The notes under the pieces are model-generated. The model did no database searches, had not been told where the DNA came from, and saw nothing but the letters and a program-made list of their open reading frames with translations. Below are positions 1 through 64,000 of a DNA stretch of 64,000 nt, one piece after another; the stretch's first letter is position 1; the number at the start of each line of letters is the position of its first letter. Origin of the DNA: an uncultured Flavobacteriaceae bacterium. Its GTDB lineage: Bacteria > Bacteroidota > Bacteroidia > Flavobacteriales > Flavobacteriaceae. The translations under genes were made by a program, and so were the position numbers. The stretch is from positions 124,001 to 188,000 of the forward strand of contig CANKZQ010000002.1 in NCBI GenBank assembly GCA_947488345.1, read 5' to 3'.

Positions 1-234
1 TTTGGTGAAAAAGATGGTCGAAAGAATATTTCTAAAGAAGTTGATAAGTACAATGCCTATGCCAGTATGAAAGCCAACGAATATGAGGCTAATTATGTTT
101 CAATTATTGATATCTCTCGCGAAAGCATAAGAGATGCCAATCTCATCGCTAAAGACGGATTGCATCCGTCAGGAATAGCATATAGACGCTTTGTCGAGCG
201 TATATGTCCGATGATGGTCAAGACTTTCAAATAA
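1..234 (+). CDS. SGNH/GDSL-type hydrolase, C-terminal fragment
   Basis: The window opens inside this reading frame, which stays open from base 1 and stops at 232-234; 77 residues are visible. The tail contains DGLHPSG, the Asp-x-x-His catalytic pair that closes SGNH/GDSL hydrolase folds, followed by an amphipathic last helix. Known members are esterases, acetylhydrolases or lysophospholipases. The nucleophile Ser and the oxyanion Gly/Asn blocks lie outside the window, so substrate and export cannot be judged. Calling it SGNH rests on this one motif and its position near the C terminus. Confidence 0.7.
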   Translation, partial: FGEKDGRKNISKEVDKYNAYASMKANEYEANYVSIIDISRESIRDANLIAKDGLHPSGIAYRRFVERICPMMVKTFK

Positions 235-265
235 GATAAAGAGTTGTCTTAGATTTTCATTTACA

Positions 266-676
266 TTATTTGATCACTTCACTAATTTGGAGAATGGGCT
301 TGATATTGGTGTAATTCGGAATATCATTCACTATTTTTTCAGCATTTGGTCCAAAAGAGTTTTGGTATGCAGAAAGTTGATCAAAGTACAAATAGCCAAT
401 GGCTAAATAGGGTATTGGCTCATCTGGTGTTCGACTCGCTAAACCCTTATCGATTTTAAATACTTTTAAGGAGTCACCCAACAAACTGGCAACCATGGGC
501 ATATGCTTATTAGTATAATAATCCATATCAAAAGTTTTTCCTTCACTATTTGGATAAAGAATAGTCACTTTAACCATACCGCTTTTAATAATGTTGTCTT
601 CTTTAGAAACTGTTTTCTGGCAACTTATAAAGAATAGAGTAGTGACAAGTACTAAGACTTTTATTGTAGTTTTCAT
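266..676 (-). CDS. EthD-like lipoprotein (dimeric alpha-beta barrel fold)
   Basis: A 136-residue protein. I start it at the ATG at 676 rather than upstream, because this places a lipoprotein signal peptide (MKTTIKVLVLV then FISC lipobox) at the N terminus. The mature part carries VKVTILYPN, then DYYTNKHMPM, and later PNYTNIKP near the C terminus. This is the pattern of the EthD family, small ferredoxin-like alpha-beta barrels first seen beside ether-degrading P450s; most members have no assigned reaction. It is transcribed away from the methyltransferase gene at 767. Family call is good; a role in the periplasm or outer membrane is inferred only from the lipobox. Confidence 0.8.
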   Translation of the reverse strand: MKTTIKVLVLVTTLFFISCQKTVSKEDNIIKSGMVKVTILYPNSEGKTFDMDYYTNKHMPMVASLLGDSLKVFKIDKGLASRTPDEPIPYLAIGYLYFDQLSAYQNSFGPNAEKIVNDIPNYTNIKPILQISEVIK

Positions 677-766
677 ATGATCGTGATTAAATGATTGAAT
701 CAAAGTTACTATTTTTATCGCAGCACTCGTTGAAATACACAACTTTGCATCAATCAATTCACTTCA

Positions 767-1435
767 ATGAAAAAAAATCAACATAAAAAGCAGCAACCTT
801 GGCCAACAAAAGATGCTATGCAGCAGGTGTATGATATGAAGCTCTGGGGAGGAAATACAACTGTGTTTTATTCAGGAGAAGGATCACATCTTCCAGAAAT
901 GGTAACCCCATATATTCAAGCGATGCGCTCATTTTTATTGTCATTTAAAAACCGTCTTAGTGTTTGTGATCTGGGGTGTGGAGATTTTAATATCGGTAAA
1001 GAATTAGTTCAATATACAAAGCAATATATAGCGATAGATATTGTACCTACACTGATTAAGTACAATAAAGAAAAGTTTGTAGCAGAAAATTTAACATTTC
1101 ATTGTTTAGATATCGCTGTAGATGAAATTCCTTTCGGGGAATGTGCGTTGGTAAGACAAGTTTTGCAACATTTATCAAATGACGAAGTAAAAAGTATTCT
1201 GAAGAAGCTTCGTAACTTTAAACATGTGATTATTACAGAACATATCCCTCTTGGAGATTTTGAAGCCAACAAAGATATTATTTCTGGTCAAGGTATACGG
1301 TTGAAAAAACAAAGTGGATTGGATGTGTTGGCACCCCCTTTTAATTTTAAGGTGAAGGAAGAAAAACAATTAGTTGTTGTGCCAATGAATGAAGGTAAAG
1401 AGGCCTTAGTCACGACCTATTACAGAACTTTTTGA
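767..1435 (+). CDS. class I SAM-dependent methyltransferase
   Basis: A 222-residue cytosolic protein with a Rossmann-type methyltransferase core. Motif I is CDLGCGDFNIG (about residues 66-76) and binds S-adenosylmethionine; the acidic end of strand 2 is YIAIDIV. A motif IV/V-like stretch, ALVRQVLQHL, follows, then strand HVIITEHIP. The N terminus is Lys/Gln-rich. Length fits a stand-alone small-molecule or protein methyltransferase, but nothing nearby indicates the acceptor. It is divergent to the EthD-like gene and convergent with the rhomboid gene, so it is probably transcribed alone. Confidence 0.75.
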   Translation: MKKNQHKKQQPWPTKDAMQQVYDMKLWGGNTTVFYSGEGSHLPEMVTPYIQAMRSFLLSFKNRLSVCDLGCGDFNIGKELVQYTKQYIAIDIVPTLIKYNKEKFVAENLTFHCLDIAVDEIPFGECALVRQVLQHLSNDEVKSILKKLRNFKHVIITEHIPLGDFEANKDIISGQGIRLKKQSGLDVLAPPFNFKVKEEKQLVVVPMNEGKEALVTTYYRTF

Positions 1436-1530
1436 TCTCTGTTATGCTAGTTTCTAGCGTTACGTTTCGAGTAATTTTTAGCTGTTTGGTAGCTCACGAA
1501 TTTTATGAATTTAACCTAGCATCTCCATTT

Positions 1531-2367
1531 CTATTTTGTCAATTCCTTTAAGCGATCCTGATCTTTTTTCGACAAGCTTTCATATCCTTTTTTGCTGATC
1601 TTATCTAGTATGCTATCTATTTCAAACTGTTTTTCTACTTTTTCCGAATTGTATTTATCTTCAAATGATTGCACACCTGTTGTTTTTGTGAAAGGACTCG
1701 ATGAAAGCAACAACAAATGTGGCATTTTAACAATAAGATAGAAGAATACTATGGCAGGAACCAAAATCAATGCAATCGGAAATAGATTTGTAGTTAAAAC
1801 TGATGGGTCTAGCAGAATTGCAATAATCAATCCTACTACGCCACCACCTAAATGTGCTTCATGTCCGATATTACCGCGCTGTGATTTAATACCATAAATC
1901 GAAACAGCCACATAAACAATACCATACAACCATCCAGGAATCTCAATAGGTAATAAAATGAACCCTATATTCATGCCAGGAAATAATGCAATGGACGCAA
2001 AAATGAGTCCACTAACAGCACCCGAAGCTCCAATGGCAGTGTAGTCTGGATGATTACGATGAATATACAGCGCTACTAAATTTCCGCCAATCAAACTTCC
2101 GAAAAATACCAGTAAAAATGATGGAATTCCTAAGAAGGCCTCCAAACTATCACTAAAGAGATAAAGGGTAATCATGTTGAACAAGTAGTGTGTCCAATTT
2201 CCATGTAAAAACCCTGAAGTTACGAGTCTTCTATACTCTTTATCAACGAGAACCTTGTGAACATTAAATGCATATTTGTCGAAAAATGCAACATCTTGAA
2301 AACCTTTGTAAGTTAACAATCCATTAACTATGAGCAAGGTTATTGTGAGTATTCCTATTTGTTCCAT
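1531..2367 (-). CDS. rhomboid family intramembrane serine protease
   Basis: A 278-residue polytopic membrane protein. The ATG at 2367 is preferred over a TTG 15 bases upstream. Six hydrophobic segments are visible. The catalytic Ser is in GASGAVSG (about residue 115) and the catalytic His in GHEAHLGG (about 172); FLHGNWTHYLFNM supplies the conserved HxxxN of the L1/TM2 region. After the last membrane segment there is a charged cytosolic tail of roughly 60 residues rich in Lys/Asp/Glu. Rhomboids cut single-pass membrane proteins within the bilayer; the substrate here is unknown. It lies about 100 bases downstream of the dehydratase gene, so it may have its own promoter. Confidence 0.9.
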   Translation of the reverse strand: MEQIGILTITLLIVNGLLTYKGFQDVAFFDKYAFNVHKVLVDKEYRRLVTSGFLHGNWTHYLFNMITLYLFSDSLEAFLGIPSFLLVFFGSLIGGNLVALYIHRNHPDYTAIGASGAVSGLIFASIALFPGMNIGFILLPIEIPGWLYGIVYVAVSIYGIKSQRGNIGHEAHLGGGVVGLIIAILLDPSVLTTNLFPIALILVPAIVFFYLIVKMPHLLLLSSSPFTKTTGVQSFEDKYNSEKVEKQFEIDSILDKISKKGYESLSKKDQDRLKELTK

Positions 2368-2472
2368 ATAGTTCGTTAACAACCAAGTTAATAATAAACG
2401 TAGGTCACAATTTCGTTTAAAAAATAATGGGTATAGCGGTACTTAAATTCAAAATCCATCGTGTTACGCAAA

Positions 2473-2760
2473 CTACTGATTCGCAATTAAGCTCTCGATG
2501 GTTTCGGCAAGCTTAAAATCTTTTTCTGTAACACCACCGGCATCATGCGTAGAAAGTCGAATAGACAGTCTATTATATACATTATACCAATTTGGGTGGT
2601 GATTTTGAGCCTCACACTCAAATGCAATACGTGTCATCATCGCAAAACAATCTTTGAAATCACCGAACTGCAAGGTCGCTTCAATGCCATTATCAATAAA
2701 TTTCCACTCAGGAAAACGCTCAAGATATTTGTTAATTTCTGCTTCTGTTAGTTTTTTCAT
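2473..2760 (-). CDS. 4a-hydroxytetrahydrobiopterin dehydratase (pterin-4a-carbinolamine dehydratase)
   Basis: A 95-residue protein of the usual family length. ECEAQNHHPNWYNVYN (from about residue 50) is the signature with the active-site His pair, and LSTHDAGGVTEKD follows near the C terminus. The enzyme dehydrates 4a-hydroxy-tetrahydropterin to quinonoid dihydropterin, the recycling step after aromatic amino acid hydroxylation. No hydroxylase gene is in the window. Its ATG lies 2 bases after the gcvT stop, so it is very probably co-transcribed, and perhaps translationally coupled, with gcvT. Confidence 0.93.
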   Translation of the reverse strand: MKKLTEAEINKYLERFPEWKFIDNGIEATLQFGDFKDCFAMMTRIAFECEAQNHHPNWYNVYNRLSIRLSTHDAGGVTEKDFKLAETIESLIANQ

Positions 2761-2762
2761 AA

Positions 2763-3845
2763 TTATCCTTTATAAAATGGTAATTTAACAACGGTGGCTG
2801 GCACCGCATTTTTACGAATCTGTATGTTGATATTACTGCCTACTTCCCTAAAGACTGAAGGTACATAACCTAAGCCAATTCCTTTTTTTAGTGAAGGACT
2901 CATGGTGCCCGAAGTTACTTCTCCAATTTTTTGTCCATTACCATCCACAATATCATAACCTTGACGTGGAATACCACGATCATTGAGTTCAAAAGCAACG
3001 AGTCTTCGTTCTGTGCCTTGTTCTTTTTGCTTCTTTAGGTTTTCTGAATTGGTAAATTCCTTAGTGAACTTGGTAATCCAACCCAATCCAGCTTCAATAG
3101 GAGAAGTTGTATCATTGATGTCATTGCCATACAAGCAAAAGCCCATTTCAAGGCGTAAAGTATCTCTTGCTGCTAAGCCAATTGGTTTGATACCGTAATC
3201 AGCACCAGCTTCCATTACTTTTTTCCAAACTTGCTCCACTTCAGTATTTCTACAGTAAATTTCAAACCCTCCAGAGCCTGTATACCCCGTAGCAGATATG
3301 ATGACATGTTCTATACCAGCAAAATCAGCCACTTCAAAGGTGTAATATTTCATGTTCTCTAGGTCGACAGATGTTAATGATTGCATTGCCTTTGCGGCTT
3401 TAGGCCCTTGAATAGCAAGTAGTGAAAAGTCTTCTGAAACATCCTTCATTTCGGCACCCATATCATTATGAGACGCAATCCAATCCCAATCTTTTTGAAT
3501 ATTAGATGCGTTCACTACCATAACATATTTTTCTTCATTAATACGGTAAATAATCAAATCATCAACGATACCTCCGTCATTGTTTGGCATGCAGCTATAT
3601 TGAGCTTTGCCGTCAAAAAGTTTTGACGCATCATTAGAACAAACTTTTTGAATCAATGCAGTGGCATTCGGACCTAAGATGAGAAATTCTCCCATATGAG
3701 AGACATCAAACACACCTACACCGTTTCTCACAGTTTCGTGCTCAATGTTTACACCTTCATATTGCACAGGCATATTATAACCCGCGAAGGGTACTAATTT
3801 CGCTCCGAGAGCTTCATGGATATGTGTTAAAGCAGTATTTTTCAT
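2763..3845 (-). CDS. gcvT: aminomethyltransferase, glycine cleavage T-protein
   Basis: A 360-residue protein of the full family length. The T-protein transfers the methylene group of the aminomethyl-lipoyl H-protein to tetrahydrofolate, releasing ammonia. Visible marks are the N-terminal [25 protein letters not shown], the folate-site region [15 protein letters not shown], and [18 protein letters not shown], all typical of GcvT. A C-terminal barrel ends in [20 protein letters not shown]. It starts 32 bases after the thrC stop on the same strand and is followed 2 bases later by the pterin dehydratase gene. The thr operon therefore probably reads through into it. No glycine riboswitch-like structure can fit in the 32-base gap. 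Confidence 0.95.
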
Positions 3846-3877
3846 TAAATTTTCTGTTTATAACACAAAACTAACGA

Positions 3878-5173
3878 TTAATTCTTGAGTAAGAAAGATT
3901 TTAACTGCTCATAATTTTCAACAGAAAAGGCTTCCTTTTTTTTGTCGATTACAGCTTGTATTTGTGGAGGGTATTTTATCGAATCATTAATAACAGGCTC
4001 TACAACATCAAGAAATTTTACAGGATGAGCCGTTTCTAGAAAAATACATTGAGTATTTGGATTTTTTTCTTGATATGTTTTGACTCCTAAATACCCAACG
4101 GCTCCATGTGGATCGGCAATGTAATTGCAGTTTTTGTATAAATACAACATGGCCTCTCGCGTTTGATAATCAGTATATGAATAGGAGTAAAGATCTTTCT
4201 TTAGAGCAGTAAACTTATTGTCATATAACTGTTGAATACGTATGAAATTACTCGGATCGCCGACATCCATGGCGTTCGAAATAGTTTGTACTGAAGGTTT
4301 CGGATGATAGGCTTCTGTGGTTAAATATTGAGGAATGATATCGTTGGCGTTCGTCGCTGCAATAAATTGATGAATAGGTAAGCCCAATTTTTTCGCTAAC
4401 ATTCCAGCACATATGTTTCCATAGTTACCACTGGGAACAGAAAAAACCAGTTTTTTCTTTTTGTCAACTAATTGTTTATAAGCAAAGAAAAAATAAAACA
4501 TTTGAGGTAACCATCTTGCGATATTTATAGAGTTCGCAGATGTCAACTGCATTTTAGAAAGCAGTGACTCGTCTAAAAAGGCATTTTTAACCATGCTTTG
4601 GCAGTCATCAAACGTACCATTTACTTCCAAGGCTTTTATATTTTGACCTAATGTCGTTAACTGTTTTTCTTGAACGTTACTTACTTTTTTGCTGGGATAG
4701 AGAATGACAACATTGACGTTTTTTACACCTAAAAAACCACTAGCAACAGCACCACCAGTATCCCCAGAAGTAGCAACAAGCACCGTAACATCTTCTCCGC
4801 TATTCTGATTAAAATATCCTAAGCATCGCGCCATAAAACGAGCACCAACATCTTTAAACGCCATGGTAGGCCCATGAAATAATTCCATCGTTTTTATATC
4901 ATTTTCAATGTCAACCAACGGAAAATCAAAACATAATGTTTCTTTGATGATGTCTTTTAGGATCTCTTCAGGAATTTCGTTTCCCACGAATTGTTGAATT
5001 ACTTGAAAAGCGATTTCCTCATTAGAATAATTAGAAATGTTTGAAATAAATTCAGTTGATAAGGGGGTAATTGATTCAGGAAAGTACAATCCTTTGTCTG
5101 GCGCTAAACCTCGAATAACAGCCTCTTTGAACGATACATTTGGGGCCTTTTTATGCAAACTATAAAAGTTCAT
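3878..5173 (-). CDS. thrC: threonine synthase
   Basis: A 431-residue PLP enzyme converting O-phosphohomoserine to threonine. GPTMAFKDVGARFMARC (about residues 104-120) contains the PLP lysine in the F-K-D context, and LVATSGDTGGAVASGF supplies the phosphate-binding loop. SVPSGNYGNICAGM is the later Ser/Gly-rich PLP loop. Length and the N-terminal FYSLHKKAP match the bacterial type. It begins 3 bases after the thrB stop, so thrA-B-C form one tightly packed operon. The order thrA-thrB-thrC is the same as in enterobacteria. Confidence 0.96.
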   Translation of the reverse strand: MNFYSLHKKAPNVSFKEAVIRGLAPDKGLYFPESITPLSTEFISNISNYSNEEIAFQVIQQFVGNEIPEEILKDIIKETLCFDFPLVDIENDIKTMELFHGPTMAFKDVGARFMARCLGYFNQNSGEDVTVLVATSGDTGGAVASGFLGVKNVNVVILYPSKKVSNVQEKQLTTLGQNIKALEVNGTFDDCQSMVKNAFLDESLLSKMQLTSANSINIARWLPQMFYFFFAYKQLVDKKKKLVFSVPSGNYGNICAGMLAKKLGLPIHQFIAATNANDIIPQYLTTEAYHPKPSVQTISNAMDVGDPSNFIRIQQLYDNKFTALKKDLYSYSYTDYQTREAMLYLYKNCNYIADPHGAVGYLGVKTYQEKNPNTQCIFLETAHPVKFLDVVEPVINDSIKYPPQIQAVIDKKKEAFSVENYEQLKSFLLKN

Positions 5174-5176
5174 TTA

Positions 5177-6103
5177 TTATTGATTTAAGATTTTAATTCC
5201 TTTAGTATTTATTTTCGAGACGTGAATTTCGAAATCAATGGCGGTATTCTGATATACTTCGTGCATTGCTTGTGCTACTTTTTTTGCTGTAGCTAGGCCT
5301 TTACACAGTGCAAAAATGGTAGGTCCAGACCCGGAAATACCAGCTCCTAACGCTCCATCCGCGATAGCAGCCTCTTTCACAGCATCGAAATGTGGAATGA
5401 GTTGTTTCCGCAGCGGCTCAACAATCACATCTTGCAAGGAATTGCTGATCAATTCGTAATTATTTGAATACAACCCACTAATTAAACCACCCACATTGGC
5501 CCACTGTGTTGTCGCATCTTTTAATGAAACATGTGTATTTAGCACATCACGTGCATCTTTAGTTTTAATTTCAATTTGTGGGTGAATAACGGCTGCATAT
5601 AATTCACTTGGCACTGGGAGCTTCACTATATCCAACGGATCATAGCTTCTTACCAAGATAAAACCTCCATACAACGCAGCGCTTACATTATCGGCTATTT
5701 GGCTTCCACAGGCAGCTTCTTCTCCGAGCATAGCATATTTTGTCATTTCCAACATAGAGAAAGGCTTGCCTAATAACTCATTGACCGCAAAGGCAGTTCC
5801 TGATGCACTTGCAGCACTGCTACCTAAACCACTACCGGGTTTGAAGTTTTTATACACTTCGATATCGATTCCCACAGTTTTAGGAAAATCACGCAGCATA
5901 GCTTGCGCAACAACACCCACCACATTTTCATTGATATCATACGATAATTCGGCACCTTCAATTTTTGTAATGCGAATACCTGAAGTATCTGAAAGACAAA
6001 ATCTCATGGTATCGCCTACACTTTCTAATGCAAAACCTAGCGCATCAAAACCGCAGGAAACATTGGCTACGGTAGCCGGCGAAAATATGGTTAGTTCTTT
6101 CAT
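5177..6103 (-). CDS. thrB: homoserine kinase
   Basis: A 308-residue GHMP kinase that phosphorylates homoserine. The ATP loop is PGSGLGSSAASASGT (about residues 91-105), preceded by SPATVANVSCGFDALGFAL at the N terminus and followed by motif 3, GAGISGSGPTIFAL, near the C terminus. It starts 3 bases after the thrA stop and ends 3 bases before thrC, as expected for a co-translated pathway set. No anomalies seen. Confidence 0.96.
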   Translation of the reverse strand: MKELTIFSPATVANVSCGFDALGFALESVGDTMRFCLSDTSGIRITKIEGAELSYDINENVVGVVAQAMLRDFPKTVGIDIEVYKNFKPGSGLGSSAASASGTAFAVNELLGKPFSMLEMTKYAMLGEEAACGSQIADNVSAALYGGFILVRSYDPLDIVKLPVPSELYAAVIHPQIEIKTKDARDVLNTHVSLKDATTQWANVGGLISGLYSNNYELISNSLQDVIVEPLRKQLIPHFDAVKEAAIADGALGAGISGSGPTIFALCKGLATAKKVAQAMHEVYQNTAIDFEIHVSKINTKGIKILNQ

Positions 6104-6106
6104 ACG

Positions 6107-8557
6107 TTAGTTATTGGCAGTTCTAATGATATCAGAAAAGAGTCCCGAAGCCGTTACTTCTGCACCAGCACCAGCACCCTTGATAATCATGGGCTGTTCA
6201 GGATATCTTTCTGTGTAAAACATCACAATATTATCTTTTCCTTCTAAGTTATAAAATGGATGCCCCACTGGAATTTCTTTGAGTCCAACACTTGCTTTTC
6301 CGTTATTGAATTCTGCTACATATTTGAGCTGACAATTCGCAGCTTTCGCGGATTGATATAACTGTTGAAAATGATCCGCTTCTGTTTTGAGCGATTCATA
6401 AAAATCATCGACAGTATCAGCCGCCATATTATTAACCGTCAAAAAGGATTTGTTTTCAATAGCCTCCAATTCTATGTCATTACCACTCTCACGAGCTAAA
6501 ATTAAAATTTTTCGAGCAACATCAACGCCACTTAGATCTATTCTTGGATCAGGTTCGGTATATCCTTCATCTTGTGCCTGTTTTACGATATCGTAAAAGC
6601 TAACCGAATCGTTGAAATAATTAAAAATAAAGTTCAGACTACCCGAAAGTACAGCTTGAATTTTATTGATCTTATCACCAGATGCAATTAAATTATTCAA
6701 GGTAACAATAATTGGCAAACCGGCACCAACATTTGTTTCAAATAGAAGGGGTGCATTGTATTTTTTAGAGAGTCTTTTCAATTCTTTATAATTCTCTAGT
6801 TTGGCAGAACAGGCAATTTTATTACAAGCAACTACACCAATACTATTTTTTAAATAGTCTTGATAGAGACTGGCAACATGTTCATTCGCCGTAATATCAA
6901 CGAAAATACTATTTCGGAGATTCAATTGCTTTACTTTTTCAAAAAAGCCGTTTAGCGATGCTTTTTCACTTTTCGGAAGGTTCGTTTCCCAATGCTTAAG
7001 ATCAATACCCGTTTCATTAAAAAGCATGGTTCGAGAGTTCGAGATTCCGATGACCCTTAAATTGATATTTAAGTGCTCTTTTAAGTACGCTTTTTGTTGA
7101 TCAATTTGATGAATTAATTTGCTTCCAACGTTACCAACCCCAGTAATAAATATATTGATCTGTTTAATATTGTCCTCAAAGAATTCTTCGTGTAGACTAT
7201 TCAAGGCTTTTTTGACATCCTCTTTGCTAATCACAGCCGAAATATTCGTTTCTGAAGCGCCTTGTGCAATGGCTCTAATGTTAACATTGTTTTTACCGAG
7301 AGTACTGAACATTTTACCGCTAATACCTTGGTGACTTTTCATTTTCTCGCCCACAAGCGCAATGATCACTAAATCTTTTTCTACGATTAAAGGGTTTATC
7401 TGACCTTTTGAAATTTCTAATTCGAAAACCGAATCCACCACCTCTTTGGCCAGTTCGGCATTTCTATCATCGATACCTAAGCATATAGAATGCTCTGATG
7501 AAGATTGTGTAATGAATTTTATGTGTATGTCATGAAGGAAAAATGTTTCGAAAATCCTTTTTGAAACCCCCGGAACTCCAATTTTCCCTGGGGCTTCGAG
7601 CGTTACCAAAGAAATATTTTCAATATGACTGATGCCTTTAACTGGTGCTAAATTCGTATTCGGTTCATCAGTAATGAGCGTTCCTTTGCTTGAAGGTTCA
7701 AAAGTGTTTTTGATATAAATTGGTGTTTGTTTTACAAACGCCGGATGTATGGTTGGTGAAAAAATCACTTTCGCTCCAAAATGGGCGAGCTCCATCGCCT
7801 CATGATAAGAGATTTGATTTATAGGCTTTGCCTGTTTTACAATGGTTGGGTTTGCCGTATACATACCACTTACGTCTGTCCATATTTCTAAAGCATCTAC
7901 ATCCAGTGCCGCTGCGATAATTGCGGCTGTATAATCTGAACCACCTCTACCTAACACAGTCGTTTCATTTTTTTTGTTGGCCGCTACGAAACCAGGCACT
8001 AAAATAATTTGAGATGCGCAATTATCCACAAATTTTTTGATATTGGTATTGGTAGATTTAAAATCTACCGTTGCATTAGTATAGTTGCTATTTGCTACAA
8101 TTAATTCTCGTGTATCTTTTCTTTCAACATCTAAACTATGAGCAATCATCGCTTCCTTAATAATAAACGAAGAAAGTAATTCTCCAAAACTTGCAATTTT
8201 AGCCTCTGTTTTGGGGGTCATTTCATTGATTAAAGAAATACCTTGATATAACTGTTTTAATTTATCCAACTCTGTGTGTAGATATTTGAATACTTTACTT
8301 CTTACCGTTTCATCAGGAATAAGATCGTTAATGATATGTAGATGCATATCAACAATTTGCTGACTAATAGCGTCGAAAGAACTTTTCTTATCTAAAATAG
8401 ACTGAATTCCGTTTAGCAAAAGATTAGTTACTCCAGAAAATGCTGAAACCACTATGATTTTTTTGCCTTGACTGTTATCACTTTGAACAATATCGATAAC
8501 GAGTTTGATATTTTTAGCAGAACCAACTGAGGTACCGCCGAATTTTAAAACTTTCAT
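6107..8557 (-). CDS. thrA: bifunctional aspartokinase / homoserine dehydrogenase I
   Basis: An 816-residue fusion enzyme catalysing the first and third steps from aspartate towards threonine. Residues 1-290 are the aspartokinase (KFGGTSVGSAKN at the start, LGRGGSDYTAA in the middle). About 300-460 form tandem ACT domains, the usual site of threonine feedback inhibition. About 465 onward is the NAD(P)-binding homoserine dehydrogenase (ITGVGNVGSKL near residue 470), with VACNKIACS and GAGLPII in the catalytic half. The ATG at 8557 follows 78 bases after the stop of a Thr/Ile-rich leader ORF. Regulation is therefore probably double: ACT feedback on the enzyme and leader-peptide control of the mRNA. 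Confidence 0.96.
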   Translation of the reverse strand: MKVLKFGGTSVGSAKNIKLVIDIVQSDNSQGKKIIVVSAFSGVTNLLLNGIQSILDKKSSFDAISQQIVDMHLHIINDLIPDETVRSKVFKYLHTELDKLKQLYQGISLINEMTPKTEAKIASFGELLSSFIIKEAMIAHSLDVERKDTRELIVANSNYTNATVDFKSTNTNIKKFVDNCASQIILVPGFVAANKKNETTVLGRGGSDYTAAIIAAALDVDALEIWTDVSGMYTANPTIVKQAKPINQISYHEAMELAHFGAKVIFSPTIHPAFVKQTPIYIKNTFEPSSKGTLITDEPNTNLAPVKGISHIENISLVTLEAPGKIGVPGVSKRIFETFFLHDIHIKFITQSSSEHSICLGIDDRNAELAKEVVDSVFELEISKGQINPLIVEKDLVIIALVGEKMKSHQGISGKMFSTLGKNNVNIRAIAQGASETNISAVISKEDVKKALNSLHEEFFEDNIKQINIFITGVGNVGSKLIHQIDQQKAYLKEHLNINLRVIGISNSRTMLFNETGIDLKHWETNLPKSEKASLNGFFEKVKQLNLRNSIFVDITANEHVASLYQDYLKNSIGVVACNKIACSAKLENYKELKRLSKKYNAPLLFETNVGAGLPIIVTLNNLIASGDKINKIQAVLSGSLNFIFNYFNDSVSFYDIVKQAQDEGYTEPDPRIDLSGVDVARKILILARESGNDIELEAIENKSFLTVNNMAADTVDDFYESLKTEADHFQQLYQSAKAANCQLKYVAEFNNGKASVGLKEIPVGHPFYNLEGKDNIVMFYTERYPEQPMIIKGAGAGAEVTASGLFSDIIRTANN

Positions 8558-8635
8558 TTTAAATAGTTTGATTTATATATAAAATTGAATTGTTTTCTAA
8601 AAAATAGAATCTGAAAATAGCATATATGTATATTA

Positions 8636-8731
8636 TTAACCCCGAAGGGTCATAATTGTCATGATAGCAATAATACGCCCAGAAGTAGAGAGTGGACATG
8701 TGTAAGTTTGTGTATTGCTATTCGTTTGCAT
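8636..8731 (-). CDS. thr operon leader peptide (Thr/Ile-rich, 31 residues)
   Basis: A short ATG-to-TAA frame in front of thrA. It begins MQTNSNTQTYT and ends IIAIMTIMTLRG. Seven of 31 residues are Thr (positions 3, 7, 9, 11, 16, 25, 28) and four are Ile (20, 21, 23, 26), the end products of the pathway. That composition, the place directly upstream of thrA, and a good promoter just in front are the marks of an attenuation leader, as with thrL of enterobacteria; the sequence is not thrL-like. The stop overlaps a UUCG hairpin. The predicted transcript start lies almost on the ATG, so the mRNA may be nearly leaderless, or translation may begin at the internal ATG that gives MTIMTLRG. Confidence 0.7.
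   Translation of the reverse strand: MQTNSNTQTYTCPLSTSGRIIAIMTIMTLRG
8637..8652 (-). promoter_or_regulatory. UUCG-loop hairpin at the end of the thr leader ORF
   Basis: Read on the minus strand, TGACCC-TTCG-GGGTTA folds into a six-pair stem (one G-U) closed by C-G around a UUCG tetraloop, an especially stable loop. It overlaps the last codons and stop of the leader ORF. It is followed by an A/T mixture, not a U run, so it is not a standard intrinsic terminator. A ribosome at the leader stop would melt it, and a ribosome stalled earlier would let it form. Function is inferred. Confidence 0.5.
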
Positions 8732-8735
8732 ATAA

Positions 8736-8766
8736 CAAATGTATAAGATAATATTTTAACGACAAG
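8736..8766 (-). promoter_or_regulatory. promoter of the thr operon leader
   Basis: On the minus strand the bases read CTTG-N19-TACATTTG. The Bacteroidota housekeeping consensus is TTTG-N19-TANNTTTG, so the -7 box is perfect and the -33 box has one mismatch. The predicted transcript start falls within a few bases of the leader ATG at 8731. Confidence 0.65.
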
Positions 8767-8847
8767 GTATTTAAACGCTAAAATCCTCATTTTTATCATA
8801 TCGTTATTCTACAGAATAAAAATTCACAAATATTTAATAAAAGACGG

Positions 8848-8878
8848 TTTAACTGCTAAAATTATAATTGTATTTTTG
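8848..8878 (+). promoter_or_regulatory. promoter of the Xaa-Pro aminopeptidase gene
   Basis: TTTA-N19-TATTTTTG: a perfect TANNTTTG box at 8871-8878 with a near-consensus -33 element at exact spacing. It sits 20 bases before the ATG at 8898 and rules out the TTG at 8868 as a start. Confidence 0.6.
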
Positions 8879-8897
8879 GTTTTTAAAACACCAAATC

Positions 8898-10532
8898 ATG
8901 ACTAAAAGATGCTTACTACTTGTTGCAGCTTTCGTTCTAACGCAATTTATGGTTGCGCAAGAGCTGATTCCAACTGATTATTTATCGAAAGAATTTCATA
9001 AAGATAGGAGAGAAGCCCTACGTAAAAAAATGCCGAAGAATTCAGTAGCTATTTTTATGGCGAACCCTATTCGAAACAGAGCGAATGATGTAGATTACGT
9101 ATATCATCAAGATCCGAATTTCTATTATTTAACAGGGTATAGAGAACCAGACGCTGTGTTATTGATATTCTCTGAAGATCAAACGGAAGATTCAACTAGT
9201 TACAATGAATTGATTTATGTTCAGGAGAAAAATGCTCAGGCTGAAATGTGGACAGGTAAGAGGCTTGGTGTTAAAGGGACTCAAGAAAAATTAGGCTTCG
9301 CTAACGCTTTTAATGGTGGAGATTTTAAGGACTTATCCCTAAATTTTAAAGCATTTGATAAAGTTCTCTTATTTGACTTTAATAATGACTACAGAAACTC
9401 AAAGAGAAATAATGCCGATATTTTTGATCTTTCTGAGCAGTTAAAAGCTAAAATAGGATATTCTAAGGAAGTAATTCCTGACCCTACTAAGGAAAATTTA
9501 TATAAAACTATTAAAGCGACAGAAATAGAAAATAGTGCGAATGTTGCTCAAAATTTAGGTCGATACTTAGAATTCTATCCTGAGCTGAAAAAGGATGAGC
9601 TATTGGTCGGATACCAGACCGCATCTTCGGATGAACTCCGCAAAGAATTCAAGCAAAAGATAAGTTTAAAATTAGAAGCTATTCCTAAAACAAATATCGA
9701 TGTTCGTGGCTTAGGTCAACTGATGGGGTCTTTAAGAGAAACGAAACTTCCCGAAGAGTTGAAATTGTTAAAGAAAGCGGTAGAAATTTCGGCGGTTGGA
9801 CAGATTGAAATTATGAAAGCTATGCATCCAAATATGTCTGAAACAGAAATTCAGGGTGTACACGAATTTGTATATAAAAAGTATGGTGCAGAATATGAGG
9901 GGTATCCTTCAATAGTTGGTGGTGGTGGTAATGGCTGTATTCTTCATTACATAGAAAATAATAAAACCAAGGTTGGTAATGATCTTGTTTTAATGGATTT
10001 GGGTGCAGAATATCGCGGATATACGGCCGACGTTACAAGAACGATTCCAGCAAATGGTAAATTCTCACCAGCGCAAAAATCGATCTATGATATTGTTTAT
10101 GAGGCTCAAGAAGCAGGAATTGCCGAATCTAAAGTGGGTAATTCATTTTTCGCAACACACAGAGCTGCTCAAAAGGTTATCAATGAAGGCCTTGTGAAAC
10201 TAGGGATTATTAAATCGGTAGATGAAAAGCATTCTTACTTTCCACACGGTACTTCGCATCATATTGGTCTTGATGTTCATGATCCTTCAGCGAGTAGAAG
10301 TTTTAGTGAGAATATGGTGATTACCGTTGAACCTGGAATCTATATTCCTGAGGGTAGTCCTTGCGATAAAAAGTGGTGGGGTATTGCCGTTCGTATTGAA
10401 GATGATATTTTGATCACCAAGGATGGACCCATAAATTTATCCGCGAAAGCGCCGAGAAAATCAGAAGAAATTGAGCAATTAATGCTTCAAAAAAGTGTTC
10501 TAACCGATTTTAAACTTCCCGATTTAGACTAA
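8898..10532 (+). CDS. exported Xaa-Pro aminopeptidase, M24B family
   Basis: A 544-residue protein starting at the ATG at 8898, with a type I signal peptide (MTKRCLLLVAAFVLTQFMVAQ). The aminopeptidase P N-terminal domain covers about residues 25-200 and the creatinase-fold M24 metallopeptidase domain about 270-520. Metal ligands are visible as MDLGAEYRGYTADVTRT (two Asp), HGTSHHIGLDVHD (His), VEPGIYIPEG (Glu) and VRIEDDILIT (Glu). M24B enzymes remove an N-terminal residue in front of proline; the signal peptide places this one in the periplasm. It is followed by a shared terminator with lysA on the other strand. Confidence 0.93.
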   Translation: MTKRCLLLVAAFVLTQFMVAQELIPTDYLSKEFHKDRREALRKKMPKNSVAIFMANPIRNRANDVDYVYHQDPNFYYLTGYREPDAVLLIFSEDQTEDSTSYNELIYVQEKNAQAEMWTGKRLGVKGTQEKLGFANAFNGGDFKDLSLNFKAFDKVLLFDFNNDYRNSKRNNADIFDLSEQLKAKIGYSKEVIPDPTKENLYKTIKATEIENSANVAQNLGRYLEFYPELKKDELLVGYQTASSDELRKEFKQKISLKLEAIPKTNIDVRGLGQLMGSLRETKLPEELKLLKKAVEISAVGQIEIMKAMHPNMSETEIQGVHEFVYKKYGAEYEGYPSIVGGGGNGCILHYIENNKTKVGNDLVLMDLGAEYRGYTADVTRTIPANGKFSPAQKSIYDIVYEAQEAGIAESKVGNSFFATHRAAQKVINEGLVKLGIIKSVDEKHSYFPHGTSHHIGLDVHDPSASRSFSENMVITVEPGIYIPEGSPCDKKWWGIAVRIEDDILITKDGPINLSAKAPRKSEEIEQLMLQKSVLTDFKLPDLD

Positions 10533-10540
10533 GAGAAATA

Positions 10541-10568
10541 AAACGCCAACATCTTGTTGGCGTTTTTT
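10541..10568. terminator. bidirectional intrinsic terminator
   Basis: An 11-pair perfect stem (10541-10551 with 10555-10565, loop TCT) of the form AAACGCCAAC...GTTGGCGTTT, flanked by a T run on one side and an A run on the other. It sits between the convergent aminopeptidase and lysA genes, 8 bases after one stop and 5 bases before the other. Confidence 0.85.
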
Positions 10569-10570
10569 GT

Positions 10571-11776
10571 TTACAGGGTTAATTGTTCTTGATTTCTTAA
10601 GATATCATCGATGGTTTCTCTTTTACGAATGAGATAGTCTTTTCCTTTATGGATAAGCACTTCTGCCGGGCGATATCGAGAATTGTAATTTGAAGCCATT
10701 GAAAAGCAGTAAGCTCCAGCATTGCTAAAACTCAAAATATCACCTTCACTAATTTCATTAATTCTTCTATTGGCACCCAAGGTATCTGTTTCACATATAT
10801 AACCTACGACACTGTAAAATCGTTCTTTTCCTTTTGGATTAGATATGTTTTCTATGTGATGATAGGCATCATAAAACATAGGACGTATCAAATGGTTCAT
10901 GCCTGTATCAACACCTGCAAAAACGGTAGAAGTCGTTTGTTTTACGACATTTACGTTTACTAAGAACTTACCGGCTTCGCTTACCAAGAATTTTCCAGGC
11001 TCGAACATTAAGGTCAAATCTCTACCAAAATCTTTGCAGAATTCATTGAATCGTTTCGATAGTTTTTTTCCCAATTCTTCAATATCCGTTTCAATATCTC
11101 CTTCTTTGTATGGAACTTTAAAACCGCTTCCAAAATCTATATAGGCTAAATCCTTAAAGGTTTCTGCTGCATTGAATAAAATTTCTGTAGCTCGTAAGAA
11201 GGCGTCTACATCATAAATATCTGATCCTGTATGCATGTGAATACCATTTATGAGCATACCAGTATTTTCAACAACCCGATGTATATGTGGTAATTGATGT
11301 ATTGAAATACCAAATTTAGAATCAATATGCCCCACAGAAATTTTACTATTTCCTCCAGCCATGATATGTGGATTAATACGAATACATACAGGAGTTTTTG
11401 GATGTTTTTGCCCAAATTGTTCAAGTATTGAGATGTTATCAATATTAATTTGAACCCCTAAATCTTTGGCTTGTTCTATTTCCTCTAGTGATACACCATT
11501 TGGTGTGAATATGATATCATTAGGATCAAAACCAGCCTTTAGTCCCAATTGAACTTCTTGAATTGAAACAGTATCCAAACCTGAATTTAGCTGTTTGAAT
11601 ACTTTTAATATATTGATATTAGAAAGCGCTTTAACGGCATAGTTTATTCGCAAGCTCGCAACACTAGAAAAGGCAGTCGTTATGCGCTTGTATTGAGCAC
11701 TGATTTTCCCCGAATCATATACGTATAAAGGGGTATCATATTTTTTTGCTAATGATAATAACAATTTTTGAGTCAT
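10571..11776 (-). CDS. lysA: diaminopimelate decarboxylase
   Basis: A 401-residue PLP enzyme of fold type III making lysine from meso-diaminopimelate. The PLP lysine is in YAVKALSN (about residue 48); HMHTGSDIYD, FGSGFKVPY and EPGKFLV form the barrel loops that hold PLP; CETDTLG and AGAYCFSMASNYNSR are the C-terminal substrate and dimer motifs. A perfect TATATTTG -7 box lies at 11797-11804 on the same strand, about 20 bases before the ATG. It follows pepT on the same strand after an 87-base gap, so it likely has its own transcript. Confidence 0.95.
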   Translation of the reverse strand: MTQKLLLSLAKKYDTPLYVYDSGKISAQYKRITTAFSSVASLRINYAVKALSNINILKVFKQLNSGLDTVSIQEVQLGLKAGFDPNDIIFTPNGVSLEEIEQAKDLGVQINIDNISILEQFGQKHPKTPVCIRINPHIMAGGNSKISVGHIDSKFGISIHQLPHIHRVVENTGMLINGIHMHTGSDIYDVDAFLRATEILFNAAETFKDLAYIDFGSGFKVPYKEGDIETDIEELGKKLSKRFNEFCKDFGRDLTLMFEPGKFLVSEAGKFLVNVNVVKQTTSTVFAGVDTGMNHLIRPMFYDAYHHIENISNPKGKERFYSVVGYICETDTLGANRRINEISEGDILSFSNAGAYCFSMASNYNSRYRPAEVLIHKGKDYLIRKRETIDDILRNQEQLTL

Positions 11777-11796
11777 ATTGTTTTAATTATAAAAAC

Positions 11797-11804
11797 CAAA
11801 TATA
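11797..11804 (-). promoter_or_regulatory. candidate -7 promoter box for lysA
   Basis: TATATTTG on the minus strand, a perfect match to TANNTTTG. I see no clear TTTG at the expected -33 distance, so this is a partial promoter call. Confidence 0.4.
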
Positions 11805-11863
11805 TATAACCGAAGGTGTAAATAAAACTTTAGTGTAAAAATATTACACAAAGAGCCTATTTG

Positions 11864-13099
11864 TTATTTTTTGGCTTTCTCGGCTGTAATTTCAGCTATT
11901 TTTACGATCACTTCAATTGCCTTTTGCATAGATTCTACAGGCACATATTCATAACGGCCATGAAAATTATGTCCGCCAGCAAAAATGTTCGGACATGGTA
12001 ATCCTTTATAAGAGAGTTGCGAACCATCCGTACCACCTCTAATAGCCTTGATCAGGGGTTTGATGCCAACAGCTTTCATAGCTTCCTCGGCAATATCTAC
12101 AATGTGCATAACCGGTTCGATTTTTTCTTTCATGTTGAAATACTGATCCTGAATATCAACACTGATCAGTTCATTTCCATGTTTGGCGTTGATAACATTA
12201 GCTGCATTCTGGAAATCGATTTTACGTTTTTGAAACAATTGCATATCATGATCTCGAATAATATACTGTAATTCTGTTTTTTCAACTTCACCGTTTATCT
12301 CAAATAAGTGAAAAAAGCCTTCATAACCTTCGGTTTTTTCAGGAATTTCAGTCCGTGGTAGCTGCGCAATAAACTCATTAGCGATGAGCATAGAATTGAT
12401 CATCTTCCCTTTGGCATATCCAGGATGCACAATTTTCCCCGTTATAGTAACTTTCGCTCCAGCGGCATTAAAATTTTCATACTCCAATTCTCCTATTTGA
12501 CTACCATCCATGGTATAGGCCCAATCGGCACCAAATTGGTCAACATCAAATAGATGTGCTCCTTTTCCCACTTCTTCATCGGGTGTGAATGCAATTCTAA
12601 TTTTTCCATGTTTAATTTCCGGATGCTCAATTAAATAGTGCATCGCACTTATAATCTCGGTAATACCTGCTTTATCATCAGCTCCTAGAAGAGTAGTGCC
12701 ATCAGTCGTAATAATTGTTTGACCTTTATAGAGTAGTAAATCTTCGAAATAATCAGGAGAGAGTATAATTTTCTCTTCTTTGTTTAAGATAATATCGGTG
12801 CCATCATAATTTTCATGAATCTGTGGCTTTACGTTGGTGCCAGTATAATCAGGACTTGTATCAATGTGTGAAATAAAACCAATTACAGGTGTATCATAAT
12901 CGACATTGCTTGGTAAGGTCGCCATGATATAGCAATTATCGTCTAGAGTAATGTCTTTCATTCCAATAGCCTCTAAATCTTTGACCAAGATATTCGCTAA
13001 ATCCCATTGTTTTTCGGTACTAGGAAACGCTGAATTGTCGGCATCAGACTGGGTATCTATAGTAACGTATTTTATAAATCGATCGATAATATGTTTCAT
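11864..13099 (-). CDS. pepT: peptidase T (tripeptide aminopeptidase), M20B
   Basis: A 411-residue di-zinc aminopeptidase releasing N-terminal residues from tripeptides. The metal sites show as [14 protein letters not shown] (His, Asp), [10 protein letters not shown] (bridging Asp), TPDEEVGKG (catalytic Glu pair), [10 protein letters not shown] (Asp), and [14 protein letters not shown] near the end (His). [15 protein letters not shown] is the usual PepT block. No signal peptide, so it is cytosolic. A good promoter lies 17 to 49 bases upstream of the start. Confidence 0.95.
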
Positions 13100-13115
13100 G
13101 AAACTCTATTTTTGT

Positions 13116-13148
13116 CAAAAATATTAAATCTATTCCGATAAAAACAAA
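13116..13148 (-). promoter_or_regulatory. promoter of pepT
   Basis: Minus strand TTTG-N21-TATTTTTG, perfect boxes with spacing inside the flavobacterial range. Its -33 box touches the terminator of the preceding lipoprotein gene. Confidence 0.55.
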
Positions 13149-13175
13149 AGAGGCTACTTAAAAAAGCAGCCTCTT
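13141..13175 (-). terminator. intrinsic terminator of the first tandem lipoprotein
   Basis: On the minus strand AAGAGGCT pairs with AGCCTCTT around a 12-base loop with a small inner CTT/AAG pairing, followed by TTGTTTTT. A near-identical copy lies at 14611-14644 after the second paralogue, so the terminator was duplicated with the gene. Confidence 0.75.
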
Positions 13176-13197
13176 AAAATTAATTATATGTAGAATA

Positions 13198-14436
13198 CTA
13201 GATTGCAGTTTTACATACTTTTGCGTGAGGAATAAAGTAACTATACGCTCCTAGCTTTTCTTTGTCAAAAGCTATAGTTGGAAGTTTAAAGTTATTCCCA
13301 TCTAAGCTATCAATTTTATAGGTGTAGTATTCAGGAGATGTGGTGAAGTTACCTTCACTATCTGTTGGATACTTATCAAAACCGAAATAGAAACTTACTT
13401 CAGACAATTCATAACTTGAATCCGTTACGACGTACTCAGCAGACAACGACGGTAAATTATTGTTGTCGGCATCATAAAATACGTTCAATTCGATATAACC
13501 TATCTGGATTTTATCTTCCTCTGTACATTGTTCTCCTTCTTCATTGACATATAAAGGCATCTGCCAGTTCTTGCCATTATTATTTTGATACTCTTCAAGG
13601 ATAATAAATTTTATGAGGTTAGTCCATCCCCAGTCAGAGAATCCACCTTCAGAAAAACAAAGTGATAACGGCTTGTAAAATAAACCTTTTGCATCAACAC
13701 ATTCTTTTTCTACTTCACAATCTTTTTTACAGTATTCAAACGATCGTACCCATTCGTTATAATAGTAACATCTTGAATAATAAGAGTAGCTATACGTTTG
13801 CGTTAGGCTCTCATCATATGCAAAAGATGTATACAAACATCTACTGTAGCTGTCATATACTTTCGCGTAGGCAACAATTTCTAAGCACTCCATGTCAACA
13901 TCAGACATCGGAATTACATACGTTGCATTTTTCGTACCTCCAAAATAATAAGGAAATGCTTTGTAGTTGAACTTTCTTAAATTCGGAAAACCGTTAGAAT
14001 AGAAAGGAGTACTTCCTTTTGCGCCAATGTTTAAATACACTTTTTTCATGTATTTATGCTGGTCAGCAGTAAACGTTAGGTACAAATTCTCTTCATCATT
14101 CGTCACCTTAACTTCTCCTACCTTTTTCTTTTTTGAGCCAACTAACAATGACATTGTTGTAGCCTCACCACACATATTGTCAATTTTTTCTTGACTTAAC
14201 TCTGATGGTTTTAATAAGGTGTAATTATAATAACCATATGTTTTTTTATCGATTCCTGTAGGGGCTTCTTCTTCAACATCAGATTCTTCAATCGAACCAT
14301 CATTTTCAAAAAAGTCAGGTTCAATATTTACTTTATTGGATGTTGGAATTACGTCATCTTCTTCAGATGTGTTACACGCGGTAAATAGCAGAAATAAGGC
14401 CACAAGGGAATATGACCATAAGTAATTTTTTTTCAT
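13198..14436 (-). CDS. tandem mosaic lipoprotein paralogue A, function unknown
   Basis: A 412-residue lipoprotein starting at the ATG at 14436. The signal peptide MKKNYLWSYSLVALFLL ends at a Cys followed by an acidic stretch (SEEDD), which resembles Bacteroidota surface-lipoprotein export signals. Residues about 60-230 are a variable domain with VTNDEENLYLTF and a Tyr-rich patch. The last 179 residues, from YCKKDCEVEKEC onward, are about 94 percent identical by eye to paralogue B (14669-15709) and hold five or more Cys, suggesting disulfides. I do not recognise a named family. It has a perfect promoter and its own terminator. Confidence 0.8.
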   Translation of the reverse strand: MKKNYLWSYSLVALFLLFTACNTSEEDDVIPTSNKVNIEPDFFENDGSIEESDVEEEAPTGIDKKTYGYYNYTLLKPSELSQEKIDNMCGEATTMSLLVGSKKKKVGEVKVTNDEENLYLTFTADQHKYMKKVYLNIGAKGSTPFYSNGFPNLRKFNYKAFPYYFGGTKNATYVIPMSDVDMECLEIVAYAKVYDSYSRCLYTSFAYDESLTQTYSYSYYSRCYYYNEWVRSFEYCKKDCEVEKECVDAKGLFYKPLSLCFSEGGFSDWGWTNLIKFIILEEYQNNNGKNWQMPLYVNEEGEQCTEEDKIQIGYIELNVFYDADNNNLPSLSAEYVVTDSSYELSEVSFYFGFDKYPTDSEGNFTTSPEYYTYKIDSLDGNNFKLPTIAFDKEKLGAYSYFIPHAKVCKTAI

Positions 14437-14468
14437 AGCAAATAAAAATTTAATTATTAATAGTGGAG

Positions 14469-14499
14469 CAAATGTATTATAAAAAAAACAATACGCAAA
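14469..14499 (-). promoter_or_regulatory. perfect promoter of lipoprotein paralogue A
   Basis: Minus strand TTTG-N19-TACATTTG, an exact match to the Bacteroidota consensus, 33 bases before the ATG at 14436. The same boxes at the same spacing recur before paralogue B. Confidence 0.75.
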
Positions 14500-14610
14500 A
14501 GAAAATACGCTTTTTATAGAAAAAAAGGCGTTAATAATCAGTGAGTTATGTTGAGCAATTATCTGTTGCATGGAACAATGTTTTTATCAAAATAGATTTA
14601 ATATTTGATC

Positions 14611-14644
14611 AAAACAAAAGAGGCTACTTAAAAAGCAGCCTCTT
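14611..14644 (-). terminator. intrinsic terminator of the second tandem lipoprotein
   Basis: Same AAGAGGCT/AGCCTCTT stem as at 13141-13175 with a loop one base shorter, followed on the minus strand by TTGTTTTG. Confidence 0.72.
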
Positions 14645-14668
14645 AAAATTAATTGTGCATATAGAATA

Positions 14669-15709
14669 CTACATGGTAGTTTTACATACTTTTGCGTGAG
14701 GAATAAAATAGCTATAAGCTCCTAGCTTTTCTTTGTCAAAAGCTATCGTTGGAAGTTTAAAGTCATTCCCGTCTAAGTTATCAACTTTATACGTGTAATA
14801 TTCTGGAGATGTGGTGAAGTTACCTTCACTATCTGTTGGATACTTATCAAATCCGAAATAGAAACTTACTTCAGACAATTCATAACTTGAATCGGTTAAG
14901 ATGTATTCAGCAGACAGCGATGGTAAATTATTATTGTCGGCATCATAAAATACGTTCAATTCAATATAACCAATTTGGATTTTATCTTGTTCTGTACATT
15001 GTTCTCCTTCTTCATTGATATATAAAGGCATCTGCCAGTTCTTGCCATTATTATTTTGATACTCGTCAAGGATAATAAATTTTATCAGGTTCGTCCATCC
15101 CCATTCAGAGAATCCACCTTCAGAAAAACAAAGTGACAAAGGTTTATAGAATAGACCTTTTGCATCAACACACTCTTTTTCTACCTCACAGTCTTTTTTG
15201 CAATATTCGAAATAGCAACCCCATCGTTTTCCAGAGAATTCTTTATCTCCACAACCAAATGCTGTTTCAGATTGTTTAATTTCCCCATCAACTATTTTAT
15301 TTACAACTGCATGAGCAACAATTACAAAACAGTCATTTAAATCAGACAAAGGAATTACGAAGGGATCATTGTTATCACCATGGTAAGGAAAGTGACCTAT
15401 TTTCGGATTACCAGAACGTGTTTGAGGAATATCTTCTTCAGGACCGACATAAAGATGAGTTTCAGAAATAGACCAATCATCATTCGTTTGATAAGTAACA
15501 TAAAGATTTTCTTCATCATTAGTAACGGTTACAGTCCCTGCATCAATATGTTGACCAGCAATTAATGTTACAATTTTAGCATCCTCACAGGTCGTCTGTT
15601 GAGCAGAAGATTTCTCGTTAAATTCAAAATTAACATCTTCAGAATTACATGCGATACATAGCAGAAATAAGGCCACAAGGGAATATGACCATAAGTAATT
15701 TTTTTTCAT
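14669..15709 (-). CDS. tandem mosaic lipoprotein paralogue B, function unknown
   Basis: A 346-residue lipoprotein. Its first 17 residues equal those of paralogue A, with lipobox then CNSEDV. Residues about 41-165 hold a domain with LIAGQHIDAG, VTVTNDEENLYVTY and ETHLYVG, a pattern I associate with uncharacterised Bacteroidota lipoproteins; paralogue A has only a diverged version of this domain. From residue 168 (YCKKDC) to the end it nearly equals paralogue A, with 11 conservative changes in 179 positions. Probably anchored in the outer membrane. Arose by tandem duplication that included promoter and terminator. Confidence 0.8.
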   Translation of the reverse strand: MKKNYLWSYSLVALFLLCIACNSEDVNFEFNEKSSAQQTTCEDAKIVTLIAGQHIDAGTVTVTNDEENLYVTYQTNDDWSISETHLYVGPEEDIPQTRSGNPKIGHFPYHGDNNDPFVIPLSDLNDCFVIVAHAVVNKIVDGEIKQSETAFGCGDKEFSGKRWGCYFEYCKKDCEVEKECVDAKGLFYKPLSLCFSEGGFSEWGWTNLIKFIILDEYQNNNGKNWQMPLYINEEGEQCTEQDKIQIGYIELNVFYDADNNNLPSLSAEYILTDSSYELSEVSFYFGFDKYPTDSEGNFTTSPEYYTYKVDNLDGNDFKLPTIAFDKEKLGAYSYFIPHAKVCKTTM

Positions 15710-15740
15710 AGCAAATAAAATTTAATTATTAACAGTTGAG

Positions 15741-15771
15741 CAAATGTATTATAAAAATAACAATATGCAAA
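15741..15771 (-). promoter_or_regulatory. perfect promoter of lipoprotein paralogue B
   Basis: Minus strand TTTG-N19-TACATTTG, identical boxes and spacing to the copy at 14469-14499. Confidence 0.75.
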
Positions 15772-15871
15772 AGAAAATGTACTTTTTACAGTAAAAAAAG
15801 GTGCTAATAATCAGTTAGTTAAATGCTTAATTTTGTCTTTTAGTATTCAAAATTCGACGACACTCGACAAT

Positions 15872-16429
15872 TTATTCTATAATTTTTACTTTATCGAATA
15901 AGGCTAAAGATTCACACAATCTAGCGTCAACATCAACATTTCCATACAATTTCGTTGTCATTAAGAAATATTCATCCTCGTCTGTTTTAAGATACATTTG
16001 AATAAATGTATACAGGCGATCAGACCTTTTACCTTGAGATAAATTCCAAAAACTCTCTTTTTTCTTAAACTTACCAAAACCCGACTTTACAGTAGTCATC
16101 TGTTCTCTTATCTGTAAAGTATCCTTAACACTTTTGGCTAAAGCATCATTTAAAGAAAGCTCTCCTTGATGCCATGCGATATCTAATATGTAGGTTTCGC
16201 TCAATTGTTTGGTAGTATCAGCAGCATAAATTTGAGATTTATACTCATCATAGTATAGCTGAGTTTCCCAATTTTCAGGGACTACTACTTTGAATTTTTT
16301 GAGAATATCTCTTATTTCCTTTGTTTTTCCCATTTTTGGAGCCGAGTCGCATCCAAGTTCACTTTCAATGGCTGTTTTGCGACAACTACATATCGAAATA
16401 GCCAAACATAGTAGTAGTATTTTTTTCAT
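15872..16429 (-). CDS. lipoprotein of unknown function
   Basis: A 185-residue lipoprotein (MKKILLLCLAISICSC, lipobox I-C-S-C). The mature part has KKFKVVVPENWETQLYYDEYKSQIY and TYILDIAWHQGELSLNDAL, suggesting an alpha/beta fold like small lipoproteins that bind partner proteins, but I do not recognise the family. Its ATG overlaps the stop of the upstream Asp-box lipoprotein by one base (TAATG), so the two are translationally coupled and may act together at the envelope. Confidence 0.7.
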   Translation of the reverse strand: MKKILLLCLAISICSCRKTAIESELGCDSAPKMGKTKEIRDILKKFKVVVPENWETQLYYDEYKSQIYAADTTKQLSETYILDIAWHQGELSLNDALAKSVKDTLQIREQMTTVKSGFGKFKKKESFWNLSQGKRSDRLYTFIQMYLKTDEDEYFLMTTKLYGNVDVDARLCESLALFDKVKIIE

Positions 16430-17481
16430 TAATTCTGGTTTAGTATCAGTTTTCCTATTTTATTTTTTCCTGCCAGCCAAGCTATATTTTCATTGACAAA
16501 TTGTATTGTATAGTAATCTTTTTCTTTACTAACTTCTTTCCAAGAGCTACCACCATCATTAGAAAATGAAACTCCCGTTGACCCTACGGCTATGATTTCT
16601 TTTCCCTCGGTGTTCGGAATATATTGCACACAGCTTTTATATCCTGGTTCGCTGTTATCAGCGACTAAAGTCCAAGTTTTTCCACCATCTTGAGTAATTG
16701 CTTTATTGGCTTGATTATCCTTTTTGTCTTCCCAATTTCCGCCAAATATAATTCCATTATTGGAATCATAAAAATCTATACTGTAAATACCTGTCATTTT
16801 GCCTCCTTGGGTGATCGGAGTGTTATGTACTTCCCATGTTTTTCCTTTATTAGGGGAGTGAAAAACTCGAGCTCGCTGACCTCCAGTTGCGATCCATACA
16901 TTTGAATCTACAATAGCAATATTTGTATTGCTAGCAGCAAATGCAGCCTCTCCTTGTTCAATTTTGGGTAGTTGATCACACGAAAGTTTCGACCAACTAT
17001 TCCCTCCATCATTTGTGAGTATAATTGACAGGCATCCTTCTGTTGGGTCTCCCATGGCAATGCCATTTTTGGCATCAAAGAAAGACATTGCATCATAAAA
17101 GACCTTTTCATGTTCTTCTTTATAAACCAGTTCAGCTTCGCCATCAGTGTATTTATATAACAACGCAGGATTGCCAACACTCAACACAAAAAGAGCGTCG
17201 CCATTTGAAGCGATGCTTCTAAAATGAGGAGTAATGGTATCGTGTTTGATCGTTGTTATCATCATTTTATTCGTAAATCCAGTACTCATACCGATGTTTC
17301 CATCGGACGTAGCGAAGAACAAGGTAGAGTCTTTCAAAACATGAATTGCCCTGATACTGGTGCTATCAATTTTTATTTCTTCTATTGAAATGTTTTCAAA
17401 TGTTCTTGGGCGTATTTCATTTTTACAAGAAATAAATAGGAGTATAAGACTTAAAATTAAGAGGAGACGATGGCTTTTCAT
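16429..17481 (-). CDS. Asp-box (BNR/YCF48-like) beta-propeller lipoprotein
   Basis: A 350-residue lipoprotein; the ATG at 17481 gives MKSHRLLLILSLILLFISC, a clean signal and lipobox. Four Asp-box turns are visible: TNDGGNSW, SPNKGKTW, TQDGGKTW and SNDGGSSW. This repeat marks sialidase-like or YCF48-like beta-propellers; no sialidase Arg triad is evident, so YCF48-like is the better label. Such proteins often get called oxidoreductase in flavobacterial genomes without support. A TATTTTTG -7 box lies at 17502-17509. Coupled by TAATG to the small lipoprotein gene downstream. Confidence 0.78.
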   Translation of the reverse strand: MKSHRLLLILSLILLFISCKNEIRPRTFENISIEEIKIDSTSIRAIHVLKDSTLFFATSDGNIGMSTGFTNKMMITTIKHDTITPHFRSIASNGDALFVLSVGNPALLYKYTDGEAELVYKEEHEKVFYDAMSFFDAKNGIAMGDPTEGCLSIILTNDGGNSWSKLSCDQLPKIEQGEAAFAASNTNIAIVDSNVWIATGGQRARVFHSPNKGKTWEVHNTPITQGGKMTGIYSIDFYDSNNGIIFGGNWEDKKDNQANKAITQDGGKTWTLVADNSEPGYKSCVQYIPNTEGKEIIAVGSTGVSFSNDGGSSWKEVSKEKDYYTIQFVNENIAWLAGKNKIGKLILNQN

Positions 17482-17639
17482 TTTAAATAGATTAGATTTA
17501 TCAAAAATAAGTGATTTGAAAAAGAAATGATTCATTTTTTATGGCATTTTAAATGTTAGAGGCTTGAACACAACAATGATGTTCGTTTGTAAAGGTTTAA
17601 GGATTTTTTTTAAGAATATAAACAACAAGTAGATAGTAA

Positions 17640-18542
17640 ATGAAAGCATTAGTCATATCTGGTGGTGGGAGTAAAGGTGCTTTTGCTGGTGGCGTAGCTG
17701 AGTACTTAATAGAAGAGAATAACAAAGAGTATGAGTTGTTCTTGGGGACTTCTACGGGTAGTTTAATGGTCACACATTTGGCTATGGGCAAATTGCGAGA
17801 ATTAAAGGCAATTTACACCACCGTGAGTCAACGGAAAATATTTAGCAACAATCCGTTTATTGTGAGAACAGTTCATGGTGAGAAAGTGGTCAGCATTAAT
17901 CATTTGAATACTTTGTGGAATTTTATCAATGGCCGTCGTACTTTCGGAGAAAGTAAGAATTTAAGGAGATTTATTAAAAAATATATCACCGAAGATTATT
18001 TTAATCGTGTCAAAAATTCTCATAAAGATGTTATTGTAACCGTTTCAAATTTAACTGCGAATCAAGTTGAATACAAGTCTATTAAGGATTATGAGTATTT
18101 AGATTTTTGTGACTGGGTATGGGGATCTTGTAATTATGTGCCTTTTATGAGTTTATTACGCAAGAATAATTGTGATTATGCCGATGGAGGTTTCGCTTGT
18201 TTAGTGCCAATTCGTGAGGCTATTTTACGTGGAGCGACTGAAGTTGATGCAATTATTTTAGAGACAGAAGTATCACAAATAAATCGATTACCCTCTAAAA
18301 ACCCATTTGGGTTAATGATGACCGTATCAGAATTTATGTTAGATCAACTTGAACGATATAATGTAAATATCGGTAAATTAGAAGCCAAACATAAAGATGT
18401 AAAACTAAATCTTTATTATACGCCTACCGTTTTGACAACCAACTCATTAGTATTCAATAAAAAATTAATGAAAAAATGGTGGATTTATGGTTATAAACAT
18501 GCCGAAAAGCGAAATTTAGAAATGAATAAATTAAAAGATTGA
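17640..18542 (+). CDS. patatin-like phospholipase
   Basis: A 300-residue protein with the patatin layout: oxyanion GGGSKGAFAGG (about residues 8-18), nucleophile Ser in GTSTGS (about 39-44), and catalytic Asp in DGG (about 181-183). These form the Ser-Asp dyad of lipid acyl hydrolases. There is no signal peptide, so it is cytosolic or peripherally membrane bound. The C terminus is Lys-rich. It ends just before the his operon promoter. Substrate is unknown; the family includes both phospholipases and general esterases. Confidence 0.88.
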   Translation: MKALVISGGGSKGAFAGGVAEYLIEENNKEYELFLGTSTGSLMVTHLAMGKLRELKAIYTTVSQRKIFSNNPFIVRTVHGEKVVSINHLNTLWNFINGRRTFGESKNLRRFIKKYITEDYFNRVKNSHKDVIVTVSNLTANQVEYKSIKDYEYLDFCDWVWGSCNYVPFMSLLRKNNCDYADGGFACLVPIREAILRGATEVDAIILETEVSQINRLPSKNPFGLMMTVSEFMLDQLERYNVNIGKLEAKHKDVKLNLYYTPTVLTTNSLVFNKKLMKKWWIYGYKHAEKRNLEMNKLKD

Positions 18543-18548
18543 AAAATA

Positions 18549-18581
18549 TTTGGAATTCTAATTTTAAATTTTAAATATTTG
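18549..18581 (+). promoter_or_regulatory. promoter of the his operon
   Basis: TTTG at 18549-18552, 21-base spacer, AATATTTG at 18574-18581 (one mismatch to TANNTTTG). It begins 7 bases after the patatin gene stop and 19 bases before the leader ATG. Confidence 0.55.
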
Positions 18582-18599
18582 TAGGACTAAAAAAAAGTA

Positions 18600-18656
18600 A
18601 TGAACTTTATTCAATTACATCATCATCATTTTCATATTTGCACTCAGGCGAATTGA
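18600..18656 (+). CDS. his operon leader peptide (18 residues, five His codons)
   Basis: ATG at 18600, stop at 18654-18656. The peptide reads MNFIQLHHHHFHICTQAN: four His in a row, a Phe, then a fifth His. A run of codons for the end product, followed 29 bases later by an intrinsic terminator and then hisG, is the classic layout of ribosome-mediated attenuation. TTCAATT at 18610-18616 can pair with AATTGAA at 18651-18657, giving a seven-pair hairpin that encloses the His codons and would be opened by a moving ribosome. Confidence 0.85.
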   Translation: MNFIQLHHHHFHICTQAN

Positions 18657-18685
18657 AATTGTATTGAATAAAATCAAGATATTTT

Positions 18686-18720
18686 AAACCCGTTTGAGTA
18701 GATCAAGCGGGTTTTTCTTT
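18686..18720 (+). terminator. his operon attenuator (intrinsic terminator)
   Basis: A 12-pair stem (18686-18697 with 18703-18714, one G-U, loop GTAGA) containing CCCG/CGGG, followed by TTCTTT. TCAAG at 18703-18707 in the stem has an identical copy at 18674-18678 that could compete for the same partner (TTTGA at 18693-18697) and act as a short antiterminator. hisG starts 74 bases further on. Confidence 0.85.
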
Positions 18721-18793
18721 TCTAAGACATGCCTTTTGATTTACTCAAACACAGAAGAACATAATTTTTAAAAACTGTAGAACAGGCATTAAA

Positions 18794-19651
18794 ATGAGCA
18801 CATTAAGAATAGCAATTCAAAAATCAGGAAGGTTAAATGAAGATTCCTTAAAACTTCTAAAAGACTGTGGCATTTCTATCGATAACGGTAAAGATCAATT
18901 AAAGGCAAGAGCGAGTAACTTTCCTTTAGAAGTATTTTATTTAAGGAATGGAGATATTCCTCAATATTTAAGAGATGGAGTGGTAGATATAGCCATCATC
19001 GGTGAGAACGTACTAATTGAAAAGGGAAAGGATATAAGCATTGTCGAAAAGCTTGGGTTTTCTAAATGTAGAGTCTCTTTAGCCATTCCAAAAAATGAGG
19101 AGTATACCGACATGAATTATTTTTCTAACAAGAGAATAGCCACGTCTTATCCAAATACTGTACAATCCTATCTTTTTAAGAAAGGCGTCGAAATTGATCT
19201 TCATGTGATCAATGGTTCTGTTGAAATTGCACCAAATATCGGTTTAGCAGATGGGATTTGTGACATTGTTTCAAGCGGAAGTACACTTTTTAAGAATAAC
19301 CTAAAAGAAGTTGAAGTATTATTGAAATCTGAGGCTGTACTGGCCTTGTCACCTAAGATCAGTAATGATAATAAGACCTTATTAGATAAATTACAGTTTA
19401 GAATTCAGTCTGTTTTAAAAGGAAGAAATTCTAGATATGTCTTGATGAATGCACCGAATGAGAAGTTGAAAGAAATTATAGGCGTATTACCTGGTATGCG
19501 CAGTCCAACGGTCTTACCCTTGGCGGAAGAGGGTTGGAGTTCGGTACATTCAGTAATTGATAAGAATCAATTTTGGGAAATTATAGATGAGCTTAAATTA
19601 AAAGGAGCCCAAGGTATTTTAGTATGTCCAATCGAAAAAATGGTACTGTAA
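18794..19651 (+). CDS. hisG: ATP phosphoribosyltransferase, long form
   Basis: A 285-residue enzyme for the first committed step of histidine synthesis, joining ATP and PRPP. LRIAIQKSGRLNEDS opens the protein; DIAIIGENVL and ISNGSVEIAP-like GSVEIAPNIGLADGICDIVSSG hold the PRPP loop. The length and the C-terminal domain (about 215-285, ACT-like, ending LKGAQGILVCPIEKMVL) mark the long, histidine-feedback-inhibited hexameric form that needs no HisZ; no hisZ is seen. The stop overlaps the hisD ATG by one base (TAATG). Confidence 0.95.
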   Translation: MSTLRIAIQKSGRLNEDSLKLLKDCGISIDNGKDQLKARASNFPLEVFYLRNGDIPQYLRDGVVDIAIIGENVLIEKGKDISIVEKLGFSKCRVSLAIPKNEEYTDMNYFSNKRIATSYPNTVQSYLFKKGVEIDLHVINGSVEIAPNIGLADGICDIVSSGSTLFKNNLKEVEVLLKSEAVLALSPKISNDNKTLLDKLQFRIQSVLKGRNSRYVLMNAPNEKLKEIIGVLPGMRSPTVLPLAEEGWSSVHSVIDKNQFWEIIDELKLKGAQGILVCPIEKMVL

Positions 19652-20940
19652 TGAAAACTATTAATAATCCGCAAAGAGCATCCTGGAAAGATATCTTGCA
19701 AAGACCAACACAAACGATTGAAGATATTGAAGCAACTGTTTCAGAAATATTCAATGAAGTGGCAACGAAAGGAGATATAGCAATTGAAAAATACACCTCT
19801 TTGTTCGATGGAATTTCACTCAAAGAATTTCGAGTGAGGGAAGATGAGATCTCGAATGCGACTAATAAACTTTCAGATGAATTAAAAGAAGCTATAAAAT
19901 TAGCAAAAAGCAATATAGAGAAGTTTCATAGTGCTCAAAAAACGGTTAATATTGAGGTAGAAACAGTAGAAGGTGTACGTTGTTGGCAGGAGAAACGAGC
20001 GATTGAAAAAGTAGGCTTATATATTCCAGGTGGCACCGCTCCTTTATTTTCAACAGTATTGATGTTAGCGGTTCCTGCGCAGCTTGTTGGTTGTAGAGAA
20101 ATTGTATTGTGCTCACCACCAGATAAAAATGGGAATATAAACCCAGCGATTTTATATGCAGCTAAATTATGCGGTGTTACACAAATAATGAAGGTTGGAG
20201 GGATTCAGGCGATTGCAGGAATGACTTTTGGTACCGCTCAGATTCCGAAAGTTTCAAAGATTTTTGGTCCGGGAAACCAGTTCGTTACTGTGGCTAAACA
20301 GTTAGCAACCAAATATGGAATGGCGATTGACATGCCCGCAGGACCGAGTGAATTATTAGTGGTTGCAGACGACACGGCGAAGGCCTCTTTTGTCGCTTCT
20401 GACTTGTTGAGTCAGGCCGAACACGGTACTGATAGTCAAGTGATCTTAGTATCTACTTCAAAGAAGTTGATTATAGAAGTTGAAAAAGAGATTGAAGTAC
20501 AGCTAACCCAATTACCAAGAAAGGAAATTGCCAGAAAAGCTATAGAGAATTCGAAATTAATTTTTATGAACTCCAATGAGGATGCACTTGATTTAATCAA
20601 TGATTATGGTCCTGAACACTTTATAATTTGTACCGAGAATGAAGATTTTTATGTCCAAGGTATTTGCAATGCAGGTTCTGTTTTTATTGGAAATTATACT
20701 CCGGAGAGCGCTGGTGATTATGCCTCGGGAACAAATCATACCTTGCCTACGAATGGTTTTTCAAAAGCCTATTCTGGAGTAAATTTAGACAGTTTTCTAA
20801 AAAGTATGACGTTTCAGAAAATTACAAAAAAAGGACTCGAAAATATTGGATCTTCAATAGAAATTATGGCGGAGGCAGAAGGCTTACAAGCACATAAAAA
20901 TGCGATAACTATTAGATTAAAGAATATAAATGAAAATTAA
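19651..20940 (+). CDS. hisD: histidinol dehydrogenase
   Basis: A 429-residue zinc enzyme performing the last two oxidations, histidinol to histidine. I start it at the ATG at 19651, which overlaps the hisG stop, instead of an in-frame upstream codon at 19624. Signature pieces are VGLYIPGGTAPLFSTVLM, KIFGPGNQFVT, PAGPSELLVVAD, the zinc-site LLSQAEHGTDSQ, and ESAGDYASGTNHTLPT. No anomalies. After its stop there is a 35-base gap before the unrelated gene at 20976. Confidence 0.96.
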   Translation: MKTINNPQRASWKDILQRPTQTIEDIEATVSEIFNEVATKGDIAIEKYTSLFDGISLKEFRVREDEISNATNKLSDELKEAIKLAKSNIEKFHSAQKTVNIEVETVEGVRCWQEKRAIEKVGLYIPGGTAPLFSTVLMLAVPAQLVGCREIVLCSPPDKNGNINPAILYAAKLCGVTQIMKVGGIQAIAGMTFGTAQIPKVSKIFGPGNQFVTVAKQLATKYGMAIDMPAGPSELLVVADDTAKASFVASDLLSQAEHGTDSQVILVSTSKKLIIEVEKEIEVQLTQLPRKEIARKAIENSKLIFMNSNEDALDLINDYGPEHFIICTENEDFYVQGICNAGSVFIGNYTPESAGDYASGTNHTLPTNGFSKAYSGVNLDSFLKSMTFQKITKKGLENIGSSIEIMAEAEGLQAHKNAITIRLKNINEN

Positions 20941-20975
20941 GATACATGTAGAATATTAACTTAAAACCCCTAGCT

Positions 20976-21797
20976 ATGAAAAAAATAAAGATTGGAATAA
21001 TTACCTCAATAATAATAGCTTTTGCAGCGAGTTTAGATATATATGACTATTGGGGAGGTGATAAATCATCATTAGAGAAAGATAGTGAAATAATGAACTA
21101 TATAGAAGATTTTTTAGAGAATAATCAACCTAGATCATCTGGATTTACGGAAGTTGTAAGGGATACAATTACCGTTTATAATGAGAAGGTCATTGTAATA
21201 AATTCTCATGAACTTGATAGTCTTGATTTTGACAGAATGCTGAAGTTTAATTCAATAAACTCAATAAGGGTGGGTATGACTAGTTTTGAGTTCAAAAAAC
21301 TTTTAAACCGAACCGTCAGCTTTCCATACAGAGATAGTCTGTCAAAAGATGAAATGATTATAGTGGATCACCCAGAAGGTAAAGTTATTTGCTATTCCAA
21401 AGATAGATATGAAAGTATACATATGATAACCACAACTTCTCCCAACTACGAAACTCAAGGGGGAGTTCATGTCGGAATGACAGTAGAAGATTATTTATCC
21501 ATATATCCAAGTACTGAAAGAATGTATATTTCTAATATTGATGAAACTTTATATTTTCTCCCGAGAGATTTGAATATGAAGAGTAATATGGAAGGCGTGA
21601 AATTTATGGTTGAAATACAGCTTGAGAATTTGGATGAAACGGTTAAAAGAGAAATACTTGACAAAGATGAAAAAGGTGGTTTTTATGATATAAGGAATGT
21701 TAAATATTTAAATGGAATTGTTTCTCAAATAAGCGTTTATACTCCAGGTGAATATGGAGTTCCAATCTTTGGATATCATTATACTGAATTTAATTAA
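20976..21797 (+). CDS. unknown exported protein inserted in the his operon
   Basis: A 273-residue protein between hisD and hisC with no relation to histidine synthesis that I can see. The N terminus (KIKIGIITSIIIAFAASL) is an uncleaved anchor or signal peptide. Two similar stretches, RVGMTSFEFKKLL (about residue 96) and HVGMTVEDYLSIYP (about 166), suggest an internal repeat of a module that in Bacteroidota secreted proteins often reads VGMT-x-x-E. The rest is Asp/Glu/Lys-rich. Gaps on both sides (35 and 8 bases) are wider than those between most his genes. It probably rides on the his transcript; function unknown. Confidence 0.72.
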   Translation: MKKIKIGIITSIIIAFAASLDIYDYWGGDKSSLEKDSEIMNYIEDFLENNQPRSSGFTEVVRDTITVYNEKVIVINSHELDSLDFDRMLKFNSINSIRVGMTSFEFKKLLNRTVSFPYRDSLSKDEMIIVDHPEGKVICYSKDRYESIHMITTTSPNYETQGGVHVGMTVEDYLSIYPSTERMYISNIDETLYFLPRDLNMKSNMEGVKFMVEIQLENLDETVKREILDKDEKGGFYDIRNVKYLNGIVSQISVYTPGEYGVPIFGYHYTEFN

Positions 21798-21805
21798 AAT
21801 AAATA

Positions 21806-22849
21806 ATGAAATTTGATTTAAATAGTTTAGTTCGCGTGAATGTTTTGAAATTGAAACCATACGCTTCTGCGCGGGATGAGTTTAAAGACTTTGATGCCGA
21901 TATGGTATTTTTGGATGCAAATGAAAACCCTTTTGAAAACGGTGTTAATAGATATCCTGATCCGCAACAGCGTAGTCTCAAATCAATTTTAGCTGATGTT
22001 AAGGGCTTAAATGAAGCGTGTATGTTGCTCGGTAATGGTAGCGATGAAGTATTAGATTTAATTTATCGCGTATTTTGTCGCCCATCTATAGATAATATTA
22101 TAACCCTACCGCCAACGTACGGTATGTATAATGTGCTAGCGGAAACAAATGATGTTGAGAATAGAAAAGTATTACTTTCAGACGATTTTCAACTAGAACC
22201 TTCGAAAATTCTCGATGCCGTTGATGAAAACACAAAATTAATATTTATTTGTTCGCCAAATAATCCAACAGGAAATTCTTTTGCCTCAGAGGCTATAGAA
22301 AAAATATTACTGGAGTTCAAGGGTGTCGTTGTGATTGACGAGGCTTATATCGACTTTTCAAATAATCCGAGTTGGATACATAGGCTCCGAGAGTTTCCAA
22401 ATCTGATTATTACACAAACATTATCAAAAGCATACGGCTTGGCGGGAATTCGTTTAGGTATTTGTTATGCTTCAAAAGAAATAATAAGTGTATTAAATAA
22501 GATCAAACCACCTTATAATGTCAATGAATTAACTCAAAGTAGGGCCAAGCAACGGTTGATTGCGCATGAAAGAGTTGAGCAAGAAGTGGCGAAAATTATT
22601 GAAGAACGCACAAAATTAATAACAGCGTTGAGTCAAGTTTCTTTTATATCAACAATCTATACAAGCGATGCTAATTTTGTCTTAGTAAAAGTTGATGACG
22701 CAAATAAAAGATATGAAGAGTTAATAGCCCATGGAATCGTGATACGAAACAGATCGACACAGCCATTATGTGAGAACACATTAAGATTTACAGTCGGCAA
22801 TCCCGAGGAAAATATCAAATTAATAAACGTTTTAAACGAATTGAATTAA
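21806..22849 (+). CDS. hisC: histidinol-phosphate aminotransferase
   Basis: A 347-residue fold-type I PLP enzyme. [19 protein letters not shown] opens the domain, [12 protein letters not shown] and CSPNNPTGN hold PLP contacts, [10 protein letters not shown] carries the PLP-pyridine Asp, and [14 protein letters not shown] carries the Schiff-base Lys. RNRSTQP and [11 protein letters not shown] close the small domain. It begins 8 bases after the inserted gene and ends 1 base before hisB. Confidence 0.95.
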
Positions 22850-22850
22850 C

Positions 22851-23984
22851 ATGAAAAAAGTATTATTTATTGATCGTGATGGTACAATGATCAAAGAACC
22901 CGCGGATGAACAAATTGATGCATTCGATAAATTGATCTTTTACCCGAAAGCTATTCAAGCATTGGGTAAAATTGCCAATGAACTTGATTTTGAACTCGTT
23001 ATGATTACAAATCAGGATGGTTTGGGCACCGATGTATATCCTGAAGATACATTTTGGCCTGTACACAATTTTGTATTACAAACTTTCGAAAATGAAGGTG
23101 TTACATTCGACGAAATTTATATTGATAAGACTTTTGCAAATGAAAATGCACCCACACGTAAGCCAAATACGGGTCTGCTTAAGAAGTATTTTTCTGATAC
23201 ATATGACTTAGAAAATTCATTTGTCATCGGCGATCGTTTAACAGATATCGAGTTGGCAAAAAATTTAAATGCGAAAGGTATATTTATCAACGATCTTACA
23301 GAGCTTGGAACAGATGAAATTACCGTGAAACGTGAAGAACTGGCTCCGTACATTGCATTAGAGACCAATGATTGGAATCGTATTTATGAATTTTTAAAGC
23401 TAAAAGATCGATCAGCGAGCACAGAACGAAAGACCAATGAAACCGACATACGTATCGAATTGAATCTCGATGGATCGGGGAAAAGTAAGATAGATACTGG
23501 AATAGCCTTTTTTGATCATATGTTAGATCAATTGGCAAGACATGGTCAAATGGATTTAAATATTTTGGTAAAAGGTGATTTAGAGGTTGATGAGCACCAT
23601 ACTATTGAAGATACTGCCATTGCTCTTGGAGAAGTCTTTGCCACCGCTTTAGGAAATAAACTAGGCATTGAACGTTACGGATTTTGTTTACCTATGGATG
23701 ATTGCTTGGCTCAGGCGAGCATTGACTTTGGAGGTAGAAACTGGTTGGTATGGGAAGCTGAGTTTAAACGAGAAATGATTGGTAAAATGCCAACTGAAAT
23801 GTTTGTTCACTTTTTTAAATCCTTTACGGATGGTGCCAAGGCAAATCTGAATATAAAAGCAGAAGGCACCAATGAACATCATAAAATCGAAGCAATTTTT
23901 AAAGCTTTTGCGAAGGCGATAAAAATGGCTAAGAATCGAGATGTTGAGAAAATGATTTTACCAAGTACTAAAGGTCTATTATAA
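22851..23984 (+). CDS. hisB: bifunctional histidinol-phosphatase / imidazoleglycerol-phosphate dehydratase
   Basis: A 377-residue fusion. Residues 1-165 are a HAD phosphatase ([12 protein letters not shown] with the nucleophile Asp pair, VMITNQDG-like [25 protein letters not shown]). Residues about 185-377 are the dehydratase with the metal motifs [28 protein letters not shown] and [16 protein letters not shown]. The fused form occurs in enterobacteria and many Bacteroidota. Stop and the hisH ATG overlap by one base. Confidence 0.95.
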
Positions 23985-24565
23985 TGAAAATAGTGATTAT
24001 TGATTACGGGGCTGGAAATATTCAATCTATAAAGTTCGCAATACAACGCTTAGGTTTTGAAGCGATCTTATCGAGCGATGTTGAAGAAATAAAAAGCGCC
24101 GATAAAGTAATTTTTCCAGGTGTAGGAGAGGCGAGTAGTGCGATGAAAATGTTAGTCGCAAGTGGCTTGAATGTGTTGATACCTGAGTTAAAACAACCTG
24201 TTCTGGGTATTTGCTTGGGCATGCAATTAATGTGTAATTATTGTGAAGAAGGTGATACCCAAGGGTTGGGTATTTTTAATACAGATGTGGTGAGATTCAA
24301 TCATGGTGTTAAAGTACCTCAGATAGGATGGAATCAAATATCAGAATTAAATTCTGCACTGTTTGAAGGCATAGATGAAAACGAATATATGTATTTGGTA
24401 CATAGTTATTATGCACCTGTTTGTAAAGAGACCATTGCTGTTAGTGATTATGGTTTAGCTTATTCGAACGCCTTAGAAAAAGATAATTTTTATGGTGTTC
24501 AATTTCATCCAGAAAAGAGTAGTATTGCTGGAGAAAAATTATTACAAAACTTTCTGGCCTTATGA
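23984..24565 (+). CDS. hisH: imidazole glycerol phosphate synthase, glutaminase subunit
   Basis: A 193-residue class I glutamine amidotransferase. The nucleophile Cys is in GICLGMQLM (about residue 75-83), and the His/Glu pair in GVQFHPEKS near the C terminus. [13 protein letters not shown] starts the protein. It supplies ammonia to HisF. The stop overlaps the hisA start by four bases (ATGA). Confidence 0.96.
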
Positions 24566-25293
24566 GAATCATACCTGCAATAGATATTATAGATGGTAAA
24601 TGTGTACGTTTATCAAAAGGTGATTATAGCACTAAGAAAATATATAATGAAAATCCGGTGGAAGTAGCGCTAGAATTTGAAGCCAGTGGCATCGAATATG
24701 TGCATGTCGTTGATCTAGATGGGGCGAAAGCGAGCCATATTGTAAATTACAAGGTATTAGAGCAAATAGCCACTAAAACAAAGCTATCTATAGATTTTGG
24801 AGGAGGATTGAAAACCGATGATGATCTAAGAATTGCCTTTGAATCTGGTGCAAAGCAAATCACCGGGGGAAGTATCGCCGTAAAGAATCCAAGTATTTTT
24901 AAAAAATGGATAACGAACTATGGTACTGATAAGATAATTCTAGGTGCCGATGCTCATAATGAAAAGATAGCTATAAGCGGTTGGCAAGAGGAGAGCAACG
25001 AAGAATTGATTCCGTTTATTCAAGATTACATGAAAGAAGGGATACAATATGTCATTTGTACTGATATAGCAAAAGATGGGATGCTAGAAGGCCCTTCTTT
25101 TGACTTGTACAAACGAATTTTAGCGCAATGTTCAGATATTCATCTAATTGCTTCTGGAGGAATTTCAACCTTTGAGGAACTGCCTAAATTAGCGGAATTA
25201 GGTTGCGAAGGAACCATTATAGGGAAAGCGATTTATGAAAATAGAATTAGTTTGAAACAACTAGAACAATTTATACTCACAACTAACAACTAG
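24562..25293 (+). CDS. hisA: ProFAR isomerase
   Basis: A 243-residue (beta-alpha)8 barrel. [20 protein letters not shown] holds the first catalytic Asp; [20 protein letters not shown] and [14 protein letters not shown] (second Asp) follow, with [12 protein letters not shown] as the C-terminal phosphate site. It opens the ProFAR ring for HisF-HisH. Four-base overlap with hisH, 9-base gap to hisF. Confidence 0.96.
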
Positions 25294-25302
25294 ATATTAT
25301 TC

Positions 25303-26058
25303 ATGCTAACAAAAAGAATCATACCTTGTTTAGACATCAAAAACGGACGAACCGTAAAAGGTGTAAACTTTGTGAACCTTCGTGATGCAGGTGATCCGGT
25401 TGAATTGGCAAAAGCCTATGCACAAAAGGGTGCTGATGAATTGGTTTTTCTTGATATATCTGCGACCGAAGAAAGAAGGAAAACATTGACAAAATTGGTG
25501 CTCGATGTAGCGGCACAAGTAAATATCCCTTTTACCGTTGGGGGTGGGATATCATCTATTGAAGATGTTGATATATTATTAAAATGTGGTGCTGATAAAG
25601 TTTCAATAAATTCTTCAGCTGTTAAGCGACCAGATTTAATTAATGAACTCTCGGGTAAATTTGGAAATCAATGTATCGTAGTCGCCATAGATGCTAAACA
25701 GGTCAATGATCATTGGAAAGTACATTTAGTAGGAGGAAAAGTACCTACCGAACTAGACTTATTTGAATGGGCGAAAGAAGTTGAAGAAAGGGGTGCAGGA
25801 GAAATCCTCTTTACGTCCATGGATAATGACGGCACAAAAGATGGTTTTGCGAATGAAGCCTTATCGAAGTTGTCATCAGAGTTAAATATTCCGATTATTG
25901 CCTCTGGTGGAGCCGGAAATATGCAACATTTTGTAGATACTTTTAAAAAGGGCAAAGCAGATGCTGCATTGGCAGCAAGTGTTTTTCACTTTAAAGAAAT
26001 AGAAATAAATGATTTAAAACAAGAACTAAGGAATCATGATATTCCTGTGCGACTTTAA
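25303..26058 (+). CDS. hisF: imidazole glycerol phosphate synthase, cyclase subunit
   Basis: A 251-residue (beta-alpha)8 barrel homologous to His[21 protein letters not shown] holds catalytic Asp 11, [13 protein letters not shown] and [10 protein letters not shown] the first phosphate site, [15 protein letters not shown] the second Asp, and [13 protein letters not shown] the second phosphate site. It works as a complex with HisH. An 82-base spacer with a palindromic repeat separates it from hisIE. Confidence 0.96.
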
Positions 26059-26064
26059 TAAAAA

Positions 26065-26130
26065 TGTCATTCCGCACGTGATGCGGAATCCAAAAGAAAT
26101 AGATAGATTTCTGCCTTCGCAGAGATGATA
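26065..26130 (+). repeat. three-armed palindromic element between hisF and hisIE
   Basis: Two hairpins sit inside a weak outer stem. Hairpin 1 is ATTCCGCA/TGCGGAAT (26069-26076 with 26082-26089, loop CGTGA). Hairpin 2 is TCTGC/GCAGA (26110-26114 with 26119-26123, loop CTTC). The outer ends TGTCAT and ATGATA are a degenerate inverted pair. I recall such TGTCATTCCGCA-type units as interspersed repeats in flavobacterial chromosomes, which is recollection, not a search. It lies inside the operon and could act on mRNA stability or attenuate hisIE. Confidence 0.65.
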
Positions 26131-26140
26131 AATAAAAAAT

Positions 26141-26740
26141 ATGAAAATAGATTTCAATAAAAATACAGATGGTTTAGTACCTGTCATCATTCAAGATTCA
26201 GAAACTAAAAATGTTTTGATGTTAGGTTATATGAATGAACCGGCATACGCTAAAACAGTCGAAACCCAAAAAGTAACTTTTTTTAGTCGTTCTAAACAGC
26301 GGCTATGGACAAAAGGAGAAGAAAGTAAGAATTTTTTGAATGTAATTGATATCAAGGTAGATTGTGACAATGATACACTATTAATACAAGCTTCTCCAGA
26401 AGGCCCAACATGTCATAAGGGTTCTGATACCTGTTGGAATGAATCGAACGAGCATTCCTACGGTTTTTTATCTCAACTAGAGGCGACGATTAAAGATAGA
26501 AAAGAGAATAAAAAGAATGAAGATTCTTACGTCGCATCTTTATTCCGTAAAGGAATGAACAAAATTGCTCAAAAAGTAGGTGAGGAAGCTGTTGAAGTAG
26601 TCATAGAAGCCAAAGACACGAATGATCAGTTGTTTTTAGACGAGTCAGCCGATTTACTATTTCATTACTTAATTTTATTGCAAGCTAAAGGTTATAGTTT
26701 AAGCGATGTTGAAAGTGTTTTAAAAAGTAGACAAAAATAA
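26141..26740 (+). CDS. hisIE: bifunctional phosphoribosyl-AMP cyclohydrolase / phosphoribosyl-ATP pyrophosphatase
   Basis: A 199-residue fusion for the second and third steps. Residues 1-105 are HisI (MLGYMNEPAYAKT, SRSKQRLWTKGEES, metal motif DCDNDTLL-like VDCDNDTLLIQ and GPTCHKGSDTCW). Residues about 110-199 are HisE (FRKGMNKIAQKVGEEAVEVV with the pyrophosphatase helix, DESADLLFHYLILL). It is the last gene of the operon and its stop lies 2 bases from the convergent DUF1853 gene; no terminator is visible in between. Confidence 0.95.
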   Translation: MKIDFNKNTDGLVPVIIQDSETKNVLMLGYMNEPAYAKTVETQKVTFFSRSKQRLWTKGEESKNFLNVIDIKVDCDNDTLLIQASPEGPTCHKGSDTCWNESNEHSYGFLSQLEATIKDRKENKKNEDSYVASLFRKGMNKIAQKVGEEAVEVVIEAKDTNDQLFLDESADLLFHYLILLQAKGYSLSDVESVLKSRQK

Positions 26741-26742
26741 AG

Positions 26743-27552
26743 CTACCACCAAACTACGAAGCACTTTTCAAATTTGAGGCGAGACTCTTTTATCCAAACC
26801 ATAGGAGCAATATGCTCTTTTAGTTTTAGATTAATCTCCGGTAAAATTTCTTGATGAGATGCCCAAAGCACATTGTCGTGAGGTGTCAATCCCCAAGATG
26901 ATTTTGAAGGTAAATAGTATTGAAACTTGCGAAATTGAGCTGTGTTCAACTGCAAAGGATTTATGTAAAATCCAACGATACAATCACTGTTGAAAGGTGC
27001 TATATTCATCATTTCAGATTCATACGAAATAAATAATTGTGTTTTGAAGCAAGCTTGATGTACTATGGCTTTATGATCTATATGATATGCCTTCAAGGCT
27101 TTTATACCTGCAATAGTATGTAAAAGTGAAAATTGTTTATCCCTTATCTTTTCCATTTTACGAAAGAACGTATCTTTTCTGTTTGGGCCAATGAGTTGGT
27201 GTGTCAGTTCCGAAAATGTAGGGTCGACCAAATAAAATTTATAGGTGAGCTCCACATGAATTAGCTTTTTAGACCGTTCATCTTGTACGATGAAGTCTAT
27301 TTCTCCAATAGTTCTGTTTTCATCTTTAACAGGAAGATTATGAACTAGTATTTTGTAATTGACTGATTGTGATAGTAATTGATAACAAACATGTTCCATC
27401 TGATGTCCTAGTCGGATCTTTCGAGGGAGAGCTATTGGTGAGAATTTTTTTAGATCTATTGTTGGGAAATTAAATTGAGTAATATCGAATTGTGTCCCCT
27501 TCCACAAAGGAGGTGTTTCTAAAAAGCCTATAAATGGATTGAGATCCGTCAT
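26743..27552 (-). CDS. DUF1853 family protein
   Basis: A 269-residue protein. RLGHQMEHVCYQLL, then GEIDFIVQDERSKKLIHVELTYKFYL (about residues 90-115, read in two parts: GEIDFIV and HVELTYKFYL) give the layout of DUF1853, which resembles a PD-(D/E)XK nuclease core with Asp and Glu-x-Lys-like positions. No function is established for the family. No signal peptide. Transcribed divergently from the VWA/AAA+ pair and convergent to the his operon. Confidence 0.75.
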   Translation of the reverse strand: MTDLNPFIGFLETPPLWKGTQFDITQFNFPTIDLKKFSPIALPRKIRLGHQMEHVCYQLLSQSVNYKILVHNLPVKDENRTIGEIDFIVQDERSKKLIHVELTYKFYLVDPTFSELTHQLIGPNRKDTFFRKMEKIRDKQFSLLHTIAGIKALKAYHIDHKAIVHQACFKTQLFISYESEMMNIAPFNSDCIVGFYINPLQLNTAQFRKFQYYLPSKSSWGLTPHDNVLWASHQEILPEINLKLKEHIAPMVWIKESRLKFEKCFVVWW

Positions 27553-27616
27553 AAAAAAAACTTAAAGTTTAACTCATTACTATAATTAGTTACTGCAAAT
27601 ATCTTATTTTTATACA

Positions 27617-28738
27617 ATGAATGATTTCTTCAGAAAAGGATTGCGATTTGAAAACTACAAAGCTCCGAATGTTTCTCCTTTTGACAAACTTTTTGAGATT
27701 TTTAAAGAATTGATTACGCACACATCGGGAGATGTCGATGAGGCGTTAGATTGGTTAGCTCAATTAGACAAGGAATATGAATTAACAACTCCAGAATATA
27801 CGCTAGAGGATTTTATTGAGGATCTAAAAAAGAAAGGTTATTTGCGTGAAGAGATCGAACCACAAGATGGTAGTGGTTTGACAATTACGGCGAAAACCGA
27901 GCGTGCCATCCGACAAAAAGCCTTAGATCAAATTTTTGGAAATTTAAAGAAAAGTCGCTCTGGTAACCATAAAGCGAAAAGTATAGGTCAAGGAGACGAA
28001 CATACTGGTGAATTCCGTAATTATCATTATGGAGATGGTCTTGATAGTATTGCGATGACCGAGAGTATTAAGAATGCTCAGATAAATAATGGTATAGGTG
28101 ACTTTGTATTGAATGAGAATGATTTGGTCGTAGAGGAGACGAATTTCAAGGCACAAATGAGTACCGTGCTTATGATAGATATTAGTCACAGTATGATTTT
28201 ATATGGTGAAGATCGTATCACTCCAGCCAAAAAAGTAGCCATGGCCTTGGCAGAATTAATAACAACGCGTTATCCAAAAGACACCTTAGATATTTTAGTC
28301 TTTGGCAATGATGCTTGGCCTATCGCCATTAAAGATCTACCTTATTTGAAAGTAGGGCCTTATCATACCAATACGGTTGCAGGTCTACAATTGGCCATGG
28401 ATATGCTTCGGAGGAAACGTAATACAAATAAGCAAATTTTTATGATTACTGATGGCAAACCTAGTTGTTTGCGATTACCAGATGGTCAATATTATAAAAA
28501 TAGCAATGGCCTAGATCAGTATATTGTTGAGAAATGTTATACCATGGCGAGTCAAGCTCGGAAATTACATATACCTATAACCACCTTTATGATTGCTCAA
28601 GATCCATATTTGATGCAGTTTGTACGTCATTTTACAAAAACGAATCAAGGAAAAGCATTTTACACGGGATTAAAAGGTCTAGGGGAGATGATTTTTGAAG
28701 ATTATGAACAAAATAGGAAAAAGAGATTAAAAGGATAA
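27617..28738 (+). CDS. VWA-domain protein, partner of AAA+ ATPase
   Basis: A 373-residue protein. The C-terminal half (about 180-365) is a von Willebrand A domain with the metal-ion site DISHS (about residues 187-191, the DxSxS motif), a later Thr-rich turn HTNTVAGL, and the Asp of FMITDGKPS. The N-terminal half is helical and acidic/basic, with GSGLTITAKTERAIRQKAL. No signal peptide, so it is cytosolic. It is 8 bases upstream of the AAA+ gene. The pair resembles the VWA/AAA+ partnerships of BchD-BchI, CbbO-CbbQ and ViaA-RavA, which insert metals or remodel target proteins. The target is unknown. Confidence 0.85.
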   Translation: MNDFFRKGLRFENYKAPNVSPFDKLFEIFKELITHTSGDVDEALDWLAQLDKEYELTTPEYTLEDFIEDLKKKGYLREEIEPQDGSGLTITAKTERAIRQKALDQIFGNLKKSRSGNHKAKSIGQGDEHTGEFRNYHYGDGLDSIAMTESIKNAQINNGIGDFVLNENDLVVEETNFKAQMSTVLMIDISHSMILYGEDRITPAKKVAMALAELITTRYPKDTLDILVFGNDAWPIAIKDLPYLKVGPYHTNTVAGLQLAMDMLRRKRNTNKQIFMITDGKPSCLRLPDGQYYKNSNGLDQYIVEKCYTMASQARKLHIPITTFMIAQDPYLMQFVRHFTKTNQGKAFYTGLKGLGEMIFEDYEQNRKKRLKG

Positions 28739-28746
28739 TACATTTT

Positions 28747-30210
28747 ATGAATATAGAAACATTAAAAACATTCGGTGATCTAAAGAAAATAGGATACCAA
28801 AGCAAGTCAATTAAAGATGAACTTAGAGAAAATCTCATCAAAAAAATTCAAGATGGAGAAACCGTTTTTGAAGGGGTTTGGGGATATGAAAACTCTGTTA
28901 TTCCCGAATTAGAAACGGCAATTTTATCGAGACACAATATTAATTTGTTGGGTTTACGCGGACAGGCAAAAACCCGCTTGGCAAGGATGATGGTCAATCT
29001 ATTAGATGAGTACATTCCTGTTGTTGACGGTTCTGAAATTAATGATGATCCGTTTCGACCGTTATCTAGATATGCGATAGAATTATTGAAAGAAAAAGGA
29101 GATGACCTGCCTATTTCTTGGATGCACAGAAGTGAACGGTTTTATGAGAAACTAGCAACTCCCGATGTAACGGTGGCCGATTTAATTGGAGATGTAGATC
29201 CCATTAAAGCAGCTAATTTAAAGTTAAATTATGCTGACGATCGTGTCATTCATTTCGGAATGATCCCAAGAGCGAACAGGTCAATTTTCGTGATCAATGA
29301 GTTGCCAGATTTGCAAGCACGTATTCAGGTAGCCCTTTTTAATATCTTACAGGAAGGAGACATTCAAATTAGAGGATTTAAACTCCGCTTACCATTAGAT
29401 TTACAGTTTGTATTTACAGCAAACCCAGAGGATTACACAAATCGAGGAAGTATTGTGACGCCACTAAAAGACAGAATTGGGTCTCAAATACTCACGCATT
29501 ATCCAGAATCTTTAGAGATCGCACAAAAAATTACCGAGCAAGAAGCAAATTTAGATGCACCGCAGTTGGAGAAAGTATTTGTTCCGAATATTGCAAAGAC
29601 TTTGATCGAACAAATAAGCTTTGAAGCAAGAGACAGTGAATATGTTGATGTCAAAAGCGGTATAAGTGCCCGTATGAGTATTACGATTTTTGAAAACTTA
29701 ATAAGCACTGCCGAACGAAGAAGTATATTAACTTCAGATAAAACGACAACGGTTAGATTGTTAGATTTTATGGGAGTGATTCCGGCTATTACAGGAAAAG
29801 TAGAGTTGGTTTACGAAGGAGAACAGGAGGGAGCTTCATTTGTTGCTCAACAGCTGCTTTCGGCCGCGATTAAAACAATGTTTTCAAATTATTTTCCTGA
29901 AATTCAAAAACTACAGCATAAAGACGAAACAACACCTTATGATAAAATCATTGAGTGGTTTTTTGAAGAGAGTAATTTTGAATTATTAGATGATATGAAC
30001 GACGAGCAATATCAGAATGAATTAAATAGAATTTCAGCCTTAGATGGACTGCTTGCTACATATCAACCAGATATTGATACAGATGAGCGTTACTTTTTTA
30101 AAGAGTTTGTACTTTGGGCTTTGGTAGAACATAAGAAATTGAATAAGAGTCGATTTACAAAGGGATATAAATTCAATGATTTGTACGGAAGCTATATCAA
30201 CGATCTATAA
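28747..30210 (+). CDS. AAA+ ATPase, MoxR/magnesium-chelatase-like
   Basis: A 487-residue ATPase. Walker A is GLRGQAKT (about residues 69-76). The Walker B region reads SIFVINELPDL, with Asn where Asp is usual before the Glu. FTANPEDYTNRGSIVTPLKDR holds sensor 1 and the arginine finger, as in BchI/ChlI. A C-terminal helical extension (about 330-487) contains an insert with many acidic residues. It is paired with the upstream VWA protein and followed by a strong terminator, so the two genes form a closed operon. I infer a chaperone or metal-insertion motor; the substrate is not in the window. Confidence 0.85.
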   Translation: MNIETLKTFGDLKKIGYQSKSIKDELRENLIKKIQDGETVFEGVWGYENSVIPELETAILSRHNINLLGLRGQAKTRLARMMVNLLDEYIPVVDGSEINDDPFRPLSRYAIELLKEKGDDLPISWMHRSERFYEKLATPDVTVADLIGDVDPIKAANLKLNYADDRVIHFGMIPRANRSIFVINELPDLQARIQVALFNILQEGDIQIRGFKLRLPLDLQFVFTANPEDYTNRGSIVTPLKDRIGSQILTHYPESLEIAQKITEQEANLDAPQLEKVFVPNIAKTLIEQISFEARDSEYVDVKSGISARMSITIFENLISTAERRSILTSDKTTTVRLLDFMGVIPAITGKVELVYEGEQEGASFVAQQLLSAAIKTMFSNYFPEIQKLQHKDETTPYDKIIEWFFEESNFELLDDMNDEQYQNELNRISALDGLLATYQPDIDTDERYFFKEFVLWALVEHKKLNKSRFTKGYKFNDLYGSYINDL

Positions 30211-30239
30211 AAAAAAGCTGCCGACCGGCAGCTTTTTTT
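30211..30239 (+). terminator. intrinsic terminator of the VWA/AAA+ operon
   Basis: Stem AAAAAAGCTGCC/GGCAGCTTTTTT (30211-30222 with 30227-30238, loop GACC), starting directly after the stop codon. The A/T flanks let it work in both directions, also for the convergent gene at 30255. Confidence 0.88.
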
Positions 30240-30254
30240 ATTGTATATATCATT

Positions 30255-30695
30255 TTAACTTAACCAATGTTTCGCAATTGATTTGTTCGTAAATAAGAGT
30301 AACAAACCTCCAATAATAAATGTAAGGATAGGAAAGATCATCGCAGATGAACCATATTCTTCCATAGCGCCACTCATAAATAAATTATAAATTATTTGAT
30401 GTGCTATAATGCCTAAAAGGGACAAAAGAAAGATAGATTTCGCCCATTTTTTTCTTAACAATAGCCCAATTGAGCCGAGTACACCGCCAAATACCGCTAC
30501 GGCAAAGGCTGCGGTCGCCCATGAAGGAGCGTTGTTGACCATTTCTAGCTGTTCTGGTGTGTACATAGCTTGAAAACTTTCTGTGTTGTACGCTTGTATC
30601 AAATACATATAGGCACCAAGGCTATTCCATACAAGTGCGATTACACTTATAATCCAAAACCAAATAGTTGGTTTATTTGTGGCTTCTGTTGTCAT
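30255..30695 (-). CDS. four-helix membrane protein, unknown
   Basis: A 146-residue protein with four hydrophobic segments: FWIISVIALVWNSLGAYMYL, WATAAFAVAVFGGVLGSIGLLL, SIFLLSLLGIIAHQIIYNLF and MIFPILTFIIGGLLLLF. Between the first two lies a soluble loop with TPEQLEMV. I recognise this as a common Bacteroidota inner-membrane family with no known function. Convergent to the AAA+ gene across a shared terminator. Confidence 0.75.
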   Translation of the reverse strand: MTTEATNKPTIWFWIISVIALVWNSLGAYMYLIQAYNTESFQAMYTPEQLEMVNNAPSWATAAFAVAVFGGVLGSIGLLLRKKWAKSIFLLSLLGIIAHQIIYNLFMSGAMEEYGSSAMIFPILTFIIGGLLLLFTNKSIAKHWLS

Positions 30696-30836
30696 AATTA
30701 AGTAGGGTTTTAGTTAGTATAATAATTTGGTTACTAGTAATATAAGTGTTAAATATATAGAATTTTATTTGATGTTACAAAATGAGGTTAAATTTTGAAT
30801 ATTATATTTTATCAGGATTGAAGATGAAATCTTTCA

Positions 30837-30844
30837 TATATTTG
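30837..30844 (+). promoter_or_regulatory. candidate -7 promoter box for the DUF2461 gene
   Basis: TATATTTG, a perfect TANNTTTG match 16 bases before the ATG at 30861. The -33 element is only a TTG at 16-base spacing. Confidence 0.4.
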
Positions 30845-30860
30845 AGCTGTAAAAACATGT

Positions 30861-31544
30861 ATGATGTCAGCAATTATTTCAAAAGATTTACTCGATTTTT
30901 TCAATGACCTTGAAAAAAATAATAATCGAGAATGGTTTACCGAACATAAACCAACTTTTAAGGCATTAGAAAGTGATGTGAAGGTTTTTTTTCAAGGCGT
31001 ATTTGAGAATTTACAAAAGCACGATGACGTTGACCAGATCAAGGTTTTTCGCATTTATAGGGATGTCCGATTTTCTAAAGACAAAACACCTTATAAAACA
31101 CATTTTGGTGGCTCTTTCGGTCGAACAAAACCGCAGCTAAGAGGTGGTTATTATGTGCATATTTCTCCAAATGATGAATCTTTTTTAGCAACCGGTTTCT
31201 GGCAGCCCCATAAAGATGACTTATTACGAATTCGTAAAGAGCTTGAATTAGATGCAGCAGAGTTTAGAAAAATCATTAGCGCAAAAAAATTCAAGGATGC
31301 ATGGGGAACATTAGAGGGTGATGAAGTAAAAACAGCTCCTAAGGGTTTCGATAAAGAACATCCAGACATTGATCTGATAAAGAAAAAACAATTCATTTTC
31401 ACAAAGAAGTTTACAGACAAAGAAGTGACTTCACCAAACTTTATGAAGGAAATTGATATGGCTTTTAAAGCTATTCGCCCTTATTTTGATTATATGAGCG
31501 AGGTGTTGACGACCGATTTAAATGGAGTGTCGCTTATTGACTAA
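30861..31544 (+). CDS. DUF2461 family protein
   Basis: A 227-residue cytosolic protein. NNREWFTEHKPTF near the start, FRIYRDVRFSKDKTPYKTH (about residues 62-80) and GGYYVHISPNDESFLATGFWQP are the family's conserved blocks. DUF2461 (also TIGR02453) is widespread and uncharacterised. Its stop overlaps the stop of the convergent gene at 31541 by four bases. Confidence 0.88.
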   Translation: MMSAIISKDLLDFFNDLEKNNNREWFTEHKPTFKALESDVKVFFQGVFENLQKHDDVDQIKVFRIYRDVRFSKDKTPYKTHFGGSFGRTKPQLRGGYYVHISPNDESFLATGFWQPHKDDLLRIRKELELDAAEFRKIISAKKFKDAWGTLEGDEVKTAPKGFDKEHPDIDLIKKKQFIFTKKFTDKEVTSPNFMKEIDMAFKAIRPYFDYMSEVLTTDLNGVSLID

Positions 31545-31948
31545 GAGACCATTTCGAGTGCAAAAAGTTGTATCTGATCCTTTAAGCGCTCAGTCACGAT
31601 TTGCATCATGCGCTTGTTCAAAGCCGAAGAATTTTTAATGTAAATTTCATATTCTTCAACAGTGAATTGTCCGATGATCATACCCTTCAATGAGTTTCTG
31701 AATTTTATGTTTTTTTGAACAGCATTGTCTATATAATCCATTTTCTTTTCTAAAGAAAGGGTATAAAATACACCTTTGTACTTTTCGACATAATTTTTGA
31801 AAACTGCTATAAACAAGTCGTTTTGCAACTTGATAATTGGGCGAAGAGTTTTGTTTTGAAAATATTCTCCGTCTGACATATTCGGGGTAATGATTGCTGA
31901 CGAAATAATTGGACGAGTATTTAGCAATACTGTTTTTCTTGATTCCAT
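31541..31948 (-). CDS. small conserved flavobacterial protein, unknown
   Basis: A 135-residue, soluble, helical protein with FQNKTLRPIIKLQNDLF, FRNSLKGMIIGQFTVEEY and NKRMMQIVTERLKDQIQLF. I recall near relatives in flavobacteria, sometimes named glyoxalase; I see none of the metal ligands of the glyoxalase fold, so I do not use that name. Four-base convergent overlap with the DUF2461 gene. Confidence 0.65.
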   Translation of the reverse strand: MESRKTVLLNTRPIISSAIITPNMSDGEYFQNKTLRPIIKLQNDLFIAVFKNYVEKYKGVFYTLSLEKKMDYIDNAVQKNIKFRNSLKGMIIGQFTVEEYEIYIKNSSALNKRMMQIVTERLKDQIQLFALEMVS

Positions 31949-31958
31949 AACTTATAGG

Positions 31959-31989
31959 TTTATTTAAAAGTAAGTATTGTGTATCTTTG
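31959..31989 (+). promoter_or_regulatory. promoter of the DUF72 gene
   Basis: TTTA-N19-TATCTTTG, perfect -7 box and exact spacing, 49 bases before the ATG at 32039. Confidence 0.6.
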
Positions 31990-32038
31990 AATCAATAGAA
32001 AGAATTATAGTTATAAACCATTTTATTAACCATTTGAA

Positions 32039-32929
32039 ATGAAATTTGGAAAAGTAGAAAACCCAGAATTAGTTGATTTCACCTTACCTGAGAACCATCC
32101 AGACACACAGTTACTGTTGACTTCATCAAAGAGTTCTAATCCGTTAGAAGTTTTTGTAGGTTGTGCAAAATGGAATAGAGCGGACTTAAAAGGGTTCTAT
32201 CCAAGAGGCACAAAAGATGAACTAGTTTATTACGCCAGTCAGTTCAATAGTATCGAATTAAATGCTACTTTTTATCGATTTTTCCCTCCAGAACAGTTCG
32301 AAAAATGGTATGAGAAAACACCTGATGGATTTAAGTTTTTCCCGAAATTAAATCAAGAAATAAGTCACTGGAAACGTTTAAATGAAGTGAGTCAACAGGT
32401 TGAAAATTATTTATATGCTGCATCAAACTTAAAAGAAAAACTAGGCACACTTTTTCTACAGATGCATGCTAACTTTTCACCTAAAGATTTTGATAGAGTT
32501 ATTAATTTTGCGGAGTCATGGCCAAAAGAAATACCTTTATCTATGGAATTTAGACATCCTGAGTGGTTCTCGAATGAAACCATTGCTAATGAACTGTATT
32601 ATTTACTCAAAGAAAATAATATTGCTAATGTGTTGGTTGACACAGCCGGAAGAAGAGATATGTTGCATATGCGATTGAGCAATAACGAAGCTTTTATACG
32701 ATATGTTGGTGCAAATCACCAAAGTGATTATGATCGATTGGATGATTGGGTAGTTCGTTTGGCAGAATGGGTTGATGTAGGTCTGCGCAAAATTCATTTC
32801 TTTGTGCATCAGAATTTAGAAGTTGCCTCTCCGCTGTTGTCCGCACATTTTATCAAAGGTTTAAATAAAGCCCTAGACACCAACTTAACCATTCCTGTAC
32901 TGGCTAAAGAGCCGCCTTCGTTGTTTTAA
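32039..32929 (+). CDS. DUF72 family protein
   Basis: A 296-residue protein of TIM-barrel type. VGCAKWNRADLKGFYPRG (about residues 41-58), FNSIELNATFYRFFP, FKFFPKLNQEISH and LSMEFRHPEWF are the family's conserved strands, and FIRYVGANH comes late. DUF72 (YecE-like) has no agreed function; the fold suggests nucleic acid or sugar chemistry. Four-base convergent overlap with the dioxygenase-like gene. Confidence 0.9.
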   Translation: MKFGKVENPELVDFTLPENHPDTQLLLTSSKSSNPLEVFVGCAKWNRADLKGFYPRGTKDELVYYASQFNSIELNATFYRFFPPEQFEKWYEKTPDGFKFFPKLNQEISHWKRLNEVSQQVENYLYAASNLKEKLGTLFLQMHANFSPKDFDRVINFAESWPKEIPLSMEFRHPEWFSNETIANELYYLLKENNIANVLVDTAGRRDMLHMRLSNNEAFIRYVGANHQSDYDRLDDWVVRLAEWVDVGLRKIHFFVHQNLEVASPLLSAHFIKGLNKALDTNLTIPVLAKEPPSLF

Positions 32930-33552
32930 TTATAATCAGGAATATTAAGGCCTAGGATAATATCTCTAGAGGCTTCTTTCATACCATTTTTTTTAGAAAG
33001 CTTAATGATGCCGTTGCCACCTCTAAAATTGTTTCTGTTCCTAATTTTATCTGTGAGATTGGGGTCATCATCAAAATAAAAATCATCTAAATAATATTCA
33101 TTTTTATCAGCTTCCTTTACAGTAATATGAATATGCTGCGGAATTTTGGTGTTCGGATAGGACGCAGGTCTAAAGGTAAAGAGGGTATAACGACCATTTG
33201 TGCTTGTTTTAATCCAACCCCGAATATATCCGTGTCGATTGGCCCAGCCTGTGGCATTTTTTCGTTTTGGATACATACCTGCTTCGTTGGTTTGATATAT
33301 GTAGAGTAATACATCACTGGCGGGTGTTTTTCCGTCTTTTTTGTAGATAGTTCCAGTAATTTTCAAACGTTCAGTTGAAGATAGAAAACCAGGAAGTGTA
33401 TCAACAGCATTTAAAACGTGATTCCCATATTCATATATGGCTTCACACCCTTGACAAGGACCACCAACCACTTTGACTTGGGTTCTTTCTCCTTGAGATT
33501 TTGCACAAGTTGTGACAAGAAATACACTAATAATCAAGAGTTTAATTCTCAT
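32926..33552 (-). CDS. exported intradiol ring-cleavage dioxygenase-like protein
   Basis: A 208-residue protein with an N-terminal signal and possible lipobox (LVTTC). The middle matches the intradiol dioxygenase barrel: LYIYQTNEAGMYP, GYIRGWIKTSTNGRYTLFTF, ASYPNTKIPQHIHITV. The four Fe(III) ligands of the protocatechuate 3,4-dioxygenase type appear present as Tyr in GMYP, Tyr in SYPN, and both His in QHIH. Known cytosolic relatives split catechols; this one is exported and shorter, so its substrate may be a polymer-derived or extracellular phenolic. No pathway partners are near. Confidence 0.82.
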   Translation of the reverse strand: MRIKLLIISVFLVTTCAKSQGERTQVKVVGGPCQGCEAIYEYGNHVLNAVDTLPGFLSSTERLKITGTIYKKDGKTPASDVLLYIYQTNEAGMYPKRKNATGWANRHGYIRGWIKTSTNGRYTLFTFRPASYPNTKIPQHIHITVKEADKNEYYLDDFYFDDDPNLTDKIRNRNNFRGGNGIIKLSKKNGMKEASRDIILGLNIPDYN

Positions 33553-33668
33553 TTTCAGGACTTTACATGTTGAAGTTAGCGAATAAACATCAACTTGCCA
33601 TATTCTTTAGCAGAACTTTAACATCTCTTATGATATTTTGTATTTTCGTCTTTATAAAAATAAATCAT

Positions 33669-34070
33669 ATGGCTCCCAACGATAAAGTTTCTTATCGGCA
33701 TTCATTAAAAGTAGAAGCACAGCATATTGACAACTTGAATCATGTGAACAATACGGTATATTTAGAATGGGTTCAGGAAGTAGCGTATCTGCATTGGGAT
33801 GTATTGGCGCCTAAAGAGATAAAGGAAGCTACTGTTTGGATGGTATTGCGACATGAAATTGATTATCTACGCCAGGCCTATTTGAATGATGACATCACCA
33901 TCTATACTTGGATAGATGAGAGCGCAGGGGTGAAATCAACTCGAATAGTACATATCTATCGTGACGATCAACTCTTGGCAAAATCGAAAACTACATTTTG
34001 TTTATTGGATAAACAATCACAAAAACCGAAGCGAATCAGTCAAGAGATATTGGCTTTGTTCACTACATAG
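33669..34070 (+). CDS. acyl-CoA thioesterase, hotdog fold
   Basis: A 133-residue protein of 4HBT type. I start it at the ATG at 33669; the 34 residues upstream in the same frame look like a spurious hydrophobic stretch, and the usual family length fits the later start. HIDNLNHVNNTVYLEW is the active-site helix, with Asn where Asp is common in 4HBT; HEIDYLRQAYLNDDITIYTWID follows on the strands. It most resembles the YbgC/FadM group, which hydrolyse acyl-CoA. Divergent to the dioxygenase-like gene. Confidence 0.85.
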   Translation: MAPNDKVSYRHSLKVEAQHIDNLNHVNNTVYLEWVQEVAYLHWDVLAPKEIKEATVWMVLRHEIDYLRQAYLNDDITIYTWIDESAGVKSTRIVHIYRDDQLLAKSKTTFCLLDKQSQKPKRISQEILALFTT

Positions 34071-34072
34071 TC

Positions 34073-35365
34073 TTAGTTGGCACCCTGAAGTTCTTCCGCC
34101 ACTTTTTGACATTCATCTAAGACACGAAGTAGATTTTCACTCCACAATTTAGTTATCTCATTTTCAGTATATCCACGCTTTACTAATTCAAGTGTCACAT
34201 TAAAAGTTTCTGAAGCGTCACTCCATCCTTGAATACCACCACCTCCATCAAAATCAGAACTGATCCCAACATGATCAATACCTATTTTTTCTACCAAATA
34301 ATCAATATGATTGATGAAATCTGAAACATCAACTGCGGGAGGTAGGTCTTGCATTGCTTTTGTTTTTTCTTTCACGATTCCGTTCATTGTAATATACGTT
34401 TGGATATAGGCATCACGCTCATCATTTGGCAGCGCCATGATTTCATTTCTAGGAAGCCATTTGGTACCTAAGGAGTCCATTACCACTTTTTCGATCTCTT
34501 TTATTTTAGTATTTCTCGCTTCATATTTTTCGGTATTCAAATAGGATTTAAATGCGACAGTTTGCACAACTCCACCATTTTGTTTGAGCCACTCTAATTG
34601 TTCATCATCTAAATTTCGACTATGATTACATAAAGCTCTAGCAGACGAATGTGAAGCAATGACCGGTGCTTTAGACAGAGCTATCATCTGTTTAATGGCT
34701 TCTTTCGAAGGATGCGATATATCTATCATCATCCCATATTTGTTCATTTCTGCTATGACTTGCTTTCCTAAGTCACTCAAACCGTTGTGCAGCCAAATAC
34801 TGTCTTTTTCACCTGTATTCGAATCACTTAATTGACTATGTCCGTTATGAGCCAACGACATATACCGTCCGCCAAGGTCATAAAACTTTTTTACATTATT
34901 GATATCTTCTCCTACAGGATATCCGTTTTCAATACCAATCATAGCCACTTTCTTTCCTTTTGCATGAATTCTTCTAACATCGTCTGATGTTAATGCTAAT
35001 TCCATTTGATCTGAGGCATATTCTTTAGTTAATCGATGAATAGCATCAAATTTAGAAATGGCATTGTCATAAGCTTTTTGATAACCTTTATCGTTTAAAG
35101 AATCTTGTCCGGTATATACAATAAGCCAAACTACATCTAGTCCGCCTTCCTTCATTTTTGGCAAATTAACTTGGTTATCTAAGCGTTGTGTATAATTTAT
35201 AGAATCAGTGAAATTGGCAATATTAATATCGTCGTGCGTATCTAAGGTTATAACCCGTTCATGAATTGCTTTGGCTTTTTCGACCAATTGCTCATTAGAA
35301 GGTTCTTTCTTTTCGCTACATGAGATAAGTATACAAACAAATAATAGATATAAAATGGGTTTCAT
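34073..35365 (-). CDS. membrane dipeptidase, M19 family, lipoprotein
   Basis: A 430-residue lipoprotein (MKPILYLLFVCILISC). The zinc ligands of renal-dipeptidase-like enzymes are visible: LDTHDDINIA (H-x-D), IGIENGYPVG (bridging Glu), MIDISHPSKE (His), ASHSSARALCNHSRNL (His), and GISSDFDGGGG (Asp). The enzyme cleaves dipeptides, including ones with D-amino acids. It is probably held on a periplasmic or outer-membrane face. Adjacent and convergent to the thioesterase, 2 bases apart. Confidence 0.92.
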   Translation of the reverse strand: MKPILYLLFVCILISCSEKKEPSNEQLVEKAKAIHERVITLDTHDDINIANFTDSINYTQRLDNQVNLPKMKEGGLDVVWLIVYTGQDSLNDKGYQKAYDNAISKFDAIHRLTKEYASDQMELALTSDDVRRIHAKGKKVAMIGIENGYPVGEDINNVKKFYDLGGRYMSLAHNGHSQLSDSNTGEKDSIWLHNGLSDLGKQVIAEMNKYGMMIDISHPSKEAIKQMIALSKAPVIASHSSARALCNHSRNLDDEQLEWLKQNGGVVQTVAFKSYLNTEKYEARNTKIKEIEKVVMDSLGTKWLPRNEIMALPNDERDAYIQTYITMNGIVKEKTKAMQDLPPAVDVSDFINHIDYLVEKIGIDHVGISSDFDGGGGIQGWSDASETFNVTLELVKRGYTENEITKLWSENLLRVLDECQKVAEELQGAN

Positions 35366-35438
35366 TGATGCTGATTTTAATTTTTTAAATATAAGGAATA
35401 TCTGATGATTCTAATTTTGTATTTTTAAAATAAAAAAG

Positions 35439-35810
35439 ATGGGGCTTTTATTGTTCGTTATTGCTGTTGTGTTGAGTATTATTACTGTTCCTTTTGGAAT
35501 GCTATATGGTGCCATAAAATGTTTATTACGATTTGATTTTAATTCTCTAATACGAAAAACAAACAAGTATTTTCGATTCATGGCAATTGCCATTGACCAG
35601 ATGGGTAATGTTGCGATGCAAGACTTATTTAATGATATTTTAATTCAAAATGATGGGTATCAATTCGGAGATGTTGATGAAACGATTTCTAGTGTTCTCG
35701 GTAAAAACCAACGTATGAATGAATTGACATATTTAGGTTATTTATTAGTAAGGTTTTTAGATTTTATCGATCCAAATCATGCCTTAAACTCTATTGAAGA
35801 AAAACCGTAG
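35439..35810 (+). CDS. small membrane-anchored protein, unknown
   Basis: A 123-residue protein with one N-terminal hydrophobic segment (LLFVIAVVLSIITVPFGMLYGAI, split here as LLFVIAVVLSII and TVPFGMLYGAI) followed by a soluble part with RKTNKYFRFMAIAIDQMGN and DVDETISSVLGKNQ. I do not recognise a family. A TAATTTTG -7 box lies at 35412-35419. Confidence 0.65.
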   Translation: MGLLLFVIAVVLSIITVPFGMLYGAIKCLLRFDFNSLIRKTNKYFRFMAIAIDQMGNVAMQDLFNDILIQNDGYQFGDVDETISSVLGKNQRMNELTYLGYLLVRFLDFIDPNHALNSIEEKP

Positions 35811-35910
35811 GGTTGATAAGCGATCTAAAGAATTAATTTAACATTTGATGTTTTAATTTTTTAGTACCTTTATAAGGCGATAGTATATGTTGAATTTAAA
35901 GTTTTTAATC

Positions 35911-37203
35911 ATGAAAAACGCTCTACCAACCCAGCACCATAAACCCATCCTGTTAGCTTTATTTTTTGCTGCTATATTGATGTCATTTAATGCATTGAAT
36001 GCTCAAGACACTACAGCATTGCAAGATTTTAACGAATATAGCGGTATCGTTGTGGACGAAAATTCTGGAGATGCTTTGGTTTTTGCTTCTTTAGAAGTTG
36101 AGAATACAAATATTAGTACAGTTACAAACAGCGATGGTAAATTTTTGCTAAAAGTACCTTCGAATATAGAAAACGCAAGTATATTAATCTCCTTTTTGGG
36201 ATATAAGCAAAAGAAAGTTTTGCTGTCAAGTCTTAAGAAAAGTAAGAATAAACTCTCGCTCGAACCTGAGATTACCAAGTTATCTGAGGCTACTATAAAT
36301 ACCTTTAAAGATCCTAAAGACTTGGTGCAAGAGACTTTAAAGCGAAAAGCTTCGAATAATTTAGATCAACAAGCCTTCATGACGGCTTTTTACAGGGAAA
36401 CGATTAAGAAGAGAAGAAAAAATGTCTCTTTGGCGGAAGCCATTGTAAATGTGTATAAGCAACCATATAATTCTAACAGAAAAGATAATATGAAGCTATA
36501 CAAAGCCCGAAAAAGTACCGATTACTCAAAATTAGATACCGTGGCGTTAAAATTACAAGGAGGTCCATTTAATGCGTTGTATGTCGATATGATGAAATAC
36601 CCACAGTATATTTTCACAGCTGAAATGTTTGATTATTATAATTTTTCATATTTACCTTCAACAACAATTAACGGGAAGGCGGTATATATTGTGAAATTTG
36701 AGCAAAATCCTAATATTGCGGAGCCATTGTTTTATGGAAAACTGTATATCGATGCTGAAACCTTGGCGTTAAATAGCGCGATTTATAATTTGAATGTTGA
36801 AAACAAAGAGCTAACAGGGAGCATGTTTGTGAAAAAGAAACCGAAAGACATAAAGGTATATCCAACAAAAGCTGCTTACAGAGTTGATTATCGAGAGAAA
36901 AACGGGAAGTGGTATTACAGTTATAGCAACGTACAAATCACTTTTAAAATAAATAAAAAGCGCAAGTTATTTAATACGACATATTCTCTTTCCAGTGAAA
37001 TGGCTATTACCGATTGGAAGTTTACAGACACGAAAGAAAGCTTAAAATTCAAAGAACGTTTAAAGCCTTCTATAATTATTACAGATGAAGCTTCTGGTTT
37101 TTCTGATCCTGAGTTTTGGGGTGCTTATAACGTTATTGAACCAGAAAAATCTATAGAGTCAGCGATAAATAAAATAAAACGACAGTTAAAAAAAGCAGGA
37201 TAA
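35911..37203 (+). CDS. carboxypeptidase-regulatory-like domain protein, exported
   Basis: A 430-residue protein. The ATG at 35911 gives a standard signal peptide ending ALNAQ; a promoter-like TTTG-N17-TACCTTTA at 35844-35872 leaves too little room for the ATG at 35887 to be well placed. After the signal comes a CarboxypepD_reg-like Ig fold of about 90 residues (GIVVDENSGDALVFASLEV and SDGKFLLKVP), then a beta-rich domain typical of Bacteroidota outer-membrane proteins (FMTAFYRETIKKRRKNVS, YIVKFEQNPNIAEPLFYGKLYID). It has no SusC barrel. Function unknown, envelope-located. Followed by a terminator. Confidence 0.82.
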   Translation: MKNALPTQHHKPILLALFFAAILMSFNALNAQDTTALQDFNEYSGIVVDENSGDALVFASLEVENTNISTVTNSDGKFLLKVPSNIENASILISFLGYKQKKVLLSSLKKSKNKLSLEPEITKLSEATINTFKDPKDLVQETLKRKASNNLDQQAFMTAFYRETIKKRRKNVSLAEAIVNVYKQPYNSNRKDNMKLYKARKSTDYSKLDTVALKLQGGPFNALYVDMMKYPQYIFTAEMFDYYNFSYLPSTTINGKAVYIVKFEQNPNIAEPLFYGKLYIDAETLALNSAIYNLNVENKELTGSMFVKKKPKDIKVYPTKAAYRVDYREKNGKWYYSYSNVQITFKINKKRKLFNTTYSLSSEMAITDWKFTDTKESLKFKERLKPSIIITDEASGFSDPEFWGAYNVIEPEKSIESAINKIKRQLKKAG

Positions 37204-37224
37204 CAAAGAGATAAATATCTACAT

Positions 37225-37254
37225 AAAAAAAGTGAGTATCAGCTCACTTTTTTT
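37225..37254 (+). terminator. intrinsic terminator
   Basis: GTGAG/CTCAC flanked by seven A and seven T pairs (37225-37236 with 37243-37254, loop TATCAG), 21 bases after the stop at 37203 and before the RNA helicase promoter. Confidence 0.85.
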
Positions 37255-37291
37255 ATTGTCTAATAATTGAATAAACACTTTAGATTAACCG

Positions 37292-37299
37292 TATATTTG
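37292..37299 (+). promoter_or_regulatory. candidate -7 promoter box for the DEAD-box helicase
   Basis: TATATTTG, perfect, 16 bases before the ATG at 37316, with a TTG 22 bases upstream. Confidence 0.5.
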
Positions 37300-37315
37300 C
37301 AGCTCAAACCAACAT

Positions 37316-38434
37316 ATGTCGACGTTTTTAGAATTAGGTGTCCGAAAGGACTTCCATAAAGCATTAAAAGAATTAAACATTCTTAATCCTACTGAAATTC
37401 AGGAAGAAACAATTCCAAAACTACTTCATTCAAAAGTAGATTTTATTGGATTAGCACAAACGGGTACTGGAAAAACGGCAGCGTTCGGATTACCAATGCT
37501 ACATCATATAGATGCTTCAAATGCTGAAATTCAAGCATTGATATTAGCACCAACCAGAGAGTTGGTACAGCAAATCAAAAAACAACTTTTTAAATTCACA
37601 AAATACGTTCCGCATAAAATTTTTGTCGAAGGTGTATATGGTGGTGAGAAGATTGATATTCAAATCAAAGCCTTAAAACGAACAACTCATATTGTTGTTG
37701 CGACTCCAGGTAGATTACTTGATCTCATAGAACGTGGAGACATCGATATCAAGAATATTAAAACCTTGGTATTAGACGAAGCCGATGAAATGTTAAGTAT
37801 GGGTTTCAAACAAGATTTGAATAGAATATTAAAATATACCGACGGCGAAAGACACACATGGCTTTTTTCTGCCACAATGCCTGATGAAATTAAACGTATC
37901 GTGAAGACCTATATGGACCCGAACGCAGTACGTGTCGAAGTCAATAAAAATGCCCTCGTAAATGCGAATATTACACATCAATATGTGAAAACATCTATTA
38001 AGGGTAAAGTCGATCTTTTGATAAGAATTTTAGAACGACGAGAACACGAAAGAGGGATTATTTTTTGCCGAACAAAAGCGGGTACTCAAAATCTGACAGC
38101 TATCTTGAAGGAAGAAGGGTTTTCTGTAGGTGCATTAGAAGGTGATATGCAGCAAAGAGATCGGGATAAGGTAATGCGTGCCTTTAAAAATGGTAGTCTC
38201 CAAGTATTAATTTCAACAGATGTTTCTGCCAGAGGAATCGATGTACATAGCCTTGGGTTTGTTGTACATCATCAATTGCCAGAGCAATTAGATTATTATA
38301 CCCATAGAAGTGGTAGAACAGCTAGAGCTGGAAAAACAGGATTCTCTATTGCCTTGATTTTACCAAGTGAACTTTCTAGAATCCATGAAATTCAAAAAGC
38401 TTTAGGAATTAACTTTATAGAGATAACAGCATAA
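37316..38434 (+). CDS. DEAD-box ATP-dependent RNA helicase
   Basis: A 372-residue core helicase. Q motif, AQTGTGKTAAF (motif I), PTRELVQQI (Ia), TPGRLLDLI (Ib), VLDEADEML (II), SAT (III), GIIFCRTK (IV), STDVSARGIDV (V) and HRSGRTARAG (VI) are all present. There is almost no C-terminal extension, unlike RhlE or DeaD. These proteins unwind short RNA duplexes in ribosome assembly or decay; low-GC marine species often use them in the cold. Followed 2 bases later by the DUF1456 gene. Confidence 0.94.
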   Translation: MSTFLELGVRKDFHKALKELNILNPTEIQEETIPKLLHSKVDFIGLAQTGTGKTAAFGLPMLHHIDASNAEIQALILAPTRELVQQIKKQLFKFTKYVPHKIFVEGVYGGEKIDIQIKALKRTTHIVVATPGRLLDLIERGDIDIKNIKTLVLDEADEMLSMGFKQDLNRILKYTDGERHTWLFSATMPDEIKRIVKTYMDPNAVRVEVNKNALVNANITHQYVKTSIKGKVDLLIRILERREHERGIIFCRTKAGTQNLTAILKEEGFSVGALEGDMQQRDRDKVMRAFKNGSLQVLISTDVSARGIDVHSLGFVVHHQLPEQLDYYTHRSGRTARAGKTGFSIALILPSELSRIHEIQKALGINFIEITA

Positions 38435-38436
38435 TT

Positions 38437-38685
38437 ATGGGATTGTCAAACAATGATATATTTAAAAAATTACGGGTAGCACACAAATTACGAGATGACG
38501 ATATTGTAAAGATTTGTGCTTTAGTCGATTTTAAAGTATCGAAAAGCGAATTAGGATCTTTTTTTAGGAATGAAAAGCATCCGAAGTATGTCGAATGCGG
38601 AGATCAAATATTACGTAATTTTTTGAATGGTTTGATTATTCATCTTCGCGGACCAATGCCAAAAAAAGATAATATTGCCAAATAG
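38437..38685 (+). CDS. DUF1456 (YehS-like) protein, single repeat
   Basis: An 82-residue protein: LSNNDIFKKLRVAHKLRDDD, then LGSFFRNEKHPKYVECGDQ and FLNGLIIHLRG. These are the DUF1456 blocks. E. coli YehS has two copies of the unit in about 156 residues; this has one. The linkage to the DEAD-box helicase (2-base gap) suggests a joint role in RNA metabolism, which is inference. Function of the family is not known. Confidence 0.82.
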   Translation: MGLSNNDIFKKLRVAHKLRDDDIVKICALVDFKVSKSELGSFFRNEKHPKYVECGDQILRNFLNGLIIHLRGPMPKKDNIAK

Positions 38686-38764
38686 AAATAATTGATTCTT
38701 AAAGGATTAAATAATTAAGCATATTTTTTCTGATAAAGATGACCCAAATACTATTTAAACGATG

Positions 38765-38772
38765 TATTTTTG
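38765..38772 (+). promoter_or_regulatory. candidate -7 promoter box for the SF2 helicase
   Basis: TATTTTTG, perfect match, 24 bases before the ATG at 38797 and overlapping the alternative TTG start at 38770, which supports the later start. Confidence 0.45.
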
Positions 38773-38796
38773 CAAAATTACAATTGTAGAAACCGA

Positions 38797-40347
38797 ATGA
38801 AATTAGCAACTAGTGAAATTGAAGAAAGAAAAGCAGGTAAAGATTTATATACCTATCAAAAAGGAGCAATAGATAAAATATTTGCAAGTTTTGATGATGC
38901 TGCTGATGATTACCATTTACTATATCAGTTGCCTACTGGTGGTGGTAAAACTGTGATTTTCTCTGAAATCGTACGACAGTATTTAAAGCATCATGATAAA
39001 AAGGTGCTGGTGATGACACATAGAATAGAGCTGTGTAATCAAACGGCTAATATGCTTTCTACCTTTGGAGTTGAAAACAAAATTGTTAGTAGTAAAGCGA
39101 ATTTAGACGATCAAGACAATTACAGTTGCTTTGTGGCAATGGTTGAAACCCTCAACAATCGATTGAATGAAGATATGCTTGATATATCGAATGTAGGTTT
39201 GGTGATTATTGATGAGGCACACTACAATTCATTTACGAAATTATTCAAGTTTTTTGAGAAATCTTTTATTTTAGGAGTAACCGCAACTCCGCTAAGTTCT
39301 AATATCAAATTACCGATGCACGACAATTACGATGAGTTAATTGTGGGTGAGAGCATCAAATCGTTAATCGATAATAAGTTTCTCGCGAAGGCAGAAATGT
39401 TTACCTATAATGTAGGTTTAACTTCGTTGATAGTAGGCTCAAATGGTGATTACACGGTTAAATCGTCAGAAGATCTTTATACGAATGTGAACATGCTTGG
39501 GAAGCTGTTACAATCTTATGAAGAACGGTCTAAAGGAAAGAAGACATTAATCTTTAATAACGGAATAAACACTTCTCTTTATGTATATGACTTATTTCGA
39601 TCGGCAGGTTATAATATCGCTCACTTAGATAATACGGCTACAAAAAAAGAGCGAAAAGAAATTTTAGAATGGTTTAAGAAAACACCAGATGCCATTTTAA
39701 CTTCGGTGAGTATTTTAACTACAGGATTCGATGAACCAACAGTAGACACTATTATTCTGAATCGAGCCACTAAATCGTTGACTTTATACTATCAGATGAT
39801 TGGTAGAGGAAGTAGGATTTTAGATAAGAAAAAGACCTTCTCAGTTATTGATTTAGGTAACAATTTTCATCGTTTTGGTCCTTGGGGTGCCAATTTAGAT
39901 TGGCAAAGAATATTTAGATCTCCAAATTACTATTTAGATAAGCTACAATCTGATGAAGAGTTAGAAAGTAATTTTACCTATGAAATGCCTGAAGTTATTA
40001 AGGTAAAATTTAAAAACTCTCCCGATTTATCTTTCGATATACGACAAACATACAAAGATGCGGTGGCCAAAGGACTATCGTCTAAAGTTGTTTTAGAGCT
40101 TTCAATAGCACATCATTCAAAGATTTGTATTGAGAATAGTGAAGATGTGTATGATGCCCTTTCACTAGCTAAGTTATTAGGAGATGATATCGACTTTCGT
40201 ATACAACGATATACTAAATGTATAAGTAAAAGCACCAATAACTTTGTAGAGTGGCTTAAAAATGATTATCGCATGAAACTTCGTACGTATCTTAGAGAAA
40301 ACTTCGATAGGTTATTTGAAGAAATTCATGGTAGACCTGCTGAATAA
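38797..40347 (+). CDS. superfamily 2 DEAD/DEAH helicase with unusual C-terminal domain
   Basis: A 516-residue protein starting at the ATG at 38797. The RecA-like pair shows YQLPTGGGKTVIF (Walker A), MTHRIEL, VIIDEAHYN (DEAH), VTATP (III), TTGFDEPTVD and YQMIGRGSRI (VI). The layout is that of the type III restriction/UvrB/SSL2-like group. From about residue 380 a C-terminal part with YKDAVAKGLSSKVVLELS and NFVEWLKNDYRMKLRTYLRE has no fold I can name. There is no nuclease or methyltransferase beside it, so it is not a recognisable restriction system. Probably a stand-alone repair or RNA helicase. Confidence 0.85.
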   Translation: MKLATSEIEERKAGKDLYTYQKGAIDKIFASFDDAADDYHLLYQLPTGGGKTVIFSEIVRQYLKHHDKKVLVMTHRIELCNQTANMLSTFGVENKIVSSKANLDDQDNYSCFVAMVETLNNRLNEDMLDISNVGLVIIDEAHYNSFTKLFKFFEKSFILGVTATPLSSNIKLPMHDNYDELIVGESIKSLIDNKFLAKAEMFTYNVGLTSLIVGSNGDYTVKSSEDLYTNVNMLGKLLQSYEERSKGKKTLIFNNGINTSLYVYDLFRSAGYNIAHLDNTATKKERKEILEWFKKTPDAILTSVSILTTGFDEPTVDTIILNRATKSLTLYYQMIGRGSRILDKKKTFSVIDLGNNFHRFGPWGANLDWQRIFRSPNYYLDKLQSDEELESNFTYEMPEVIKVKFKNSPDLSFDIRQTYKDAVAKGLSSKVVLELSIAHHSKICIENSEDVYDALSLAKLLGDDIDFRIQRYTKCISKSTNNFVEWLKNDYRMKLRTYLRENFDRLFEEIHGRPAE

Positions 40348-40356
40348 TTTAGCTAA

Positions 40357-42537
40357 CTACTTCTTAATAATCTTCTTTGTGAAGATTACTTGGTCATTTG
40401 ATTGATTAGAAAACTTAGCTATATAAACGCCTGAAGATAATTCTGGCATTTCAATGTTTAAGGTGCTACCGTTCAGTCTTACTTCTTTTTGGAAGATTCT
40501 TTTTCCGTCAACACTAAAGAAATCAATAGTGACCAAACCGCTCGTTTTTGAAGCGATCGTAACTTCGTTATCAAATGGAATAGGGTATATGTCAATATCA
40601 TCTTTTTTTACAAGACAATCATCACTTTGACATAAATCTCCATTAAAATAGTTGCTGGCGAGTTCGAAAGCATTAGTACCGATCTTCTCTCCAATCACTC
40701 GACCTCTAATGTCATCTATAGGAGGATGAATACCTCCCCAAATTCTTGACAAACTTGTTTGATCTGATGCATCTTTGTACGTTGCCCATTCTAATCGAAT
40801 TGATTCGCTCGGGCCTTCTTCAAACACTAAAAACTCATTTCTTCTGGCGTCAAAACTTCCATAAAACTGAGGAAAATACGGGCTCCCTGTCACCAGTGTT
40901 AGGGCTTGAGCTGCAGCACTAGAAAATGTTGAATGCCCAGATAAATATCCTGCAAAATTAGGGGTGACAAAAGTGCTGCGTTGATATGGCCACCAGCGAG
41001 TGCCCAATATCCAATCTACCCCTGCGATTGATGACGAGTTTGCTAAATAATCGGGCCCTTTCCAAGCTTTTATCTTTATTTGACCTATCAGTGCATTATC
41101 TTCTATAGCCAATGCATCATCTTCGGTAATCAATTCAATTTTATTTGGTATGAGTGGGAGACCATGAGGATCAAAATTAGGTAAAGCATTATCAGAACTT
41201 TGCCCTTTACTCGCCATATATCGAATCGCCGATATGGGTCGAATATAATCGTAATAACCTTTTATTCCCCAAGTCGAGACCGCGGCATCATGCAAGGCAC
41301 CTCCTAGCACTAAGTAACATTTCACATCCCATTCTAATTGACTTAATGAAGGACCTTCACCAGCAAAGCGTCGATTGCTATTAAATGCATTATTGATATG
41401 ATTAAAAATAGTAAACCAGTGGCCTGGAGGAGTTTCTGAATCGGGTCCGTCGGCCCAAAATTCGGCTAATACTCTTGCATAGTCCGCCCTTTTAACCATT
41501 CGAGGAGGATAGGGTTCATTGGTATATGGATTAACTGCATGACCAGTACCAATATCACCACCATCTAAGAAATTATAAAAACTTTTATATTCGTCAAAGG
41601 TTTGAGGAAGACGATCCCGTGAGATATTCCCTATCGCTCCTGGAGAAATATCAATCATAGTTTCGTCATTGGGATCTAGATGTGAAGACCAAGAAGCTAC
41701 CAACGCGAACCCCCACTTATAAGGGTCATCAATACCGTTTTCTTCTGAATTTTGAATATAATCTGGAGGTCCAGGGTCATTATAAATATAGCTGTCAAAA
41801 CCATTATTCTTAATGGTTAAATCGTCACCAGTAAGTGCAAAAGGCGTCACTTCTCCCCATTCAGGGCTTAAGAAACTGGGTGTGTTCTCTAAAATATTAC
41901 CACTTTGATCAATAAACTGAAGAAATGATAGTGGTTGCCATCTATTCGGATCTATAATGTTTATGTCACCGTAGCGATACATTTCTAATGGAGCATTCAC
42001 AGGAGCGTAATATCTATTTTCATATGATAGCGCTTCGTTAGCACCATCCTGTAAACCAAATTTGATCATTTCACTTGCAATATAATTTCCCAGGGCGCTG
42101 TAGGAACCTGTAGAGTAATCAATCGATACGTTATCAACATCATAACCATACGATAGAAAATGAGCAGTAAGTCGTAATTTAGTAATTTCGGAATTTGAAA
42201 AACGATGCATTAAAAAGCGATACATCGCATAACTAATAATTTCGTTTCGCGCTGTAAAAACCATTTCTGGATCATCAATGCCGTCAAAATCGCATGTGTA
42301 ACCTCCAAAGTTCTTTCCCAAAAAAATAGTCTCGGCAGTATCATCAAAAACGGCCCATCCATCATACATAATTAGCGCGCTATGAAACAAATTTCGTGCG
42401 TGAACCGTTGGTCTGGCTAGATCAACTCGTATGGCACTCAAAAGCTGTTCGTTCCATTCATTTGCAACAGATGGTTGAGCTTCTATTGGAAGTGAAAATG
42501 TAGAAAGTAGTAAAAAAAGAAGGTAATATTTCTTCAT
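40357..42537 (-). CDS. vanadium-dependent haloperoxidase-like PAP2 protein with T9SS tail
   Basis: A 726-residue exported protein. A signal peptide ends in PIEAQ. The PAP2/haloperoxidase triad of motifs is present: KGYYDYIRP (about residue 426, K-x6-RP), YLSGHSTFSSAAAQ (about 534, SGH), and SRIWGGIHPPID (about 600, SR-x5-H). These bind vanadate or phosphate. The last 80 residues carry DIYPIPFDNEVTI, then SGVYIAKF and TKKIIKK, a type A type-IX secretion signal, so it is exported to the cell surface or medium. Haloperoxidases oxidise halide with peroxide; acid phosphatases share the fold, so halide specificity is not certain. A TATATTTG -7 box lies at 42553-42560. Confidence 0.88.
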   Translation of the reverse strand: MKKYYLLFLLLSTFSLPIEAQPSVANEWNEQLLSAIRVDLARPTVHARNLFHSALIMYDGWAVFDDTAETIFLGKNFGGYTCDFDGIDDPEMVFTARNEIISYAMYRFLMHRFSNSEITKLRLTAHFLSYGYDVDNVSIDYSTGSYSALGNYIASEMIKFGLQDGANEALSYENRYYAPVNAPLEMYRYGDINIIDPNRWQPLSFLQFIDQSGNILENTPSFLSPEWGEVTPFALTGDDLTIKNNGFDSYIYNDPGPPDYIQNSEENGIDDPYKWGFALVASWSSHLDPNDETMIDISPGAIGNISRDRLPQTFDEYKSFYNFLDGGDIGTGHAVNPYTNEPYPPRMVKRADYARVLAEFWADGPDSETPPGHWFTIFNHINNAFNSNRRFAGEGPSLSQLEWDVKCYLVLGGALHDAAVSTWGIKGYYDYIRPISAIRYMASKGQSSDNALPNFDPHGLPLIPNKIELITEDDALAIEDNALIGQIKIKAWKGPDYLANSSSIAGVDWILGTRWWPYQRSTFVTPNFAGYLSGHSTFSSAAAQALTLVTGSPYFPQFYGSFDARRNEFLVFEEGPSESIRLEWATYKDASDQTSLSRIWGGIHPPIDDIRGRVIGEKIGTNAFELASNYFNGDLCQSDDCLVKKDDIDIYPIPFDNEVTIASKTSGLVTIDFFSVDGKRIFQKEVRLNGSTLNIEMPELSSGVYIAKFSNQSNDQVIFTKKIIKK

Positions 42538-42552
42538 ACGCTAATTTTAAAA

Positions 42553-42560
42553 CAAATATA
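42553..42560 (-). promoter_or_regulatory. candidate -7 promoter box for the haloperoxidase-like gene
   Basis: Minus strand TATATTTG, perfect -7 box, 15 bases before the start codon; -33 element unclear. Confidence 0.4.
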
Positions 42561-42691
42561 AAAATTATACAGTAAGATCGCACTAATTATTGACTCTTAG
42601 ATGCCAGCAATAGAGGAATAAAAGAAATAGCTCCAGATTTAATCACTTTATATGATTTTCTCATTTTACGAAGCTATGAGAATAATTTTAT

Positions 42692-42699
42692 TACATTTG
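42692..42699 (+). promoter_or_regulatory. candidate -7 promoter box for the DUF4956/DUF2490 pair
   Basis: TACATTTG, perfect, 18 bases before the ATG at 42718, with TTTA 23 bases upstream. Confidence 0.45.
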
Positions 42700-42717
42700 G
42701 AATCCTAATTTAGACTG

Positions 42718-43314
42718 ATGGAGTTTTTAGACATCCCTGTTTTTGATGATGATTTTTATAAGATGTTATTTCGTTTTTCGATTAACATGGTAGTACTCAC
42801 GATTATCATTCGCTTTTTATATTATAAATACACGAAAAAACAAGAGTACTTATTTACTTATTATATGATAGGAATTATCGTGTTTTTTATATGTTTTACC
42901 TTAAAAAAATTCGAACTTGATCTGGGAATGGCCTTAGGACTCTTTGCTATTTTTGGTATACTACGCTATCGGACCAATACCATTGGTATTAAGGAGATGA
43001 CTTATTTATTTATTGTTATCGGAGTCTCTGTGATTAATTCATTGGCGAATAAAAAAATGAGTTTAGCAGAACTTGTTTTGGGCAATGCAATTGTAATTAT
43101 TTCCATTATGGTGATTGAAAGGGTATGGTTCTCACGTCAAGTGATTACGAAGAGAGTCGTTTATGATAATATCGAAAATATAAAACCTGAAGATCATGAA
43201 AGTTTAAAGTTGGAACTTGAAGAAAAATTAGGATTGGATATTCAACAGATTGTGGTAAATGATGTCGATTTTCTTCAAAACACCGCTAAACTCACCGTTC
43301 ATTATTATAAGTAA
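42718..43314 (+). CDS. DUF4956 membrane protein
   Basis: A 198-residue protein with about four membrane helices (from MLFRFSINMVVLTIIIRFLY to IVIISIMVIERVW) and a soluble C-terminal domain with LEEKLGLDIQQIVVNDVD. ALGLFAIFGILRYRTNTIGIKEMTYLF is the conserved block, given here as ALGLFAIFGILRYRT and IGIKEMTY. DUF4956 proteins often neighbour VTC-type polyphosphate polymerases; none is here. Its stop is 1 base before the ATG of the DUF2490 gene, so they are co-translated. Confidence 0.88.
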   Translation: MEFLDIPVFDDDFYKMLFRFSINMVVLTIIIRFLYYKYTKKQEYLFTYYMIGIIVFFICFTLKKFELDLGMALGLFAIFGILRYRTNTIGIKEMTYLFIVIGVSVINSLANKKMSLAELVLGNAIVIISIMVIERVWFSRQVITKRVVYDNIENIKPEDHESLKLELEEKLGLDIQQIVVNDVDFLQNTAKLTVHYYK

Positions 43315-43315
43315 C

Positions 43316-44029
43316 ATGAATTTTAAATTACACAATATTTTGAATAATAGGGTCTTGCTATTGGTCTTTTTTTTAGGATCAAATGCAATAATTGCACAAG
43401 AAAATTTGAATGATTTTCGAACTTGGAGTGCCATCGAACTTACCTATGAACAGAGTGAGAAATTATCTTTCAGTTTAGAAGGACAGTTGCGAATGAAAGA
43501 AGATGTTTCAATAGTCGATAAATATTTTGGTGAATTCGGAGTGCAATATAAACTGCCTAGTAATTTTAGAATAGGCGTTGGTGTGCGGTATGTTAGGAAT
43601 AATGATACGAATGGAATGATTCAAGGATATGAGAACCTATTTCGATACCACATAGATGCATCGTATAGGCATAAATTAGATCGTTTAGGTCTCAAATATA
43701 GGATACGCTATCAAAACAGAAATGAGTTAGGTATATCTTCGAGTGAAGGGGACATTGCTAGACAGCGTTTTCGATTTAAAACGACCTTTGCTTATAATAT
43801 TCGAAATTGGAAAATCGACCCTGAACTTTCTGGTGAAATATTCAACGGATTTCGAAAAAATGGTACTGAAAATGGCTTTGATAAATATAGAATTAGTTTA
43901 GGCACGAGCTATAAAATGAAAAAAATAGGAAAAGTGAGTTTATTTTACAGGCTAGAAAGAGAATTCAACGTTGCAAGCCCCGAAACCTTCAATATTCTAA
44001 GTTTTAAATATACTTACACTATCAAATGA
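43316..44029 (+). CDS. DUF2490 outer-membrane beta-barrel protein
   Basis: A 237-residue protein starting at the ATG at 43316, with a signal peptide ending NAIIAQ. The mature part has amphipathic strands such as WSAIELTYEQSEKLSFSLE, GEFGVQYKLPSNFRIGVGVR, LKYRIRYQNRNELG and ends in an aromatic strand ILSFKYTYTIK, as in outer-membrane barrels. The DUF2490 family is of unknown function. It forms an operon with the DUF4956 gene. Confidence 0.85.
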   Translation: MNFKLHNILNNRVLLLVFFLGSNAIIAQENLNDFRTWSAIELTYEQSEKLSFSLEGQLRMKEDVSIVDKYFGEFGVQYKLPSNFRIGVGVRYVRNNDTNGMIQGYENLFRYHIDASYRHKLDRLGLKYRIRYQNRNELGISSSEGDIARQRFRFKTTFAYNIRNWKIDPELSGEIFNGFRKNGTENGFDKYRISLGTSYKMKKIGKVSLFYRLEREFNVASPETFNILSFKYTYTIK

Positions 44030-44086
44030 TTGTTTGAATAGTTATTGAGCCGCATTACATTTTCAACCGACTTTTATAATAGAATA

Positions 44087-44111
44087 ATTACAATTTTTGG
44101 GTTTTTGTAAT
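44087..44111 (+). promoter_or_regulatory. inverted repeat upstream of the Crp/Fnr gene
   Basis: ATTACAA-N11-TTGTAAT, seven perfect pairs, 60 bases before the ATG at 44171. It could be a regulator site or a leader hairpin. There is no T run, so it is not a terminator. Confidence 0.35.
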
Positions 44112-44170
44112 GAATCGAAATATCCCCGTCTAAATTTTCAAACTACTTTATTAATTCTAAATTGATTTGG

Positions 44171-44818
44171 ATGATTGATCAACAACGCTTAAAACAATGT
44201 TTACCTGCACTTCATAAGGACTTATATACAGATATCATTGCCAACGCGACTTATGAGAAATTTTCTAGTGGTCAACATATTGTTCGTCAAGGTGCTTATT
44301 TAGATTTTCTTCCAATTGTTTTAGATGGAGTCATTAAAATGTATGCCGAAGAGGATAATGTACAGTTTTTGCTCTATTATATCAATCCTGGAGAGTCATG
44401 CATCATGAGTTTCAATCATTTGTTTGTACAAGAGCCTATCAATTTTTCGGCGGTATCTGAAGATCAAACTTTGGTAATGTGCTTACCGGTTAGAAAGGTA
44501 AAAGAGTGGTTTGTGAACTATCCATCTTTCGGAAAGGTTATAATCAATGATTATCAACGAAATTTTGAAGATCTCCTTAGAACAACGAAAGATATTATTT
44601 GTTTTAAGATGGAGGATAGGTTAATCAAATATCTTTGTAAGAAATCAAACCTTTCCAATACAAATAATCTACATCTATCACATCAGAGTATTGCTTCTGA
44701 CTTAGGAACCTCAAGAGAAGTAATCTCAAGAATTACAAAAAAATTAGAAAGTCAGGATATCTTGATCCAGCACAAACGTCATATTGAGTTATTAGTTTCC
44801 GACAGAATGATAGCGTAA
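44171..44818 (+). CDS. Crp/Fnr family transcriptional regulator
   Basis: A 215-residue regulator (ATG at 44171; a TTG nine bases upstream is less likely). Residues about 20-130 are a cyclic-nucleotide-binding-type beta barrel (GQHIVRQGAYLDFLPIVLDG). The C-terminal winged helix has HQSIASDLGTSREVISRITKKL. The recognition helix S-R-E-x-x-x-R matches that of E. coli CRP (SRETVGR), whose Arg-Glu-Arg read GTGA half-sites. No N-terminal Cys cluster, so it is not an Fe-S FNR. The effector is unknown. A GTGA-N6-TCAC palindrome lies 320 bases downstream. Confidence 0.9.
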   Translation: MIDQQRLKQCLPALHKDLYTDIIANATYEKFSSGQHIVRQGAYLDFLPIVLDGVIKMYAEEDNVQFLLYYINPGESCIMSFNHLFVQEPINFSAVSEDQTLVMCLPVRKVKEWFVNYPSFGKVIINDYQRNFEDLLRTTKDIICFKMEDRLIKYLCKKSNLSNTNNLHLSHQSIASDLGTSREVISRITKKLESQDILIQHKRHIELLVSDRMIA

Positions 44819-44877
44819 AAATGAGTTCCAATTCAAAATCATTATGCTGAGAAGACATACCATCTGTACTTCATTTT

Positions 44878-44932
44878 AATGTCAATTAACTTGTAATATC
44901 TTTATTGATATGTTGACATTTTTTATTTTTTT
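44878..44932 (+). terminator. intrinsic terminator of the Crp/Fnr gene
   Basis: Outer stem AATGTCAA/TTGACATT (44878-44885 with 44913-44920), inner stem ATATC/GATAT (44896-44900 with 44907-44911), then a T-rich run of over ten bases. Confidence 0.78.
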
Positions 44933-45138
44933 TAGATGACTTCTTATTGTGAATAATATAGCTTATTCACCCTCCTCAATTCTTCAAATTAATTAGACTT
45001 TTTTAAAAATATTTAATTTAATTAAATACTTTATTTAATATAATATATATTGTTGATTATAAATAAATTAAATATTATTAATAATTAAAAAATATCTTAA
45101 CTAATTTTAACTTAATTTTTGTTTTTTTTAACATAGTT
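44933..45138. other. AT-rich gap between Crp gene and lipoprotein promoter
   Basis: About 200 bases, mostly A and T, with runs of TTAATTAAATA type. I see no reading frame above a few codons, no tRNA and no DnaA box. It may bend DNA ahead of the promoter at 45157. Confidence 0.5.
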
Positions 45139-45156
45139 CGGTGATTTTTATCACCG
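45139..45156 (+). promoter_or_regulatory. CRP-like operator palindrome
   Basis: CGGTGATTTTTATCACCG, with seven-base arms and the pattern GTGA-N6-TCAC, the half-site and spacing read by CRP. It touches the -33 box of the next promoter, and its centre lies about 42 to 46 bases before the predicted transcript start, the class II activator position. The Crp/Fnr gene upstream has a matching recognition helix. Confidence 0.65.
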
Positions 45157-45185
45157 TTTGAAAGACCATGATGCTGGTACTTTTG
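45157..45185 (+). promoter_or_regulatory. promoter of the lamin-tail/spondin lipoprotein
   Basis: TTTG-N17-TACTTTTG, both boxes perfect. The transcript start would be near 45190, with the ATG at 45214. Confidence 0.7.
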
Positions 45186-45213
45186 TTGAAAATAAATTAT
45201 TAAAATCATTAAA

Positions 45214-47568
45214 ATGAAAACAAAATTATTAGTAGTATTAGTTGCAGTTTTATTTATTGCATCATGTTCGAAAGATGACGATCCTGTCATCACACCAACG
45301 AACCCAGAGGTTTCGGTTGTTTTAAATGAAGTTCAATATCAAGGAACAGATTTAGTAGAAATTTTAAACACAGGTACTGAATCTGCAGATTTAAGTAATT
45401 ATTGGCTCTGTTTGGGGCCAGGCACCTATGTACAATTGAGTAGTATTACTCCTCAAAGTGGATCTGTAACTAACTTACAGGCGGGTGGATATTTAGTACT
45501 ACCATATGACATGCCTGATGATAATGCTGGGTTAGGATTGTATAGTTCAAATCAGTTTACGGATTCTAATGCCATTGTAGATTTTGTGCAATGGGGATCA
45601 GGCGGTAGCGCCCGTGAAAATGTAGCTGTGGCGGCTGGAATATGGAATGCAGGAGAATTCGTGCCGACCGTATCAGCGGAAGTGAATAGTATTGTATACG
45701 ATGGAGAAGGAGAGGGAGCTGCAGATTGGGCAGAAACAACTAGTGTAACATTTGGGAGTGAAAACGTACTAACGGTACCTCAAGAAGTACGCTCAGTAGT
45801 GTTTAATGAAATTCAGTATGGTAATAAAGATTTGGTAGAAATATATAATAATGGAGATGTTACTGTTGATTTAGCATCTTATTGGTTATGTCTTGGTCCT
45901 GGGACTTATATTCAAATTGGAAATATTACTCCAGAAAGTGGTACAATACAATTAGCGGCAGGTGAGTTTTTAGTTTTACCTTATGATATGCCTGATACCG
46001 ACGGAGGTTTAGGATTATATTCTAATAATAGTTTTACAAGTGCTGATGCAATAATGGATTTCGTGCAATGGGGTTCAGGAGGTAGTGCTCGTGAAAATGT
46101 TGCAGTAGAAGCCGGAATATGGACGGCGGGAGATTTTGTGCCAACAGTACAATTAGATGGTAATAGCATTGAATACGATGGAAGCGGAGAGGCTGCAAGT
46201 GATTGGACTGAAGAAGTGAACCCTTCTTTGGGCTTTACAAATGACGTTGTTGGCTCAACAAGAACATTTAATGTTAAGATTAGCAATGTTACAAATTATC
46301 TTGCTGCGCATGTATTTAATACACCAGTAGGGGCTAGTGCACCAGGAAGATTAACCGATGTTGGAGATCAATATCAAGTTACTTTTCAAGCAGTACCTGG
46401 TACAAAATTCACACCTACTACTATGATGTTTAATAGTAATGATTGGTTTTTAGCTCCAACAGATCTAGCAGGGATAGATTTATGGGAAAATGGTGTTGCT
46501 TTAAATGGTGTAGATATTGCAGATCAACTTTCATTGTATGATGCTGGAACCGAAGCCGATAATGATCCAACTAATTTCCCTCCAGCCGGACCTAATGTTG
46601 GTCCAAACGACACCAACAATTTAGTGCGATTGGTTGAAGGGAGAACAACAACGGCTGCAGATTATATTACTGCTGTTTTAGATTATACACCAGGTAACGG
46701 TGCCTCTGCTGGTACATTTACATTTACAATTACGGCTAAAACAGCCGCAGGAACACCATTTGCACAGGATAACGGCTTTGGAATTACACCTGGTATTGTT
46801 GTACTACATGCTTTGCCCAATCCATTATTCACTATTGGTGAACCTGATAGAGGAGTGGGGCTTGAAGAAATTGCAGAGAATGGTAATCCGTCAGTTTTAT
46901 ATAATTGGTTAAACGAAACAGGATCTACAGGCGCTCCTTTGAGAATGTCATCTTCTTTAAGCGTGTTTTCTCCAGGTTTAGTGTATGCATTTAACTCTTC
47001 GAGTGATCCGTTGGTGTTACAAGGTCAAGTGAACCCAGCAGGAAATGGTTTAGAAGCATTAGCTGAAGACGGTAACAATGCTGAAGCGGTAGAATTTATC
47101 TCTAATTTAGGATTGCCTGTTGCTGCAAGTAATGAAACAACAAATCAAGGACCTGGAGGTGAATTGAACTTTACATTAGAGGTACCAGAAGGTCAAGGTT
47201 ATAAACTCGGATTTAGTACGATGTTTGTACAAACCAATGATTGGTTTATATCTTATAACAATGCTGGTTACCCATTATGGGATGAAAACGGAATAGCGTC
47301 TTCTGGAATTGGGGCTAGTGAAAAATCATACCTATACGACGCAGGAACTGAAGTTGATCAAGCGGTAGGTTTCGGAGCCGATCAGGCACCTCGACAAGGT
47401 GGTCCAAATACCGGTTCTGCCGATGGCGATAATTTAGTGAGAAGAGTTGGTACAATTAACGATGTTCAATTTGGAAAAGGGTTGATCGAAACTCCAGCTG
47501 GTGTTGTTTATTTACAAGACCCAAGGGGTGGATATAATGTTATTCGTGTTGAAGTTACACCGCAATAA
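45214..47568 (+). CDS. lamin-tail and spondin domain surface lipoprotein
   Basis: A 784-residue lipoprotein. The lipobox is IASC, followed by SKDDD, a match to the acidic export signal of surface-exposed Bacteroidota lipoproteins. Two lamin-tail domains follow, starting VVLNEVQYQ (about residue 35) and VVFNEIQYG (about 194); they share long near-identical stretches such as FVQWGSGGSARENVAV. Then come two spondin-N domains, at about 350-520 (TFNVKISNVTNYL) and 574-784 (SLSVFSPGLVYAF), each with NDWF and LYDAGTE motifs. These folds mediate adhesion or binding; no enzyme is seen. Regulated probably by the Crp/Fnr protein upstream. Confidence 0.85.
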   Translation: MKTKLLVVLVAVLFIASCSKDDDPVITPTNPEVSVVLNEVQYQGTDLVEILNTGTESADLSNYWLCLGPGTYVQLSSITPQSGSVTNLQAGGYLVLPYDMPDDNAGLGLYSSNQFTDSNAIVDFVQWGSGGSARENVAVAAGIWNAGEFVPTVSAEVNSIVYDGEGEGAADWAETTSVTFGSENVLTVPQEVRSVVFNEIQYGNKDLVEIYNNGDVTVDLASYWLCLGPGTYIQIGNITPESGTIQLAAGEFLVLPYDMPDTDGGLGLYSNNSFTSADAIMDFVQWGSGGSARENVAVEAGIWTAGDFVPTVQLDGNSIEYDGSGEAASDWTEEVNPSLGFTNDVVGSTRTFNVKISNVTNYLAAHVFNTPVGASAPGRLTDVGDQYQVTFQAVPGTKFTPTTMMFNSNDWFLAPTDLAGIDLWENGVALNGVDIADQLSLYDAGTEADNDPTNFPPAGPNVGPNDTNNLVRLVEGRTTTAADYITAVLDYTPGNGASAGTFTFTITAKTAAGTPFAQDNGFGITPGIVVLHALPNPLFTIGEPDRGVGLEEIAENGNPSVLYNWLNETGSTGAPLRMSSSLSVFSPGLVYAFNSSSDPLVLQGQVNPAGNGLEALAEDGNNAEAVEFISNLGLPVAASNETTNQGPGGELNFTLEVPEGQGYKLGFSTMFVQTNDWFISYNNAGYPLWDENGIASSGIGASEKSYLYDAGTEVDQAVGFGADQAPRQGGPNTGSADGDNLVRRVGTINDVQFGKGLIETPAGVVYLQDPRGGYNVIRVEVTPQ

Positions 47569-47608
47569 TAAACTTATAGCTTAAGGAAGTCTATAGTTTT
47601 GTTTGTTT

Positions 47609-47646
47609 AGTCGAAGTCTGGTAGAGATATCAGGCTTTGACTTTTT
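47609..47646 (+). terminator. intrinsic terminator of the spondin lipoprotein gene
   Basis: AGTCGAAGTCTG pairs with CAGGCTTTGACT (47609-47620 with 47631-47642, 12 pairs with two G-U), loop of 10, then a T run. Confidence 0.8.
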
Positions 47647-47672
47647 AATGTATAACAGAGAGAAGCTTTTAG

Positions 47673-47900
47673 TTATTTAATTACAATAGATTGATCAAAT
47701 ACTAATACCACATCTGAATTTTTCAGCTTTTTACGAATTTGAGTTTCAATGGCTCCATTTACCTTTACTTCCTTATTTTGAATGATTAGCTTGGCATGTC
47801 CACCAGTCTGTGCAATTTGAAGTACTTGCAAAAGTTTATTGAGTTGAATATAAAGTTGCCCTTCTTTGAGTTTAAATGTATGGGTTGTTTCTTTCGTCAT
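47673..47900 (-). CDS. S4 domain RNA-binding protein
   Basis: A 75-residue protein made of little more than an S4 fold: TFKLKEGQLYIQLNKLLQVL, then GGHAKLIIQNKEVKVNGAIE with the usual Gly and Asn turn. YbcJ/YaaA-like small S4 proteins bind RNA, perhaps rRNA. It starts 39 bases before topB on the same strand side and ends at the lipoprotein terminator; it follows topB in transcription. Confidence 0.88.
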   Translation of the reverse strand: MTKETTHTFKLKEGQLYIQLNKLLQVLQIAQTGGHAKLIIQNKEVKVNGAIETQIRKKLKNSDVVLVFDQSIVIK

Positions 47901-47939
47901 AATAAATATTTGGATCAGCTTTCTTTTGCAAACTAGGTA

Positions 47940-50231
47940 TTAAGTATTCTTCGTTAATAGAGCAATAACCAATTCTCTCGTCAGTTTTTTACCCGAAGCC
48001 TTTTGTCTTAACTTATCAAACGGATATCGAAATGTACATCCGTTCTTGTACTCACTGCAACCATAGGAGGAATTCCCTTTTAAAATAGTTCCCTTTTTAC
48101 AAGATGGACAGGTCATGGTGTTCGCACCTGATTTTTTATCCGATTCTTTGAGGATTAGTTCAAAATTCGTGTCAAATTGTACTATTCCATCTTTCGTTTC
48201 ACTTGCTATTTTAAATCCTTTTAATTTCACAGTTGCTCCTTTCTGTAAAAGTCGGATAAATTGCTTGTCGGATATTTTTTTAGTATAAAACTTAAAAGGT
48301 AGTTTAAAGTTACAACCATTCGCATAATTACGACAACCATAAGCTGTAGAACCTTTTAAAAGTGTAGCATTCTTACATTTTGGGCAAGTTAAATCAGTTA
48401 TGCAATTTTTTTTAACCACTTTTTTAGCTGTCTTCTTTTGAGACGTCACAGTATGAGAGATATTGGCTGCCTTCGTCTCACTTCTGACTTCATACACCAA
48501 TTGATCAACCATTCGCTTCATGTTTTTTATAAAGGTGCCAGCTCCAAAATTCCCTTTTTCAATATCCTTCAGTTGCTTTTCCCAAGAACCAGTGAGTTCT
48601 GCCGATTTTAATAAATCATTTTGAATAGTATCAATTAATTGAATTCCAGTAACTGTCGGTAAGAGTTGTTTCTTATTGCGTCGAACATATTTTCGCTTGA
48701 ATAAGGTTTCAATTATATTTGCCCGAGTAGAAGGTCGACCAATACCATTCTCTTTCATCAACTCACGTAATTCTTCATCATCCACTTGTTTACCTGCGGT
48801 TTCCATGGCGCGTAATAATGTGGCTTCTGTAAATTGATTAGGCGCTTTGGTTTGCTTTTCAAGAAAAGATGGTTCATGATTTCCTTTTTCGCCCTTGACA
48901 AAAGTGGGTAGTACTCCAGTCTCTTTAACTGTTTTGTTCGGTATTTCAAACACGATACGCCATCCTTTTGAGAGAATTTCTTTCCCAGTGGTTTTGAAGT
49001 TCACCGCTGCAGCCGAACCTATAACTGTAGTATTTGAAACTTCACAGTCTGCATAAAAAACGGCTATAAATCGTCTAACAATAGCATCATATACTTGTTG
49101 TTGGTTGTATTGTAAATTGATTTCTATACCCGTTGGAATAATTGCATGATGATCTGTGACTTTTTTATCATTGAAGACTTTAGATGATTTTTTGATTTTT
49201 TCAGTTAACAACGATGTTGTTAACGAAGCATATTTAGTTAATTTTTGTAAGATTCCTTTTACTTTTGGATACACATCGTTTGGTAGAAAAGTCGTGTCTA
49301 CTCTTGGGTAGGTCACCACTTTTTGCTCATATAACTTCTGAACAATTTTCAAGGTTTCATCGGCTGTAAAGCCAAATTTTGTATTACAATATACCTGCAA
49401 GCCTGTTAAATCGAATAACTTTGGGGCATATTCCTTGCCTTTTTTCTTTGTAATCGATAGTATTTCAAATTCTTCCTCTTTTACTTTGTTTGCCAATGAC
49501 TGACCATCTTCCATTTTAAGAAAACGTCCATCTTCATAACTAAAGAGGGTTTCTCGATAAAGTGTTTGTAATTCCCAGTAGGGTTGAGGCTTGAAATTCT
49601 CTATTTCTTTAAAACGATGTACAAGCATCGCTAGGGTTGGCGTTTGTACTCGTCCGACTGATAGCACTTGTTTATAACCACCATGCTTCACAGTATATAG
49701 ACGTGTGGCATTCATCCCTAAAATCCAGTCTCCAATCGATCTTGAAAACCCTGCGTAGTATAAATTGTCATAAGCTTCGGCAGGTTTTAAATTTTTGAAC
49801 CCTTCTTTTATGGCTTCAGTCGTTAGCGAAGAAATCCATAAACGCTTTACTTCACCTTTATAGTCGGCTTGATCTAATACCCATCGCTGAATGAGCTCTC
49901 CTTCTTGTCCAGCATCGCCACAATTAATCACTAGATCTGCTTTATCAAATAAACTCTTTACAATATTGAATTGCTTTTTAATCCCCGAATTATCAACCAC
50001 CTTCACTTTAAATTTTTCAGGGAGCATCGGAAGGTTATTTAAATCCCAACTTTTCCAATGTGGCTTGTAATCATTTGGTTCGAAAAGGGTGCATAAATGA
50101 CCAAAAGTAAAAGTAACGGCATATCCATTCCCTTCGAAATAACCATCTCTTTTGGTCGTAGCTCCAAGCACGGCAGCAATTTCTCTTGCAACACTAGGTT
50201 TTTCGGCAATGCATACTTTCAAATTATCCAT
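47940..50231 (-). CDS. topB: DNA topoisomerase III (type IA)
   Basis: A 763-residue enzyme. The TOPRIM domain opens with CIAEKPSVAREIAAVLG and holds NCGDAGQEGELI (metal Asp/Glu). The catalytic Tyr is in VVTYPRVDTTFLPN (about residue 307). LRAMETAGKQVDDEELRELM and GIGRPSTRANIIETL follow. The C terminus has two Cys4 zinc ribbons, CPKCKNATLLKGSTAYGC and CPSCKKGTILKGNSSYGC. Topoisomerase III decatenates single-stranded DNA crossings. A type of TopB with repeated ribbons is common in Bacteroidota; plasmid-borne copies exist, but no mobile genes are next to this one. Confidence 0.93.
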   Translation of the reverse strand: MDNLKVCIAEKPSVAREIAAVLGATTKRDGYFEGNGYAVTFTFGHLCTLFEPNDYKPHWKSWDLNNLPMLPEKFKVKVVDNSGIKKQFNIVKSLFDKADLVINCGDAGQEGELIQRWVLDQADYKGEVKRLWISSLTTEAIKEGFKNLKPAEAYDNLYYAGFSRSIGDWILGMNATRLYTVKHGGYKQVLSVGRVQTPTLAMLVHRFKEIENFKPQPYWELQTLYRETLFSYEDGRFLKMEDGQSLANKVKEEEFEILSITKKKGKEYAPKLFDLTGLQVYCNTKFGFTADETLKIVQKLYEQKVVTYPRVDTTFLPNDVYPKVKGILQKLTKYASLTTSLLTEKIKKSSKVFNDKKVTDHHAIIPTGIEINLQYNQQQVYDAIVRRFIAVFYADCEVSNTTVIGSAAAVNFKTTGKEILSKGWRIVFEIPNKTVKETGVLPTFVKGEKGNHEPSFLEKQTKAPNQFTEATLLRAMETAGKQVDDEELRELMKENGIGRPSTRANIIETLFKRKYVRRNKKQLLPTVTGIQLIDTIQNDLLKSAELTGSWEKQLKDIEKGNFGAGTFIKNMKRMVDQLVYEVRSETKAANISHTVTSQKKTAKKVVKKNCITDLTCPKCKNATLLKGSTAYGCRNYANGCNFKLPFKFYTKKISDKQFIRLLQKGATVKLKGFKIASETKDGIVQFDTNFELILKESDKKSGANTMTCPSCKKGTILKGNSSYGCSEYKNGCTFRYPFDKLRQKASGKKLTRELVIALLTKNT

Positions 50232-50401
50232 TTTTTGAGGCTTGCAAAATAGTTTTTTTTCAATTGAAAAACGAATCCTGTCACTATTTTATTGATGACA
50301 TTACTAAGTGAAATTTGTTCACTTTAATTGAATAATAATCACAATAATATTGAACACATCTATAAATAAACGCTTACATTCGTTACTATCTAAAAATAGA
50401 T

Positions 50402-51289
50402 ATGTCTAAACCTACTAATAAGGTACTTATTATCTTGGCTTTTTTCGCCATTTATGTTATTTGGGGATCTACGTATTTACTAAATAAAATTGCCGTTGGC
50501 CAAATTTCTCCACTCTTTTTAGCAGGGATACGCTTTGTCATTGCAGGAATTTTAGTAGGTGTTATTGCGAAATTCATGGGCTTGAAACTAGCCATTAGTA
50601 AAAAACAGTTGTTGAACTGTACAATTGCTGGTTTTCTTTTTTTGGTATATGGAAATGGCGTCTTTGTTTGGGCGCTAAAATACGTCGATAGTGGTTTTGC
50701 GGCCTTGATTTCATCTACACAGCCGCTTTTTGTGCTCATTTTAATGCGGTTGATAGATCGTAAAGAAATGAAAAGAAAATCTCTTATAGGTATCGGACTT
50801 GGAATTTTAGGAATGTATCTTTTGGTGAGTCAACAAGAAATTGTTTCGCATGAGCAAAGTATCATAGGAATATTTATGATTCTTAGTTGTGTGTTATGTT
50901 GGAGTTACGCGAGTATTTTGGTTTCAAAAATTGATTTACCTAATAGCTTTTTTGTCAGTACAGGATATCAAATGTTCATCGCAGGACTGTTTTTAGTGAT
51001 GTTTAGTCTTGTATTTGGAGAGCCGTGGCTCTCACCAGAAGTATGGCGATTAGATGTATTACTTTCTATGATTGGACTTGTCATTTTTGGAAGTATTGTA
51101 GCCTTCACCGCATTTAATTATCTCTTGCTAAAAGTATCTCCTGAAAAAGTAGCAACATCGGCGTACGTCAATCCAATAGTTGCATTATTTCTAGGTTGGT
51201 TGGTGCTTAAAGAGGAGTTGTCGCTTCAATCAATTATAGCTGCTGGGATCTTATTGACTGGTGTTTATTTTATTACTTCTAAAAAATAA
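50402..51289 (+). CDS. EamA/DMT-family transporter
   Basis: A 295-residue inner-membrane protein with ten helices in two EamA halves. IYVIWGSTYLLNKIAVG and LKYVDSGFAALISSTQPLFV lie in the first half, YLLLKVSPEKVATSAYVNPI and LFLGWLVLKEELSLQS in the second. Family members export amino acids, nucleotides or metabolites; the substrate cannot be told. Divergent to topB. Confidence 0.9.
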   Translation: MSKPTNKVLIILAFFAIYVIWGSTYLLNKIAVGQISPLFLAGIRFVIAGILVGVIAKFMGLKLAISKKQLLNCTIAGFLFLVYGNGVFVWALKYVDSGFAALISSTQPLFVLILMRLIDRKEMKRKSLIGIGLGILGMYLLVSQQEIVSHEQSIIGIFMILSCVLCWSYASILVSKIDLPNSFFVSTGYQMFIAGLFLVMFSLVFGEPWLSPEVWRLDVLLSMIGLVIFGSIVAFTAFNYLLLKVSPEKVATSAYVNPIVALFLGWLVLKEELSLQSIIAAGILLTGVYFITSKK

Positions 51290-51331
51290 ATACACCTGAA
51301 ATATTTTTACGAACCATGTGTAATGAATGTT

Positions 51332-51355
51332 CCATTTAGCTGACTAAATGGTTTT
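51332..51355 (+). terminator. hairpin with T run after the EamA gene
   Basis: CCATTTAG/CTAAATGG (51332-51339 with 51344-51351, loop CTGA), followed by TTTT. It ends 12 bases before the next ATG, so it may instead be a 5-prime UTR hairpin of the peroxiredoxin-like gene. Confidence 0.5.
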
Positions 51356-51367
51356 AAAATTTTACAC

Positions 51368-52003
51368 ATGACATTAACAGAACAGCTAAAAGAATTGGCA
51401 GAAGGTAGCATCCAAAGACATCCTGAAAAGGCTCAAGATATAATGAGTTCAGCAATTGAAGAATTGGCAACTACTGATATTTTAGATCGTGCTTTTAAAA
51501 CGGGTGATTCTATTCCAGAAATTCGTTTGTCGAATGCCAAGGGTGATTTGATAGATCTTCAATCGATACTAAGCGAACATAAGATTGTATTGGTATTTTA
51601 TAGAGGGGTTTGGTGTCCTTACTGTAATTTAGAATTACGTGCTTGGCAAAAGGTTATAGCCCAAATAGAAGAAAAAGGAGCAAAGCTAGTAGCGATTAGT
51701 CCTCAAACACCAGACAATACACTGACCACATTAGAAAAGAATGAGTTATCTTTTGAAGTACTATCTGATATAAACGGAGAGGTGGCTCGTGAGATGAATC
51801 TTATTTATACCTTGCCTTCCTCATTAGTTGATTTGTATACAACTTTTAAAATCGATCTTGAAAAGAGTAATGGGAATTTGGATAATGAATTGCCAATCGC
51901 TGCCTCCTATATCATAGAACAAGATGGGAGTATATCATATCATTTTCTCGCAGAAGATTATAAGTTAAGAGCCAATCCAGATGACATTATAAAAAGACTT
52001 TGA
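51368..52003 (+). CDS. peroxiredoxin-like protein (AhpC/TSA fold)
   Basis: A 211-residue cytosolic protein. FYRGVWCPYCNLELRAW (about residues 76-92) is the redox motif with a CxxC pair in the thioredoxin fold. AISPQTPDNT and FEVLSDINGEVAREM are the usual AhpC/TSA strands. The N-terminal 55 residues are helical. It reduces peroxides or acts as a thiol oxidoreductase; the resolving Cys in CxxC form sets it apart from typical 2-Cys peroxiredoxins. Convergent with the LamG gene, 9 bases apart. Confidence 0.87.
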   Translation: MTLTEQLKELAEGSIQRHPEKAQDIMSSAIEELATTDILDRAFKTGDSIPEIRLSNAKGDLIDLQSILSEHKIVLVFYRGVWCPYCNLELRAWQKVIAQIEEKGAKLVAISPQTPDNTLTTLEKNELSFEVLSDINGEVAREMNLIYTLPSSLVDLYTTFKIDLEKSNGNLDNELPIAASYIIEQDGSISYHFLAEDYKLRANPDDIIKRL

Positions 52004-52012
52004 TAAGACTTA

Positions 52013-52933
52013 CTATTCGTTTACTAGAGTGTGCACACCATTGTTTAGATTGTACAGTGTTAGTATTTCTTTTTCGGTCAAATCTCTATTAAAAATGGAT
52101 AGTTCATCCATTAGACCGATATATCCAAGTCCTAAATAAATATTTGATTGGTTCAATTTCCATGAAAATGGATCAGTAATATTGGTTCTTTCGCCTTTCA
52201 ATTCCCCATTCATATAGAGTTGAGCTCGGCCGTTTTCAGTATTTAAATGAGCGAAATTGATGAGAATATGTGTCCATTTACCCTTTTCAAAAGATGGTTT
52301 ATTGACCGCAGGTAGTTGTTTTATAAAGTCTGGATTCTCATTATCGGGCCCCAAAGGAGCTGGGTTCCAACTAGATCGATCGCCGATGACCCCAAGTCTA
52401 AAATCTCTTGGATTGTCTTTGGTAAAGTCTACCCAAATAGCCGCATCATTGTAACCAACATCAGTGATCTGAATAGGGTCGCAATATTCCCCGGGCACTA
52501 AGTCTAAAGCCGGATCAAGGTTGAGCCAGAATGATATGGCACCACTCCAGTCATTTTCGTCGTATGAAATATTCTTTAAACTCTGGTAGTAAATATTGCC
52601 TTTACTACGTTCAGTAAACAACAATCCATCTCCAAAAAGCCCTTCGCCTTTCGCAATAGAAATATCGGGTTTATGTAAACCAACTTGTGCCGAGTCTCTT
52701 GCCTTTCTGTTTGGCACGGTATACAATCGATTATCTCCAATGGCTAGATCTGCATCAACACCGTTGTCAAATGAGGCGTATAAAGTGATTGCTTTTCTTA
52801 ATTCTATATTTACTAAGTTTTCCTTTTTCTTTTCTTTTTTCTCCTCCTTTTTTTCTTTTGCACAGGAAGTTAGGATTAGTAAAACGATGCAATATGATAG
52901 TATATGTTGAAATGTTCTTAGTTGTTTTGACAT
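52013..52933 (-). CDS. LamG-domain lipoprotein
   Basis: A 306-residue lipoprotein: lipobox LTSC, then a stretch of nearly only Lys and Glu (about residues 26-40). The rest is a concanavalin-like LamG fold: ITLYASFDNGVDADLAIGD at the start, WSGAISFWLNLDP, KWTHILINFAHL, LYMNGELKG and YIGLMDELSIFNRDLTEKEI at the end. Such modules bind sugars or mark polysaccharide-active surface proteins; no catalytic domain is present. Confidence 0.84.
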   Translation of the reverse strand: MSKQLRTFQHILSYCIVLLILTSCAKEKKEEKKEKKKENLVNIELRKAITLYASFDNGVDADLAIGDNRLYTVPNRKARDSAQVGLHKPDISIAKGEGLFGDGLLFTERSKGNIYYQSLKNISYDENDWSGAISFWLNLDPALDLVPGEYCDPIQITDVGYNDAAIWVDFTKDNPRDFRLGVIGDRSSWNPAPLGPDNENPDFIKQLPAVNKPSFEKGKWTHILINFAHLNTENGRAQLYMNGELKGERTNITDPFSWKLNQSNIYLGLGYIGLMDELSIFNRDLTEKEILTLYNLNNGVHTLVNE

Positions 52934-52954
52934 AATAAGGCTTCTTCTAAATTG

Positions 52955-55900
52955 TTAGTTTTTTTTAATACCAGGTAAATCAGCTGGCTTTTCTTGTTGC
53001 CACCAAAATTTTGGCGCTTTTTGTTGTCTTGGATATACTTCATCTAAGGTATTTCCGTCATATAATCTACCATTTTTCATTACCTGATTAACAGTATTTG
53101 TGTGACGAATGTTTTCGAGAGGATTTTGATCCAAGATAATCAAATCAGCCAATTTCCCTACTTCAATCGAACCAATATCACCATCTAAACCAATAGACTC
53201 AGCACCTAAAATAGTGGCAGATTTCAATGCATTCATAATCGATGTGCCAGATGCGGTCGCCCACAACTCCCAATGAAACCCTAAGCCTTGTAATTGTCCG
53301 TGGCTCCCTACACCGGCTAAACCACCGGCATTGATTAAATCTTCGACAAATTCTGCATGTTTTGTAAATACATGTTCTTCATCCATAAACCAACCTGGTC
53401 TTCTTCTAGATTTGCGCGCCAAGTCTGTATACGGTGTAAAATAGCTCAATTTCTTGTCGTGATAAGGATTTTCTCTTGAATAAAAATAATTTTCAGCCCA
53501 TGGCCCTCCATAAGAAACTAAAAGGGTAGGTGTGTAGGCAATTTTTGATTGAGCGGCCGCTTGAATAATATCTTTATACAAAGGAGTGATTGGATATGAA
53601 TGTTCATGTCCGGGATACCCATCTAGTATTTCAGCAACGTTTCTTTTAAAATCTAGACTTCCTTCTGTTGTGGGCATCAATTGTTGCTCTTTTGAGGCTT
53701 TAATTACCCATTGACGGTGTTGTCTATTACCAACATTATACATTTTTATCGTATTGGTATTGTAATATTTGCTGTACTTTTTAAGGGCCTGCTGCGTTTG
53801 TTTAAAACTCTTTAGATAGTAGGCCCATGAACCCAAGCCAGGCCCTGTAGAATAAGCTCTTGGCCCGAGCATTTCTCCAGTTTTGACCAAATCAAAATAG
53901 GTAAGTACGTCCGTCGTTCCTGTTTGCGGATCCCTAGACGTTGTAACTCCATAGGCCAAGTTCGCAGCATAAGACCAAACTTGTTTTTTATGTATGCCTG
54001 AGTATACACGGAGGTGAGAATGTGTATCTACAAAACCAGGAATCACAGTTTTTCCACTAATATCAATGGTTTTAGTGCCTTTCGGAACTGTGAAACTACC
54101 TGTTTTGCCTATATTCTTGATTCGATTGTCAACAATTAAGATTGCTCCATTTTCGATAGTTTTATCTTTATTCATTGTGATTATTCTGGCTCCTGTGAGG
54201 AGTACAACTCCTTTTGGAATATCTCGAATGATATCAACTTTAATGTTGAGCTCTTTTGCCTCATAAACAGGAATGTCTTTTTTCTTTTTAGCCTCCTCTT
54301 TATCCTTTTCTTCCTCTTCTTTTCTATCTTTTTCAGATAATTTTGATAAAGCTTCTTTACGTGCTTTCTTTTCAGATTTCACGTTCTCTCGAGCCAACTT
54401 AGCGGCTTCCAAATCATAAATAAAATGGGCATTCCCTAATGACCAATGAACTTTCTTTGCGTCTGCACTCCATGAAGGAAATTCTCCACCAAATTGTGTT
54501 AGTTTCCATGAAGGGAATTGAGAATTCTTAGGCTTTGCGACAGATATAGTGGGTGTTTTCCCAAATTTGGGAACTGTCACTACATAAATATCATTGTTTA
54601 TTTTAGCCATCGCTTTATCACCTTTTGGTGCCATAAAAATTTCTGCTGGCCGAGAAGGTTCAGATCTTTCTTCGGGAGCATCATCATCTAAATATGAATG
54701 GTCATGATCATGACCTTGAATGGCACTCCTAAATGTGACAATACCTTTAATACTGACATGTAGTTTTTCGTCTGTTCCATCCCAGCGAATGGAACTTAAT
54801 CCATCAAAATTGCTCAAATAGATGCGATCATCACTTTCTATAAAATGAGGGTTTCTCCATCCATTTGTTTTTGTAATTGTTGTAGCAGTTCCACCTTCAG
54901 CCGGGATCCATGCTAAATCTTCTGTACCAGAAAAGGCTCTACGTAGATATGTATTTCTGAAGCTCTGTGCACTTCCTTTTGTGAATACAATTCTATTTTT
55001 CTTTGAAGACCAAACCGGAGTATTATACAACGCCGATTCCCTTGTTAATTTCACAGGTTTTGAATTACCCCTAACACCAACTTTGTATAGATGCCCTCCA
55101 TCTTTTTCTGACCAAGTAGTATACACAACTTGTTTACCGTCAGGCGACCAACTGGGTTGTGTCTCAATAATATTCATTTTGGTCAACCGTTTCGGTTTTC
55201 CATCGGATAATTTCATGATATATATTTTGTTGAGTGCATTGAATACCAATTGCTTTCCATCGGGAGAGGGTTTCGCGTCTCTAATTTGATTCGCAATCAT
55301 TTCTTTCGTATCCGCAATGGGATATTTGAATGAAACTTCAGGACCAATAGCCAATTCAATAGCGACATTAAATGGAATCTCGACAGCAGCTCCTCCAGCG
55401 ACTGGAATTCTATATATTTTGCCCCCGTAAGAGGCCAATACTTCTTTGCTGTCGGGCGTAAATGCCATGGCAGGCAGCACACCAAGGGGTGCAACAGATT
55501 CTTGCTCATCGCGTTGCACAGGATAGGCGAGCCATCGTTCATCTCCAGACTTTAAATTTCGCAAGATCAATCCCGTTTTTTCCTCATAGCGTGTTCCATA
55601 GACCATCCATAGACCATCTTTGGATAGCGTTGTTGTAAAGGCAGAACCATACCGCGAGGTTACTGGTGCTGTTTTTCCAGTTGTTAGATCATATCTACCT
55701 AATTGATATTGTGGTAATTGTGCATTATAATTCCAAGCACCTCTTCTAAAGGAATAATAAATATATTTATTGTCTGGGCTAAACGCGGGTTCAACTACTT
55801 TCAAATTTGTAGGTTCTTTTATCAATTGAGAACCTCCGCCACCATCTTTATGAAATACATACAATTTTAGATTCCGTTTTCCTTTTGAAACCGCAATATA

Positions 55901-56365
55901 GTTACCATCTGGAGACCAATCGGCTGACTGTACTTCACCTTTTTCATCTTTGGTTATCTGTGTCGTTTCTTTCGTTGATAAGTCCATTATCCAAACATTG
56001 TCATTACCACTTCTATCTGACGTAAAAACAATACTTTTCCCATCTGGACTAAATCGTGGATTAGTGTCTAAAGCCATACCATCTGTTAAACGAGTAGCAC
56101 TGCCTCCAGTTATTGGTAAGGTATATAGGTCACCAAGCATATCAAATATAATTGTCTTACCGTCAGGGCTTAGATCTAATGAAAGCCAGGTGCCTTCATT
56201 GGTATTGAATTTTAGAATTCTACCACTTTTTAAGGGTAAATCTTTAAAAGCGGTTTGGCCACTCAAGGAGTCTTTTTTTTGGGCATGTATTGCCGGCACA
56301 AAAAGAGATGATATGAACATAAATAAAAGAATTGTAATCGAGGAAGTTGGTCGGCTAAATTGCAT
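52955..56365 (-). CDS. TolB-like propeller and amidohydrolase fusion, exported
   Basis: A 1136-residue exported protein; the ATG at 56365 gives a signal peptide ending AIHAQ, and the -7 box at 56405-56412 supports it. Residues about 45-650 carry repeated PD40/TolB propeller blades (for example SPDGKSIVFTSDRSGNDNVW, SPDGKQVVYTTW, SPDGNYIAVSKG). A charged coil (EKKARKEALSKL to KKKKD) links to an amidohydrolase barrel from about 730: FVDTHSHLRVY with the metal H-x-H, later KMYNVGNR, GHEHSYP, GVGSHGQ and LGAESIGLDGDIG at the end. The protein probably hydrolyses a cyclic amide or ester in the periplasm. Substrate unknown. Confidence 0.88.
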   Translation of the reverse strand: MQFSRPTSSITILLFMFISSLFVPAIHAQKKDSLSGQTAFKDLPLKSGRILKFNTNEGTWLSLDLSPDGKTIIFDMLGDLYTLPITGGSATRLTDGMALDTNPRFSPDGKSIVFTSDRSGNDNVWIMDLSTKETTQITKDEKGEVQSADWSPDGNYIAVSKGKRNLKLYVFHKDGGGGSQLIKEPTNLKVVEPAFSPDNKYIYYSFRRGAWNYNAQLPQYQLGRYDLTTGKTAPVTSRYGSAFTTTLSKDGLWMVYGTRYEEKTGLILRNLKSGDERWLAYPVQRDEQESVAPLGVLPAMAFTPDSKEVLASYGGKIYRIPVAGGAAVEIPFNVAIELAIGPEVSFKYPIADTKEMIANQIRDAKPSPDGKQLVFNALNKIYIMKLSDGKPKRLTKMNIIETQPSWSPDGKQVVYTTWSEKDGGHLYKVGVRGNSKPVKLTRESALYNTPVWSSKKNRIVFTKGSAQSFRNTYLRRAFSGTEDLAWIPAEGGTATTITKTNGWRNPHFIESDDRIYLSNFDGLSSIRWDGTDEKLHVSIKGIVTFRSAIQGHDHDHSYLDDDAPEERSEPSRPAEIFMAPKGDKAMAKINNDIYVVTVPKFGKTPTISVAKPKNSQFPSWKLTQFGGEFPSWSADAKKVHWSLGNAHFIYDLEAAKLARENVKSEKKARKEALSKLSEKDRKEEEEKDKEEAKKKKDIPVYEAKELNIKVDIIRDIPKGVVLLTGARIITMNKDKTIENGAILIVDNRIKNIGKTGSFTVPKGTKTIDISGKTVIPGFVDTHSHLRVYSGIHKKQVWSYAANLAYGVTTSRDPQTGTTDVLTYFDLVKTGEMLGPRAYSTGPGLGSWAYYLKSFKQTQQALKKYSKYYNTNTIKMYNVGNRQHRQWVIKASKEQQLMPTTEGSLDFKRNVAEILDGYPGHEHSYPITPLYKDIIQAAAQSKIAYTPTLLVSYGGPWAENYFYSRENPYHDKKLSYFTPYTDLARKSRRRPGWFMDEEHVFTKHAEFVEDLINAGGLAGVGSHGQLQGLGFHWELWATASGTSIMNALKSATILGAESIGLDGDIGSIEVGKLADLIILDQNPLENIRHTNTVNQVMKNGRLYDGNTLDEVYPRQQKAPKFWWQQEKPADLPGIKKN

Positions 56366-56404
56366 ATGTTTTAGTTTAGAAAAATTGCTGTGTGATAAGG
56401 CAAA

Positions 56405-56412
56405 CAAATATA
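56405..56412 (-). promoter_or_regulatory. candidate -7 promoter box for the propeller-amidohydrolase
   Basis: Minus strand TATATTTG, perfect, 39 bases before the ATG at 56365; this places the transcript start downstream of the alternative codon at 56407. Confidence 0.45.
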
Positions 56413-56531
56413 TCTAATTAATAGTTTATGAGTAAATTAACAAGTTTTAAATTTCCTTAAAGGATTGTTAAAGTTATATGATAAACCAGAATTTATCACT
56501 ATTTTAGAAAGGTATAAAAACAGATAGTGTC

Positions 56532-57086
56532 ATGATAAAGAGATGTCTTATTTTATTGGGTTGTGTTGGTGTACTAGTTGCATGCGGTTCGTCAAAGGTT
56601 GTTAATGAAGCTGATGAGCAGGCTTTGCAAGCTATGATTGATGCGAAATCTTTTGAAATCATATCGCAGTCGGCGATTCCTCAAAATACAACCGCTTTTA
56701 CCGCCTTGGCAAATTCTGGATTGTTGGCTCCTGGTGATACCGCTGGCCAGATCAATTTGATCGGTAATACAAATTACTTAAAGATTTATGGAGATACTAT
56801 ATCTGCTTCGTTGCCTTTTTACGGAGAGCGTCGTATGGGAGGTTCTTATGGTGTAAGAGGAGCGGGGATAGAATTTGAAGGGGTGCCTTCAAACTATGAA
56901 GTTAAAATTGGAAAGAGAAACGTTCGCGAAATTCGTTTTAGCATTCGAGATAAAGAACAACAGTCAGAACAATATCAAGTTCGAATAAGCATTTACCCAA
57001 ATTTAAGTGCAAATATAAATGTGAATAGTACCCATCGCACCTCCATATTATATAGAGGTGGCGCTTCAAAGACTACTGTAAATTAA
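56532..57086 (+). CDS. DUF4251 lipoprotein
   Basis: A 184-residue lipoprotein (lipobox LVAC). The mature part holds the DUF4251 pattern: MIDAKSFEIISQSAIP near the start, YLKIYGDTISASLPFYGER, GIEFEGVPSNYEV, VREIRFSIRDK, and HRTSILYRGG at the end. A Bacteroidota family without assigned function, often found as periplasmic or surface proteins. Divergent from the amidohydrolase gene. Confidence 0.85.
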   Translation: MIKRCLILLGCVGVLVACGSSKVVNEADEQALQAMIDAKSFEIISQSAIPQNTTAFTALANSGLLAPGDTAGQINLIGNTNYLKIYGDTISASLPFYGERRMGGSYGVRGAGIEFEGVPSNYEVKIGKRNVREIRFSIRDKEQQSEQYQVRISIYPNLSANINVNSTHRTSILYRGGASKTTVN

Positions 57087-57130
57087 ATGTGCTAATTAAC
57101 TAAATTACAATAGTATATTTAGATTTATCT

Positions 57131-57150
57131 CTAACTTCAATATAAGTTAG
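57131..57150 (+). repeat. small inverted repeat
   Basis: CTAACTT-CAATAT-AAGTTAG, seven pairs, followed by GGGG, so not an intrinsic terminator. Two GGTCCTA copies follow within 20 bases. No clear function. Confidence 0.3.
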
Positions 57151-57231
57151 GGGTCCTAAGGTCCTAGAAATGATGCGTAATTGACAACAATAGATTATCA
57201 TTCTTTTTAAACACATAATAATCAAATACGC

Positions 57232-57239
57232 TATATTTG
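57232..57239 (+). promoter_or_regulatory. candidate -7 promoter box for the isomerase-like gene
   Basis: TATATTTG, perfect; it overlaps the TTG at 57237 and leaves the ATG at 57267 as the start. No clear -33 element. Confidence 0.45.
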
Positions 57240-57266
57240 GATGTTATAATTATCCAAGATACACCT

Positions 57267-58172
57267 ATGTCTATAAAAGAAGATCGAAGACGTTTTATAC
57301 AGCAAATGAGTCTTTTGAGTGCTGCATCACTATTACCTTTTAGTGCATGTACAATGAAATCAAAGAAGGAGTTTAAAATTGGCTTACAGCTTTTCACTAT
57401 TCGAGACGCTATGGAAAAGGATGCGCTTGGTAGTTTAAAGAAAGCAAGGATAATGGGCTATCAAGATCTCGAAATATATGGTTATGATCCCGTTAGAACT
57501 ATGTATTATGGATATAAGGCTAAAGACTTTAGAAAGATCCTAGAAGATTTAGAATTAACAACAACAAGTGGACATTACGGATTTCATACTTATTTTAACG
57601 CATCAGATGATGAGCTCAATAGATATGTTGATCAATGTATTAAGGGAGCAGATGCATTAAATCAAACATATATTACATGGCCATGGTTAGACCCTCAATC
57701 ACGTTCTATAGAAGCTTTTGAAAAATTGGTAGGTATGTTAAATCGAATTGGAGAACGCATTCATAATGCTGGATTAGGATTCGCATATCATAATCATAAT
57801 TTTGAATTTATCGACCACGAAGGACAAAATGGCTATGATATTATTTTAAAGGAAACGGACCCAGCGTTGGTTAAACTACAATTAGATTTGTATTGGGTAT
57901 GTAATGCGTCGAAACTAAATCCAGTGGAATTAATAGCAAAACACCCCGATCGATTTGTCATGTGGCATATAAAAGATATGGATAAAGTCACTCGTGATTA
58001 TACCGAACTAGGAAATGGGTCTATTGATTATATAAGCATGTTTCAAAAGATTTCAACTTCCGGACTCCAATATTATTATTTAGAGCAGGGCGGAAATTTT
58101 GCGCAAAATTCGATGCAAAGTATTGAAGATAGTATTCAATATTTTAAACAGAACCTGCAGCAATTTCTTTAA
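57267..58172 (+). CDS. sugar phosphate isomerase/epimerase-like protein, exported
   Basis: A 301-residue protein starting at the ATG at 57267. The N terminus has SIKEDRRRFIQQMSLLSAA, with a twin-Arg-like R-R-R-F and a hydrophobic core ending in FSAC, so it may be Tat-exported and lipidated. The rest is a xylose-isomerase-like TIM barrel: FKIGLQLFTIRDAM, YQDLEIYGYDP, TSGHYGFHTYF, FAYHNHNFEF, KLQLDLYWVCN and MWHIKDMD, with His and Glu/Asp metal residues. Members act on sugars or inositols in degradation pathways. Exact substrate not evident. Confidence 0.87.
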   Translation: MSIKEDRRRFIQQMSLLSAASLLPFSACTMKSKKEFKIGLQLFTIRDAMEKDALGSLKKARIMGYQDLEIYGYDPVRTMYYGYKAKDFRKILEDLELTTTSGHYGFHTYFNASDDELNRYVDQCIKGADALNQTYITWPWLDPQSRSIEAFEKLVGMLNRIGERIHNAGLGFAYHNHNFEFIDHEGQNGYDIILKETDPALVKLQLDLYWVCNASKLNPVELIAKHPDRFVMWHIKDMDKVTRDYTELGNGSIDYISMFQKISTSGLQYYYLEQGGNFAQNSMQSIEDSIQYFKQNLQQFL

Positions 58173-58269
58173 ATCTTTAGATTTAATTTAGAATTCTTTC
58201 GTTCTTTTGAGCTGTTTTATACAATATCAACGTTTTATCCGTTAATAATAATAACCTAAATCCCCTTAC

Positions 58270-58650
58270 ATGCTCAAAAAGGCACTGCTGTTAATTGTAT
58301 TCGTTTTTATTGTAAATATACTTTCTGCTCAAGAGAAGAAAACATCACAATTGGTAAAATATGTTACTACTGCACCCGATGGAACGACTTCGATAACTAT
58401 TTTTGATGATTCTAGAAGTAATTTGATGCAATTGCAGGCTAAACATGGTTTTTATAAATACGAGTTAACAGATATTGTAACAAAAAAGAAGGTGTATACT
58501 GCAAAAAATAGGGGTAACAGATGCGTTCTTAACAAATTAGCATTTGAAGAAGGAACATATGATTTGAGGCTCTATACCAAAAATTTTATTATTTCTTCAA
58601 GAATAAAAATCGCAGCCATCAAAGAAAATAGTATTGCGATGAACGAGTAA
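58270..58650 (+). CDS. small secreted protein, unknown
   Basis: A 126-residue protein with a signal peptide ending NILSAQ. The mature 105 residues are beta-rich (KHGFYKYELTDIVTKKKVYT, GTYDLRLYTKNFIISSRIKI), resembling an Ig-like or C-terminal-domain-type module. No named family recognised. Confidence 0.65.
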   Translation: MLKKALLLIVFVFIVNILSAQEKKTSQLVKYVTTAPDGTTSITIFDDSRSNLMQLQAKHGFYKYELTDIVTKKKVYTAKNRGNRCVLNKLAFEEGTYDLRLYTKNFIISSRIKIAAIKENSIAMNE

Positions 58651-58655
58651 CTTTT

Positions 58656-58683
58656 TTTATAGTATCTTTCGAAATACTATAAA
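58656..58683 (+). promoter_or_regulatory. long inverted repeat before the secreted protein gene
   Basis: TTTATAGTAT-CTTTCGAA-ATACTATAAA: ten perfect pairs with an eight-base loop, ending 8 bases before the ATG at 58692. It includes TATCTTTC, one base from a -7 box. It has no following T run, so an operator or leader hairpin fits better than a terminator. Confidence 0.45.
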
Positions 58684-58691
58684 GATTCGGT

Positions 58692-59261
58692 ATGAAAACT
58701 AAACTATTATTGATGTTTTTTGTCTGTATCTGCTGTATGCACGTAGAGGCACAAGAAGAAAATCCAGGAAAAGAATTTTGGAAGAATTTACAAACTCACT
58801 GTGGGAAGGCTTATGAGGGAACCTTAATTTTACCAAAGGAAGATAAAGCCTTTGGAGGTAAAAAATTAAGGATGCATGTACGTTCATGTACCGATAGCAT
58901 TATAAAAATTCCTTTTTTCGTAGGAGAAGATAAATCGCGAACATGGATATTAACCTATGAGAACGACAGAATAACTTTAAAGCACGATCATAGACATAAA
59001 GATGGTACCGAAGACACCATAAATTTCTATGGCGGAACATCAACAAACAACGGAAAAGCAACGGTTCAGTTCTTTCCTGCAGACGAGCATACTCAAAAAA
59101 TGATTCCCGCGGCGGCTACCAATGTATGGTGGATTACACTAAACGACTCTATATTTTCGTATAATTTACAACGTTTAGGTACCGATCGTATCTTTAAAGT
59201 TGAAATGGATTTAAAAACGACTATCCCAACTCCTGAGGCGCCATGGGGATGGAAAGATTAA
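58692..59261 (+). CDS. secreted protein, unknown
   Basis: A 189-residue protein with a signal peptide ending HVEAQ. The mature part has HCGKAYEGTLILP, LRMHVRSCTDSIIKIPFFVGED, DHRHKDGTEDTINFYGG and ATNVWWITL, with two or three Cys. I recall uncharacterised relatives in Bacteroidota but no function. Preceded by the palindrome at 58656. Confidence 0.7.
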   Translation: MKTKLLLMFFVCICCMHVEAQEENPGKEFWKNLQTHCGKAYEGTLILPKEDKAFGGKKLRMHVRSCTDSIIKIPFFVGEDKSRTWILTYENDRITLKHDHRHKDGTEDTINFYGGTSTNNGKATVQFFPADEHTQKMIPAAATNVWWITLNDSIFSYNLQRLGTDRIFKVEMDLKTTIPTPEAPWGWKD

Positions 59262-59427
59262 TACAAAGCAATCAAATAAGCGATCATTTACCTGTTTGAA
59301 TAGAGATTAAAATCTTCAGTAGCAGTGATTTTTTAGTTAGTAAGCTAGGTAAGGTCCAATACTTTATAGGGAAGATTTAAATCGAACAGATTTTTACTAT
59401 ATTTATAGACAAACCAATCAACCCTAT

Positions 59428-62400
59428 ATGCATAGTATTTATACCAAAGGACCGTCAAACGTTCCTCAAGGACTTACACGACCTACAAAATCTTTTAAAA
59501 AACATGTTTGGCTTTCTGTAATTGGACTTTTATTGTTCATCACACTTTATGTTGTGCTTACCATCTGGTTTGCAAGATTATCGTTTAATTTATTTGTAGG
59601 AAAAGGTGAGTGGACGAATTATCTTTTGGCTGTTGGGTTTGCATTTCTTTCCTTATTTATGATCAAATCTTTGTTCATTTTCACTAGACGAGAGAAAGAT
59701 CCATTGCGAAAATATCTTACTGAAAAAGATGAGCCTGTACTTTTTGATTATTTATATAAACTCGCAGATGAGGCAGGCGCACCTAGACCTCATAAAGTTT
59801 TCCTTACGGATAGAGTAAATGCCAGCGTTTCTTATGACTTATCTATTGTTAATTTAATATTTCCTTCAAAGAAAAATCTCGAAATAGGATTAGGCCTAGT
59901 AAACGTATTAAGTTTGGGTGAATTAAAAGCAGTTCTCGCACATGAATTTGGGCATTTTGCGCAGCGCTCTATGCTATTAGGGCGCTATGTTTATGTTGCA
60001 CAACAGATCGCTGCACGTATTGTGACGAAAAGAGATATTCTAGATGATTTCTTGTCTGGACTTTCTGGTATAGATCTCAGAATTGCATGGATAGGGTGGA
60101 TACTGTCTATTTTAGTATGGGCAATTCGTTCTTTAATAGAAACATGTTTTAGTGTTGTAGCTATTGCTGAGAGAGCCTTGTCGAGAGAAATGGAATTTCA
60201 AGCTGACCTCGTAGCAGTATCTCTTACTGGAAGTGACGCCTTAATGCACGCACTTTATAAACTACAAATTGCTGATGAAGCATACGCGAATGCCCTCGAT
60301 GTTGTAAATAGTGAATTAAATAATAAGAAGGCTATTTATAATATGTATGCGTTGCAATCAAATTTCATTGCTAAAATGGCGTTTATTTTAAAGAATCCGT
60401 CGTATGGAAAATCTCCTGTTGTTCGTGATGTCGAGCCAGCATCACATCGCATTTTTGCAACCAGAACATATAATCCTCCGCAGATGTGGGCTACCCATCC
60501 CGCGGATAGAGATCGAGAGGAGAATGCCAAGAGGGTTTATATTTCAGCCGAAATCGATAACCGTAGCTCTAAAGATCTATTATCAGATTCACGGAAATAT
60601 GAAGTTGAAATGACCGCTGCATTGATTGCTACAGCGAAGGTAAAAACAGAAGTATTGCCAGAAGAAGAAGGGATTGCTATTCAGGATAAAAAATACTTTA
60701 ATTGGACATTTTTAGATGCCAAATACAATTCTTCTTTTTTAAATCGATATGCTTTTATCAATTTTGAGAAGGCAGATGATCTGTATGATATTGATGTCAC
60801 TTTGGAAGAGGCAACAAACCAATTTCAAGATTTATATAATGATTCTATAGCTTCTCAAATTGATCAATTAAAAGAGATAAATGAGGAAATCGAAGCCTTA
60901 GTTATTGCTCAAAATGAAGTAGTAACAGCCGAAAAAAGGATCATTACACATCGCGGAGAACAAATCAAACGTAAAGATATACCAGAGATCATCACTTCCT
61001 TAAAAAAGGAAGAAAAGACCTTAAGAGATGAACTTTCTTTACATGATAAACGTTGTCGGGCTTTACATTATGAAGCGGCAAAACAAGTCGGTGCTGGATG
61101 GTCTGAATATTTAAAATCGCTAGCTACTTTAGTGCATTATGCAGAGCATGGTATCACCAACCTTCAAGACTGCTCGAGAAAGTACAATAATGTGTTAGCC
61201 GTGGCTTTCGCTGATGGACAGGTGTCTTCTTCTGAGTTATCGGAAATTATACTTTCTGGTAATGTGTATTATGCAGCTATTAGAAAAATATATAACAATA
61301 GTAATGCTATTCGCTTAGATCAAGAACTATTGAAAAAATTAGGATTAAAGACCTATAGCGAGGCTTTTGAAAAGTTCACTTTAGGGCGAGCCGACAAAGA
61401 AAATATTAATGATTGGATGCGCGTGATAGATGGATGGGCTGCACATGCATTGCAAATGCTTGAAAAGTTGCGTAATGTGGCGTTAGAACAATTACTCGAT
61501 GTAGAGGAACAGGTGAAGACAGCTTATTTGCAGGGAAATTCTTTGAATAATGTGGTTCCAGAACGGTTAACTTTAGTAGCTTCATATGACACGTTAGTGC
61601 CTGGAAAGGAACGTGCTATACAGCGGAAATTAAACTTTTGGAATCGCTTTTTTATTGGCGATGGCTTGTTTCCTTCAATTACCAGATTTGGTATTTCTGC
61701 TTCTATGATTTTGGGAGCGCTCTTTTTAGGAAATTATTCCCAGAAGTCAGTACTACATCTCTATAATGGTTTGGCTACCACAGTAAACGTTGAAATTAAT
61801 GAAGAAACTATTCAGCTTGCACCTCATAGTCACGAAGAATTTCCAATAAATTATGGAGCTGATTACTCCATAGTTACGAGTAATTCAATGGGACACAAGA
61901 TTGAAGAACTAACATCAGACTTTACAGATCCTTCAAAAGAATATGTATATAATATTGCCAATGCTGGTACTTTTATAGAGTATCCGGTGTTTTATGGGTA
62001 TTCACGAGATGTTTCTGGAAAAGATACCTATCTCGGTGCAAAAAAATGGTTTTCAACGGATGTTGACTATGTGCTAACAGATCCTCCAGAAAGTATTTCA
62101 CTTTCCTCTAGTAGTAGCGGTGAGCGAAGAGACGGGCTAATTGCCTATAGCAACGTTGATCCGGGAAATATACTATCCGTTACAGAAAATATGGAGGAAG
62201 CACAAAAAATGATTACATCTCATGTCACTTGGGATCTTTCTGAAAGCAAGAACTTATTAAAATGGATGGATCAGTTATATCGAGTTGAAAATGGTCTAAG
62301 TATTATCAAAGAACGTTTAAAACGAAACGAAAACGAAGTATATAGTTTAAGGGCATTACAAAACCAAGCAGACTCTATTCAACGTGTTGAAATTTGTACT

Positions 62401-63255
62401 GAAGCGAAACAAAGAGCGTCTGCAAAACCTGAAAATGCAGATATGTATTATCTCGCCTGTCGATGTATTGAAGATGAAAACATGAAAAATGATGCCTTTA
62501 TAAAAGGTCATATGCAATGGAAAGATAACAGATGGTTAGCTTTTGCTGCCGCTTATACCTATGCAGAAAGAGGCGATTGGAGTAAATCTTATGAAGCTTT
62601 CACTATTTTGGCGCAACAAGAGGATGCTTTGTCAGAACGGTTAAGTTTAGATGCAGAAAGGGTTCGACGTTTCTACGCATCTAAAGCGAAAGATGCATCA
62701 AAATATTCAGATTATTTAATTCCAAGTCAGGAAGTAACTTTTTATAATGATCTAGAAAAAGGAAGTCTCCCTAATTTGAAAAATGACCCGAATAACGCTT
62801 ATTATTTATTATCGCAAGGGAAATTTGATGAATCGAAGGTATTTGCTAGTAATTATGAAGTCTATGAACCTTATGTTTTGCGTTTATTAGCAGCGTCGAA
62901 AGGCGTTAAAAAAGAGCTTATTGAACAAGCCCTACAATTGCCCGACGATGTTGGTATTAATTATAATACTGTTTGGTCGGCACTTGGGCTCGCAATTCGT
63001 GAGAACAAAGATACCACGTCATATTTTAAAACACTTGATGAGATAGGTATCCCAAACTCTATAGTAGCACAATTTTGTGAATTGGTGAAAACATCACAAT
63101 TCGAAAAAGCAGCAAACATAATTTCTGGACAAGGTTTTGAAGTACGGGCTAATTTTTATGTTTTGGCAAACACGATATTAAACCAAAAAATACCTCCAAA
63201 ATGGAAAAACTATATCAAAACAATCTTGTTTATAGATCAACGGCCATTTTTGTAG
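59428..63255 (+). CDS. large M48 family metallopeptidase
   Basis: A 1275-residue membrane protein. Two helices near 28-58 and 64-88 precede the peptidase. LAHEFGHFAQRSM gives the zinc motif His172-Glu-Phe-Gly-His176; the third ligand is Glu256 in EFQADLVAV. Another membrane stretch lies at about 212-245. A coiled coil follows at about 477-545 (IDQLKEINEEIEALV), then a further helix near 749-770. The last 500 residues hold a beta region and TPR-like helices. HtpX-type M48 proteins have about 300 residues, so most of this one is extra. It may degrade membrane or periplasmic proteins, with the tail selecting them. Confidence 0.85.
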   Translation: MHSIYTKGPSNVPQGLTRPTKSFKKHVWLSVIGLLLFITLYVVLTIWFARLSFNLFVGKGEWTNYLLAVGFAFLSLFMIKSLFIFTRREKDPLRKYLTEKDEPVLFDYLYKLADEAGAPRPHKVFLTDRVNASVSYDLSIVNLIFPSKKNLEIGLGLVNVLSLGELKAVLAHEFGHFAQRSMLLGRYVYVAQQIAARIVTKRDILDDFLSGLSGIDLRIAWIGWILSILVWAIRSLIETCFSVVAIAERALSREMEFQADLVAVSLTGSDALMHALYKLQIADEAYANALDVVNSELNNKKAIYNMYALQSNFIAKMAFILKNPSYGKSPVVRDVEPASHRIFATRTYNPPQMWATHPADRDREENAKRVYISAEIDNRSSKDLLSDSRKYEVEMTAALIATAKVKTEVLPEEEGIAIQDKKYFNWTFLDAKYNSSFLNRYAFINFEKADDLYDIDVTLEEATNQFQDLYNDSIASQIDQLKEINEEIEALVIAQNEVVTAEKRIITHRGEQIKRKDIPEIITSLKKEEKTLRDELSLHDKRCRALHYEAAKQVGAGWSEYLKSLATLVHYAEHGITNLQDCSRKYNNVLAVAFADGQVSSSELSEIILSGNVYYAAIRKIYNNSNAIRLDQELLKKLGLKTYSEAFEKFTLGRADKENINDWMRVIDGWAAHALQMLEKLRNVALEQLLDVEEQVKTAYLQGNSLNNVVPERLTLVASYDTLVPGKERAIQRKLNFWNRFFIGDGLFPSITRFGISASMILGALFLGNYSQKSVLHLYNGLATTVNVEINEETIQLAPHSHEEFPINYGADYSIVTSNSMGHKIEELTSDFTDPSKEYVYNIANAGTFIEYPVFYGYSRDVSGKDTYLGAKKWFSTDVDYVLTDPPESISLSSSSSGERRDGLIAYSNVDPGNILSVTENMEEAQKMITSHVTWDLSESKNLLKWMDQLYRVENGLSIIKERLKRNENEVYSLRALQNQADSIQRVEICTEAKQRASAKPENADMYYLACRCIEDENMKNDAFIKGHMQWKDNRWLAFAAAYTYAERGDWSKSYEAFTILAQQEDALSERLSLDAERVRRFYASKAKDASKYSDYLIPSQEVTFYNDLEKGSLPNLKNDPNNAYYLLSQGKFDESKVFASNYEVYEPYVLRLLAASKGVKKELIEQALQLPDDVGINYNTVWSALGLAIRENKDTTSYFKTLDEIGIPNSIVAQFCELVKTSQFEKAANIISGQGFEVRANFYVLANTILNQKIPPKWKNYIKTILFIDQRPFL

Positions 63256-63266
63256 AAGGATACTTG

Positions 63267-64000
63267 TTACACCACTTTTTCGATTTTTCCACCGGCAGAA
63301 TCATACCATTTTTTTCGTTCGGTCTCGTCGTTTAAAAATCGTTTGATAATATTTTGAACACGTCCGTTATTTAAGAAGAATGCATGCCAATCGGCCCCAA
63401 TAAATCTAGAATCGACCCAAGTCTCAATACCTCGCTGGTTTACTTTTAATGTAAGAATTGAACTTTTAAAGGCAGTTGCACTTTGATCTGGCACGGTTCC
63501 ATCAGCATTTTTTAGTGGGTCGTGTGTTTCATAGTTAAAGAAGTTTTTCAAATGCTCTTCTTTTTTCTGGATGTGTATTTTGTGTTTCGTTTCAGAATTT
63601 CCGCCACATAACACAATTAGTTTTTTCCTGAAGTTAAGACTACATGTGCTAAAATCAAAAATAAAATTATTCTGATCACGAACTTCTCCTAACTTTTCTA
63701 AGCGATGTGCTATTAATTGATGCTTCGCAATGGTATCTGTCCGTTTCGGATCTACTTTTTGTACCTGTTGCCAAAATGTAGCAAAGTCATATGGATCGAA
63801 ATTTTTCTCTGTATTGGAATCTTCAAAACTATAGGCATCTTTATATACAGGGAGTAACTCATAAACTGCAGGAAAGGTCCGAGCAATTTTCCTAAAATCA
63901 TCACTTGAATTGAACAATCTAGATTTCCCTACCACGAGATTAAAACTAGCTTCTATTGAACCTAGAAAGGGAGGAACGGTAAAAATTACGCGATTGACAA
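63267..64000 (-). CDS. LCAT-like alpha/beta hydrolase, partial (N terminus beyond window)
   Basis: The frame is open from the stop at 63267 to the window edge with no stop upstream of the GTG at 63935, so the gene starts beyond 64000. The visible 244 residues include VIFTVPPFLGSIEAS and ARTFPAVYELLPVYKDAYSF, which match the lecithin:cholesterol acyltransferase branch of alpha/beta hydrolases (PHLGSP-like and R-x-FPS-x-YELLP blocks). The nucleophile Ser is outside the window. Such bacterial proteins are esterases or acyltransferases. Convergent with the M48 gene, 11 bases between stops. Confidence 0.7.
   Translation of the reverse strand, partial: VNRVIFTVPPFLGSIEASFNLVVGKSRLFNSSDDFRKIARTFPAVYELLPVYKDAYSFEDSNTEKNFDPYDFATFWQQVQKVDPKRTDTIAKHQLIAHRLEKLGEVRDQNNFIFDFSTCSLNFRKKLIVLCGGNSETKHKIHIQKKEEHLKNFFNYETHDPLKNADGTVPDQSATAFKSSILTLKVNQRGIETWVDSRFIGADWHAFFLNNGRVQNIIKRFLNDETERKKWYDSAGGKIEKVV

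Follow-up and report, generated by a model that had tools for sequence, protein, structure and literature searches.

The thr operon and its upstream region

We analyzed a 64,000-nt stretch of DNA (hereafter, the window) from an uncultured Flavobacteriaceae bacterium (assembly GCA_947488345.1, contig CANKZQ010000002.1, positions 124,001 to 188,000 of the forward strand). Its reverse strand carries thrA, thrB, thrC, gcvT, and a pterin dehydratase gene, an order given in the original prediction and borne out by NCBIfam (Table 1). The gaps between successive genes are 3, 3, 32, and 2 nt, and from these we infer that thrA through the pterin dehydratase gene form a single transcript.

Upstream of thrA, which starts at 8557, and 78 nt away from it, lies an ORF of 31 codons that comprises 7 Thr and 4 Ile codons, exactly as first counted. 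It is preceded by a TTG element and, after 19 nt, by the -7 box TACATTTG, an arrangement that fits the flavobacterial sigma-A consensus TAnnTTTG and agrees with the near-perfect promoter predicted at this place. This consensus occupies positions -12 to -5 (PMC9723704), and the predicted +1 is therefore the A of the leader ATG.

The Thr content of the ORF is beyond chance, and its Ile content alone is not. When the 250 nt preceding thrA were dinucleotide-shuffled 5000 times, the 7 Thr of the best ORF were reached in 6 shuffles, the combined Thr and Ile count in 148, and the best Ile count in 1002. Moreover, the window holds 296 ORFs that start with ATG and are 20-50 codons long, and three of these (the leader ORF among them) contain at least 20% Thr. 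The peptide had no Pfam match, and the Rfam family Thr_leader (RF00506) matched neither the window at its gathering score nor positions 8400-8950 at E≤10.

Table 1. Features of the thr operon, its leader region, and the his leader in the window
Feature	Coordinates	Strand	Basis or remark
4a-Hydroxytetrahydrobiopterin (pterin) dehydratase	2473..2760	-	NCBIfam
gcvT, glycine cleavage aminomethyltransferase	2763..3845	-	NCBIfam
thrC, threonine synthase	3878..5173	-	NCBIfam
thrB, homoserine kinase	5177..6103	-	NCBIfam
thrA, bifunctional aspartate kinase/homoserine dehydrogenase I	6107..8557	-	NF006959, 1010.7 bits
C-over-G interval, leader stop to thrA; candidate Rho loading region	8558..8635	-	C 10.3%, G 3.8%
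H2, weak AU hairpin (UUCUA-UUUUU-UAGAA)	8595..8609	-	window fold, -2.5 kcal/mol
ACATATATGCT, window version of the ACATATCATCC-like segment	8619..8629	-	9 nt after H1; 4 mismatches
H1, hairpin UGACCC[UUCG]GGGUUA	8637..8652	-	fold, -7.7 kcal/mol
Leader peptide ORF, MQTNSNTQTYTCPLSTSGRIIAIMTIMTLRG*	8636..8731	-	starts at the predicted +1
-7 box TACATTTG of the sigma-A promoter type (TAnnTTTG)	8736..8743	-	sequence; position -12 to -5 per PMC9723704
-33 element TTG (19-nt spacer to the -7 box)	8763..8765	-	sequence
His-run leader peptide, MNFIQLHHHHFHICTQAN*	18600-18656	+	before hisG at about 18794
his leader terminator, 12-pair	18686-18714	+	T tail; 51-nt segment, -19.1 kcal/mol

Conservation of the leader in relatives

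The original prediction had proposed that the frame and its Thr codons be sought in relatives, and the leader passed this check at two levels. At the genus level, 17 genomes (the window's own included) yielded 13 loci with a usable upstream region (L001-L013, where L001 is the window and L007-L009 are almost identical), and all 13 keep both start and frame. In each, exactly 4 nt separate the -7 box TAnnTTTG from an ATG or GTG downstream, and in 12 of them a TTG is found at 17-21 nt from that box. The distance from the start codon to the ACC codon of H1 takes the values 78, 81, 84, and 87 nt, all divisible by three, such that indels within these ORFs preserve the frame. The leader message of the window and its genus is probably leaderless, with the start codon at the predicted +1. 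GTG is the start codon in 8 of the 13 loci and fits leaderless initiation less easily, which is a mild difficulty here. Leaderless messages make up 5.5% of those counted in a flavobacterial transcriptome, and translation starts in Bacteroidota are described as independent of Shine-Dalgarno pairing (both PMC9723704). Outside the genus, the spacing from box to start is mostly 8-23 nt, with 4 nt recurring in L015 and L051, and overall a -7 box precedes H1 in 79 of the 93 loci defined below.

At the family level, we used named flavobacterial thrA loci, taking the best 80 of 223 relatives, and 67 of them contain an open frame ending in the ACCC...GGGT hairpin; counted over the 15 codons that end with ACC, 64 of the 80 have three or more Thr and 52 have four or more. 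The motif is absent from 13 of these loci, including Lacinutrix, Oceanihabitans, and Psychroflexus strains (L049, L050, L055, L063, L081, L085, L086, L088, L095, L098, L101, L108, and L110). In seven of these, a -7-like box is located no more than 100 nt from thrA, and all 13 are possibly natural losses that would be useful for comparison.

We extended the comparison to further relatives, of which 142 genomes matched and 70 (30 returned and 40 hand-chosen across families) had their upstream region examined. With identical sequences removed, 156 distinct thrA upstream regions were left, 93 with and 63 without a counterpart of H1; a further motif match, in L176, fell within a long frame and was discarded as fortuitous. 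As the 93 loci were selected by the hairpin motif (taking the most Thr-rich where a region held several), the invariance of the stem and the single ACC codon are built into the set, and the related sequences in these comparisons are non-independent. In a test independent of the motif, a Thr-rich ORF at P≤0.05 was found in 71 of the 93 regions with H1 versus 9 of the 63 without it. Across the 93 loci, the 14 codons that precede ACCC are enriched 4.9-fold in Thr and 1.9-fold in Ile relative to shuffles. Further, the 15 codons up to ACC in frame 0 are 34.6% Thr and 17.6% Ile, with no stops at all; the other two frames are Leu- or Tyr-rich and contain 61 and 25 stops. Identity per codon position (0.475, 0.393, and 0.414) gave no clear periodicity, and changes among the three closest loci have a mild third-position excess. 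The ORF is variable in sequence, yet it retains Thr codons near its end. Of the proposed control by threonine and isoleucine tRNAs, the threonine part is supported, being enriched beyond shuffles in the window and across the 93 loci, whereas isoleucine is the weaker candidate, with a smaller excess in the set and none in the window.

A covariance model of 72 positions, built from 33 loci including the window (which match by construction), found matches in 78 of 149 family genomes, 77 of them with a single match, and in 38 of 296 genomes across the phylum, including some other Bacteroidota families. These searches, run with stricter filters that lose weak matches, gave 111 distinct places, with six genomes common to both. 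Among 77 inspected places, 75 lie before thrA: 57 of them each have a thrA-like start within ~420 nt, and of the 20 lower-scoring ones, 18 precede thrA and two (L251 and L263) do not. Since the model misses the terminator type described below, it undercounts thr leaders in the phylum. From its composition and conservation, we consider it highly likely that the ORF is a threonine-sensing leader peptide, namely the sensor of an attenuator for the thr operon.

Terminators in thr and his leaders

The original prediction implied ordinary attenuation, but our screen found no standard terminator after the window's leader. Terminator-like hairpins follow the leader in two of the 93 loci, both weak and neither in the window (shuffled control, 0 of 31), and no intrinsic terminator with a competing antiterminator was found for thr leaders of the window type.

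Terminators are present in other thr leaders of the phylum. Nine of the 63 motif-less regions contain a significant Thr-rich ORF, and L144 and L152 are further candidates that fall short of significance (P values of 0.10 and 0.13). Strong terminators occur in seven of these 11 (L142, L144, L146, L147, L149, L153, and L156), with energies of -14.5 to -22.5 kcal/mol, L144 being a weaker instance of the type. In all seven, a strand before the terminator is able to pair with its first arm, as judged by duplex energies only and without a shuffled control. Terminator-like hairpins of -12 kcal/mol or lower were also present in 6 of the 52 remaining motif-less regions and may be part of the gene upstream. 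Of nine loci searched with the Rfam Thr_leader model, four gave scores of 36.5 to 31.7 bits, under its cut-off of 55, and two of the four score similarly with other families, namely ncr1575 (L146) and Phe_leader (L153).

Separately, L143, L145, and L152, from another family of the class, carry thr leaders in which no terminator was found. By eye, L143 and L145 have their stop codon in a hairpin loop, as in ACGGG[GUAA]CCCGU, and the three are possibly a third architecture.

The window also contains a his leader on its forward strand, in which a His-run peptide is followed by a standard terminator, along with a strand able to act as antiterminator. Of 13 hisG loci, 12 (all but L273) were evaluated, and each of these, among them the one in the window, has a His run before hisG; the leader (18600-18714) had no Rfam match at gathering score. 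Because this leader combines a strong hairpin with a T tail, the genome appears to use standard terminators.

The hairpin H1 and the stretch between leader and thrA

H1 spans the last Thr codon of the leader (ACC) and the codons CTT CGG GGT and reaches into the stop codon. Covariation gives no proof of its pairing, as the stem is nearly invariant across 93 loci that were chosen for H1. Downstream, a segment resembling ACATATCATCC was found with up to three mismatches in 28 of the 93 loci versus about 7% of shuffled segments, and with up to four in 62 versus about 35%; in 46 of these 62, it starts 8 or 9 nt past H1. The window's ACATATATGCT has four mismatches, a level often reached by shuffled segments.

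We rejected ACATATCATCC as a general attenuator module: the exact pattern occurs in 14 of 120 family genomes, and a reversed control in 3 of 120. By eye, three of the 14 exact places (L181, L188, and L192) lie in a gap before a gene, in each case thrA, and the other 11 are apparently within or against coding frames. We likewise discarded a long-range helix between purines of the ORF and pyrimidines after its stop, which was convincing by eye in single loci and unsupported by permutation (341 of 5000 were as good).

The stretch from the leader stop to thrA is richer in C than in G in 90 of the 93 loci (means of 17.1% and 7.5%), compared with 3 of 14 flavobacterial thrA loci without a leader and 18 of 28 other genes of the window, although this bias could stem from another cause, e.g., keeping the G-run of H1 unpaired. 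A rho gene is present in the window's genome (TIGR00767, 639.4 bits).

A model for the output and its alternatives

Because of H1, the ACATATCATCC-like segment, the C-rich and G-poor stretch, and a terminator that was not found, we infer a pause hairpin coupled to Rho as the output of the thr leader, a tentative reading that is somewhat more apt to be wrong than right. According to this model, ribosomes would load at the 5' end of the leaderless message and, when Thr-tRNA is charged, would complete the leader and leave at the stop codon. H1 would then close behind them and hold RNA polymerase at the conserved ACATATCATCC-like segment, while Rho would load on the naked C-rich RNA and terminate the transcript ahead of thrA. 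Under a shortage of Thr-tRNA, a ribosome held up at the last Thr codons would cover H1, such that polymerase would not pause and would read through into thrABC, gcvT, and the pterin dehydratase gene. The proposed role of H1 builds on the limits of the ribosome footprint, and its direction (starvation opens, plenty closes) is borrowed from general attenuator logic. Of the two halves of the system, the sensor is very likely, and the output, which would be unusual, is a candidate.

The same sensor could instead act through intrinsic termination, either at the AU-rich H2 or at a weak hairpin that our screen missed in an AT-rich lineage. In a related clade of 40 sequences (the window excluded), a hairpin at a similar place to H2 shows compensatory changes in five of its six pairs, with 20 cells changed on both sides versus 6.4 in shuffles, and T-rich stretches follow it in several loci. 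Nevertheless, H2 of the window folds at a mere -2.5 kcal/mol, just two of 93 loci passed the terminator screen, and the his leader of the window combines a T tail with a strong hairpin (-19.1 kcal/mol over 51 nt), which together make this output unlikely.

Similarly unlikely is that the sensor governs how well the thrA mRNA is translated, or how stable it is, rather than its transcription. Such an effect would account for the lack of a recognized terminator in the window type, and toiL-topAI of E. coli (PMC12121999) offers a precedent. However, the leader stop lies 66-186 nt from thrA, L052, L053, and L067 have additional sequence between the element and thrA, and the consensus fold of the 40-sequence clade, which contains only H1 and H2, leaves the thrA start uncovered.

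It is very improbable that the window has no attenuation and that thrA is transcribed from a promoter after the leader, the small ORF being a separate short gene. A -7-like box does lie between H1 and thrA in 15 of the 93 loci, where a second promoter is possible, and 8 of 14 thrA loci that lack a leader carry a box no more than 100 nt from thrA. The window, however, has no such box, the ORF varies in sequence but keeps its terminal Thr codons, unlike a conserved protein, and the element precedes thrA at nearly every inspected place. Finally, although the window has two further ORFs of 20-50 codons that also contain at least 20% Thr, a chance ORF is a practically negligible explanation given the conserved start, frame, Thr codons, H1, and position before thrA. 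Taken whole, a threonine-sensing leader that attenuates the thr operon is probably the best explanation for this locus.

Relation to known attenuators

Attenuation by leader peptides is a textbook mechanism. In the enterobacterial thr attenuator (RF00506), the Thr/Ile leader thrL lies between promoter and thrA and senses by ribosome stalling, which is presumably shared by the leader in the window. The two resemble each other in a short ORF with Thr and Ile codons, in its place between promoter and thrA, and in the operon. Unlike thrL, the window leader has a hairpin over its stop codon and a start at the predicted +1, and a terminator and antiterminator were not found for it. The terminator-type leaders of Bacteroidota (L142 and the others) share the phylum and the Thr/Ile-rich leader before thrA, but differ from the window type in their strong terminators and in an upstream strand that can pair with the terminator arm. 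The his leader of the window, in turn, is likewise a peptide with an amino acid run before a biosynthetic operon, and differs from the thr leader in its standard terminator and possible antiterminator strand.

Among published systems, trpL of Sinorhizobium meliloti also has its ATG at the 5' end of the transcript, but it concerns tryptophan in an alphaproteobacterium and is described as transcription attenuation (PMC7298713). In toiL-topAI, as in our model, a ribosome stalled on an upstream ORF alters RNA structure and, indirectly, Rho-dependent termination; it differs in sensing ribosome-targeting antibiotics and in terminating inside the downstream gene (PMC12121999). For Bacteroidota, the excerpt of PMC9723704 speaks of strong clues for leader peptide attenuation before amino acid biosynthesis operons in Flavobacterium psychrophilum, which belongs to the same family as the window, and names no operon, peptide, or structure; a Bacteroides map notes short ORFs that resemble leader peptides (PMC7366714). 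An Rfam survey of leaders suggests a gammaproteobacterial origin of amino acid attenuator motifs (PMC3766115). Our literature search, which mostly covered papers outside subscription, found no Bacteroidota thr leader described, and the comparative paper of Lopatovskaya et al. (2010) may well include one.

Against the hints in the excerpts of PMC9723704 and PMC7366714, the thr leaders described here are concrete instances of candidate leader-peptide attenuation in Bacteroidota, with two architectures for one operon in the phylum. A single window pairs a standard his attenuator with a putative thr attenuator that has no recognizable terminator. The latter may represent a second attenuation architecture, in which the last regulatory codon is an arm of a stop-codon hairpin and the position of the ribosome would directly set pausing and Rho termination, with no swap of terminator and antiterminator; it would precede thrA in 78 of 149 family genomes and be leaderless in the window's genus. 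Our confidence in this proposal falls a little short of even. If the output is Rho-dependent, ribosome stalling would be tied to Rho without alternative hairpins.

Other observations

Upstream regions of ilvD yielded no clear common leader. By eye, L284, L288, L290, and L291 contain short Ile/Val/Leu-rich ORFs and then hairpin-plus-T stretches before ilvD, a pattern less clear upstream of ilvD in the window's own genome (L289). Elsewhere in the window, two adjacent and related lipoprotein-like ORFs on the reverse strand (13198-14571 and 14669-15709) share a long, near-identical C-terminal part and are apparently a tandem duplication.
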